A stretch of DNA of 39,734 nucleotides from Chloroflexia bacterium (lineage in GTDB: Bacteria; Chloroflexota; Chloroflexia; Thermomicrobiales; CFX8): positions 1 to 39,734 of the forward strand of contig JAUIIK010000037.1 of the NCBI GenBank assembly GCA_030431755.1, read 5' to 3'. Shown here piece after piece: positions 1-39,734 of the stretch (position 1 is the stretch's first letter; each line of letters opens with the position of its first letter). Position numbers and translations under genes: made by a program. The notes under the pieces were generated by a model. The model was not told the DNA's origin. It searched no databases and saw nothing but the letters and a program-made list of their open reading frames with translations.

Positions 1-739
1 CGTAGCGTGTGGTCGAGCGGCGCGCCTCGTAGGCCTGGCTGGCTTGCGCGCGGCCGCCGGTCGACACGATCCGCCCCTCCGACAGGAACGCGTCCGACAC
101 GTTCACCGCCTCCGAGAGCAAGCCGCCCGGGTTGCCGCGCAGGTCGAGGATCACGCCGTCGAGCGGCGCGCCGTAGTCCGACTGCAGGCGATCGATCGCC
201 GCCCGCACCTCGTCGCCGGCGTCGGCCTGGAACTGTCGCAGCTGCACCAGACCGATCCCCGGCTCGGGCGACGACGACACGACAGCGTCGAGCGCGACGA
301 TGTCACGCACGACGTCCACAGCGATGCGCTCGGGCGCGTCGGGGTCGCTGTCGACCCGTTCGACGACGCTGTGGACGCTGATGAACCAGCGCACGGTCAA
401 CGCATTGCCGTCCTGGACCGCCTCGACTTCGGAGATCGTCCAGTCCTCGAGATCGGGCAGGTTGTCGAGGTAGTCGTCTTTGAAGCGGAAGCTGCCGTCG
501 GCGCGCTGGATGATGAAGGCGTCGGAGATGAAGTCGTCGAGACCGTCTGTGTCCTTGTCTCGGATGAGCTCGGCATATTCCTCAATAAGGTCGGTGCCGG
601 TCTGCGTCGGATCATCGAGATCGTCGGCGGTGTCACTATCGGACCCGCAGCCGGCGGCGGTCAGCAGGACGGCAAGCAAGCCGGCGAGAGCCATCGTGAT
701 GAATAGGCGTTGCCTGAAGATCGGGCGTGACGTAAGCAT
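1..739 (-). CDS. S41-type (C-terminal-processing-like) protease lipoprotein, 3' part outside the window
   Basis: The frame is open from an ATG at 739 to the window edge, so about 246 N-terminal residues are visible. The start follows AAGGT at a normal distance. The protein opens with basic residues, a hydrophobic stretch and a lipobox (TAAGC), which predicts a lipid-anchored exported protein. Residues about 45-125 look like an NTF2/SnoaL-like cone fold (EEYAELI, then a strand-rich part ending in LTVRWFISV). The S41 beta-hairpin (VVRDIVALDAVV), the GIGLVQLRQF strand and the family signature DLRGNPGG follow. The usual PDZ domain has no room before the S41 core. I checked the frame codon by codon from 421 to 260 and found no frameshift. 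The catalytic Ser/Lys would lie beyond the window, so activity cannot be judged. It lies 39 bp downstream of guaA on the same strand. Confidence 0.8.
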   Translation of the reverse strand, partial: MLTSRPIFRQRLFITMALAGLLAVLLTAAGCGSDSDTADDLDDPTQTGTDLIEEYAELIRDKDTDGLDDFISDAFIIQRADGSFRFKDDYLDNLPDLEDWTISEVEAVQDGNALTVRWFISVHSVVERVDSDPDAPERIAVDVVRDIVALDAVVSSSPEPGIGLVQLRQFQADAGDEVRAAIDRLQSDYGAPLDGVILDLRGNPGGLLSEAVNVSDAFLSEGRIVSTGGRAQASQAYEARRSTTRY

Positions 740-778
740 AGGACGGTTACCTTTGCATTGCGGCGCGTGACGCGGTGG

Positions 779-2350
779 CTATTCCCACTCGATCGTCGAT
801 GGCGGTTTCGATGAGATATCGTAGACGACGCGGTTGATGCCGTGAACCTCGTTGGTGATACGTGTCGACATCTTCGCCAGCACTTCATAGGGCAGGCGCG
901 CCCAATCCGCAGTCATCGCATCCTCGCTGGTGATCGCGCGGATGGCGCAGGCGCGGGCATAGGTGCGGCCATCGCCCATGACGCCGGTCGAACGCACCGG
1001 CAGGAGCACGGCGAAGTATTGCCAGATATCGCGGCCAAGCCCGGCGGCTTCGATCTCCTCGCGAACGATTGCGTCGGCCTTGCGGAGCGCGACCAGCTTC
1101 TCCTCGGTGATCGCGCCGAGACACCGCACGGCGAGACCGGGCCCAGGGAAGGGCTGGCGGTGGACGATTTCGTCAGGCAGTCCGAGGTGTGTGCCAACCT
1201 CGCGGACCTCGTCCTTGAAGAGCATCCGTAGCGGCTCGATCAGCTCGAAGGCCAAATCTTCGGGCAAGCCGCCGACATTGTGGTGCGTCTTGATCTTGTG
1301 GGCCGCTTTCGTCTCGGCGCTCGTCGACTCGATGACATCGGGGTAGAGCGTGCCCTGGGCCAGGAATGCGAACGGCTTGCCCGCGCCCTGCTCGACAGCA
1401 GCGCGTTCGAAGACGCGGATGAACTCATCGCCGATGATCTTGCGCTTCTCTTCGGGGTCGTCGATGCCGTCGAGGCGACCGAGGAAGCGGTCGGTGGCAT
1501 CGACATAAACGAGATTCATGTGGAAGTGGCGGCCAAAGACTTCCTGGACGATCTCTGCTTCACCTTCGCGCAGCAGGCCGTTGTTGACGAATACGGGGGT
1601 CAGTTGCTCGCCGATGGCCCGGTGTACCAGCGCCGCGACGACCGAGGAATCGACGCCGCCGGAGAGGGCCAACAGCACCCGCTCATCGCCGACGCGCTCG
1701 CGGATGGCCGTGATGGCGGAGTCGATGAAGGAGTCCGGCGTCCAGTTCCCATTGCAGCCGCAGATGTCGTAAAGGAAATTGCGCAACATCTGACGACCCA
1801 TGGGCGTATGCACGACCTCAGGGTGGAACTGCACACCGATGATCGAATCCAGACCCATCGCCGCGCTGGGCGAGTTCGGGCTGGTAGCCAACGGCTCGAA
1901 GCCCTCCGGCAGCTCCTCGATGCGGTCGCCGTGGCTCATCCAGACATCCAGTTCGTCCGGCAGACCGCTGAAGAGCGGGTGGCCGTTGACCGTCGTGATG
2001 CGGGCCGGGCCATACTCGCGCTCGCTGGCGTGGGCGACGGTCCCGCCCTTACCCTGAGCGATGAGCTGCATGCCGTAACAGATCCCGAGGACCGGCAAGC
2101 CGCTGGCGAGCACCCAATCGGGCAGTCCCGGCGCGCCCGGCTCGTAGACGCTGTTTGGGCCGCCGGAGAGAATGATCCCACGCGGTTGCAGCTCGTCGAG
2201 GATCGCCGGGCCGGTGTCGTGCGGCACGAGCTCGCAGTAGACGTGCGCCTCGCGGACGCGGCGGGCGATTAGCTGGGCCGTCTGGCTGCCGTAGTCGATG
2301 ACGATCACGCTATCGACAGATGTTGGCGGCCGGGCGACGTTTACGCTCAT
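779..2350 (-). CDS. guaA: GMP synthase (glutamine-hydrolysing)
   Basis: It converts XMP, glutamine and ATP to GMP in the cytoplasm, the last step of de novo guanine nucleotide synthesis. The 523 residues match the normal length. The N-terminal class-I glutamine amidotransferase has its nucleophile C91 in GICYGMQ and the partner residues H176 and E178 in QFHPE. The ATP pyrophosphatase domain has the PP-loop SGGVDSS at 230-236. The C-terminal dimerisation domain ends in the expected STIEWE. The ATG at 2350 follows GAAGGAGCAACG, a good ribosome binding site. It lies 54 bp downstream of the Rad52-like gene, and the S41 lipoprotein gene follows on the same strand, so the three may be cotranscribed. 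Nothing is missing. Confidence 0.97.
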
Positions 2351-2404
2351 CGTTGCTCCTTCGTTCAGATGCCCGGACCGGGCCGGAGATGTTGGTGCGC
2401 GACT

Positions 2405-3097
2405 CTACTCTGTGCCGCCGGGCGGGTGTTCCAGCTCGTAACGCTTGATCATGCGCCGGATCTCGCCGGGTGTGTGTGACAGGACATCGACGCCGAGCAG
2501 CTCGCCGAGCTCCAGCGCCGTGCCGTAGCCGCGCGGCTTGGCCCAGGCCCAGAACTTCGTCCAGGAGATGTCCTCCGGCTGTTTTGGGCCGTCGTCGACG
2601 GTCGACGCTGGCTGGAGCGTGGCTGGCGGCGCGGGCTCCTCTTGATCGTCTTCAGTTTCCGGTTCAGGGCTCTCGTCGTCCAGTTCCGGCTCTGGGTCGT
2701 AGCGTTGTTCGTTGCGGTCCATCAGCGCCCGGGCGGTCATGAGGTTGACCGGCGGGTTCGGCGTTGCCTGTAGCTCGACGTCGTCATCCTCGATGTACTC
2801 AGCGCCGAAGCCGAGCGCTGCCAACGCGCGGATGAGCGCGCGGTCTTCGGCGATCTCGATGGCGTTGGCGCTGTCGGCGCGGCTCGCGCTGGCGTGGGCC
2901 GAGACTGACGCCCCGGAGCGCAAGGTGAGCTTGGCACGGCAGATGATCTCGTCCTCGCTCGACGGCACGATCTGCGTCTCGATGGACGCCTCCGGCTCGT
3001 GGGAACGGAGCCAGAGGAGTCGCCACTTGAGGTCCATATAGTCGCGGCCGTCCTCAAGCTGGCGGACGTGCTCTTGCGGGTTGAAGGATGTCGGCAT
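2405..3097 (-). CDS. Putative Rad52-fold single-strand-annealing-like protein
   Basis: The protein has 230 residues. The N-terminal ~115 residues show a pattern I associate with Rad52/ERF/DdrA-type annealing proteins. YMDLKWRLLWLR is followed by strand-rich text (IICRAKLTLRSG), a small-residue stretch (SAHASASR), and a helix AEDRALIRALAALGFG that resembles the family's 'KAETKALGRALAALGYG' helix. Residues about 125-175 are an acidic, Pro-rich linker. The last ~50 residues (WTKFWAWAKPRGYG...ALELGELLGVDVL) form a small helical tail of the kind seen at the ends of some phage and bacterial annealing proteins. If the call is right, it binds or anneals ssDNA in repair. No catalytic site is expected. 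It is the first gene of a run with guaA. The family assignment is by eye only. Confidence 0.5.
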   Translation of the reverse strand: MPTSFNPQEHVRQLEDGRDYMDLKWRLLWLRSHEPEASIETQIVPSSEDEIICRAKLTLRSGASVSAHASASRADSANAIEIAEDRALIRALAALGFGAEYIEDDDVELQATPNPPVNLMTARALMDRNEQRYDPEPELDDESPEPETEDDQEEPAPPATLQPASTVDDGPKQPEDISWTKFWAWAKPRGYGTALELGELLGVDVLSHTPGEIRRMIKRYELEHPPGGTE

Positions 3098-3153
3098 ATA
3101 CGTCCCCTCTTGACGGCGTGGCCACGGCGATGGCTGTGTTCGTTCACTTTCAG

Positions 3154-3175
3154 GGCCATTATACGGGCAATGGCC
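3154..3175 (-). promoter_or_regulatory. Promoter -10 with overlapping inverted repeat upstream of the Rad52-like gene
   Basis: On the minus strand a perfect TATAAT lies at 3163-3158, about 60 bp upstream of the ATG at 3097. No good -35 is present; GTGAAC sits at about the right distance. A perfect inverted repeat, GGCCATT-8-AATGGCC (3154-3160 and 3169-3175), spans this -10 and could be an operator. The same 150 bp gap also holds the start region of the divergent M14 gene, which has a TACAAT at 3211-3216 on the plus strand. Confidence 0.4.
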
Positions 3176-3249
3176 GTTGGTTCACCTCGCGGTCGCGGCC
3201 ATTTCGAACCTACAATGCGCGGGAAAACTGTGCGATGAAGGGAAGAACG

Positions 3250-6200
3250 ATGGCAGCCTTCGAGCAGTATCTCATTGACAGAAACGACGATGGTTTCATC
3301 GACGACGCCGAAGCGCGCGTCCTCGTTACGCCAGGGGAGGGCATCGACCGGCGCGAGTTCTGGTCAGTGTTGCTCGATGCGGCGGCGCTGCTCGGGCTGA
3401 GCGCGCAGGCGCTGCCATTACCGCTCTTTGTCGATGCGCCGGTTGATGGCGTCGCCAGCGTGCGCGTCGATGACGTTGCTGGTGCGCGTGGACTGCTCGA
3501 CGCGCCTGCGCCCGAGGTTGTCGCTACTGACACTACGGGTCACGGATCAGAACGCTCTGGCGATCTGCTCGACCTCTTCACGATTTCGGGAGTGCTCGAC
3601 GACCGGGACGGCGATCTCGTGCCGGACGCGACACGGATCGGCATCGCGCTACCGGAGGATCTGCCGGACGCGGTCGGCATCGCACTCTGTAATCTGGCGG
3701 TGCGGATCGGGCTGGAGTCCGGTGGTGTGACCATCCCGCTTGTAGCAGACCGAGAGCTCATGCTTGCCGTAGACGTCGGCGATCATGCGCCACGATTGGC
3801 CGCGACCGATGGCGGTTGGCGTGTTGCAGGCGAGAGCGCCGGTGTTGCTGCATTGATCGAGGGCGTCGCGCGGGAGTGGCCGCACTTCGGCCACCCGCAG
3901 ACGGCTGGCGCGCGCGCCGGACTCGACCTGCTGGCGCGGACGCTCATTGGTGACGGACCGCCGGATCTGGCCCGGCAACCTGTGCGCTGGGAGCTGGAGT
4001 GGACCGACGAACCGGAGATTGCCCGGCTCCAGCACGCGATCCACGAGCAGGTGTTCAGGCGGCTGGCGACCGGTAGCGAACTGGAGCTTGTCGCGTTCAC
4101 CTGCGAGTCCGCGCCGCTCCGGCGCGAACTGGAGCGCTCGCTCGTGGAGGAGGCGCGGCAGTTGGGCGTGCCAGAGCCGCGCATCCGGGTTCTGTCGGCG
4201 TTCAAGGTCGGACTGTCATGGTTGGAAGAGGTGGTGCTGCCCGACCTGGTAGGGGAGGCGGTCGAGCGGCTGGAGATCCGCTACCGGCGCTTCGAGCCTG
4301 CCGAGGGCATGAGCCATCTGGACATGCCCATCCGCTGGTTGCAGGAGCTCTTTCCCGGTGACGAGATCGCGGCGGCACAGCTCGGCATCCCGCTGGAGAG
4401 TGTCGTCATGCGCGAGGCTGCCACCCCAGACGCGCCGGTCTACGAGGCGGTCGCAACCGACGCGGATGGCACAGAGCTTGGGCGTTGGGAGACTGACCTG
4501 CTCTGGTATGCCCTGCCATTCATGCCGCAGGTCGCGGGGAGCGAGCTCGTTGCGGTAACGACCGGCGGCTTCATCGCGACTGTCAATGGTGAGGAGCCGC
4601 GCGAGCAGGTCGCGACGGATCTGGATCGGTTCTGGCGCTTCTGGCAGCGCGAGGTCTTGGCCCGTGTCGTTGCCGATATCCACGACGAAGGCGGCTTCGA
4701 CGCCGCGCGCCAGCCCTTCTTCGGGGCGCTCGAAGCCGAGGTGACGCTCAGCGCACCAAACCGGCGGCTCGGGATCCGCGAGGAGAATGACTCGGCCGCC
4801 GAGGCGCTTCACGAGGATATCTACTTCAATACGCTCGACACGCTCGAAGTGCTTGGCCTGGAATCGACCGGCGACCGGACCAGCGCGCCGGGCGCAGTCA
4901 TCCCGACTGTCAATGTCAGTGACGGGGCCGCGCCACACGCGGTCGTGCGACTGCGGGAAGCCCCGCCACGGCCGCCGGTTACGCCACAGCTTGAGGTCGA
5001 CGAGCTCAGGCTGGTTGACGGCGAACTGGTCGCCGCAGTGCGGGCGCCGGCAGATCTGGACAATGCCGCTGCACCAACGCCTGGTGTGCCGGTCATTGAT
5101 CCAGCTACACCGTCACTCGCCGTCGATCTATTGACCGAGCGCGGAGAATCACGCGTGCGACTGCCGCTGCCGGTGATGCTCGCTGACGATGGCGACGACG
5201 CCCTGGCTCCAATGGACCAGAACATCCACGGTACCGCCGTTGAAACCTGGGCCGGACGGGTTGGCCGGACCGCGAACGTCAGCGCCTGGATCGAGGGGCA
5301 CAGCTACGAAGAGCGTCCGATCCCGGCGATCGCCATTGCCGCTGAAGCGCCGGGCCGCTTCTGGTCGCCCACGAAGCTGACAGCGCTCAAGCCAACGGCG
5401 ATGATCGTTGCCCGGCACCATGCCAATGAGATCTCCAGCACGAACGCGGCGCTCAAGCTGGCCCAGCTATGCGGCTCCGACGAGACCTGGCGGGAGCTGG
5501 CGCGCGCGCTCAACATTGTGCTTATCCCCTATGAGAACGCGGATGGCGCGGCGCTACACGCACGGTTGGCCAAGCCTGAAGAAGCCGCCACCTGGAAGCA
5601 TCACCCGGCCCGCTACAATGCGCTCGGACACGAGTTCGGCGAGGACTACTTCGACCCTGGAACGCCCTACGGGGAGGCGCGCGTCCGGCCGGCCCTCTGG
5701 CGTCGCTGGCTGCCGGACGCGCTGGTCGACAATCACGGCGTGCCGTCCCACGAGTGGGTCCAACCGTTCGCCGGGTTCGGTTCACCGCCGAGGTTCCGCG
5801 TCTCCTACTGGATACCCCAGGCATTGATCTACGGCATCGTCCGCTACGTCGATGACCCGGCCTTTCCCGAGCACGCGCAAGCCGCCAGGGCGCTACGCGA
5901 CGCTGTCTCGGCCGCATTCGTCAATACGGAGATTGGCGACTTGAACCGGGAGATCGGCGCGAGCTACCGGCGTTGGGGACAGGAGCGTGTGCCGGATCGA
6001 TTCCCGGGCGAGTTCCACAACGATATGCTCTGGCACTTCGGCGGCACGCCGGCAGATCCCGGCGGACGCGGGTTCAATACGCGTTATCCGCGCACAACTG
6101 TGCTCTCCTGGGTGACGGAGGTCAATGACGAGACTGCTACCGGTGGCCACTTGGAGACAGTCGCGACGGCGCACCTCGAAGCGAACCGGGCGATGCTGGC

Positions 6201-6306
6201 AGTGCTCGCTGACTTGGCGGCCGGCGCAGAACGCGCCACGTTCGCATTGCCGGACGGCTCGACGCTGCACCGGCACATGCGAAAGCGGCCGCTCGGAGCC
6301 GGTTAG
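3250..6306 (+). CDS. Large M14-type zinc metallopeptidase, multidomain
   Basis: The protein has 1018 residues from the ATG at 3250, which is preceded by AAGGGA at good spacing. An in-frame ATG at 3235 has a weaker site. The C-terminal ~330 residues are a zinc carboxypeptidase domain. HHANE gives the HxxE zinc pair H724/E727, DNHG gives the third ligand H829 with normal spacing, and TEVND offers a candidate catalytic Glu at 957. The N-terminus has an EF-hand-like loop (DRNDDGFIDDAE) and later a calcium-loop-like DDRDGDLVPD. The middle ~500 residues are alpha/beta text that I do not recognise. No signal peptide or membrane segment is visible, so it looks cytoplasmic. It is much longer than ordinary M14 enzymes (about 300-450 residues). 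The substrate is unknown. The gene stands alone and converges on the next gene with a 4 bp overlap of stop codons. Confidence 0.75.
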   Translation: MAAFEQYLIDRNDDGFIDDAEARVLVTPGEGIDRREFWSVLLDAAALLGLSAQALPLPLFVDAPVDGVASVRVDDVAGARGLLDAPAPEVVATDTTGHGSERSGDLLDLFTISGVLDDRDGDLVPDATRIGIALPEDLPDAVGIALCNLAVRIGLESGGVTIPLVADRELMLAVDVGDHAPRLAATDGGWRVAGESAGVAALIEGVAREWPHFGHPQTAGARAGLDLLARTLIGDGPPDLARQPVRWELEWTDEPEIARLQHAIHEQVFRRLATGSELELVAFTCESAPLRRELERSLVEEARQLGVPEPRIRVLSAFKVGLSWLEEVVLPDLVGEAVERLEIRYRRFEPAEGMSHLDMPIRWLQELFPGDEIAAAQLGIPLESVVMREAATPDAPVYEAVATDADGTELGRWETDLLWYALPFMPQVAGSELVAVTTGGFIATVNGEEPREQVATDLDRFWRFWQREVLARVVADIHDEGGFDAARQPFFGALEAEVTLSAPNRRLGIREENDSAAEALHEDIYFNTLDTLEVLGLESTGDRTSAPGAVIPTVNVSDGAAPHAVVRLREAPPRPPVTPQLEVDELRLVDGELVAAVRAPADLDNAAAPTPGVPVIDPATPSLAVDLLTERGESRVRLPLPVMLADDGDDALAPMDQNIHGTAVETWAGRVGRTANVSAWIEGHSYEERPIPAIAIAAEAPGRFWSPTKLTALKPTAMIVARHHANEISSTNAALKLAQLCGSDETWRELARALNIVLIPYENADGAALHARLAKPEEAATWKHHPARYNALGHEFGEDYFDPGTPYGEARVRPALWRRWLPDALVDNHGVPSHEWVQPFAGFGSPPRFRVSYWIPQALIYGIVRYVDDPAFPEHAQAARALRDAVSAAFVNTEIGDLNREIGASYRRWGQERVPDRFPGEFHNDMLWHFGGTPADPGGRGFNTRYPRTTVLSWVTEVNDETATGGHLETVATAHLEANRAMLAVLADLAAGAERATFALPDGSTLHRHMRKRPLGAG

Positions 6307-8426
6307 TTGCCGCGCCGTTCCGGGGCGCGGGCGAGCGGGGCGAAACCCCGGTCGCGGAGTGTCCGGAGTGTCTGATCGAAGATCCGCTCGGTTGCGTCGC
6401 TGGCGTCGTGGATCAGGGCAATCGTGCCATCAGGCAGCGGTGTCCCGGTCAGCCCGGACTCGTCGAGCAACGCGATGATCCGGTCGCGGTCGGTTTCGTC
6501 CTCGGGTGTCAGGATAATCGCCCGTTGCAGCCACACGCGATGGTAGCCGCTGTCCCACTCCTCCAGCGTGTAGCGCACCGTCTGCGGAAGCTCCTGGCCA
6601 CTTTGACTCTCCAGGAAGCGCACGATGTCGCGGATCTCGACATTGCTGGCAAGGGCGCGAATCACGGCGTTGGAGGTGAGTTGGTATGTCGAGACGCGGT
6701 CGAGCGCGCGCGACTCCGAGAACGCCGTGAGCGCCCAGACGCGGCGGGGGGTTGGTCGGTAGAGCAGAATCTGTAGATTCGCGCCAACAGCTAGCGGGGC
6801 CGGACCAAGATGCTGGCCAGACGGTTCCGGTCCACGCCCGCCTGCCCAGCGTCCAAAGGGCGTCACTCGGAGGGCGGCCGCGCCTCCGTCCAGCGCCTGC
6901 GAGCGCTCGACAATCCCGAGCCAGGCCGCAGCGGTTTCGAGCGTCGTCGCGATGACGAGCCGCAGGACGTCGGCTCGCCGGTCGGAGGGCCGCTGACCCG
7001 CGTCGACCCGCATCGTGAGCTGCCGCGATGGCGTCGAGCCAACCTGCGCCTGGCGGAGCAGATCGGGTTCGGTTGCCAGGAGATGCTCAATGAAGGACGC
7101 CTGGTCGTACCACCCATCATCGTCAATAGCCGCGATTGCCCGCAGGAGCGTGCCGCGAAAGGCTGGCCAGGATGCGCCGTAGAGCGCCAGGTCGATACGG
7201 TCGCGCCCTTCGATCCATTCCTCGGCACTCGTCCAGGCCGCGACCATGCGACGCGCCGCCGTCGTGAAGGCTGCGTTGCGCCAGGTCGCCGCTTCCGGGC
7301 CGGCAATCGTGCGGCCATCCAGATCCTGCAAGACGCCGAGCAAGCCGCCAACCCGCGCGAGAAACGGCACGTAGCCGGTCGGCAACATGCCCGTCTCGAG
7401 CTCCGCGCGCCAGAGCCGCGGCGCGAGTCGCCGCTGGATGGACGGATCGCCACTCTGCAGGGCAGAGGTTCGCGGGCTGTCGCGGATCGACTCGCGTAGC
7501 AATGTCAGCAGGTCCCACGCGCCTGCTTGGGGAAAGAGCCAACCGGGTTCGTAGACCTGGTCATTGGTGTACCGCTCGATCTCCGGCACGGGCTCCGGTT
7601 CCGGTGTTATTGGGTGCAGCACGCTCTCCGGGATGACCAGCCAGCGCCGCGCCTCTGCGTCCACTGGGCCGTAGCTGTGCCAGACGAGGAGCCGTGTGGC
7701 GAGCTGGCGCACGGCGTCGCGAAACTGGACGCCATCGAGCTGCGCGGCCTCACGGGCTGTGTCTAGCTCAATGCGCCCGCCGTTGTCCCGCAATGCCCTC
7801 CAGAGCGCCTGCGCGGGCTGGGTCAGCGTTCCGACGGCGGCGGCGACGCGGTCCGGCCGCTCTATCTGGTTCTTGATGATGGTGACGAGGTCTGAACGCG
7901 CGTGGACGCCGGGTGTGACACGCGCGCCCCACAAGGTTGCGGCTTCCTCGATCTCGATGAAAGGGACCGTCGCCAGGAGCTCTTCGAGCGGCAGCGTCAG
8001 GTCGGGGGGCTCCTCGGCCTCCGACGCCCGACGCTCGAAGAGGCTGCCAAGCTCGCGCGGCAGGTAGAGACGCGGGCTGGCTTCGAGATCACCTTCGGAC
8101 TGGTGTTCGAGCGCAACGATGCCGGTCCGATACAGCTGCCGCAACGCCGCCGTCGCGCTGGCCGCCTCGAGCCCGAGTTGGTCGGCAAGGGCGTCCGGGG
8201 TCGAGGGCACGTCAGGCCCGCTTGCCATCGCCATGACCAGCGCTTGTGCGGTTTCGTCGAGGCTCTCCCAAATGTCCCGCGCGGCCCAGATGTCGGTCAT
8301 CTCGCGGTAGATCGAGGCGACGTCGGTGTAGCGGTCTTTGCCCGAGAGCCGCGCGCCCCAGAAAGCGGCGATGCGGTCGAGGTCCGCCGCCGGGCGTTCC
8401 AACAAGCGCCCGATCAGATTACGCAT
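6303..8426 (-). CDS. Helicase-associated (XPB/Helicase_C_3-like) domain protein without a motor
   Basis: The protein has 707 residues from the ATG at 8426. An upstream in-frame start at 8513 would lie inside the preceding gene and adds atypical Cys/Arg-rich residues. Near the C-terminus, LQILLYRPTPRRVWAL, then TYQLTSNAVIRAL, IVRFLESQSGQELPQ and LEEWD follow the order of the Helicase_C_3 domain, which is known from XPB-like helicases and stand-alone bacterial proteins. No Walker A or DEAD-box motif is visible, so it is not itself a helicase. The N-terminal 300 residues look like repeated winged-helix segments (ALADQLGLEAASATAALRQLYRTGIV), which suggests nucleic-acid binding. It is probably cotranscribed with the small gene and ispH upstream. 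The exact role is unknown. Confidence 0.6.
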   Translation of the reverse strand: MRNLIGRLLERPAADLDRIAAFWGARLSGKDRYTDVASIYREMTDIWAARDIWESLDETAQALVMAMASGPDVPSTPDALADQLGLEAASATAALRQLYRTGIVALEHQSEGDLEASPRLYLPRELGSLFERRASEAEEPPDLTLPLEELLATVPFIEIEEAATLWGARVTPGVHARSDLVTIIKNQIERPDRVAAAVGTLTQPAQALWRALRDNGGRIELDTAREAAQLDGVQFRDAVRQLATRLLVWHSYGPVDAEARRWLVIPESVLHPITPEPEPVPEIERYTNDQVYEPGWLFPQAGAWDLLTLLRESIRDSPRTSALQSGDPSIQRRLAPRLWRAELETGMLPTGYVPFLARVGGLLGVLQDLDGRTIAGPEAATWRNAAFTTAARRMVAAWTSAEEWIEGRDRIDLALYGASWPAFRGTLLRAIAAIDDDGWYDQASFIEHLLATEPDLLRQAQVGSTPSRQLTMRVDAGQRPSDRRADVLRLVIATTLETAAAWLGIVERSQALDGGAAALRVTPFGRWAGGRGPEPSGQHLGPAPLAVGANLQILLYRPTPRRVWALTAFSESRALDRVSTYQLTSNAVIRALASNVEIRDIVRFLESQSGQELPQTVRYTLEEWDSGYHRVWLQRAIILTPEDETDRDRIIALLDESGLTGTPLPDGTIALIHDASDATERIFDQTLRTLRDRGFAPLARAPERRGN

Positions 8427-8463
8427 GGCACAGGCTGAGCGTCGCGGATGTGCCCGGCATGGC

Positions 8464-8820
8464 CTAACCGGCCAGTAGCAGTTTGCGCTCAGATAGGTCG
8501 GCGACGACTTCAACGAGCCAGGGCACCATCTCGGGCGGGATATCTCGCTCGGCGATGTACTCGCTTAGCAGCTCGACCTGGCTGTGCGCGTTGAAGTGGC
8601 TGCTGAACCAGACGAACTCGGCGATCTCGGTCGCAGCCTGAAACTCCTGGTCGTTGCGCGCCTGGAGCAGGAGCGGTCCGGCGAAGGCAAAGAACAGCTC
8701 GCTGGCGGGATCGAGCTCGATCTCCTCGCCCTGCTGGGCGGCTTCACGGGCCGCCATGGCCGATTGTCGGATCGACTCGCGGGTCGTGTCGTTAGAACGC
8801 TGGCGTCGCTTCCGGGTCAT
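8464..8820 (-). CDS. Hypothetical 118-residue protein
   Basis: I do not recognise this protein. From the ATG at 8820 it has a basic N-terminus (TRKRRQRS), a Glu/Gln-rich helix, and then mostly helical text with aromatic patches (ELFFAFAGPLLL, EFVWFSSHF). It ends in a Leu-rich tail. There is no signal peptide, membrane span, Cys pair or known motif. The start overlaps the ispH 3' end by 29 bp and the stop lies 37 bp before the helicase-domain gene, so the three are likely translated from one message. An earlier start at 8874 would overlap ispH by 83 bp and is less likely. Confidence 0.65.
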   Translation of the reverse strand: MTRKRRQRSNDTTRESIRQSAMAAREAAQQGEEIELDPASELFFAFAGPLLLQARNDQEFQAATEIAEFVWFSSHFNAHSQVELLSEYIAERDIPPEMVPWLVEVVADLSERKLLLAG

Positions 8821-9745
8821 AGTCGCGCAGCCCTTCTTCCGGCGGCTCGAAGCCACGTTCGACGAGGTAGTCAATGACGCTGGCGATGACGTCGTCCGGC
8901 GTTGAAGCTCCAGCGGTTATGCCAACGTCGCCGTCGATGTCGAGCCATTCCCACTGGATATCCTCGGGCCGTTCGATGTGATAGCTGGTGACGCCAAGCT
9001 GCTCGCCGACTTCCGCCAGACGGGCGGTGTTCGACGACTTTTTGCCGCCGATTGCCAGGATCATGTCGACCTCGCGCGCCAGGTCCTTCAACGCGTTCTG
9101 CCGGGTGTAGGTCGGCTCACAGATCGTATTGCAGATGCGCAGCTCGCCGCCTTCGGGCAGCACCCAGGCCGACAGCTTGTTGCAGAAGGCGAGGAATTCG
9201 TCGGTGTTCTTCGTGGTTTGCGAGACGATGGCGACCTTGCGCGGCGGTATCTCGGCATCCGGGTCCTTCGAGCCGCGCGGCCCGTCCCAGGGCAAGTCTT
9301 CGAGTTTCTTGGCGGCATACGCCCGCGTTGTGCCCGACCAACCGATGATGCCTTTGACCTCGGGGTGGTAAGAATCGCCGTAGACGACGATCGAATAGCC
9401 TTGATTTACCAGCTTCTGGGCCATTCGCTGGACCTTTGTGACGAGCGGACAGGTAGTGTCGAGCAGGGCGACGCCATGCTCGCTAGCCTCGTTAGCCATG
9501 TGCGGACCTGCGCCATGGGCGGTGATTGCGACGCGCTGGAAACCCGCTTGAGCCGCGGTTGAGATCGTCTCGCGTGTGTCAACGCCGCCGGCCCGGAGCC
9601 GGTCGACGACCTGCGGATTGTGGATGACGTCGCCGATCGTTGCGACGGGGTCAGCCGGGTCGCCGGCTTCGCTGATGATGTCAAGCGCGCGCCGGACTCC
9701 CCAGCAGTATCCCATCTCGTGTGCCAGCTTGATCCGGCGAATCAT
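8792..9745 (-). CDS. ispH: 4-hydroxy-3-methylbut-2-enyl diphosphate reductase
   Basis: It catalyses the last step of the MEP isoprenoid pathway, reducing HMBPP to IPP and DMAPP at an iron-sulfur cluster. The three cluster cysteines are visible: C14 (GYCWGVRRA), C99 (DTTCP) and C209 (NTICEPT). Family motifs HNPQVV, GDSYHPEV, and GGKKSSNT follow in order. The ATG at 9745 follows GAGGA and gives 317 residues. The longer frame from 9835 adds about 30 basic residues that do not fit the family. The AHGAGP segment around 77-81 corresponds to the usual SAHGV region. It heads the run with the 118-residue gene and the helicase-domain gene. Confidence 0.96.
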   Translation of the reverse strand: MIRRIKLAHEMGYCWGVRRALDIISEAGDPADPVATIGDVIHNPQVVDRLRAGGVDTRETISTAAQAGFQRVAITAHGAGPHMANEASEHGVALLDTTCPLVTKVQRMAQKLVNQGYSIVVYGDSYHPEVKGIIGWSGTTRAYAAKKLEDLPWDGPRGSKDPDAEIPPRKVAIVSQTTKNTDEFLAFCNKLSAWVLPEGGELRICNTICEPTYTRQNALKDLAREVDMILAIGGKKSSNTARLAEVGEQLGVTSYHIERPEDIQWEWLDIDGDVGITAGASTPDDVIASVIDYLVERGFEPPEEGLRDYDPEATPAF

Positions 9746-9854
9746 TGACGTCCTCACTCCTCTGTTGTGCGTGGGTCGATTGTTGCGTCGATGTAGGCAG
9801 CGGCGCTTGTGCCCCTTGCTATCCGGGGTAGCCAAATCCGAAGCGCCTGGTCCG

Positions 9855-9860
9855 ATTATA
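9855..9860 (-). promoter_or_regulatory. Candidate -10 element upstream of ispH
   Basis: A perfect TATAAT on the minus strand lies about 110 bp upstream of the ispH start, in the 195 bp gap after the HAD gene. No convincing -35 is found at 16-18 bp, so this is only a candidate. Confidence 0.3.
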
Positions 9861-9940
9861 CCGAGACTTGCGCGGCGTCCCGCGTCCGCCTGGGCCGGTG
9901 AACTGGCACATCGGTCAAAATTCGCGTAGTGCCGGGGCGG

Positions 9941-10615
9941 TTACGCGCCAAGCCAGGAGAGCGCCGCAGCGATGTCCGGCGCAGTGAAGTCGGGTTCCTC
10001 GCCGCCCGGCCACGCTTCATCCCAGCGGTTCATCCAGATGGCCGTCAAACCAGCGCTTTGAGCGCCGCGCATGTCGTGATCCGGTGAGTCGCCAATGTAG
10101 ACCGCCTGGTGGGCCGGCACCCGCGCCCGCTCCAGGGCCAGCTCGAAGATGCGAGGATCGGGTTTCCAGTAGCCGGTGCTCTCGGAGATCAGCACGAATG
10201 AGAAGAGCTCCTCGATGCCGAGCAGGTCGAGCTTCGGTTGCTGGATGTCTGTCGGACCGTTGGTGATCATCGCGATCTCGAAATGCTCGCGCGTCCGTTC
10301 GATGCCGTGCAAGGTGTCCTCGAAGAGCTCGAGTCCACGGTAGCGGTCGGATTCATAGCGTTCGATGGCGCGGCTGACCGCCTCGGGAGCGTCGACGTTC
10401 TGGTTGACGAACAGCTCGCCGAAGTGGTCTGTCCCATCGTGGGCGATCTCAATCGACGCCGCGACGACCGTCGTCCGGTACGCTGCATCCGGGAAGCTCT
10501 CCTGGAAGGCGTGGTCTAGCCGGACGCGCAGCGATCCGCGATGGTCGCAGAGGGTATTGTCGAGGTCGAAGATGACCAGTTTGTGCTCTCGCGCTTTGCC
10601 GGTTGATCGATCCAC
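9941..10615 (-). CDS. HAD-superfamily phosphatase
   Basis: The 224 residues carry all four HAD motifs. Motif I is FDLDNTL with nucleophile D17 and acid/base D19. Motif II is ITNGPT, motif III is the Lys in GYWKPDP, and motif IV is GDSPDHD. The inserted helical cap between motifs I and II is typical of C1-cap enzymes related to YjjG-type nucleotidases or haloacid dehalogenase-like phosphatases. The substrate cannot be read from sequence. The start is GTG at 10615 after a strong GGGAGGG; the overlapping ATG two bases upstream is out of frame. It diverges from the aminotransferase gene. Confidence 0.85.
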   Translation of the reverse strand: MDRSTGKAREHKLVIFDLDNTLCDHRGSLRVRLDHAFQESFPDAAYRTTVVAASIEIAHDGTDHFGELFVNQNVDAPEAVSRAIERYESDRYRGLELFEDTLHGIERTREHFEIAMITNGPTDIQQPKLDLLGIEELFSFVLISESTGYWKPDPRIFELALERARVPAHQAVYIGDSPDHDMRGAQSAGLTAIWMNRWDEAWPGGEEPDFTAPDIAAALSWLGA

Positions 10616-10742
10616 ATTGCCCTCCCTCGCTTACGCAACCCGCCAGCGTGAATAGTACGCCAGCCGCCGCCGGCTTCCCGTTCCGGGGTCCGCTTGCTAC
10701 GATGGCCCGGCCTACGTGAGCGCAATGGAATCTGGAGGCGCG

Positions 10743-11888
10743 ATGAGCACAGCGGTCGATGTGACGACCTACCGTGAAGAATTCCCACTGACGAACACCT
10801 GGTCCTACCTGAACCACGCCGCCTGGGGGCCATTCCCGACGCGGACGATCGAGGCGGTCCAGGAGTACGCCGCGAGCTGGGGCAGCCCGCCCGACGTGCC
10901 GGGCGACTACGGCGCCAATGTCATCCAGGAGGTGAAGGAGGGCGTCGCCGAGCTGGCCGGCGGCAAGGCCGACAACGTCGCCTTCGTCAGCTCGCTGGCC
11001 GAGGGCATGAACCTGCTCGGCAACGGCCTCGACTGGCAAGCGGGCGACAATGTCCTGATCCCGCGCCACGAGTTCCCCTCGGTCGTCTATCCCTTCCTGA
11101 ATCTCCAGCGCAAGGGCGTCGAGGTGCGCTTCATCGAGAAGAACGACGAGGGCCGGACGGACCTTGGCCGCTTCGAAGCGGCCATGGACGACAAGACGCG
11201 GGCTGTCGCGATCTCCCACATCGAGTGGGCGGACGGCTACCGTAATGATCTCAAGAAGCTCGGCGATATCTGCCGCGCGCGCGACATCGAGCTCTTCGCC
11301 GACTGCACACAGTCGCTTGGCATCCACCCGATCAATCTGGAGGAGACGGGCGTCACCGCGGCAGCAGCGCACGGCTACAAGTGGTTGCTGTCGAGCTTCG
11401 GCAATGCCGTCGTCGTCTTCAACGAAGGCGCGGTCGAGCGCATCTATCCGACCTACGTTGGGCGGCTCTCGGTCGACGCCAACGATGAAGACCACAACTG
11501 GCAGCTCAACCTGCGGACGACTGCCCAGCGCTACCAGACCGGCGGCCAGAACATCATGTCGTTGACGGCGATGCGGGCGTCGCTGACGATGCTGCGCGAG
11601 GCGACGACGGAAGCAATGACGGCCCAGACAATCAAGCTCACCGATCAGCTTGCCCAGGGACTGGAGTCATCCGGTTACCAGGTCATCTCGGACCGCAGCC
11701 CGGAGCACCGCTCGCAGATCGTCACCTTCAGCACCGGCGACCGTGAGCGCAACGCGGCGTTGATCGGGGAGTTGGAGGAGCGCAAGATCTCAGTTGCCTT
11801 GCGTGGTGGCTGTGTGCGTGTGTCGCCCTTCTTCTACAACAACGAGGAGGATGTCGAGACGCTGCTGGAGGCGCTGCCGCCGCTGTAG
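10743..11888 (+). CDS. Class-V (fold type I) PLP-dependent aminotransferase or lyase
   Basis: The protein has 381 residues from the ATG at 10743, preceded by GGAGG. Upstream ATGs at 10716 and 10725 lack such a site. Family landmarks are LNHAAWGP near the N-terminus, DCTQSLG before the cofactor site, and HGYKW with the PLP lysine at K213. The C-terminal GGCVRVSPFFYNNEEDV matches the cysteine-desulfurase/isopenicillin-epimerase-like branch. No SufS/IscS-type catalytic Cys loop is evident, so a true sulfur-mobilising role is unlikely. The substrate is unknown. It stands alone, 271 bp before the cupin gene. Confidence 0.85.
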   Translation: MSTAVDVTTYREEFPLTNTWSYLNHAAWGPFPTRTIEAVQEYAASWGSPPDVPGDYGANVIQEVKEGVAELAGGKADNVAFVSSLAEGMNLLGNGLDWQAGDNVLIPRHEFPSVVYPFLNLQRKGVEVRFIEKNDEGRTDLGRFEAAMDDKTRAVAISHIEWADGYRNDLKKLGDICRARDIELFADCTQSLGIHPINLEETGVTAAAAHGYKWLLSSFGNAVVVFNEGAVERIYPTYVGRLSVDANDEDHNWQLNLRTTAQRYQTGGQNIMSLTAMRASLTMLREATTEAMTAQTIKLTDQLAQGLESSGYQVISDRSPEHRSQIVTFSTGDRERNAALIGELEERKISVALRGGCVRVSPFFYNNEEDVETLLEALPPL

Positions 11889-12071
11889 CGGCCACATAGT
11901 ACCGTGGGGTCCCAGGCGACTGGCTAGCGGGCATTCAGCCTAATGGGGGATGTGCCTATGACTGCTAGTCGACGAAACTCTTAACAGAGCGATGAACGGA
12001 GCCAACGTCTCTCCCCCAGATAGTGGCTCGACAAACCGTTCAACGATCGTTTTTTCTCCTCCTCTCCCCTG

Positions 12072-12099
12072 ACGGGCGGCCACCAATTTGGCCGCCCGT
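12072..12099 (+). terminator. 11 bp GC-rich hairpin between the aminotransferase and cupin genes
   Basis: ACGGGCGGCCA (12072-12082) pairs perfectly with TGGCCGCCCGT (12089-12099) over a 6 nt loop. No T-run follows on either strand. A TTTTTT run at 12049-12054 lies upstream of it on the plus strand. It may be a terminator for the aminotransferase gene or a leader structure of the cupin gene. I see nothing else in the 271 bp gap. Confidence 0.4.
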
Positions 12100-12159
12100 T
12101 CCGCTTAAGGAGACCTGTGCTACGCTCCGGTTCTTCAAGCGAACGAGGGGATAGCACCA

Positions 12160-12489
12160 ATGCCAATGCAAGCGTTCCAACTCGATCAGCTGCGCGAAGC
12201 GCACCGCACTGCCGGTCAGCTCTATCACGAGTTCCTGCGCGTGCCGGCGCTCAACTGTGGCCTCTATGTGCTGCCGGCCGGGCAACCGGACCCGCAGCAA
12301 CCGCACGACGAGGATGAGGTCTACTACGTGATCTCCGGCGTGGGGCGCTTCGAGGCCGGTCACGATGACGTCTCGGTCGGGCCGGGCTCAGTCCTCTACG
12401 TCGCGACCGGCGAGCCGCACCGCTTCCACTCGATTACCGAAGACCTCGAGATTCTCGTCTTCTTCGCCTCCTGGGCGACGCCTGCCTAG
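12160..12489 (+). CDS. Single-domain cupin protein
   Basis: The protein has 109 residues with a double-stranded beta-helix pattern. Cupin motif 1 is QPHDEDEVYYVISG with metal candidates H49 and E53. Motif 2 includes GPGSVLYVATGEPHRFH with H87. Small cupins of this type act as metal-dependent dioxygenases, isomerases or sensors; the function here is unknown. The ATG at 12160 follows GAGGGG. It converges on the MlrC gene across a perfect hairpin at its stop codon. Confidence 0.8.
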   Translation: MPMQAFQLDQLREAHRTAGQLYHEFLRVPALNCGLYVLPAGQPDPQQPHDEDEVYYVISGVGRFEAGHDDVSVGPGSVLYVATGEPHRFHSITEDLEILVFFASWATPA

Positions 12490-12513
12490 CAACACATATG
12501 TGGCAGGCGTCGC
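12475..12513. terminator. Perfect 12 bp hairpin between convergent cupin and MlrC genes
   Basis: GCGACGCCTGCC (12475-12486) pairs exactly with GGCAGGCGTCGC (12502-12513) over a 15 nt loop. The hairpin begins inside the last cupin codons and ends 14 bp before the MlrC stop. With convergent genes on both sides, a bidirectional terminator is the natural reading, though no T-tract follows on either strand. Confidence 0.55.
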
Positions 12514-12527
12514 GGTGGCCCAGTTGC

Positions 12528-13991
12528 CTACGGCCAGGAGGTGTCGGGATCAAGCGGCCAGACCGGGCGGTTGACCCGGTGGTAGGTGAAGGCGTCGAGA
12601 TCGACTGAGTTAAGACCGGGCGTGTCAGCCTGGATGATCGCGTGGGCTATCGGCTCGAAGCCGGCTCGGAAGTGGGCGCTGGACTTGATCGCGACGATCT
12701 TGTAGCGCATCACGTCGATGCCATGGAGCAGGAACACTTCCGGGTCGAGCGTCTGCGCTCGGCGCGATGAGACCAGCACGTCGATCCCATCGATGTCGAG
12801 GCGCGCCATCTTGCCGAGGTCGATTCGCGCGCCCTGGCCCATCGGCGACTGCTGGATGAACTGACCGTCGCTGATGCCTTTGACATAGGCGGTCACCTCC
12901 AGCGGCTCGCCGTGCAGCTCCTCGGTCTTGCCGCCGAGCTTGACCTGGATCGTTGCGCCGGGCCGCGCCTCGTGCGCCTGTTCCGCGACGTCCGCATCCC
13001 AGATGTGGCCGAATGTCGCGTTCTTGAGTCCGGCAGCGAGCATGGCGCGGAGCAGGTGGGTGCCGTCGCCGGGGCCGCCACCGCCGGGGTTGTCGGATGC
13101 TTCATTAAGGATCACCGGCTGGCCTTCGGTGGCCAGCGCCGCCGGGATCGCCTCGTCAGCGGTCCGGAGCGTGTGCGGGAACTCGTCACGGCGGGACCAG
13201 ATGATGCCGGCGATCTCGTCGGCAATAGCCTTGGCGCGCTCCGGGTCGTCGTTCGTCGTTGCTAGGACGGTGATGCCTATCTGCGGGATGTCGGCCGGCG
13301 CGAAACCGTGGTTCATCGCGCAGTCGAGGACGCCGTCCTCCTCTTCTTTGGCGAAGCAGAGCTCATTGATCTCGCTGATTGGCGGCAGATTCGAGGTTGT
13401 CGTAGCGATAACCATCGGCAGGATGGTCAGATGCGAGGTCGGCTTGATCTCGCCTGCGGCCATCTGCGCCAGCGAGTCGATGGCTTCCTGGCCGCGTTCG
13501 TACATGTCGATGTGGGGATAGTAGTGGCAGGGCAGGCAGAGGTCGGCATGTGCGACCATTTCGGCGGTCATGTTGCCGTGGAGATCGAGCGTCACGACGA
13601 TTGGCGTGTCGGCGCCGACGATCTCGCGGGTGCGCTTGACGATATCGCCTTCGATGTCGTCGTAGCCCTCGGCGACGCCCGCGCCGTGCAATGTCAGGCA
13701 GACGGCGTCGAACGGTCCCTCGTCGCGGATGCCGTCCAACAGGCGGTCACGCAGGACTTCGTAGGCCTCGCCGGCAATCGTTGCCGAGGGTGTGGCATTG
13801 GCAACGAAGAGCGGGACAAGGTCGTAGCCGTGCCGTCCGGCGGCCTCGATCGCGCCGCCCTGGTAGCTCCGTACGCCAGTGTGCGCCGCCAAGATCTCGT
13901 CGCCGGCAAGCTGCCGGAAGTCCGAGGCCGGGGTCAAGCCCGCGCAAAAGGTGTTGGTCTCATGAATGACGCCGCCGAGTGCTATTCGCAT
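12528..13991 (-). CDS. M81 family metallopeptidase, MlrC-like
   Basis: The 487 residues match the MlrC (microcystinase C) family in length and layout. The N-terminal DUF1485 region has GGVIHETNTF, LTLHGAGVAEGYDDIEGD and VTLDLHGNMT, which supply His/Asp metal ligands. The C-terminal MlrC_C domain contains NPGGGGPGDGTHLLRAM. MlrC acts late in microcystin breakdown in sphingomonads, but most family members elsewhere have unknown amide or peptide substrates, so no microcystin role is claimed. The ATG at 13991 follows AGGAGGG. It diverges from rpmH. Confidence 0.88.
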   Translation of the reverse strand: MRIALGGVIHETNTFCAGLTPASDFRQLAGDEILAAHTGVRSYQGGAIEAAGRHGYDLVPLFVANATPSATIAGEAYEVLRDRLLDGIRDEGPFDAVCLTLHGAGVAEGYDDIEGDIVKRTREIVGADTPIVVTLDLHGNMTAEMVAHADLCLPCHYYPHIDMYERGQEAIDSLAQMAAGEIKPTSHLTILPMVIATTTSNLPPISEINELCFAKEEEDGVLDCAMNHGFAPADIPQIGITVLATTNDDPERAKAIADEIAGIIWSRRDEFPHTLRTADEAIPAALATEGQPVILNEASDNPGGGGPGDGTHLLRAMLAAGLKNATFGHIWDADVAEQAHEARPGATIQVKLGGKTEELHGEPLEVTAYVKGISDGQFIQQSPMGQGARIDLGKMARLDIDGIDVLVSSRRAQTLDPEVFLLHGIDVMRYKIVAIKSSAHFRAGFEPIAHAIIQADTPGLNSVDLDAFTYHRVNRPVWPLDPDTSWP

Positions 13992-14071
13992 AGATTTCCC
14001 TCCTGATCGGTGTTTGCGGGCATGCTAGTCCGGGCAACCCTGGCGTGCAACCCGTCACGGCGCGGCGGATA

Positions 14072-14100
14072 TTGACATAGAGGCAGCCGATACGTAGGCT
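14072..14100 (+). promoter_or_regulatory. Promoter for rpmH-rnpA
   Basis: A perfect -35 TTGACA (14072-14077), a 17 bp spacer and TAGGCT (14095-14100) lie 70 bp upstream of the rpmH GTG. The position and spacing are good for a housekeeping sigma factor. The leader carries no feature beyond the ribosome binding site. Confidence 0.6.
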
Positions 14101-14169
14101 TACACCTTGCCCGGCCGGCCGATTTTTGCTGTCCGGTATGGGTAGCAAATACGATGGGAGGGCCGCAAC

Positions 14170-14337
14170 GTGCCAAAGAGGACATACCAACCGCGCAGAA
14201 TTCCGCGCAAGCGCAAGCATGGGTTCCGCTCGCGCATGCACACTAAGGGTGGACGCCGTGTGCTGGCGTCGCGGCGCCTCAAGGGCCGCAAGAAGCTCTC
14301 GGTGAGCAGCGAGTTCAAGCCGACCAATAAGCGCTAA
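14170..14337 (+). CDS. rpmH: Large ribosomal subunit protein bL34
   Basis: This is a 55-residue, strongly basic protein with the family text PKRTYQPR at the start, KHGFRSRM in the middle, and GRRVLASRR then GRKKLSV near the end. The start is GTG at 14170, preceded by GGGAGGG with correct spacing. bL34 is normally the first gene of the rpmH-rnpA-yidC block, and rnpA follows here. No dnaA or oriC lies upstream in this window; an MlrC gene is there instead. Confidence 0.97.
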
Positions 14338-14363
14338 CGTCTCGCGCATACCCAGATTTCCCG

Positions 14364-14390
14364 GAAGCCCACTGTACTGCGGTGGGCTTC
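14364..14390 (+). terminator. Hairpin between rpmH and rnpA, likely attenuator
   Basis: GAAGCCCAC (14364-14372) pairs with GTGGGCTTC (14382-14390) over a 9 nt loop, followed by TTGTCG. It lies 27 bp after the rpmH stop. A partial terminator here would let far more bL34 than RnpA be made, which is the known stoichiometry for this gene pair. Confidence 0.55.
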
Positions 14391-14434
14391 TTGTCGCGTT
14401 CGGGGGGCTGCCGCTGATCGCGCGCGAGCTGCGC

Positions 14435-14764
14435 TTGCGAAGTCCGCGCGACTTCGAGCGTGCCCGTTCCCAGGGCAAGAGCTGGTCGGGCAAGCTCGTC
14501 GTCGCGGTCGTGCTCCCAAATGAACTGGGCCGGAACCGCTATGGATTTGCTGTGGGCCGGCGTGTTGGGACGGCTGTGATGCGCAACCGGGCAAAGCGTC
14601 TGATGCGGGAAGCGGCCCGCAAGCTCCATCCGCAGCTGATCCAGGGGCATGATGTTGTCTTCATCGCCCGCAACAGATTCGGCGTGTCGACACGCCAGTC
14701 AGAGATAGAGGCGGGGATGGCGCAGGTGCTTGGGCGTGCCGGACTCATCGCTGCCACGGCATAG
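14435..14764 (+). CDS. rnpA: Ribonuclease P protein component
   Basis: This basic subunit of RNase P assists 5' processing of tRNA. Family motifs are RDFERARSQG near the N-terminus, NRYGFAVGRRVGTAV, and the signature NRAKRLMREAAR. No ATG or GTG fits the start. TTG at 14435 is used here, giving 109 residues. The in-frame upstream text (IARELRL) resembles the usual N-terminal residues of RnpA. A CTG at 14414 has GGGGGG six bases ahead, so the true start may be 21 bp upstream. yidD, often found next, is absent. Confidence 0.92.
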   Translation: MRSPRDFERARSQGKSWSGKLVVAVVLPNELGRNRYGFAVGRRVGTAVMRNRAKRLMREAARKLHPQLIQGHDVVFIARNRFGVSTRQSEIEAGMAQVLGRAGLIAATA

Positions 14765-14768
14765 GCAG

Positions 14769-14818
14769 GACCGCTGGGGTATGCGAATGCTCCCAGCCAA
14801 CCAGACCGTTGGGGTATG
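14769..14818 (+). repeat. 15 bp direct repeat with 35 bp period
   Basis: GACCGCTGGGGTATG at 14769-14783 recurs at 14804-14818 with one mismatch (C to T). It lies in the 199 bp gap between rnpA and yidC, just upstream of a -10-like element. It could be a paired regulator site or chance. Confidence 0.45.
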
Positions 14819-14865
14819 ATCCAGGGCGAGTTTGCGCGTGTGAGCAAGAAGGTTCACCGGACACG

Positions 14866-14871
14866 TATAAT
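14866..14871 (+). promoter_or_regulatory. Candidate -10 element of a yidC promoter
   Basis: A perfect TATAAT in the context CGTATAATAAT lies 93 bp before the yidC ATG. No good -35 is present at standard spacing. It would give yidC and khpB a promoter separate from rpmH-rnpA. Confidence 0.4.
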
Positions 14872-14963
14872 AATCAGCCCGGCATTCACACGTACTCGGC
14901 ACTTCAGCAGCAACCTGCCCGGCGCGGCAACTGATTCGCACTCCGAGGGGAACGCGCTCTACC

Positions 14964-15986
14964 ATGTTCGATGCATTTGATTTCATTCTCGGGCCCTGGC
15001 ACCAATTCGTCGATCTGATTGAGTGGTGTTTAACACACTTGTCCGACTTCACCGGCAGCGCCGGTCTGGCGATCGTCCTCTTCACCATCATCGTCAAAAC
15101 GATTCTCCTGCCGCTGACGATCAAGTCGGTGCGCTCGACGATGGCGATGCAGGAGCTTCAGCCAAAGATCAAGGATCTCCAGAAGAAGTACGGCAAAGAT
15201 CGCCAGAAGATCTCCGAAGAAACGCTCAAGCTCTATGCCTCCCACGGCGTCAACCCGGCCAGCGGCTGTTTGCCGATGCTGGCGCAGATGCCGGTCTTCT
15301 TCGCGCTCTTCTTCGCGATTCGCGAGCTCTCCGAGGGCGGCGAGGGCCACTTCGCCGAGGGCTTCCTCTGGATTCAGGACCTCGGCGCGCCGGACCGCTG
15401 GGAGTTGCTCTTTATCCCGGTCGTGCCGATCGCCTTTGTCGCCGGTATCTTCCAGTTCATCCAGATGCGCATGTCGCGCCCGGCCCACCAGGGCAAGGTC
15501 CGCGATCCGCAGCAGGCGATGATGCAGACGATGATGAACTTCATGCCGCTGATGGTTGTCTTCTTCGGCTGGAACTTTCCGGCCGGTGTTGTGCTCTACT
15601 GGGCTGTGCAGAGTCTCTACTCGGTCATCCAGCAGTGGTTCATTACAGGCTGGGGTTCGATGCTCGACTGGTTCCCGTGGTTGCCGCAGCTCCCCGAGCA
15701 GTACCGGCTGGGCCAGCCGAAGCCGAAACCGGCGGGCGCTCCGGCGGAGGCTGGTTCTGGCGAACTGGGCGGCTTCTTCGGCTGGATGCAGAAGAAGACC
15801 GAAGATCTGCAGACACGTCAGGAAGAGCGCGATCGCGTCCGGGCCGAGCTTGAGACGACCGCAGACGGCAACGAGGTGGAAGAGGAAGAACTGCCCGATG
15901 GCGTGGTCACGCTGACTGCATCCGGTGGGCAGGTCCGCAGGCGAGGGAAGCGACGCCGCACCGGGGACGCCACGTCATCTGACTAG
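14964..15986 (+). CDS. yidC: Membrane protein insertase YidC/Oxa1
   Basis: The 340-residue protein belongs to the short type without the large periplasmic domain of Gram-negative YidC. The insertase core is clear: GLAIVLFTIIVKTILLPL (first core helix), then AMQELQPKIKDLQKKYG (cytoplasmic hairpin), GCLPMLAQMPVFFALF and FPAGVVLYWAVQSLYSV. Where most homologues have Arg in the hydrophilic groove, this one has Lys (K45 in IVK). The C-terminus is a long charged tail ending in RRRGKRRR, which suits ribosome or nascent-chain contact. The ATG at 14964 has GAGGGG about 14 bases ahead, rather far. Confidence 0.95.
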   Translation: MFDAFDFILGPWHQFVDLIEWCLTHLSDFTGSAGLAIVLFTIIVKTILLPLTIKSVRSTMAMQELQPKIKDLQKKYGKDRQKISEETLKLYASHGVNPASGCLPMLAQMPVFFALFFAIRELSEGGEGHFAEGFLWIQDLGAPDRWELLFIPVVPIAFVAGIFQFIQMRMSRPAHQGKVRDPQQAMMQTMMNFMPLMVVFFGWNFPAGVVLYWAVQSLYSVIQQWFITGWGSMLDWFPWLPQLPEQYRLGQPKPKPAGAPAEAGSGELGGFFGWMQKKTEDLQTRQEERDRVRAELETTADGNEVEEEELPDGVVTLTASGGQVRRRGKRRRTGDATSSD

Positions 15987-16037
15987 GCGTGGCTCGGCGA
16001 GTCGCGGCCTGCGGCTACGACGGATTGAGAACAGATT

Positions 16038-16751
16038 ATGGATCGACGATCAAGCGTTGATATACAGGCGAGGTCTCGTGACGAAGCGCTGCGACTGGCG
16101 CTAGAGCAGCTTGGCGCGCGCGCTGAGGATGTTACCGTCGAGGTGCTCGCTGAGATCGAGAATGATTTCTACGGCGACGGCGAGGTGCTGCTGCGGGTTA
16201 CCCGCAAAGGGGCACGCAACGCGCCGCCGCCGGTCGAAGCCCCCGCGCGCCAGACGGTGTCCGACGACGCCATCGAAGAGTACGAGCAATTGGCCAAGGA
16301 TCTGGTCGTTGAGCTGCTCGGCATGATGGCCGTTGAAGCGGATGTGGTGGCAGTGGACAATCCCTCGGTCATGCCGATTGGCGCGGACGATCCACCGACG
16401 GTGTTCATCGACATCATGGGGCGCGATCTCGGGCTCCTCATCGGCCGTCGGGGCGAGAACCTGAGCCAGTTTCAATACCTCGTCAACCTGCTGCTCAACC
16501 GGCAGACCGACGACTGGGTACGGGCCATCGTCGACATCGAGGGCTACCGCATCCGGCGCGAGGAGTCGCTGATCGGGCTGGCCGAACGGGTGGGCCGCCA
16601 GGTTGCGCGCAACCGGCGGGCGATCTCGCTGGAGCCGATGCCGCCGAACGAGCGGCGCGTCGTCCACCTGACGCTCCAGAACCAGCCGGATGTTTCGACC
16701 GAGTCGAGCGGCGAAGAGCCGCAACGGCGCGTGACGATTCTCCCGAACTAA
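16038..16751 (+). CDS. khpB: RNA-binding protein KhpB/Jag (Jag_N-KH-R3H)
   Basis: The 237-residue protein has three domains in the standard order. The Jag N-terminal domain spans about 1-55, the KH domain about 120-165 (LIGRRGENLSQFQYLVNLLL), and the R3H domain about 175-215 (the R206xxxH210 pair in ERRVVH). Such proteins bind RNA with KhpA and affect cell division and envelope genes in Firmicutes. The gene follows yidC by 51 bp, its usual neighbour. The linker (60-75) is Pro/Ala-rich. Confidence 0.93.
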   Translation: MDRRSSVDIQARSRDEALRLALEQLGARAEDVTVEVLAEIENDFYGDGEVLLRVTRKGARNAPPPVEAPARQTVSDDAIEEYEQLAKDLVVELLGMMAVEADVVAVDNPSVMPIGADDPPTVFIDIMGRDLGLLIGRRGENLSQFQYLVNLLLNRQTDDWVRAIVDIEGYRIRREESLIGLAERVGRQVARNRRAISLEPMPPNERRVVHLTLQNQPDVSTESSGEEPQRRVTILPN

Positions 16752-16776
16752 TCACGACCACGTCGATGGAGTGCCC

Positions 16777-17661
16777 ATGACTGTGCCCGGGAGCGCCGGC
16801 GTACCGGAATTTATCGCCATCGGCCATTTCACGATTGACAAGATGGCCTGGGGCCATGCGCTCGGCGGGTCGGTGGTCTATAGCGCCCTGACGGCTGCGC
16901 GCGCCGGCCTGCGAGCAGGGATTCTCACCTGTGGCAGTCTCGAAGCGCTGCCGCGCGAAGTCCGGGCCGAGCTGGAGACGCTGTCAGGCGAGGTCGAACT
17001 CATTATCCAATCCGCGCGCGCCACCACGACCTTCACCAATGCCGAGGTCGTTGACCGACGCGTGCAAACGCTGCACGCCTGGGGCGGCGAGATCGACCTC
17101 AGCGGCCTGCCGCCGGACTGGCGCGGCGCTACGGTCATACACATCGCTCCGGTCGCGCAGGAGCTTGAACCACGCGGCCTGACCCGGCTCGCGCCACATT
17201 ACCTGGGTGTGACACCGCAGGGCTGGGTGCGGCGCTGGGGAACGAAGCTGCCGTCGCGCGTGCGTCACGAAGCGCTCAAACTAACAACTGAGCAAGCTTC
17301 GCGTTTCGATGCGATGGTCGTGTCGGCCGAGGAGCTGACGCCGCTGCGTGAGCCATTCGAAATCGTTGGCAAGACCGGCCTGGCCGTCGTCACGCGTGGC
17401 CGGCGCGGCGCGACCGCAGTCGACCGGGAACGTGTCACCGAAGTGCTCGGGTATCCGGGCGAGCGGGTCGACACGACCGGCGCTGGCGATGTATTCGCCG
17501 CAATGCTCTTTGCGATGCGCGGCCGTGGCGAACCGCTCGTGCGCAGTCTCGACCGCGCCTCGGCCGCAGCCGCCCTCTCGGTGACGGGCCTCGGCATCTC
17601 GGCAATTCCGACGCTCGACCGGGTAGATGACCTCATCGAACGTGAAGTCTCCCGGCGGTAG
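16777..17661 (+). CDS. PfkB/ribokinase-family carbohydrate or nucleoside kinase
   Basis: The 294-residue protein has the N-terminal GG motif of the family (ALGGSVVYSALTAARAG) and the C-terminal signature DTTGAGDVFAAMLFA with the catalytic Asp. The ATG at 16777 has GGAG six bases ahead. The GTG at 16771 overlaps that site and is less likely. The substrate cannot be predicted. It sits between khpB and mnmE, three bases ahead of the latter, so it is probably part of that transcript. This is not a usual member of the block. Confidence 0.85.
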   Translation: MTVPGSAGVPEFIAIGHFTIDKMAWGHALGGSVVYSALTAARAGLRAGILTCGSLEALPREVRAELETLSGEVELIIQSARATTTFTNAEVVDRRVQTLHAWGGEIDLSGLPPDWRGATVIHIAPVAQELEPRGLTRLAPHYLGVTPQGWVRRWGTKLPSRVRHEALKLTTEQASRFDAMVVSAEELTPLREPFEIVGKTGLAVVTRGRRGATAVDRERVTEVLGYPGERVDTTGAGDVFAAMLFAMRGRGEPLVRSLDRASAAAALSVTGLGISAIPTLDRVDDLIEREVSRR

Positions 17662-17664
17662 GCC

Positions 17665-19050
17665 ATGTATCTCGACACGATTGCGGCCATAGCGACAGCG
17701 CCCGGAGAAGGCGGAGTTGGCATCGTCCGCCTGAGCGGCCCGGATGCGCTTGGAGCCGGATTGGCGATCTTCCGCGCCGGCCGGACATTGCGCCGCTTAG
17801 ATAGCGGAGACGTTGAATCGCACAGGATGCTCTACGGCTCTATCGTTGACCCCGAGAGCCGCGCCGTCGTCGACGAAGTCCTGCTCGTCTGGATGCAAAG
17901 CCCGCGCAGCTATACCCGCGAAGATGTCGTCGAGATCCATTGCCATGGCGGACATGTTCCAGTGCGATCGATCCTCAATCTCTGTCTCAAGGCCGGTGCC
18001 CGCTTGGCCGAACCGGGCGAGTTCACACTCCGCGCGTTTCTCAACGGTCGTATCGACCTGAGCCAGGCGGAAGCGGTGGCAGGCGTCGTGACTGCCCAGA
18101 CGGGCCGCTCGCTCGACCTGGCGATCTCCGAGCTACGGGGACGGATGACGGAGCGCCTGCGACCGGCTCGTGACGCGCTCGTCGAGACGATGGCCTTCCT
18201 CGATGCTGCCGCCGACTTCCCCGATGACGAAATCCCATCACTCGATATCGACGCTGCGCTCGAACGTGTTGCCGCGACCCTCGGACCAATCGTGGCCTCG
18301 GCGCGGACGGGTCTGCTCTACCGTGAGGGCATTCAGATCGCGATCGTCGGCCGCCCCAACGTCGGCAAATCGAGTCTGCTCAATGCGCTGGTCGGCCAGG
18401 AGCGGGCGATCGTGACCGAGATCGCCGGAACGACGCGCGACGTGGTCTCCGAGACGATCAATCTCGGGGGCATTCCGGCGACGCTGCTCGATACGGCCGG
18501 GATCACCGAGACCGTCGATGTCGTTGAGGCAATCGGTGTCGAGCGTTCGCGGCACGCCTTGTCGACGAGCGCCCTCGTTGTCGTCGTGCTCGACGGCTCC
18601 GAGCCGCTGACAGACGGCGACCGGCAGGTGTTGGCGCTCATTGACGAGCGGCTCGATCCTGGGAGCGTCGTCTGTGTCGTCAACAAGACGGACCAGCCAC
18701 GATCGCTCGAAGACGAGCTTGGACTGGCACATGCAGTCCCGGTCATAGAGCTATCGACGGTCTCTGGCGCTGGTCTCGACCAACTCGTCGAAACGCTGCA
18801 CGCGGTTGCCGTCGATCAGTCTGATTCCGCCAGCCGTCCAGCGCTGGTTACGAGCCGCCAGCTCGACGCGCTGCGGCGGGCTGACGAGTCGATCCACTCG
18901 GCGCTGGCGGCGCGCGAGGCAGGCGTCCCGCTGGATCTCCTGGCAGTGGACGTGCGGACTGCGCTCTATGCCGTCGGCGAGATCACCGGCGAGCATGTTA
19001 GTGAAGCGGTGCTCGACGAGATCTTCAGCCGCTTCTGTATCGGCAAGTAG
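17665..19050 (+). CDS. mnmE: tRNA uridine-5-carboxymethylaminomethyl GTPase MnmE
   Basis: With MnmG it modifies the wobble uridine of certain tRNAs. The 461 residues show the complete family layout. The N-terminal folate-binding domain begins DTIAAIATAPGEGGVGIVR. The embedded G domain has G1 GRPNVGKS (229-236), G3 DTAGI (276-280) and G4 NKTD (340-343). The C-terminus ends in FCIGK, which holds the essential Cys. The ATG lies three bases after the PfkB stop. mnmG is not in the window. The stop codon directly abuts the stop of the convergent dehydratase gene with no gap. Confidence 0.97.
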   Translation: MYLDTIAAIATAPGEGGVGIVRLSGPDALGAGLAIFRAGRTLRRLDSGDVESHRMLYGSIVDPESRAVVDEVLLVWMQSPRSYTREDVVEIHCHGGHVPVRSILNLCLKAGARLAEPGEFTLRAFLNGRIDLSQAEAVAGVVTAQTGRSLDLAISELRGRMTERLRPARDALVETMAFLDAAADFPDDEIPSLDIDAALERVAATLGPIVASARTGLLYREGIQIAIVGRPNVGKSSLLNALVGQERAIVTEIAGTTRDVVSETINLGGIPATLLDTAGITETVDVVEAIGVERSRHALSTSALVVVVLDGSEPLTDGDRQVLALIDERLDPGSVVCVVNKTDQPRSLEDELGLAHAVPVIELSTVSGAGLDQLVETLHAVAVDQSDSASRPALVTSRQLDALRRADESIHSALAAREAGVPLDLLAVDVRTALYAVGEITGEHVSEAVLDEIFSRFCIGK

Positions 19051-20232
19051 CTACGCCCGAGCGCCCAATGGCGCCATGACCGCCCAGAGATTCGCCTTCG
19101 CCTCGAAGCCGATGCCCGGGATACGGGGTAGCCCGACCCGTCCATCAACAACCCGCTCGCTATCGGCGAAGCCGCCAAAGGGCTGAAAGACGTCCGGGTA
19201 GGACTCGTTGCCTCCCAGCCCAAGCCCGGCGGCGATGTTCAGTGCGAACTGATGCCCGCCGTGCGGCACGCATTGAGCGCGGGACCAGCCGAGTGACTCC
19301 AATGTGTCGATGGTGCGGAGGTACTCGACCAGGCCGTAGGAGAGCGCGGGATCGAACTGGAGGATGTCGCGGTCCGGCCGCATACCACTGTAACGGATGA
19401 GGTTGCGGGCATCCTGGTGGGAGAAGAGGTTCTCGCCGGTTGCTAGGGGCGGCCGATAGACCTTGCCGAGCTCGGCTTGCAGGTCAAAGTCGAGCGGGTC
19501 GCCGGCTTCCTCGTACCAGTGCAGCCCGTAAGGCGCGATGGCCTCGGCGTACGCCAGCGCTTCGTCCAGATTGAAGCGGCCGTTGGCGTCAACCGCGAGG
19601 CGGCCGCCGTCGCCGACGAGCTCAAGGACTGCTTCGATCCGTCGGAGATCTTCCTCCAGCGGCGCGCCGCCGATCTTGATCTTCACGGTGTCGTACCCGA
19701 GGTCGAGGTAGCCCTGCATCTCAGCTTGCAGCTCCGCCAAACCCTTATCCGGTTCGTAGTAGCCGCCGGCGGCGTAGACCCAGACCCGTTCGGCAGCGTT
19801 GCCGTTGCCGTAGCGTTCGGCAAGCAGCTCGTGCAGCGGGCGCTCCTCGATCTTGGCGACGGCGTCCCAGAGCGCCATGTCGAGAACGCCGACGGCCACC
19901 GAGCGCTCGCCGTGGCCGCCCGGTTTCTCGCCCGTCATCATGACGTCCCAGGCACGCGCCGGATCGAGATTGTCGCCGCTCGCGTCAATCAGCGTCCCCG
20001 GGTCGGCTTCGAGCAGGCGCGGGATGAAGCGTTCATTGAGCAGTCCGGCCGGGGCGTAGCGTCCGTTGGAGTTGAACCCGTAGCCGACGACCAGCCTGCC
20101 GCCGCGCTCGACATTCGTGACGATAGCAACGACCGACGCCGTCATCTGGCGAAAGTCGATGAAGGCGTTGCGGATCGAGGACTTGATCGGCACTACGGCA
20201 TCGTGGATAGCAGTGATCTGCGGTGTCGGCAA
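19051..20232 (-). CDS. tarD: D(-)-tartrate dehydratase-like enzyme (enolase superfamily)
   Basis: The protein has 393 residues from TTG at 20232, which has GAGGGAG six bases ahead; no better start exists. The frame runs on to 20370 but without a plausible start. It closely follows what I know of Bradyrhizobium tartrate dehydratase: SSIRNAFIDF, GYGFNSNGRYA, EKPGGHGERSVAVG, VYAAGGYY and LGLGGNESYPD. Catalytic features are KIKIGG (K184 and K186), metal ligands in DANGRF (D215), WYEE (E241) and TGEN (E267), and the His of PHGGHQ (H324). The predicted reaction is D-tartrate to oxaloacetate plus water. No transporter or other tartrate gene lies nearby, so the physiological acid could differ. Confidence 0.8.
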   Translation of the reverse strand: MPTPQITAIHDAVVPIKSSIRNAFIDFRQMTASVVAIVTNVERGGRLVVGYGFNSNGRYAPAGLLNERFIPRLLEADPGTLIDASGDNLDPARAWDVMMTGEKPGGHGERSVAVGVLDMALWDAVAKIEERPLHELLAERYGNGNAAERVWVYAAGGYYEPDKGLAELQAEMQGYLDLGYDTVKIKIGGAPLEEDLRRIEAVLELVGDGGRLAVDANGRFNLDEALAYAEAIAPYGLHWYEEAGDPLDFDLQAELGKVYRPPLATGENLFSHQDARNLIRYSGMRPDRDILQFDPALSYGLVEYLRTIDTLESLGWSRAQCVPHGGHQFALNIAAGLGLGGNESYPDVFQPFGGFADSERVVDGRVGLPRIPGIGFEAKANLWAVMAPLGARA

Positions 20233-20647
20233 CTGAGGCTCCCTCTCGGTGCTGCGGCGCGTACCGAGGCAGTATAGAGCGCTCGCCGCTGGCGTGAGTG
20301 TCACAATTGTTGGCGGGACGGCTGCGCGTGCACTCCAGGTGGTTCCGGCGAATCGCCACCTTCTTTGCAATCAATGGTGATGCCTGGTCTGATGCGAATT
20401 CGGGTTGGAGTGATTCTGTTGCCAGGCCTGTGTGGCCTCGGCAAGCGACGCACCGCGTCGCAGCTATCAACGACGCTGGCCCCGTGTCGTTCCGGGGAGC
20501 CCTGCCCCTGTGGCTGCGACGCGATGCGTCGCCATACCCGCCGCGCTCACGATCGGCTGATGAGGAACTCATCATCAGCAGGACTCCGTATGACAGCGAG
20601 CGGCCCGCCGGGCCGCTCGCTGCGTCGTTTGCTTTGTAGAGCGCGGT
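20233..20647. other. 415 bp gene-free gap
   Basis: The gap holds a possible -10 (TATACT, minus strand, 20276-20271) for the dehydratase gene, 39 bp from its TTG. It ends in a strong hairpin at 20594-20622. Open frames inside (for example 20298-20639, +) have no ribosome binding site and a composition unlike real genes. I saw no tRNA, SRP, 6S or known riboswitch. A small plus-strand transcript ending at the hairpin is possible. Confidence 0.4.
20594..20634 (+). terminator. Perfect 13 bp GC-rich hairpin terminator
   Basis: CAGCGAGCGGCCC (20594-20606) pairs exactly with GGGCCGCTCGCTG (20610-20622) over a 3 nt loop. It is followed on the plus strand by a T-rich stretch (CGTCGTTTGCTT). It sits 25 bp beyond the stop of the last VOC gene, so it can end the minus-strand VOC operon too. 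However, the T-rich side faces plus-strand transcription. Confidence 0.65.
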
Positions 20648-21046
20648 CTATGCGACGTTTGGCGCTTGCCGTAGCGCGGCGCGTTCGGTCAGCACGATGG
20701 TGTTGCCGTCCGGGTCCTTCAGCATCGCCTGCAAGCCCCAGGGGTATTGCGTTGGCTCCTCGGTGAAGTCGACCCCGCGCTCCAGGTACTGCTCATAGGT
20801 TGCGCGCAGGTCGTCGCAGAACATCAGCGGTGCGAAACCACCGACGAGCGCTTCCCAGTCGGTGCCGGGACCGCCATAGGCGATGGTCATCCCGGTCTCC
20901 GCGTCAGGTGGCGCGACCTCGATCCAGCGAAAGCCTTCGAAGGTCTGGTCGCTGATCGTCTCGAAACCGAGTTTGTTCGTGTAGTAGTCCAGCGCGCGGT
21001 CCTGATCGCGGACGTAGACGCTGGCGAGTCCGAGCTGCCGGATCAC
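20648..21046 (-). CDS. VOC/glyoxalase-fold protein 1 (last of three in tandem)
   Basis: The 132-residue protein has two beta-alpha-beta-beta-beta modules. The first is LASVYVRDQDRALDYYTNKLGFE. The second ends in LKDPDGNTIVLTE, whose Glu is a usual metal ligand; the N-terminal His ligand of many VOC enzymes is absent. The start is GTG at 21046, overlapping the stop of the previous VOC gene (GTGA). The family includes glyoxalases, dioxygenases and antibiotic-binding proteins; the substrate is unknown. Confidence 0.85.
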   Translation of the reverse strand: MIRQLGLASVYVRDQDRALDYYTNKLGFETISDQTFEGFRWIEVAPPDAETGMTIAYGGPGTDWEALVGGFAPLMFCDDLRATYEQYLERGVDFTEEPTQYPWGLQAMLKDPDGNTIVLTERAALRQAPNVA

Positions 21047-21438
21047 AGCTTGCCCTCGATTTGCATCTGCTCAGGCAGCTCGATCAGGATGAAGTGGTTG
21101 CCGTCGGGATCGAGAAACTGTGCCTGGATGCCGCCCCAATCCTGCTCGGTCGGTTCCTCGATGAAGTTGACGCCCTTGCTCGACAGCTCGGCGTGGGTCG
21201 CACGGCAGTCGGCGGTGGCGAAGACGGTCCCGAACGAGCCGCCCGGCTGGGTTTCGCCGCTCGCTGGAAAGAGGACCATACCGGACTGGCCCTGTGGCGG
21301 CGCCACCATCAAGAATCGCATGCCGTTGCTCATCACGTCGTCCATGCGGACGTCGAATCCAAGCGTGTCGTGGTAGTACGCCAACGCCGCGTCCTGGTCG
21401 GCGACGACGACGCTAATGGCGTCGATATTCGTAATCAA
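21043..21438 (-). CDS. VOC/glyoxalase-fold protein 2
   Basis: The 131-residue protein starts at TTG 21438 with GAGAGGA ahead at good spacing. It has the repeated fold ISVVVADQDAALAYYHDTLGFDV, then a second half ending in FLDPDGNHFILIE. It is paralogous to the flanking VOC proteins in length and layout but differs in the middle loop (MSNGMRFLMVAPPQGQSG). Function is unknown. It overlaps VOC protein 1 by 4 bp and lies 15 bp after VOC protein 3. Confidence 0.85.
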   Translation of the reverse strand: MITNIDAISVVVADQDAALAYYHDTLGFDVRMDDVMSNGMRFLMVAPPQGQSGMVLFPASGETQPGGSFGTVFATADCRATHAELSSKGVNFIEEPTEQDWGGIQAQFLDPDGNHFILIELPEQMQIEGKL

Positions 21439-21453
21439 TGGCTATCCTCTCAG

Positions 21454-21837
21454 CTATGACTGGCTGTCGGTCAGAATCAACTCGTTCTTGTCTGCATCGA
21501 GAAACATTGCGGTCTTTGAGTCCGCTCCGGACTCGAATGGCGGGTGGCTGAACTCCACGCCACGCTCCAGCAGCTCTGCGTAGGCGGCGTCGAGGTCATC
21601 GACGACGAGGACGATGGGGTGGTGCGACCCTATCGGGAACTGGCCGGCTTCGTGCCCCGGCAGCTTGTAGAGGGTGATCGTCGTCGGCCCTTCTTCCGCC
21701 CGCACAAGCACCCAGCGTGTGCCGTCGCCCATGTCGGCGTCTCTGACAAGTTCCATGCCCAGCTTGTTCGTGTAGAAATCAATCGCCGCATCCTGGTCGT
21801 AGACGTGAATCGTGACAACGCCTACTCGTTTGATCAT
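21454..21837 (-). CDS. VOC/glyoxalase-fold protein 3 (first of three in tandem)
   Basis: The 127-residue protein starts at ATG 21837 with AGAGG five bases ahead; the TTG just upstream is less likely. It contains VVTIHVYDQDAAIDFYTNKLGM with a His in the first strand, and HHPIVLVVDDLDAAYAELLERG in the second module. It ends in FLDADKNELILTD. Of the three paralogues, this one keeps the most metal-ligand-like residues (His in strand 1, Glu near the end). Its substrate is unknown. Confidence 0.85.
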   Translation of the reverse strand: MIKRVGVVTIHVYDQDAAIDFYTNKLGMELVRDADMGDGTRWVLVRAEEGPTTITLYKLPGHEAGQFPIGSHHPIVLVVDDLDAAYAELLERGVEFSHPPFESGADSKTAMFLDADKNELILTDSQS

Positions 21838-21864
21838 CAAGACCTCTCGTTCTCTGCGCTTCGG

Positions 21865-22317
21865 CTAGTTGCGAGTGCCGTGTCGTAGTTCCAGGTGACC
21901 GGGCAGCTCCTCGGCCAGCAGACCGCCCCAGCCGTCGCGCAGCAGGTTGAAGGCAGCCCGTCCCGCGTCGCCATGCTGGGCGAAGCCATGGTGGCTCAGC
22001 CGCACCCGCGTGCCGTTGTCGGTTGCTGTCAGCTCCCACTCGACGACCGTTGGCCCATGTTTCGGTGGGCAGCTCCAGCTGTAGGCCAATCGACGGGGCG
22101 GCTCGAACGCGATGATCTCGCAGTCGATGTCGTAGACCTGGTCGTCATCGGGCCAGGGCTCGTGGTCGAAGAACGTAAAGCGGCGGCCAATGCCCGGCGA
22201 GAAGTCATTCTCCATCAGCCAGGCTGCCAGTTGTTCCGAATCCGTGAGCGCTTCCCAGACGGCGTCAATGCCGAATGGATAGACGACCTCGTGGGCTATC
22301 CGGTCAGGCTGGGCCAT
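21865..22317 (-). CDS. SRPBCC (AHSA1/START-like) domain protein
   Basis: The 150-residue protein has the Aha1-C/SRPBCC pattern: VVYPFGIDAVWEALTDSEQLAAWL at the N-terminus, a central RRFTFFDHEPWPDDD, then RLAYSWSCPP and the long C-terminal helix. The fold makes a deep hydrophobic pocket for small ligands. The ATG at 22317 overlaps the arsR stop by 14 bp, so the two are translationally coupled. ArsR-SRPBCC pairs are a common arrangement in which the repressor controls the pocket protein; the ligand is unknown. Confidence 0.88.
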   Translation of the reverse strand: MAQPDRIAHEVVYPFGIDAVWEALTDSEQLAAWLMENDFSPGIGRRFTFFDHEPWPDDDQVYDIDCEIIAFEPPRRLAYSWSCPPKHGPTVVEWELTATDNGTRVRLSHHGFAQHGDAGRAAFNLLRDGWGGLLAEELPGHLELRHGTRN

Positions 22318-22624
22318 GACGGTCCTCGAGGAAGCGGCCAAGCGCGTCGAGCCGCGCTTGCCAGTAGCTGTCGTAGCGGCTGAGCCAGTCGCGGACTTCA
22401 GCGAGCGGCTGCGGGTCGATCTGGTAGACGCGATGTCGACCCCTGCGCTGCTCGTGAACCAGACCGGCTTCCCGCAAGACACGCAGGTGTTGAGAGACCG
22501 CGGGACGGCTCATCTCGTATGGCGCTGCTAGATCGGTGACAGTCGCGTCACCGCCGGCAAGCGCGTCGAGGATCTGCCGCCGAACCGGGTGGGCTATCGC
22601 CTGGAATACGTCGGTGCTCATCAT
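22304..22624 (-). CDS. ArsR-family winged-helix repressor
   Basis: The 106-residue protein has a winged-helix domain: VFQAIAHPVRRQILDAL, the recognition region EMSRPAVSQHLRVLREAGLV, and a wing RRGRHRVYQID. It contains no cysteine at all, so a Cys-based metal sensor of the ArsR/CadC kind is excluded. It may sense a small organic ligand. It starts an operon of five genes and probably represses its own promoter, whose spacer is an exact inverted repeat. There is no ribosome binding site, because the -10 lies only seven bases from the ATG. Confidence 0.93.
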   Translation of the reverse strand: MMSTDVFQAIAHPVRRQILDALAGGDATVTDLAAPYEMSRPAVSQHLRVLREAGLVHEQRRGRHRVYQIDPQPLAEVRDWLSRYDSYWQARLDALGRFLEDRHGPA

Positions 22625-22631
22625 GCCGGAG

Positions 22632-22661
22632 AGTATACGTAAGCATTTCCTTACGTGTCAA
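22632..22661 (-). promoter_or_regulatory. ArsR-operon promoter with operator in the spacer
   Basis: On the minus strand TTGACA (22661-22656), an 18 bp spacer and TATACT (22637-22632) form a near-ideal sigma-70-type promoter. A perfect inverted repeat, ACGTAAG-6-CTTACGT (22637-22656), fills the spacer and touches both hexamers. A repressor there would block RNA polymerase directly. Seven bases separate the -10 from the arsR ATG (22624), so the message should be leaderless or nearly so. Confidence 0.85.
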
Positions 22662-22749
22662 TTGGCCGAGTCCGGTTGACCCGCTTGCTGACGGCAGTCC
22701 GAGCAACGGCGTCTGACTTGCCGTGTCCTAGCTGTTGGACCACCGGCGG

Positions 22750-25287
22750 CTATAGGCGTGGATCAATCGGCTCGCTTTCGAGCGCCAGGACGCCGAAGAC
22801 ACACTCGTGCGTGCGCCGTAGTGGTTCATGCCGCACGAACCGCTCCAGCGCCTCGACACCGAGCGCGAACTCGCGCACTGCCAGGCCGCGCTTCCGCCCG
22901 GTCGACCTGCGCCGGAGCCGCGCCAGATTCTCCGGCCTGTCATAGTCAGGGCCGTAGATTATCCGCAGATAGTCCGAGCCGCGCACCTTCATTGCCGGTT
23001 GGACAAGCCTGCCTTCGGCGCGTGCGACCCCCGCCAGCGGCTTGATGACCATGCCCTCGCCGCCGCTGGCGCACATCTCGCTCCACCAGGTTATTGTGTC
23101 GTCCACCGCTTGCTCGTCTAGGAGATCGACGACGCGATAGCCGGTTGGGAAGAGCAAGCCGTTGCCGTCGCCGCACAAGCGCGCAAGCACGTCCATGTGC
23201 CAGCTGTGCGGCTTTTCGAAGTAGGTCCTGCCCTCGGTCGCCAATACATGAAACGGCGAAATCCGAATATCGGAGAGGTCATCGACGGGCCAGACGTAGT
23301 GCTCGTATGCGCGAATATACCGCCGAGTTGACTCCAGCCGCCCGGTCTCACGATCAAGTAGCTCCCCGACGTCGATGCCGCGTTCGGCAGCCGCTTGAAC
23401 TGCCTTGATCGACGCCTCAAGCGCGCTGGTGGCAGCGGTCCCGACGGCGGCATACTGACGGCGGATCAGCTCGCCCGCCTTGAGCGACCAGGGCATGATC
23501 TCGCAGTCGAGCGCGACCCACTCCGTCTCGTGCTGTGACCAGAACTCCTGTGACGTCAGCGTCGCCGCCAGCTGTTCGAGCACTGCACGTTCGGTCTCGT
23601 CGTCATTGAAGAAGCGCCGGCCGGTCCGCGTGTAGACGATGCCCGGCCGGTCGACATCCACCTGGAACCGATTGGTGAACGCTTCGGTGTCCATCCCGAG
23701 AAGCACGATTGCCCGCGAGCCCATGTGCTTGGTCTGGCAGATGACTTGCCCAACGCCGCGCTCACGGTAGTAGGCGAAAGCTTCAGCGGGATGCTCCAGG
23801 ATGCCATCGAGCCGGCTCGTTTCCGGCGGCGACATCGTCGGCGGCAGGTAGATCAAGAGCCGGGGATCGATGGCAAAGCGGGCCATCGTCTCCAATGCAG
23901 CCGCCGCGTTGAGCTCGTTGACCGAGACGTTGCCGAGCAGGCGCGTCTGGATCACCTTGCGGCCCAGGTAGTCGGAGATGTCGAGCACGCCTTCGTCGCG
24001 AGTCTCAGCTACAGCTGGGGAGATCGGGCGCGGCGAGTCGTAGTAGGTCCGGTGCGCCGGCACGGATACGAGCGAGCGCTCCGGGTAGCGCACGGCAGTC
24101 AGACTGCCGCCGAAGACGCAGCCGGTGTCGACGTTGAGCGTGCCATTCCGCCAGACTGGCTCGGCTACCGGCGTGTGGCCGTAGACGACGCTGGCGTCGC
24201 CCCGGTAGTCGGCGGCCCAGTCAATGCGCTCCGGCAGACCGTAGTCGTCGGTGCGGCCGGTTGTGACGCCGTAGAGGGCGATGTCGCGCACGGTGCGTGA
24301 GCTGCGGCCCTGGTACTCCGCCGGCAAGCCCGCGTGGGCGACGACGAGCCGGCCACCGTCGAGCACGTAGTGACTGACGAGGCCGTCGATGAAGTCCTTG
24401 ATCGTCTCACGCTCGCCGTCCGAGACGCGCTCGAGTTGCTCGAGCGTTTCGGCCAGGCCGTGGTTGACTCGGACATTGCGGCCGTGCAGGTACCTTCCAA
24501 GCTTCACATCGTGGTTGCCCGGTAGCGCGAGCGCCGTGCCATCGGCGACCATCGACATCACCAGCCGGTACACCTCGGGCGTCTTCGGACCACGGTCGCC
24601 GTAGTCACCGAGGAAGACTGCCGTACGGCCCTCGGGCGGTGTCACACAGATGCTCTCTGCGGTTGTGTCGATCTCGTAGCCGAGTCTTTCCAAGAGCTCA
24701 AGCAACTCGTCGTAGCAGCCGTGGATGTCACCGATGATGTCAAACGGGCCGGTCAGCTCGGTCTTGTCGGTCCAGAGCGGCGTGCGCTCGACGACCGCGT
24801 TATCCACGTCCTCGGGGGAGGAGAACGTGTAGACGTAGCGAAAGCCCTCGCGCCGCAGGTTGCGGATGTGCCGCAACATCTCCCGGCGCTGCCGGCGAAC
24901 GACGTGCGGGCCAAAGTCGCGGTCTGGTCGCAGGGCGTTACGTTCGTGGCAGATCTTCTCGGCGATATCGAAGACGATAGCGACCGGCAGCACGTGGGCG
25001 TCCCGCGCCAGCTGGACAAGCGGATGCCGGTCCTCGCGCCGGACGCTGGTCGCGTCGATAACGGTCAGGCGGTGTAGCGCCAGGCGCTTCTCTGCGATGG
25101 AGCGCGCGAGCTCGAAGGCCTCGCGCGAGACTGACTGGTTGTTCTCGTCGTCGGAGACGAGCCCCCGGCAGGTATCCGATGAGACGATCTCGGTCGGTAG
25201 GAAGTGCCGGGCGGCGAAGGATGACTTGCCGGCGCCGGACGGCCCGATCAGGACGACGAGCGCGCCGTGCGGGATCTCGATCTTCAT
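22750..25287 (-). CDS. pnkp: Bacterial polynucleotide kinase-phosphatase-ligase (RNA repair)
   Basis: The protein has 845 residues in three modules, as in Clostridium thermocellum Pnkp. The 5'-kinase has P-loop GPSGAGKSS with K21 and S22. The binuclear phosphatase has GDIHG (186-190), GDYGDRGP (227-234) and GNHD (257-260). The adenylyltransferase/ligase has its nucleophile in KHMGSR (K520), followed by a C-terminal module. It heals and seals cleaved RNA such as tRNA cut by ribotoxins; its ligase needs the Hen1 partner. The GDYGDRGP box has Gly where GDxVDRGP usually has Val, while the metal-binding Asp is kept. The ATG overlaps the hen1 stop (ATGA), so the two are coupled. Confidence 0.95.
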   Translation of the reverse strand: MKIEIPHGALVVLIGPSGAGKSSFAARHFLPTEIVSSDTCRGLVSDDENNQSVSREAFELARSIAEKRLALHRLTVIDATSVRREDRHPLVQLARDAHVLPVAIVFDIAEKICHERNALRPDRDFGPHVVRRQRREMLRHIRNLRREGFRYVYTFSSPEDVDNAVVERTPLWTDKTELTGPFDIIGDIHGCYDELLELLERLGYEIDTTAESICVTPPEGRTAVFLGDYGDRGPKTPEVYRLVMSMVADGTALALPGNHDVKLGRYLHGRNVRVNHGLAETLEQLERVSDGERETIKDFIDGLVSHYVLDGGRLVVAHAGLPAEYQGRSSRTVRDIALYGVTTGRTDDYGLPERIDWAADYRGDASVVYGHTPVAEPVWRNGTLNVDTGCVFGGSLTAVRYPERSLVSVPAHRTYYDSPRPISPAVAETRDEGVLDISDYLGRKVIQTRLLGNVSVNELNAAAALETMARFAIDPRLLIYLPPTMSPPETSRLDGILEHPAEAFAYYRERGVGQVICQTKHMGSRAIVLLGMDTEAFTNRFQVDVDRPGIVYTRTGRRFFNDDETERAVLEQLAATLTSQEFWSQHETEWVALDCEIMPWSLKAGELIRRQYAAVGTAATSALEASIKAVQAAAERGIDVGELLDRETGRLESTRRYIRAYEHYVWPVDDLSDIRISPFHVLATEGRTYFEKPHSWHMDVLARLCGDGNGLLFPTGYRVVDLLDEQAVDDTITWWSEMCASGGEGMVIKPLAGVARAEGRLVQPAMKVRGSDYLRIIYGPDYDRPENLARLRRRSTGRKRGLAVREFALGVEALERFVRHEPLRRTHECVFGVLALESEPIDPRL

Positions 25288-26681
25288 GCGGCCGTCTCCT
25301 TGCCTGCGAGGTTGAATACCGCCATCTGTGACGGCGGTCCGTGTTCCGGATGCTCCGGGCCGACCGGCAGGACCGTTGCGCTGTAGCCGTAGCGGGCGGA
25401 TATTGTCTCAACCCAGCCTCGAAACTCGGTGCGCGTCCACTCGAAGCGGTGATCGCGGTGCCGGAGTTCGCGCGGCTCGTCGAAGAGCGCGTTGTACTCG
25501 CGGTTGGGCGTTGTCAAGACGATGGTGGTGGGGCGAGTGTGGCCGAAGATCACCTCGCTAAACGCCGACAACCGCTCCTGGTCGAGATGTTCGACGACTT
25601 CGACCACGGCGGCTGCGTCGTGGCCGCTGAGCCGGTCGTCCCGGTAGGTCAGCGCGCCGTGGAGCAGTTGCAGGCGCTCGCGCTCCACCGTCGTCGCCGT
25701 ATCCAGCCGCAGACGCCGGGCGGCACGCGACAGCACGCGGCTGGAAGCGTCGACACCGGTGATGCGCTCGAACTGCGGCTCAGCCCGAAGTAGCTCCAGT
25801 AATCTCCCCTCGCCACAGCCGAGGTCGAGAACCGAACGCGCGGCGGTGCCACGCAACGCAGCCAGCACCGCGCCCAGTCGCTGCTGATGGAGCGAGCGGT
25901 AGCGTTCATCCTGGTTGCGCTCGACCGGCTCGTCGACGGTTGTACCGCTCTCGTCGGCTTCAGCCAGTTTCGCGAGCGCGTCGAGCACCAGCGGCCGCCG
26001 GCGGCGTAGATAGCGCCGCGTGATCGCGTCCCTGGCCGGGTGCGTTTCGAGCCAGCCTGCGCCACGCCGCAGGAGTTTGTCGACTTCGTCCGCGCCAACC
26101 CAATAGTGCTTGTCGTCGTCGAGCACCGGCAGGAGGACGTAGAGATGGGTCAGGAGGTCCGCAAGACGCACCTCGGCTGTGAGTGCAAGCGAACAGTAGC
26201 GGCTGGCTTCCGGCGTAGCGCCTGCTGACGCCAGCTCCAGGCGTTTCAGCTCTACGTCGTAGCCAAGCGGTTCGAAGAGATCGCCGATGATTTCGTCTTC
26301 AGTGCCGCACGGCACGACCGGTAGCTGGACTTCGAGCGGGAGTCGCTGCGCCGCAAGCTCGGGATGGCTGTCGCAGCGTCCACCGAGCGCTGTGCCGTAG
26401 ATCTGGGCAATAGCGACGCTGAGAAACGACGAGGCGACGTAGGGCCGGTCACTGACGTAATGCTGCTGTGTGTAGACGGTCCCGCGCCGGCCGCGAGTGA
26501 GCCGGATCGGGTCGACATCAACGAGCAGCGCGGCGCTGCAGCGGTCGTCCGAAGCTTCCGGGTAGAAGACGTGGCCCTCGCCAAATGCGAGACTGAAGCG
26601 CTGGTAACGGTCCGGATGCTTATGCAGCAAGAATCCGAGGTCCCGCGCGGACGGCATGGTTGTCGAGATCGTCAGGAGCAT
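25284..26681 (-). CDS. hen1: 3'-terminal RNA ribose 2'-O-methyltransferase Hen1
   Basis: The 465-residue protein is the partner of Pnkp. The N-terminal ~240 residues are the ligase-activating domain, rich in family text (SARDLGFLLHKHPDR, CSAALLVDVDPI). The C-terminal methyltransferase has the SAM loop VLDLGCGEGRLL (285-295) and metal site E361-VV-E364-H365 with H411 downstream. It methylates the 2'-OH at the break so that repaired RNA resists recutting at the same site. The ATG at 26681 fits the family start; the longer frame to 26765 does not. It heads a two-gene operon and diverges from the glycosyltransferase cluster. Confidence 0.95.
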   Translation of the reverse strand: MLLTISTTMPSARDLGFLLHKHPDRYQRFSLAFGEGHVFYPEASDDRCSAALLVDVDPIRLTRGRRGTVYTQQHYVSDRPYVASSFLSVAIAQIYGTALGGRCDSHPELAAQRLPLEVQLPVVPCGTEDEIIGDLFEPLGYDVELKRLELASAGATPEASRYCSLALTAEVRLADLLTHLYVLLPVLDDDKHYWVGADEVDKLLRRGAGWLETHPARDAITRRYLRRRRPLVLDALAKLAEADESGTTVDEPVERNQDERYRSLHQQRLGAVLAALRGTAARSVLDLGCGEGRLLELLRAEPQFERITGVDASSRVLSRAARRLRLDTATTVERERLQLLHGALTYRDDRLSGHDAAAVVEVVEHLDQERLSAFSEVIFGHTRPTTIVLTTPNREYNALFDEPRELRHRDHRFEWTRTEFRGWVETISARYGYSATVLPVGPEHPEHGPPSQMAVFNLAGKETAA

Positions 26682-26841
26682 CGTTTGCGCCTCGTTTCGT
26701 TGCCGCGTCGCCCGCCTGCGAGTGTCGGCGTATCCTTCGGGCTGACGCGAATTGGCCGCATGCAAGGCTACAGGAACGAAACCTTGCCGGCACGGTGACT
26801 TTTGTTGGAATTGCGCGGGACGACGAGCGGGGGCACGTGAG

Positions 26842-27969
26842 TTGAGGCGTTCGATCTGCTACGTCGCCTCATACGATCCGGGCTATGCCCGCAACACCGA
26901 TGTTGTCCGGGCTTTCGCCGCTTCGGGAATCACGATTGAGGTCGTGCGCGGGGCGGGCGCGAGCCTCAACGCGGAGCGGCATGTGTTCAGGATGGCGCTC
27001 GCGTTTGTCGCGATGATCCCGCTGCGGATGATTGACGTTGCGCTACGGCTGCTCCGCAGCCGGGCGTTGGTCGTTGGCTACTTCGGTCAACTGGATATGC
27101 TCATGTTCGCGCCGCTCGCGAAGCTGCTCGGAAGGCCAGTCATATTCAGCCCGCTGGTGACGCTGACGGACACGCTCGTCGAGGATCGGCAGCTTATCGC
27201 GAAGCGCTCACCGCTTGCCTACCTTGTGCGACGGATCGACCGCCTGAGCCTGCGGCTAGCAGATGTCATCATCGTCGACACGGTGGAGAACGCCGACTAC
27301 GCGCAGCAGCTGGCCGACATCGATCGCGACCGGGTCGTCGTCTGGCCCGTCGGCGTCGATGAGTCGATCTTTTATCCGCCGGACCGGGCCGCCCAGGATC
27401 GCGATGACACGCTCGACATCCTCTTCTATGGCAAGTTCATCCCGTTGCACGGTATCGAGGTGATTGTCGAGGCGGCGGCACTCCTGCGGGCGTCAAGGCC
27501 CGACATTCGCTTTGAGCTCATCGGCCAGGGGCAGCAGTACGCCACAGCGCGGGATCTGGCGGATCGGCTAGGCGCGACGAACGTCCAGTGGACGGATTGG
27601 CTACCCTATAGCGAACTCGGCGAGCGCTTGCGCGACGCCGATATCGCTCTCGGGATATTCGACAGTGGGGGGAAAGCTGGGCGGGTGATTCCGAACAAAG
27701 TCCACCAGGCGCTGGCGTGCGGGACGCCGGTCATTACCCGCACGAGCCCGGCCAGCGAGCGATTGCTCGCGCAGCGCGAGTCAGCGATGCTCATACCGCC
27801 TGATAACCCACAGGCACTCGCCGCGGCCATCGTCGAGCTCGCGGATGACGCAGCTCTCCGAGTATCCATCGGCAGGGCAGGGCGGGCGGCCTGGGAAGCC
27901 GATGCCTCGGACGCAGCTCAGAAACGTTGCGCCGCCGTTGCTCTGAGGCTGGCCGGCGTGGCGCAGTGA
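26842..27969 (+). CDS. GT4-like (GT-B fold) glycosyltransferase
   Basis: The 375-residue protein starts at TTG 26842 with GGGGG ahead; the longer frame to 26752 has no good site. The C-terminal half has the GT-B donor-binding pattern: LDILFYGKFIPLHGIEVIVEA, FELIGQGQQY, and GRVIPNKVHQALACGTPVI. The N-terminus begins as a Rossmann-like domain. Lipid-linked sugar or cell-surface glycan assembly is the likely role, given the membrane-protein genes downstream. A GTGA overlap couples it to the next gene. Confidence 0.88.
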   Translation: MRRSICYVASYDPGYARNTDVVRAFAASGITIEVVRGAGASLNAERHVFRMALAFVAMIPLRMIDVALRLLRSRALVVGYFGQLDMLMFAPLAKLLGRPVIFSPLVTLTDTLVEDRQLIAKRSPLAYLVRRIDRLSLRLADVIIVDTVENADYAQQLADIDRDRVVVWPVGVDESIFYPPDRAAQDRDDTLDILFYGKFIPLHGIEVIVEAAALLRASRPDIRFELIGQGQQYATARDLADRLGATNVQWTDWLPYSELGERLRDADIALGIFDSGGKAGRVIPNKVHQALACGTPVITRTSPASERLLAQRESAMLIPPDNPQALAAAIVELADDAALRVSIGRAGRAAWEADASDAAQKRCAAVALRLAGVAQ

Positions 27970-28901
27970 AGCGCATTCGCGAAAACTTGACCGGGGTCGT
28001 GTTTCTCGTTGGGCTGCTGGTCGCAACGGCGGCGCTCTGGCTTACCGGAATTCTGGCCGACACATGGGACGGCGTTGCCAGCGCGAAGCCGCTCCCGCTG
28101 GTCTTTGTCGTCCTGACCGGGATGGCGTTGCCGCTGGTCCACGCCTGGCGCTGGCAGGTCGTCATGCGGTCGCTCGACGTCGAGCTGTCGCTCGGCGAAG
28201 CCTGCGACATCACCGTGAGCTCGGCGCTGGTCAATTACGCCAGCCCCGGCTTCGTCGGCGCGTCGGCCAAAGCAGTGCTCGCGCATCAGACGCGCGAGGT
28301 GCCCTTTGCATCCTCGGCGCTCTCGATTGCGTTCGAGCATGCGCTCGATCTCGGCCTGATGGCACTGAGTGCCGGGATCGTGATCTTGATCATCGGCCCG
28401 TCGGCGTTCAGCGACGCGGCCAGCCCGCTCCGGAATCTCGCTTCAGCCAGCGTTATCATCGCGGCGCTCGTGATCGTTGCCGTTGCCCTGGCGCTCGCCT
28501 GGCGTTTCGGCGCGCTGCGCTACGTGGTGCGGCTGGTCGACACGGCCCGGCAGTTGGGCCGCGAGGTCAATCCGTTCGCCATCGGTGGCCTGACCTTCCT
28601 CTACTGGTTGCTCCAGGTCGTCGCGACGGCGTTCATGTTCTGGGCGCTCGGGATCGACTTCATCATCATCGACATCCTCGGAGTTGTGACCGTTCCGGGG
28701 TTGGCCGGGATGCTCGTGCCGGTGCCGGGCGGCGTCGGCGTGCGCGAGGCGGCGACCGTCGCGCTGACAACGGTGACGGGGATCACGGCGGCGACGCTGG
28801 TAACGCTGGCGATCATCCAGCGGGTGCTGCTGGTTGCGGCGCTGCCGCTGTCGCTCGGAGCGGTGCGGCTGGTGCGACGGTTGCAGGTGCGGTATGCCTG
28901 A
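27966..28901 (+). CDS. Flippase-like membrane protein (UPF0104/LPG-synthase TM family)
   Basis: The 311-residue protein has about eight hydrophobic segments. Landmarks of the YbhN/AglD/LPG_synthase_TM family are NYASPGFVGASAKAVL, the charged HQTREVPF loop, and near the C-terminus GVVTVPGLAGMLVPVPGGVGVREAA. Proteins of this family are thought to move lipids or lipid-linked sugars across the membrane. The GTG start overlaps the glycosyltransferase stop, and its stop overlaps the next ATG by 8 bp. Confidence 0.82.
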   Translation: MKRIRENLTGVVFLVGLLVATAALWLTGILADTWDGVASAKPLPLVFVVLTGMALPLVHAWRWQVVMRSLDVELSLGEACDITVSSALVNYASPGFVGASAKAVLAHQTREVPFASSALSIAFEHALDLGLMALSAGIVILIIGPSAFSDAASPLRNLASASVIIAALVIVAVALALAWRFGALRYVVRLVDTARQLGREVNPFAIGGLTFLYWLLQVVATAFMFWALGIDFIIIDILGVVTVPGLAGMLVPVPGGVGVREAATVALTTVTGITAATLVTLAIIQRVLLVAALPLSLGAVRLVRRLQVRYA

Positions 28902-30159
28902 ATTCCTAAGACGCGTGGCGCTCGCAGACCGACGCTGGCTATTGCTGATCACGGTAGCGGTCGGGATTCGGCTCGCGCTCATGCCCTTCACACTGCACAT
29001 GGACGCTTACCAGATCTACTCGCGGGCGTCGGAAGCCGCCTATGACGGAGAGTGGTTTGGCTGGACCGCCCAGATCCTTATCCAGTCGATCCACAATGTC
29101 TGGTTGCTGCTGATCAAACCCATATTGCCGGACAGTGCCGGGATCTGGTCGAAGACGGCGTCCGAGGCCGGCGTCGGCGCGAGCATCGACGACTATCGAC
29201 AGTTCATCGCCTACGAGCATGTCCACCGGGCCGTCTTCTTGATGAAGTTCCCCTATTTCGTCGCCGACATGTTGGTGGCGTGGGTGCTGACGCGGCTTGT
29301 CGAGCCGGCCCGGCGCTTCGTCGTCGCGGCGTTCTGGCTGCTCAACCCGCTGGTGATCTACGCCACGGCCGTCTTTGGCCGGCATGACGTCATCGCGATC
29401 CTGCTGGTGCTGCTCTCGCTGCTGGCGGCGCGGCGGGCGACCGATGCCGGCCGCTTGCTGGGGCTCGTCCTGCTCGGGGTCGCCACGCTGATGCGATTCT
29501 TCCCGATTGTCCTGGTGCCCTTCTATCTGATTGCCTTTCGCCGCAGTCGCCGCCAGCTCATCGCCGCGCTGGCCATCCTCGGCGGGCTGTGGGGCGCGGT
29601 CGAGCTGTTCGGGATCATCGGGACCGGCGAGAGCCCGACTCTGGAGATTCTGGCGACCCACGAACACTTCCAGAACTGGCTCGACGCCGGCATCCGGCTC
29701 CGCTTTGACGATTTCATCTTCTTCTTCCCGCTGCTCTACATCATCGGGCTCCTCTGGATCAGCGAGCGGGATCTCAGCGCGGACGAGTATCCGACCGTCG
29801 CGGCCGGATCATTCCTGCTGCTCTTCGCGCTCACCTTCTTCCACCCCCACTGGTCGATTTGGCTGGTTCCGTTCCTGGCGCTGACGATCGCGTCGAACCG
29901 TAGGCTTGTCATCTACCACGCTATCCAGGTCATCGCGCTGACTGTCTACTTCATGCAGTGGGGTTCCTGGACCACCTGGGAACTGCTCAGGCCGACGATC
30001 GGCGACCGGGTCGCCAGCATGCCCGATCCGTATGAGGCGATCGACGCCAGAATCGAGCCGCGCCAGTTCTTCGGGGTCTTCCGTTCGCTCCTGACCGCCG
30101 TCTCGCTCTGGATGGCCTGGAAACTGATCGACCCATTGCGGAGACACCGGCGTGCGTGA
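28894..30159 (+). CDS. GT-C-like polytopic membrane glycosyltransferase 1
   Basis: The 421-residue protein has about nine to ten predicted membrane spans. An acidic residue just after the first span (TLHMDAYQIYSR) is where GT-C enzymes place their catalytic Asp. GRHDVIAILLVLLSL and FFHPHWSIWLVPFLAL resemble mannosyltransferase-like (GT87/PIG-M-type) proteins. It would use a polyprenyl-phosphate sugar on the outer face of the membrane. The ATG overlaps the preceding stop by 8 bp. The sugar cannot be predicted. Confidence 0.7.
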   Translation: MPEFLRRVALADRRWLLLITVAVGIRLALMPFTLHMDAYQIYSRASEAAYDGEWFGWTAQILIQSIHNVWLLLIKPILPDSAGIWSKTASEAGVGASIDDYRQFIAYEHVHRAVFLMKFPYFVADMLVAWVLTRLVEPARRFVVAAFWLLNPLVIYATAVFGRHDVIAILLVLLSLLAARRATDAGRLLGLVLLGVATLMRFFPIVLVPFYLIAFRRSRRQLIAALAILGGLWGAVELFGIIGTGESPTLEILATHEHFQNWLDAGIRLRFDDFIFFFPLLYIIGLLWISERDLSADEYPTVAAGSFLLLFALTFFHPHWSIWLVPFLALTIASNRRLVIYHAIQVIALTVYFMQWGSWTTWELLRPTIGDRVASMPDPYEAIDARIEPRQFFGVFRSLLTAVSLWMAWKLIDPLRRHRRA

Positions 30160-31459
30160 TCCTGTCACCGATCTCGACCGCCGCGGCCGGATCATCTTCG
30201 GCGGCGTCCTGCTATTCGCGCTGGCCCACGCGCTGCTCTACGTCGTCACCGTGCCAACCTGGGATCTCTTCGACGAGGAGCAGCACCTGAGCTACGCGCT
30301 CTATCTCATCGATGACGGCGAGGTGCCGGAGATCGACGACCCGGTGCAGCAACGGATTCTCGATAGCGCGGTTGCGACCGATCGCTGGTCGACCCTGCGG
30401 ATCGGCAGGCCGGTTGCGCCCGAACTGAACGAGTTTGGGTTAGAGGGCCTCTCTTACGAGGGCTATCACCCGCCGCTCTACTACGCGCTGGTGTCGCCGC
30501 TGACGCTCGCGAGCGGTAGCGACGCCTGGCGAGAGCTGTACGCCGCGCGACTGCTCGGTGTTGCGCTGCTCTTCGGATTCGCGAGCATCTGCTGGGGCTA
30601 CGCGCGCGACTGGCTGCCCGACGCCGACCCGGCGACCTGGGGCGCTATCGTCGTCGCTGCGGTATCTGTTCCCGCAGTCGCGGCGGCGGCGGGGCGGGTT
30701 AACAATGACCTGCTGGCCGGGCTGTTCCTGGCCTCAGGGACGCTGATGGCGGCGCGCTTGCTCGATGACCGGCGGCAGGATCAGGCGCTCTTCCTCGGAC
30801 TGCTGACGGCGGCGGCGGTGCTGACGAAGGGCCAGGGCATCGTGCTCCTGCTCGTCGCGGCCACGGCCTGCGGGCTGCTGCTAGCCCGCAGACAGCTCAG
30901 CCTGTCGCTGTTGCTCATGGCGCTCGCCCCCGGCGTGCTGGCGCTCGCGGGCTGGACGGCCTGGACCTGGGCCAGGTACGAGACGCTGAATGGCGCGGAC
31001 GCCTACCTCGACACCGTTGGCGTAGCGGAAACACTAGGCATCGGTGGATTCATCGAGGAGCTCTGGCTCAATGGCTGGAGCAGCTACTGGGGGGCCTACG
31101 ATGGCGGGCTCCTGCGTTGGGCGACCGGCACGATCCTGCTTGTCGTGCTCGTCGTCGGATTCGTCGGGTTGCTCAGAGGCGCCGGTTCGTGGTGGCAACG
31201 GCCCGAGTATCGGGAGCGGTTGCTACTCTGCGGCGTTCTCTGCGTCGGGCTGCTCGGGACTGTATGGTTCGCGAACGACAGCGGGCTGGCGCACCCGCAT
31301 GGCCGGATGCTGATCGGAGCTGTGCCTGCGTTGACGACGCTGACCGTGGCAGGCATGCGGCGGCTTGGCGGCGAGGTGCTGGCGGTCCAGGTCGGCTTGC
31401 TCGCTGTCGCGCTGTCGGGTGTCTACTTCCTGTTCTGGTATTTGCCGTTCTTCTACTAG
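30152..31459 (+). CDS. GT-C-like polytopic membrane glycosyltransferase 2
   Basis: The 435-residue protein starts at GTG 30152, again overlapping the previous stop by 8 bp. The first loop carries WDLFDEEQHLSYALY, an acidic motif typical of ArnT/PMT-like GT-C enzymes. GYHPPLYYAL and LTKGQGIVLLLVA fit the same group. About nine hydrophobic segments follow. It probably acts with the preceding protein on a lipid-linked or surface glycan. No gene for a polymerase or lipid carrier synthesis is seen here. Confidence 0.7.
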   Translation: MRDPVTDLDRRGRIIFGGVLLFALAHALLYVVTVPTWDLFDEEQHLSYALYLIDDGEVPEIDDPVQQRILDSAVATDRWSTLRIGRPVAPELNEFGLEGLSYEGYHPPLYYALVSPLTLASGSDAWRELYAARLLGVALLFGFASICWGYARDWLPDADPATWGAIVVAAVSVPAVAAAAGRVNNDLLAGLFLASGTLMAARLLDDRRQDQALFLGLLTAAAVLTKGQGIVLLLVAATACGLLLARRQLSLSLLLMALAPGVLALAGWTAWTWARYETLNGADAYLDTVGVAETLGIGGFIEELWLNGWSSYWGAYDGGLLRWATGTILLVVLVVGFVGLLRGAGSWWQRPEYRERLLLCGVLCVGLLGTVWFANDSGLAHPHGRMLIGAVPALTTLTVAGMRRLGGEVLAVQVGLLAVALSGVYFLFWYLPFFY

Positions 31460-31472
31460 CTGATAGTGATGT

Positions 31473-32309
31473 GTGTTGAACAGTCGATCACCGTTGGACA
31501 CTGATCCGAAGTTCCGGCGCTCAGTGGCGCGACAGTTGGGCGTCTGCCTCACACGGCGGCGTAGGTTCTCGGCGTGGCTCCTGGTTGCGCTCCTGATGCC
31601 GGCGCTGCTCGCCGGCTGCGCGACCCGGACCGTTGGGATGCAAGCGCCACTGGCGCACGATTACGATGGCATCCAGTGGCGGCCGCTTGATGCGGCGGTG
31701 CAACAACGCATCACTGTCGCCCCAGGCTACACGGCACTTGTCGAGAACGATCCCGGCACCGACGCGGCGACGCTACGCGAGCGCATCCCGGAGCTGCCCG
31801 ATGACGTGCGCTCCTCCGATCTCGTCGCGATCCTGATCGCAGCCCGGCCGGTTGAGGACCAACCGTTCGACACAGCCCTGACGGTGACTGTGACGCAGGA
31901 GGAGTCGAGTGAGGCACCGGTCGTCTCGCAGCTAGAGGAGCTAGAAGTTGATGGCGACTGGCTCGTTGTGCGGGATTTCCCTGACGTTTTCGCCCGCGAT
32001 ATCATCGACGTCGAGCTTGGCCCGGCTGCCGGTTGGGAGTACGGGATTACCGTTGACCGCGTACCCTATGGCGGCTTTGCGGCGAGCCTGCAAGCTGATG
32101 ACGGCAGTCAAGAGCCGTTGCGGGGGTCGCTGGCTTACGAGACGATATTCGAGCAATTGACCGACCGCAGCCGGTTGATCGAGGAGGATGCCGGTCCGGC
32201 GGTACTCGCAGCGGTTACCGATCCATTTCTCGCGACGCTCTACACTATCGTGCTCACCGGGTTCGCCGTGTTCATGGTTGCGCGGCATAGACTCATGAAA
32301 TCGAGGTAG
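31473..32309 (+). CDS. Lipoprotein with a C-terminal membrane segment, function unknown
   Basis: The 278-residue frame opens at GTG 31473; the basic N-terminus is long and a later start is possible. A signal with lipobox LLAGC (C49) follows. The middle is strand-rich (FDTALTVTVTQEESSE, DVELGPAAGWEYG) and has no motif that I know. The C-terminal LATLYTIVLTGFAVFMVARH is a membrane span followed by a basic end. Lipid anchor plus transmembrane tail is unusual. It lies in the glycosyltransferase cluster, 13 bp after the GT-C gene. Confidence 0.7.
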   Translation: MLNSRSPLDTDPKFRRSVARQLGVCLTRRRRFSAWLLVALLMPALLAGCATRTVGMQAPLAHDYDGIQWRPLDAAVQQRITVAPGYTALVENDPGTDAATLRERIPELPDDVRSSDLVAILIAARPVEDQPFDTALTVTVTQEESSEAPVVSQLEELEVDGDWLVVRDFPDVFARDIIDVELGPAAGWEYGITVDRVPYGGFAASLQADDGSQEPLRGSLAYETIFEQLTDRSRLIEEDAGPAVLAAVTDPFLATLYTIVLTGFAVFMVARHRLMKSR

Positions 32310-32313
32310 CGCA

Positions 32314-33126
32314 GTGGTTGTTGAACGCTCCGAGCGACGCTGCCTGCTCTGCATGAAACGCTTCACCGGCCGCACCTTCCTCTGCCGCGAGTGCTCGGAT
32401 CGCTACCGCGGGCAGGAGGTCCCTTTCGAGCTCCGTCAGCGCTTCTACCAGGAGCTCGACTTCGAGTTCCCGGACCGCAGCAATACCTATGACGTCTACA
32501 ACCGGCCCGAGGCACTGCTTACCGCGCTATTGCGCTTGCCACGCCATGTAGCGATCCTCGAAGTCGGCGCGGGCGGCGGGTTTCTTCTTGCTGAGCTCGC
32601 CGATGCCGGGTTCACCGACCTGACTGGCAGCGACATCACCGAGACGGCCGTCGGTGAGATCGCCCGGCGGGCGCCGGATGCCGACGTTGTCCTGGCAGAC
32701 GCCGAGCACTTGAGCTTTCTGCCCGAGACGTTCGATGTCGTCATCAGCAGCGATGTTATCGAACACCTGCCCGACGTCGACGCCCATTTCGCGGGCGTTG
32801 CGCGTATTCTGCGGACCGGCGGGCTGTACTTCATCAAGACGCCGAACCGCGTAGCGGCGGAGGCGTACTACCGGCTACGCGGACTCCACGACAGCTACTT
32901 CTGGCATCCGTCGATGTTCACTGCTGGCGAGCTATCCGAGGCACTGGCTAGCCACGGCCTCGAAATGCGCGCGCTCAAGCCGCCCCGTATAACCGAGGCG
33001 CAGATCGTGAAGCTACCCGGCGGGAGCGCGTTGCGTCCGCTGCTCGCCCGCGCTCCGATGGAGCGTGTGCCGACGAGCGTGCGGCCGCACCTGGAGATCG
33101 TCGCCCGGAAAGCCCGTCAACGCTAG
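32314..33126 (+). CDS. Class I SAM-dependent methyltransferase with N-terminal zinc ribbon
   Basis: The 270-residue protein starts at GTG 32314, preceded by GAGG. Residues 1-30 hold two Cys pairs (CLLC and CREC) that form a small zinc ribbon. The methyltransferase core has motif I LEVGAGGGFLL, an acidic residue in GSDI, and ISSDVIEHLPDVDAHF, as in Methyltransf_11-type enzymes. Its place in a glycan cluster suggests a sugar or lipid substrate. Its stop overlaps that of the convergent gene by 4 bp. Confidence 0.82.
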   Translation: MVVERSERRCLLCMKRFTGRTFLCRECSDRYRGQEVPFELRQRFYQELDFEFPDRSNTYDVYNRPEALLTALLRLPRHVAILEVGAGGGFLLAELADAGFTDLTGSDITETAVGEIARRAPDADVVLADAEHLSFLPETFDVVISSDVIEHLPDVDAHFAGVARILRTGGLYFIKTPNRVAAEAYYRLRGLHDSYFWHPSMFTAGELSEALASHGLEMRALKPPRITEAQIVKLPGGSALRPLLARAPMERVPTSVRPHLEIVARKARQR

Positions 33127-34217
33127 ATCTGCTCCGATGCCAGCCTGAGATAGCGCGGCGCTGAGCCACGAAAGCCGTCGAGCACAAGCATTGGAATGCC
33201 GTCGCCGCGCAGCTCGATCACGAGCCAGCCGTCGGCTCTCCCTGTGGGATAGAGGCGCGCGTCGAGAATCGGCGGCTCGACGTACTGGTCGAGCACAACG
33301 CCTGTTGCCTCGTCGCTAAGGGTGAAACGACGCGGGTCGACGCGCAGGAAGCCGGTGTCGCCGGAGACGTTGATGACTTCGACATTGACCGCAATGTACT
33401 CAGCCTCGTCTTCCACGTCATCGAGATCCCCGCCGAGCTCCGTGAGCATGAACTGCCTGGCCGCTGGTCCGGCAATGGTCCCGGTGACGCGAGCCGCGAC
33501 TGCGTCGGTAGAGACCCAGACACCGGGCACTACAGCACTATCCGGGGTCTGGCCGGCCGCGGGGTCGATTGGTTCTGTGATGGCGGCCAGTCGTGGCACA
33601 GCGCCGGGAGTGACCGCGAGGAACAGGTCGTCACCGACGCCGGTCACTGCCAGCGGCCGGAACTCGAGGATAAGGTCGGACTCGCCGCTGGCGACTGGGA
33701 AGAAGAGCAGTCCTTCGACGGTGTCGCCGGCGCCGACATCGACTTCAAGCGTTGCCGGGAGATCTAGCGTGTCGTAGCGCACGTTGCGGTCGCCGGCAAG
33801 CGCGAAGGACCGTCCATCCAGCGCGACCGGACTGCCAAGTCCGTCACGCCCGGTGACACGCATCTCGACGACGAGCAGTTCCTTGTCCGGCTCCAGAGGG
33901 ATGTCGGTCCCGGCAAACGCGGCGGCATCTGCGCCACGAGCTTGCGAGAGCATCTGCACCGACCAGTTCTCGGTGGATGCGATTGAGCCAACCGGCGCGG
34001 GATTGGAGCGTGAGCGCCCGGTTACAGGCTCGGCGCTCGCGATGGTCCCAGCAGCCGTAGTGATGGTCTCATCTGGCGTCGACGTGGGTATCCCGCCCGG
34101 CTGCGGGTTGAAGGCGACGAGAAACGCCGCCCCGCTGGCGGTGATGAGCAGCAACAGACTTGCTGCCACGGTGATGCCGAGTGCGACGGCTGCCAGCCGG
34201 GTCGGCGTGCGGGACAC
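33123..34217 (-). CDS. Membrane-anchored extracytoplasmic protein with DUF4352-like domains
   Basis: The 364-residue protein starts at GTG 34217. Residues about 8-35 are one hydrophobic anchor without a lipobox, followed by a Thr/Ser/Pro-rich stalk. Two similar beta-sandwich segments follow: LLVVEMRVTGRDGLG...LDGRSFAL and IAVNVEVINVSGDTG...DPRRFTL. The pattern of alternating strands around 'VxVxVxN.g....l....F.L' resembles DUF4352 immunoglobulin-like modules. Function is unknown. It lies 9 bp after the LmbE gene and is likely in the aspS transcript. Confidence 0.65.
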   Translation of the reverse strand: MSRTPTRLAAVALGITVAASLLLLITASGAAFLVAFNPQPGGIPTSTPDETITTAAGTIASAEPVTGRSRSNPAPVGSIASTENWSVQMLSQARGADAAAFAGTDIPLEPDKELLVVEMRVTGRDGLGSPVALDGRSFALAGDRNVRYDTLDLPATLEVDVGAGDTVEGLLFFPVASGESDLILEFRPLAVTGVGDDLFLAVTPGAVPRLAAITEPIDPAAGQTPDSAVVPGVWVSTDAVAARVTGTIAGPAARQFMLTELGGDLDDVEDEAEYIAVNVEVINVSGDTGFLRVDPRRFTLSDEATGVVLDQYVEPPILDARLYPTGRADGWLVIELRGDGIPMLVLDGFRGSAPRYLRLASEQI

Positions 34218-34226
34218 CAGGTCTGG

Positions 34227-34979
34227 CTAGCGCCGCATGTTGACGTAGGCGAAGGACTCTGCGTGTTCCATGTCGCCCGCGCCGGGGTAGTGCATGTGCC
34301 GGGCAACGGCGGCGGTATCGCGCGCCCAACGGGTCACCGCTTCAAGCGGATCCCAGTCGCCGAGCTGGCTCTTGTGCTCGCGCAGGGACGCAGCTTTCTG
34401 TTCGAGGTAATCCGAGGTTTCGATGAAGTGATCGGCCCGGTCATTGCCGGTGCGCACGTAGACCTCGGTGACTTTGTGCGGCTCGTAACCCTCTTCGAGG
34501 AGATCCGGGAAGGTCAGGCGGTCACGGGCCGACGGGTAGATCGCGGCGAGCGTCGCCTCGCCCATCGCAACGTGGTCCGGGTGCTGGATGTAGCTGCCGA
34601 AGTATCGTGAGCCGGGGTCCTGACAGACGACGGCGTCCGGCTTGAAGTGACGGATTGCGCGGGTGATTGCTTTCCGCAATTCGAGGTCCGGCATCAGTTC
34701 GGCGTCCTTGAAGCGCAGGAACATGACCTCCTTGACGCCCAACGCATCGGCCGCGGCGCGTTGCTCAGCCTCCCGCGTCTGCATCAGCTTCTCGCTGTCG
34801 TAATCGGGATCGTCGCTGCCCTTGTCGCCGCTGGTGCCGAGGACGAAGAAGATCTCCTGCCCCTCGTCGGCCCACCGCGCTATGGTGCCGCCACAGCCGA
34901 ACTCGATGTCGTCCGGGTGAGCCATCGACACCAGCACGCGTCTTGGCCGGTCCTCGCCGCCGTTCGTTTCTGCGCTCAT
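34227..34979 (-). CDS. LmbE/PIG-L family N-deacetylase
   Basis: The 250-residue protein has zinc-site motif AHPDDIEFGCGG (H21, D23, D24) near the N-terminus and a second metal/active-site segment YIQHPDHVAMGEA. The family removes N-acetyl groups from sugars or thiol precursors (MshB and BshB are members) and includes many uncharacterised enzymes. The ATG at 34979 has AGGACAGGG ahead. It lies 66 bp downstream of aspS and 9 bp before the membrane-anchored gene. No other bacillithiol or mycothiol gene is seen. Confidence 0.88.
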   Translation of the reverse strand: MSAETNGGEDRPRRVLVSMAHPDDIEFGCGGTIARWADEGQEIFFVLGTSGDKGSDDPDYDSEKLMQTREAEQRAAADALGVKEVMFLRFKDAELMPDLELRKAITRAIRHFKPDAVVCQDPGSRYFGSYIQHPDHVAMGEATLAAIYPSARDRLTFPDLLEEGYEPHKVTEVYVRTGNDRADHFIETSDYLEQKAASLREHKSQLGDWDPLEAVTRWARDTAAVARHMHYPGAGDMEHAESFAYVNMRR

Positions 34980-35045
34980 TCCCTGTCCTTCCCGTGGGAT
35001 CGTGGGCGGCCCGGCGACGTTCGATGCGCCGCCGGGCTGCATGAT

Positions 35046-36356
35046 CTATGGTTCCAGTCGCGTCATCGTCCTCGGAAAGAGCGTTACCTCGCGGACATTC
35101 TCGACGCCGGTTAGGCGTGCCACGAAGCGTTCGAGACCGATGGCGAAACCGCCGTGGGGCGGCATACCGTACTTGAACGCTTCGAGATAGCCTTCCATTC
35201 CGTCGGCGGTTAACCCCTTGGACCTCAGTGCCGCTTCGTAGTCGGCGTAGAGATGCAGGCGCTGACCTCCCGTCACAAGCTCGAGTCCCCGGAAGAGCAG
35301 GTCGAAGCCTCGGGAATAGCCGGGCCGCTCGGGGTCGTGGTGCGTGTAGAAGGGCCGCCTTGCCATCGGGTAGCCGGTGACGAAGAGCCACTCCGAGCCG
35401 TGTTCCCGCCGCGCCCACTCACCCAGCTCGCGTTCGTCGGCCGGCGCGAGGTCGGCGGCATCTTCGCCGGTATGGCCAAGCAGCTCCATTGCGTCGGTGA
35501 AGTGCAGCGCCGGAATCTCGGCAGGCACTTCAGGAAGCTCGATCTGGCCGGCTGTTGAAGTGCTACCGACTGCGGCAACCATCCCCGCGATGACGTCGCG
35601 CAGGACGCGCATCACGTCACGGTGATCTCCGATAAAGCCCAGCTCGGCGTCGAGCGACAGGTATTCGTTTAGGTGGCGGATCGTATCGTGCGGCTCGGCT
35701 CGGAAGACGGGCCCGACCTCGTAGACGCGCTCGTGGACGCCAATCATCATCTGCTTGTAAAACTGCGGGCTCTGCGCCAGATAGGCCTTGCGGCCGAAGT
35801 AGTCGAGCGCAAAGACATCCGCGCCGCTCTCGGTGGCTGAGCCGACGAGCTTTGGCGTGTAGATCTCGGTGAAGCCCGCGCCGTCCAGGGTCGCCCGGAA
35901 TCCGCGAACCAGTGCAGCAGCGATCTGGAAATATGCTCGGCGTGACGGGTGCCGGTTGGCGACGGTCGCATGGTCCAGCACCGTCGGCAGTCGGGCAGAT
36001 AGCTCGGGCATGAAGAGCTCGAAGGGCAGCTGTTCGTCTACCTCGGCCAGTACCTCGATCTCAGGCTGATGGACCTCGACGCCACCCGGCGCTTGCGGTT
36101 CCGCGACGACAGTTCCGCGCACAATCAGCACGGACTCATTGCCGAGCCCTGTTAGCCGCTCGCGTAGCGCGGGATCGTCGACAACGATCTGGGCTAGCCC
36201 GCTCTGATCCCGCAGGATCAGGAAACTGATCTTGCCGAGTTGCCGGTAACGGTGCAGCCACCCAGCGAGGGCGACGGATCTGCCGATGTGGTCGGCGAGG
36301 GATTTGGCCCGAACGCGGGCCGGGGTCAGACTGGAGCCGTGCTCGACAGCCTGCAT
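35046..36356 (-). CDS. aspS: Aspartyl-tRNA synthetase, archaeal/short type
   Basis: The enzyme has 436 residues, like archaeal AspRS, and lacks the GAD insertion of the ~590-residue bacterial form. The N-terminal OB domain binds the anticodon. Class II motif 2 is FRAEPHDTIRHLNEY and motif 3 is GMPPHGGFAIGLERF. At the two anticodon-domain positions known to separate discriminating from non-discriminating archaeal enzymes, it has His (H35, in GWLHRY) and Pro (P90, in QAPGG). Both fit a tRNA-Asp-specific enzyme. The ATG at 36356 follows AAGGAGGTG. A T-box leader precedes it. Confidence 0.95.
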   Translation of the reverse strand: MQAVEHGSSLTPARVRAKSLADHIGRSVALAGWLHRYRQLGKISFLILRDQSGLAQIVVDDPALRERLTGLGNESVLIVRGTVVAEPQAPGGVEVHQPEIEVLAEVDEQLPFELFMPELSARLPTVLDHATVANRHPSRRAYFQIAAALVRGFRATLDGAGFTEIYTPKLVGSATESGADVFALDYFGRKAYLAQSPQFYKQMMIGVHERVYEVGPVFRAEPHDTIRHLNEYLSLDAELGFIGDHRDVMRVLRDVIAGMVAAVGSTSTAGQIELPEVPAEIPALHFTDAMELLGHTGEDAADLAPADERELGEWARREHGSEWLFVTGYPMARRPFYTHHDPERPGYSRGFDLLFRGLELVTGGQRLHLYADYEAALRSKGLTADGMEGYLEAFKYGMPPHGGFAIGLERFVARLTGVENVREVTLFPRTMTRLEP

Positions 36357-36365
36357 GGGACACCT

Positions 36366-36624
36366 CCTTATGGAACGCAAAACCCCCTCGCCGTGTGGAC
36401 GAGGGGGGCGCTCGTGGTGCCACCACACTTCGCCGCCGCTTCGGAGGGTATGACGCGGCGGCCTCGGTTGCCGGATAACGGCGGCGGACCGGCGAGCCCT
36501 TGGTCGTAAGCGTTCAGGCTCGCGCTCGGGAGTGTCTTCGCGCCGCGCCGCTGTCCACCTCGCACCAACCGGTGGCTCTCTGTACGGCAGGCGTACCAAC
36601 GCTACTTGTCTCCGTCAACGCATT
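36366..36624 (-). ncRNA. T-box riboswitch leader of aspS
   Basis: The minus-strand leader has all the main T-box parts. Stem I is closed by GTAGCGTT (36605-36598) pairing with AACGCTTAC (36514-36506). Its upper part has AGAGAG and GGTTGGTGCGAGG, the usual distal loop text. The triplet GAC at 36536-36534 is a candidate specifier for tRNA-Asp. The T-box/antiterminator core GGTGGCACCAC lies at 36425-36415. A terminator stem (CCCCCTCG with CGAGGGGG, 36406-36383) and TTTT (36382-36379) follow. Uncharged tRNA-Asp should turn aspS on. Confidence 0.92.
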
Positions 36625-36630
36625 GAGCGA

Positions 36631-36659
36631 AGGATAGCAGGCGAGACGATCCCGGTCAT
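36631..36659 (-). promoter_or_regulatory. Promoter of the T-box aspS operon
   Basis: On the minus strand ATGACC (36659-36654), a 17 bp spacer and TATCCT (36636-36631) with an extended TG lie just upstream of stem I. The predicted start near 36624 gives a leader of about 270 nt. Confidence 0.55.
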
Positions 36660-36947
36660 AACCAGAGGAGTTGGCGGCCCGTGAGAGCACTTGGTGAGGA
36701 GTTGCCCGGAGCGGGAGCAGTGCGCGTTGTCGGTCCCTCAGATCTCTACCAGAGATCGCGGCCGAAGCGCATGACCCGCATTGGCCGGCGCTCGACCTCG
36801 GCGCGTGGTGACCATGCCGGGGTGCCCGGTCGTTGCCACCGACGGCGCGGTACCGTCAGCCGCTCACGGCTCTGTGGCGTTCGCGCCCGGCGGCTGTCGA
36901 TGTGCTCAAGCCGGCGCTGGGTCATCATCAGGTAGCCGGCGAATGAT
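36660..36947. other. 288 bp gap between the aspS promoter and dcd
   Basis: The gap contains a small hairpin (GATCTCT-3-AGAGATC, 36741-36757) and an Arg-rich minus-strand frame of 60 codons (36928-36746) with no ribosome binding site. Neither is convincing as a gene or strong terminator. I see nothing else. Confidence 0.4.
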
Positions 36948-37553
36948 CTACGTTGCACCGTTGAGCTCCGCTCGCTTGAGCTGTGAGACCTCGCCTGAGA
37001 GGGCGCTGGCACGCGGTTGGATCTGGCCGGCGTACTTGTTGCCCTCCTTGGCGCGGTAGGGCACCTCGGCTGGGCTGGAGAGCTGCTCGAAGGTGAAGGA
37101 GCAGATCCGCATGCCTGGATAGAGTGCGACCGCCATCCGGCCGAGATTCGACAGTTCCATCGTCGCCGTGCCGAGCCAGCCGGGCTCAAAGACCGCGGCT
37201 GTCGAATGGACCGTAATCCCAAGCCGGGCGATTGACGAGCGGCCTTCGAGTCGGGCAACGAGCTCGTTGGAGAGCTCCAATGTCTCGATTGTTGAGGCCA
37301 GCGCGAAGTCGCCGGCCTGCATGATGAAGCGCTCGCCGTCCGGGATCTCGATAGTGCGCATGCCCTCGCCGATGGATTGCGGCTGGCGGGGATCGATATA
37401 GGAGTAGGAGGAGTGTTCGAAGACCATGAAGGTGTTGCCGAGCCGAAAGTCAATCGAGCATGAGCCCAGCGCGACATCGAGATCAGGGAATGGGTCGATC
37501 CGTATCGCGCCATCGTCGATATAGCGTTTGATGTCCCGGTCGGAGAGGATCAT
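36948..37553 (-). CDS. dcd: dCTP deaminase
   Basis: The 201-residue enzyme deaminates dCTP to dUTP and may also hydrolyse dUTP, feeding dTTP synthesis. Landmarks are MILSDRDIKRYI at the start, GRSSIARLG (104-112) and HSTAAVFEPGWLGTATMELSN with the catalytic Glu at 133. The usual TAGxxDPG is TAAVFEPG here. The ATG at 37553 fits the family; the long upstream frame to 37700 is non-coding. A promoter and palindrome lie upstream. Confidence 0.95.
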   Translation of the reverse strand: MILSDRDIKRYIDDGAIRIDPFPDLDVALGSCSIDFRLGNTFMVFEHSSYSYIDPRQPQSIGEGMRTIEIPDGERFIMQAGDFALASTIETLELSNELVARLEGRSSIARLGITVHSTAAVFEPGWLGTATMELSNLGRMAVALYPGMRICSFTFEQLSSPAEVPYRAKEGNKYAGQIQPRASALSGEVSQLKRAELNGAT

Positions 37554-37650
37554 GGGCCGCACACTTCCTTCGGATTCCGTTCGGCGTGACGTCGGACGTC
37601 GTTGGAGCCTTGTTGATGACGCGACGCCCGGCGAGGTCGGCAGCCGCATC

Positions 37651-37668
37651 GTGCTGTACGTACAGCAC
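37651..37668. promoter_or_regulatory. Perfect 18 bp palindrome, likely operator for dcd
   Basis: GTGCTGTAC meets its exact reverse complement GTACAGCAC with no spacer. The site starts three bases beyond the predicted dcd -10, so it covers the transcription start. I cannot name the regulator. It contains CTGT-4-ACAG, unlike the CTGT-8-ACAG LexA box of E. coli and unlike actinobacterial SOS boxes. Confidence 0.7.
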
Positions 37669-37670
37669 TC

Positions 37671-37700
37671 AGTATTCACGGAAATGTGTCTGTGCGTCAA
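37671..37700 (-). promoter_or_regulatory. Promoter of dcd
   Basis: Minus-strand TTGACG (37700-37695), an 18 bp spacer and AATACT (37676-37671). The predicted start near 37664 lies inside the palindrome. The leader to the ATG at 37553 is about 110 nt. Confidence 0.6.
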
Positions 37701-37715
37701 GGTCGGTAGAGCGAT

Positions 37716-37724
37716 TGCTATACT
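37716..37724 (+). promoter_or_regulatory. Extended -10 promoter of the LCP gene
   Basis: TGCTATACT (TGn + TATACT) lies 115 bp upstream of the GTG at 37839. The -35 is weak (GTCAAG). It is divergent from and next to the dcd promoter, so one regulator could affect both. Confidence 0.5.
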
Positions 37725-37838
37725 CAGCGGCTGGTGTGACAGGTGCGCGAGCTATTAAAGGTTGATGTCGACATTGGGAGCAACGACGCGGCAAGTGGAG
37801 CGGCCCTACGGGCGGCAACGACCACCGGCGGGTGACAG

Positions 37839-39662
37839 GTGACGCGCATACCCGGACGCCGGCCCGGTCGTCGAGGACGCCGCCCGAAAGCCCCGTCGAT
37901 CCGCTTGCATGCCGCTAGCCGGCCGCAGCAAGCGGAAGAACCGCCGCCACAGGATGTCGGCGACCCGCTCGATCACTACCGCGCCGTCCAGCCTTCTGAC
38001 TTAACTCCCGGTACAGTCGCCGACGTTCATACCCGAGCAGAAGCGCCGCCGGTGCTGGCCGGACTGGACGCGCCGGAAGAGCCGACGCTCGACGAATACA
38101 TCGACCGCATCGAAGCTTCGGCGGCACGTTTGCGCGAGGAGCACGGTAGCCCCCGGCCGGACCGACCGGCAACCCGCGCAAGCGCTGAGGCGCGTCGCAA
38201 GCCGCCACTTGGCCGTCTCCGTCGCCGCAAGCGCCCGGCGCAGCCTGAGAAGCCCTGGTACCAGCGGCGGCGCACCTGGTTCCTCGCCGCATTCATCACG
38301 CCGCTCCTGCTCGTCGCCGGCACGGCCGCCTATAGCCTCTACGTCGTCTTCGACGCCTATAGCGAGATCAACGAACCACAGGTGAACTTCCCGCGCTGGG
38401 AGGTCAATGAAGCCGGCACGCCAGTTCCCGTGCCGTCGGCGCAGGTCGAGCAGACGCTGCCGGACTGGGAAGATGACGAGCCGGTCAACATCGTCCTGCT
38501 CGGCGTCGATGCCGAGACGAGCGACGACCAGCCGCCGCGCTCTGACACGACGATCGTTATCCAGATCAAGCCGGCTAGCAACGAAGTCACGATGATGAGC
38601 ATCCCGCGCGACTTGATGGTCTTCATCCCGGGTTTTGGCCAGGATAAGTTCAATGCCGCCTATCCCATCGGCGAAGCGCGGCGCGGTGATGACGCCGACG
38701 AAGGCGAGATAGCCGGCGGCGGTCCGACGCTCGTTGCCCAGACGATCGGCGCGAACTTCGATATTCAGATCCACTACTTCGTCACCATCGACTTTGATGG
38801 CTTTCGGCGTGTCGTCGACACCGTTGGCGGAGTCGTTGTCGATGTCGAGACCCAGCTGAGCGACAACCTCTACCCGACCGATGATCTGCGGCTCACGCGG
38901 GTCTACTTCCCAACCGGGTTGCAGAAGATGGACGGCGAGACGGCGCTTCAGTATGTCCGCACCCGCCACGCCGACAGCGACTTCGGCCGGGCCGAGCGGC
39001 AACAACAGGTGCTCCTGGCGATCCGCGAGCAGGCTGTATCACGTGAGCTCTTTCTGCAAGCGCGTTCACTGATCAGCGACTTGCAAGACACCGTCCGGAC
39101 CGACCTCAAGTTTGACGAGATGCTGGCGCTCTCGAATCTCGGCCGGGAGATCGACCCCAATGCCATCGCGCGCTTGAGCCTCTGGGAGGACGGCTTGCTC
39201 GTTGAGCACTTCCCGGAGTTTGCCGGCGACGCCTACTACATCGAGGCGGACTGGGACGCTGTGCTGGCGGAAACTCGCGCCGTCTTCGAGCATGGCGAGG
39301 CGGTCGACACCGCCGACGAGGAGACGACAGCAGACGAGGAACCAGACCTCGATGTCTCGGTCTTCGTCGAAAATGGCACCGCGATCCCTGAGCTGGCCGG
39401 GTCGAGCGCGCAGCTGCTGGCCGACGCCGGCTTCAGCGAGGTCTGGCCGAGTGACGCCACGCGCCCGCAGTCCGAGTCGACGATCCAGGTCGCGCCGGGC
39501 CAGGTCGAAACAGCCCGCTACATCGCCGACCTGCTCGGTTTCTCCGATGCGGCGATCAAGACGGTCACCGGCGCCGATGGCATCACGGTAACGCTCGGCG
39601 AGGACGTGCCACTCGATCTCATCCCGGATCCGGGCGGCGGTGACGAGCCGTTTGCCGGCTGA
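37839..39662 (+). CDS. LytR-CpsA-Psr (LCP) family cell-wall glycopolymer ligase
   Basis: The 607-residue protein starts at GTG 37839. A long cytoplasmic tail (1-145, Arg/Pro-rich) precedes one membrane span (about 146-170). The LCP domain (about 215-380) begins with VNIVLLGVDAE and has RSDTTIVIQI, MSIPRDLMVFIPGFGQDKFNAAY and QYVRTRHADSDFGRAERQQQ, which supply the Arg/Asp residues that bind polyprenyl pyrophosphate. A LytR_C domain (about 505-590) includes VFVENGTAIPELAGSSAQLL. LCP enzymes attach glycopolymers to peptidoglycan or related carriers. It overlaps the kinase start by 1 bp (TGATG). Confidence 0.93.
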   Translation: MTRIPGRRPGRRGRRPKAPSIRLHAASRPQQAEEPPPQDVGDPLDHYRAVQPSDLTPGTVADVHTRAEAPPVLAGLDAPEEPTLDEYIDRIEASAARLREEHGSPRPDRPATRASAEARRKPPLGRLRRRKRPAQPEKPWYQRRRTWFLAAFITPLLLVAGTAAYSLYVVFDAYSEINEPQVNFPRWEVNEAGTPVPVPSAQVEQTLPDWEDDEPVNIVLLGVDAETSDDQPPRSDTTIVIQIKPASNEVTMMSIPRDLMVFIPGFGQDKFNAAYPIGEARRGDDADEGEIAGGGPTLVAQTIGANFDIQIHYFVTIDFDGFRRVVDTVGGVVVDVETQLSDNLYPTDDLRLTRVYFPTGLQKMDGETALQYVRTRHADSDFGRAERQQQVLLAIREQAVSRELFLQARSLISDLQDTVRTDLKFDEMLALSNLGREIDPNAIARLSLWEDGLLVEHFPEFAGDAYYIEADWDAVLAETRAVFEHGEAVDTADEETTADEEPDLDVSVFVENGTAIPELAGSSAQLLADAGFSEVWPSDATRPQSESTIQVAPGQVETARYIADLLGFSDAAIKTVTGADGITVTLGEDVPLDLIPDPGGGDEPFAG

Positions 39663-39734
39663 TGAGCGGCCCAGCGCCACTGTTGGTGCTCGTCACCGGG
39701 CCGCCGGCGAGCGGCAAGACGACCATCGCGTCGG
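39662..39734 (+). CDS. P-loop kinase, N-terminal fragment only
   Basis: Only 24 codons are visible before the window ends. A hydrophobic strand (LLVLVTG) leads into the Walker A motif GPPASGKTT, as in small-molecule or nucleotide kinases. The start ATG overlaps the LCP stop by one base. The substrate cannot be guessed. Confidence 0.6.
   Translation, partial: MSGPAPLLVLVTGPPASGKTTIAS

Follow-up and report, generated by a model that had tools for sequence, protein, structure and literature searches.

An aspS gene of archaeal type in a Chloroflexia bacterium lies behind a candidate T-box, and the locus raises the question of which tRNA this leader senses and what the enzyme under its control is for. 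The window, by which we mean the whole stretch of DNA analysed, comprises 39,734 nt (GCA_030431755.1, contig JAUIIK010000037.1, positions 1-39,734, forward strand). The sole Rfam match returned by cmscan in the whole window was the T-box family RF00230, recovered over the full length of the model and above its gathering score (Table 1). A chance or degenerate leader was ruled out by this score combined with the covariation described below. In the covariance-model alignment the specifier region reads GAA-GAC-A, that is, an Asp codon upstream of an aspS gene, and this reading lends no support to an Asn specifier. The same model position was read in the nine other T-boxes of the genome and gave in each the codon expected for the downstream gene (trpE and trpS, UGG; leuS and leuA, CUC; ileS, AUC; a LysX-like gene, AAG; metG, AUG; pheS, UUC; thrS, ACC; the gene names are our reading of the translated downstream ORFs). 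The core of the leader reads GTGTGG-TGGCACC-ACGAG, and its UGGC bulge is complementary to the G73-CCA end of the single tRNA-Asp (anticodon GTC) detected in the genome. No sigma-70-like promoter was found by a simple scan.

The leader carries two structures that are mutually exclusive, as the covarying antiterminator uses the arm of the terminator, the two having CTCG and CCACAC in common. The single terminator-like site of the region lies at 36407-36383 and is followed by TTTTG; the terminator scan alone is no evidence, because the mean for shuffled sequences is also about 1. The covariation is informative. Across 11 aligned AspRS2 leaders, the four named helices had standard pairs in 97.6% of cells, and nine pairs had changes on both sides, a number reached in none of 500 shuffles (shuffled mean 3.6). 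The two helices of the antiterminator hold seven pairs altered on both sides. Sliding the partner strand cut pairing to 36-55%, and the AGAC at the specifier was invariant.

Table 1. Features of the aspS2 locus (window coordinates)
Feature	Position	Strand	Basis and details
T-box leader RF00230	36392..36627	-	100.4 bits (gathering score 93), E 3.6e-21, model positions 1-219 of 219
Specifier codon GAC (Asp), followed by A36533	36534..36536	-	Covariance-model alignment; invariant in the 11-leader alignment
T-box bulge TGGCACC	36416..36422	-	TGGC pairs with GCCA (G73-CCA) of tRNA-Asp
Antiterminator	36393..36428	-	Covariation; GTGTGG (36428-36423) with CCACAC (36398-36393), CGAG (36414-36411) with CTCG (36403-36400)
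Intrinsic terminator, CCCCCTCG...CGAGGGGG + TTTTG	36378..36407	-	Terminator scan; folds at -20.5 kcal/mol
Shine-Dalgarno sequence AAGGAGGTG, strong	36361..36369	-	Read from the sequence
aspS2, archaeal-type, predicted non-discriminating AspRS, 436 aa	35046..36356	-	Profile scores, Pfam, alignment
PIG-L/LmbE-family deacetylase gene, adjoining aspS2	34227..34979	-	Profile match
Gene for a protein with an N-terminal hydrophobic segment	33123..34217	-	Profile searches, no family match
dCTP deaminase gene	36948..37556	-	

The aspS gene starts at an ATG preceded by AAGGAGGTG; a 517-aa ORF from the TTG at 36599 was rejected as aspS, as it would translate the leader. The product scored 528.6 bits against NF003483 (cut-off 353) and 377.1 bits against TIGR00458 (cut-off 368.4), both titled 'aspartate--tRNA(Asn) ligase', and just 174-186 bits against bacterial aspS models whose cut-offs are 374-443. 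The GAD insertion of the bacterial type is absent, and Pfam recognizes only an OB-fold and a class II core. The nearest solved relative is AspRS2 of Thermus thermophilus (1n9w), and both proteins have His and Pro at aligned positions of the anticodon-binding domain where the discriminating AspRS of Thermococcus kodakarensis (1b8a) has Trp and Lys. We take His/Pro instead of Trp/Lys to be determinants of non-discriminating tRNA specificity, and the window enzyme is accordingly predicted to be a non-discriminating AspRS. The full T-box leader, the candidate GAC specifier and the archaeal type of the enzyme, all proposed in the initial annotation, were therefore borne out, whereas the unusual character of this combination and the shared downstream control, which it also proposed, were not, as detailed below.

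Overlooked in that annotation was the genomic background, namely a bacterial AspRS1 without T-box, the lack of a detected AsnRS or asparagine synthetase, and the presence of GatB. As the genome already has this bacterial AspRS1 (contig C194, 848.7 bits to NF001750), the window gene encodes a second AspRS, designated here AspRS2 (gene aspS2). No T-box was found beside AspRS1 in this genome, nor beside the listed AspRS1 positions in 12 further genomes of the class. The anticodon domain of AspRS1 shows the residues RRRDHGG and RPEG, as in the non-discriminating AspRS of Pseudomonas aeruginosa (4wj3), and differs from AspRS1 of T. thermophilus, which reads RRRDLGG. Neither AsnRS nor asparagine synthetase (AsnB) was found above cut-off in the genome, and both absences are provisional because the assembly consists of 272 contigs with a completeness of 97%. 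GatB was found, and the acceptor stem of tRNA-Asn begins with U1-A72, a pair by which GatCAB substrates have been flagged (PMC4206432). Asparagine thus appears to be made on tRNA only, through AspRS and GatCAB, and either AspRS could start this route.

Of the 61 genomes in the class, 11 have AspRS2 (>390 bits); AsnRS is among the hits of 335-361 bits, of which two were checked. Within the same order, AspRS2 was found in 6 of 23 genomes and AsnRS-like hits in none; the other 17 thus lack both, and AspRS1 alone can therefore suffice there. In every one of the nine genomes of the class with a readable leader (G000, G016, G028, G055, G013, G021, G059, G039 and G057), AspRS2 is preceded by a T-box, the covariance-model match being partial in G057 with the core present. 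Outside this readable set, AspRS2 starts at a contig edge in G047 and the sequence is masked in G024. G016 and 'Chloroflexi bacterium 54-19' (L025) have the same AspRS2 sequence, which assigns the class to Chloroflexota. The AspRS2 gene of G039 (L142, G039:C51:10548-11813) has an in-frame TGA, reflecting either a pseudogene or an assembly error. Among 80 loci from named GTDB genomes, the T-box core was present at most Chloroflexota loci and missing at three AspRS2 genes of the clade (L045, L052 and L053). In the tree, AspRS2 of Micromonosporaceae branches within the clade of Chloroflexota, beside the window enzyme (100/98), and the window enzyme is separate from AspRS2 of the members of its own family, G055 and G047. 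Transfer between phyla and repeated acquisition of AspRS2 are the simplest readings of this topology, paralogy being an alternative. Judged by eye, stem I is reduced in leaders of Catellatospora, and no terminator is evident there. At some loci of Clostridium and Chloroflexota (L067:3584-4000, L072, L063 and L038), AspRS2 is preceded by two antiterminator/terminator-like modules in tandem.

Read from the sequence, the leader with its specifier and its terminator/antiterminator pair, the enzyme class, the second AspRS and the lack of detectable AsnRS and AsnB point to a canonical transcription-attenuating tRNA-Asp T-box, which quite probably controls a spare AspRS2 beside an AspRS1 without T-box. 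From these elements we infer tRNA binding and the direction of regulation. When charged tRNA-Asp is short, uncharged tRNA-Asp would pair with the leader at two sites, by its anticodon GUC at the specifier GAC and by its G73-CCA end at the UGGC bulge; the antiterminator would then be stabilised, the terminator blocked and aspS2 switched on. AspRS1 would be the housekeeping enzyme, and AspRS2, being a patchy extra gene beside an AspRS1 without T-box, would be a spare induced by shortage of Asp-tRNA. A possible need for spare capacity is that all asparagine apparently passes through AspRS and GatCAB on tRNA.

The control might extend beyond aspS2, as the initial annotation had suggested in placing the LmbE-like (PIG-L) and membrane-anchored genes under the same T-box. 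The genes are on the same strand, aspS2 ending at 35046 and the PIG-L gene starting at 34979. However, the PIG-L gene and the next gene were found beside AspRS2 in no relative searched, and the gap between aspS2 and the PIG-L gene contains a strong GC-rich hairpin, though without T-run. Shared control of PIG-L is unsupported because this gene is not conserved next to AspRS2, and joint control of the three genes is considered unlikely. On the other side of the locus, the dCTP deaminase gene upstream of the T-box was not found beside AspRS2 in relatives. A common antibiotic-linked neighbourhood was also discarded, ten neighbour ORFs in five relatives having nothing in common.

A second question is whether the leader reports on aspartate or on asparagine. 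Within the Chloroflexota/Micromonosporaceae AspRS2 clade, 30 distinct leaders gave the specifier GAC, as did the Bacillota loci L063, L067, L072 and L078; four clostridial loci (L060, L062, L064 and L066) gave AAC (Asn). All readable AspRS2 leaders other than these four read GAC. The four AAC loci, alone among the loci searched, have a gatB gene some 2 kb downstream of AspRS2. The sample is small, three of the four AAC loci being close relatives, and the association between specifier and gatCAB is a modest new lead. A dual Asn/Asp codon, AAUGAC, seen in leaders of Ktedonobacterales and some Anaerolineae, was set aside: the window leader lacks the AAU, which is not conserved either, Ktedonobacteraceae L039 and Dictyobacter L044 having GAUGAC in place of AAUGAC.

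AspRS2 could serve specifically to start tRNA-dependent synthesis of asparagine, as it does in Thermus, with a T-box that serves asparagine supply and senses tRNA-Asn as well as tRNA-Asp. The name of the enzyme family, aspartate--tRNA(Asn) ligase, the non-discriminating residues and the failure to detect AsnRS and AsnB are consistent with such a role, as are the clostridial T-boxes with gatB downstream that read AAC. Moreover, the T-box bulge cannot tell tRNA-Asp from tRNA-Asn because both have G73 in this genome, and GAC could pair with tRNA-Asn (GUU) through one G-U pair, which counts against sensing of tRNA-Asp only; a T-box responding to two tRNAs is exemplified by lysK of Bacillus cereus (PMC2916919). 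Yet GAC is found in all readable Chloroflexota leaders and gatB is not nearby, AspRS1 also matches the non-discriminating enzyme of P. aeruginosa at the anticodon-domain positions, and 17 of the 23 genomes of the same order do with neither AspRS2 nor AsnRS. A leader devoted to asparagine supply therefore seems decidedly unlikely. It is very unlikely that AspRS2 is an inhibitor-resistant spare, taking over when a drug or bacteriocin blocks AspRS1, uncharged tRNA-Asp goes up and the T-box fires, since no biosynthetic or resistance genes were recognised in the ten neighbour ORFs sampled, although a divergent and patchily spread second copy under starvation control, also found in Micromonosporaceae, would fit it; this is a special case of the starvation-induced spare.

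Returning to a spare enzyme induced by Asp-tRNA shortage, we tentatively propose that the specifier of an AspRS2 T-box may report the physiological job of the enzyme, AAC standing for asparagine synthesis (with gatCAB) and GAC for a spare in aspartate starvation, and that the T-box-AspRS2 module may pass from Chloroflexota to Micromonosporaceae with the specifier kept and stem I reduced in some recipients. The specifier codon would then be a readable marker for which of two roles a non-discriminating AspRS plays, useful in organisms that may have no route to asparagine other than the one on tRNA.

The presence of a bacterial regulator on an archaeal-type enzyme, presented as remarkable in the initial annotation, has precedents. 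One of three aspS genes of Clostridium acetobutylicum is T-box regulated (PMC2494555), T-box control of an extra AspRS in this organism is attributed to Saad 2012 as cited in PMC4206432, and a second LysRS of archaeal type with a T-box is already known (PMC2916919). As in C. acetobutylicum, the genome has more than one AspRS gene and the T-box belongs to an additional one; unlike in C. acetobutylicum, the leader reads GAC, aspS2 is solitary and no gatB is nearby. Work by Saad from 2012 and 2013 reportedly tied the clostridial T-box to GatCAB and tRNA-Asn. The lysK gene of B. cereus (class I, archaeal-type LysRS1; PMC2916919) likewise has a T-box on a second synthetase beside a housekeeping one, the window case differing in amino acid and synthetase class. 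AspRS2 of T. thermophilus and Deinococcus radiodurans (1n9w; PMC4206432) is also an archaeal-type non-discriminating enzyme beside a bacterial AspRS1, and the window AspRS2 shares the His and Pro of 1n9w at aligned positions. However, the genomes of these two species also encode AsnRS (PMC4206432) and a discriminating AspRS1, whereas here AsnRS was undetected and AspRS1 has non-discriminating residues. Comparative analysis of the sequences confirmed the aspS2 T-box arrangement as real and conserved, yet of an already known type; the T-box control of a second AspRS of archaeal type now reaches into Chloroflexota.

Two of the other T-boxes are associated with tRNA genes. A complete gene for tRNA-Ala(GGC) sits inside the leuS T-box (specifier CUC), after the stem II/III region and before the antiterminator core, an arrangement for which no report was found in a literature search. 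It occurs in the genome studied here (L016:1229-1545, corresponding to C141:33728-34044) and at L166, L173, L176, L177 and L178, in six genomes of the class in all, spread over the same family, the order and another family. Finally, the thrS T-box (specifier ACC) is preceded, at a distance of about 15 nt, by a gene for tRNA-Val(GAC) in three members of the same family (L022:2944-3265, on contig C30 of the genome studied here, L167 and L172).
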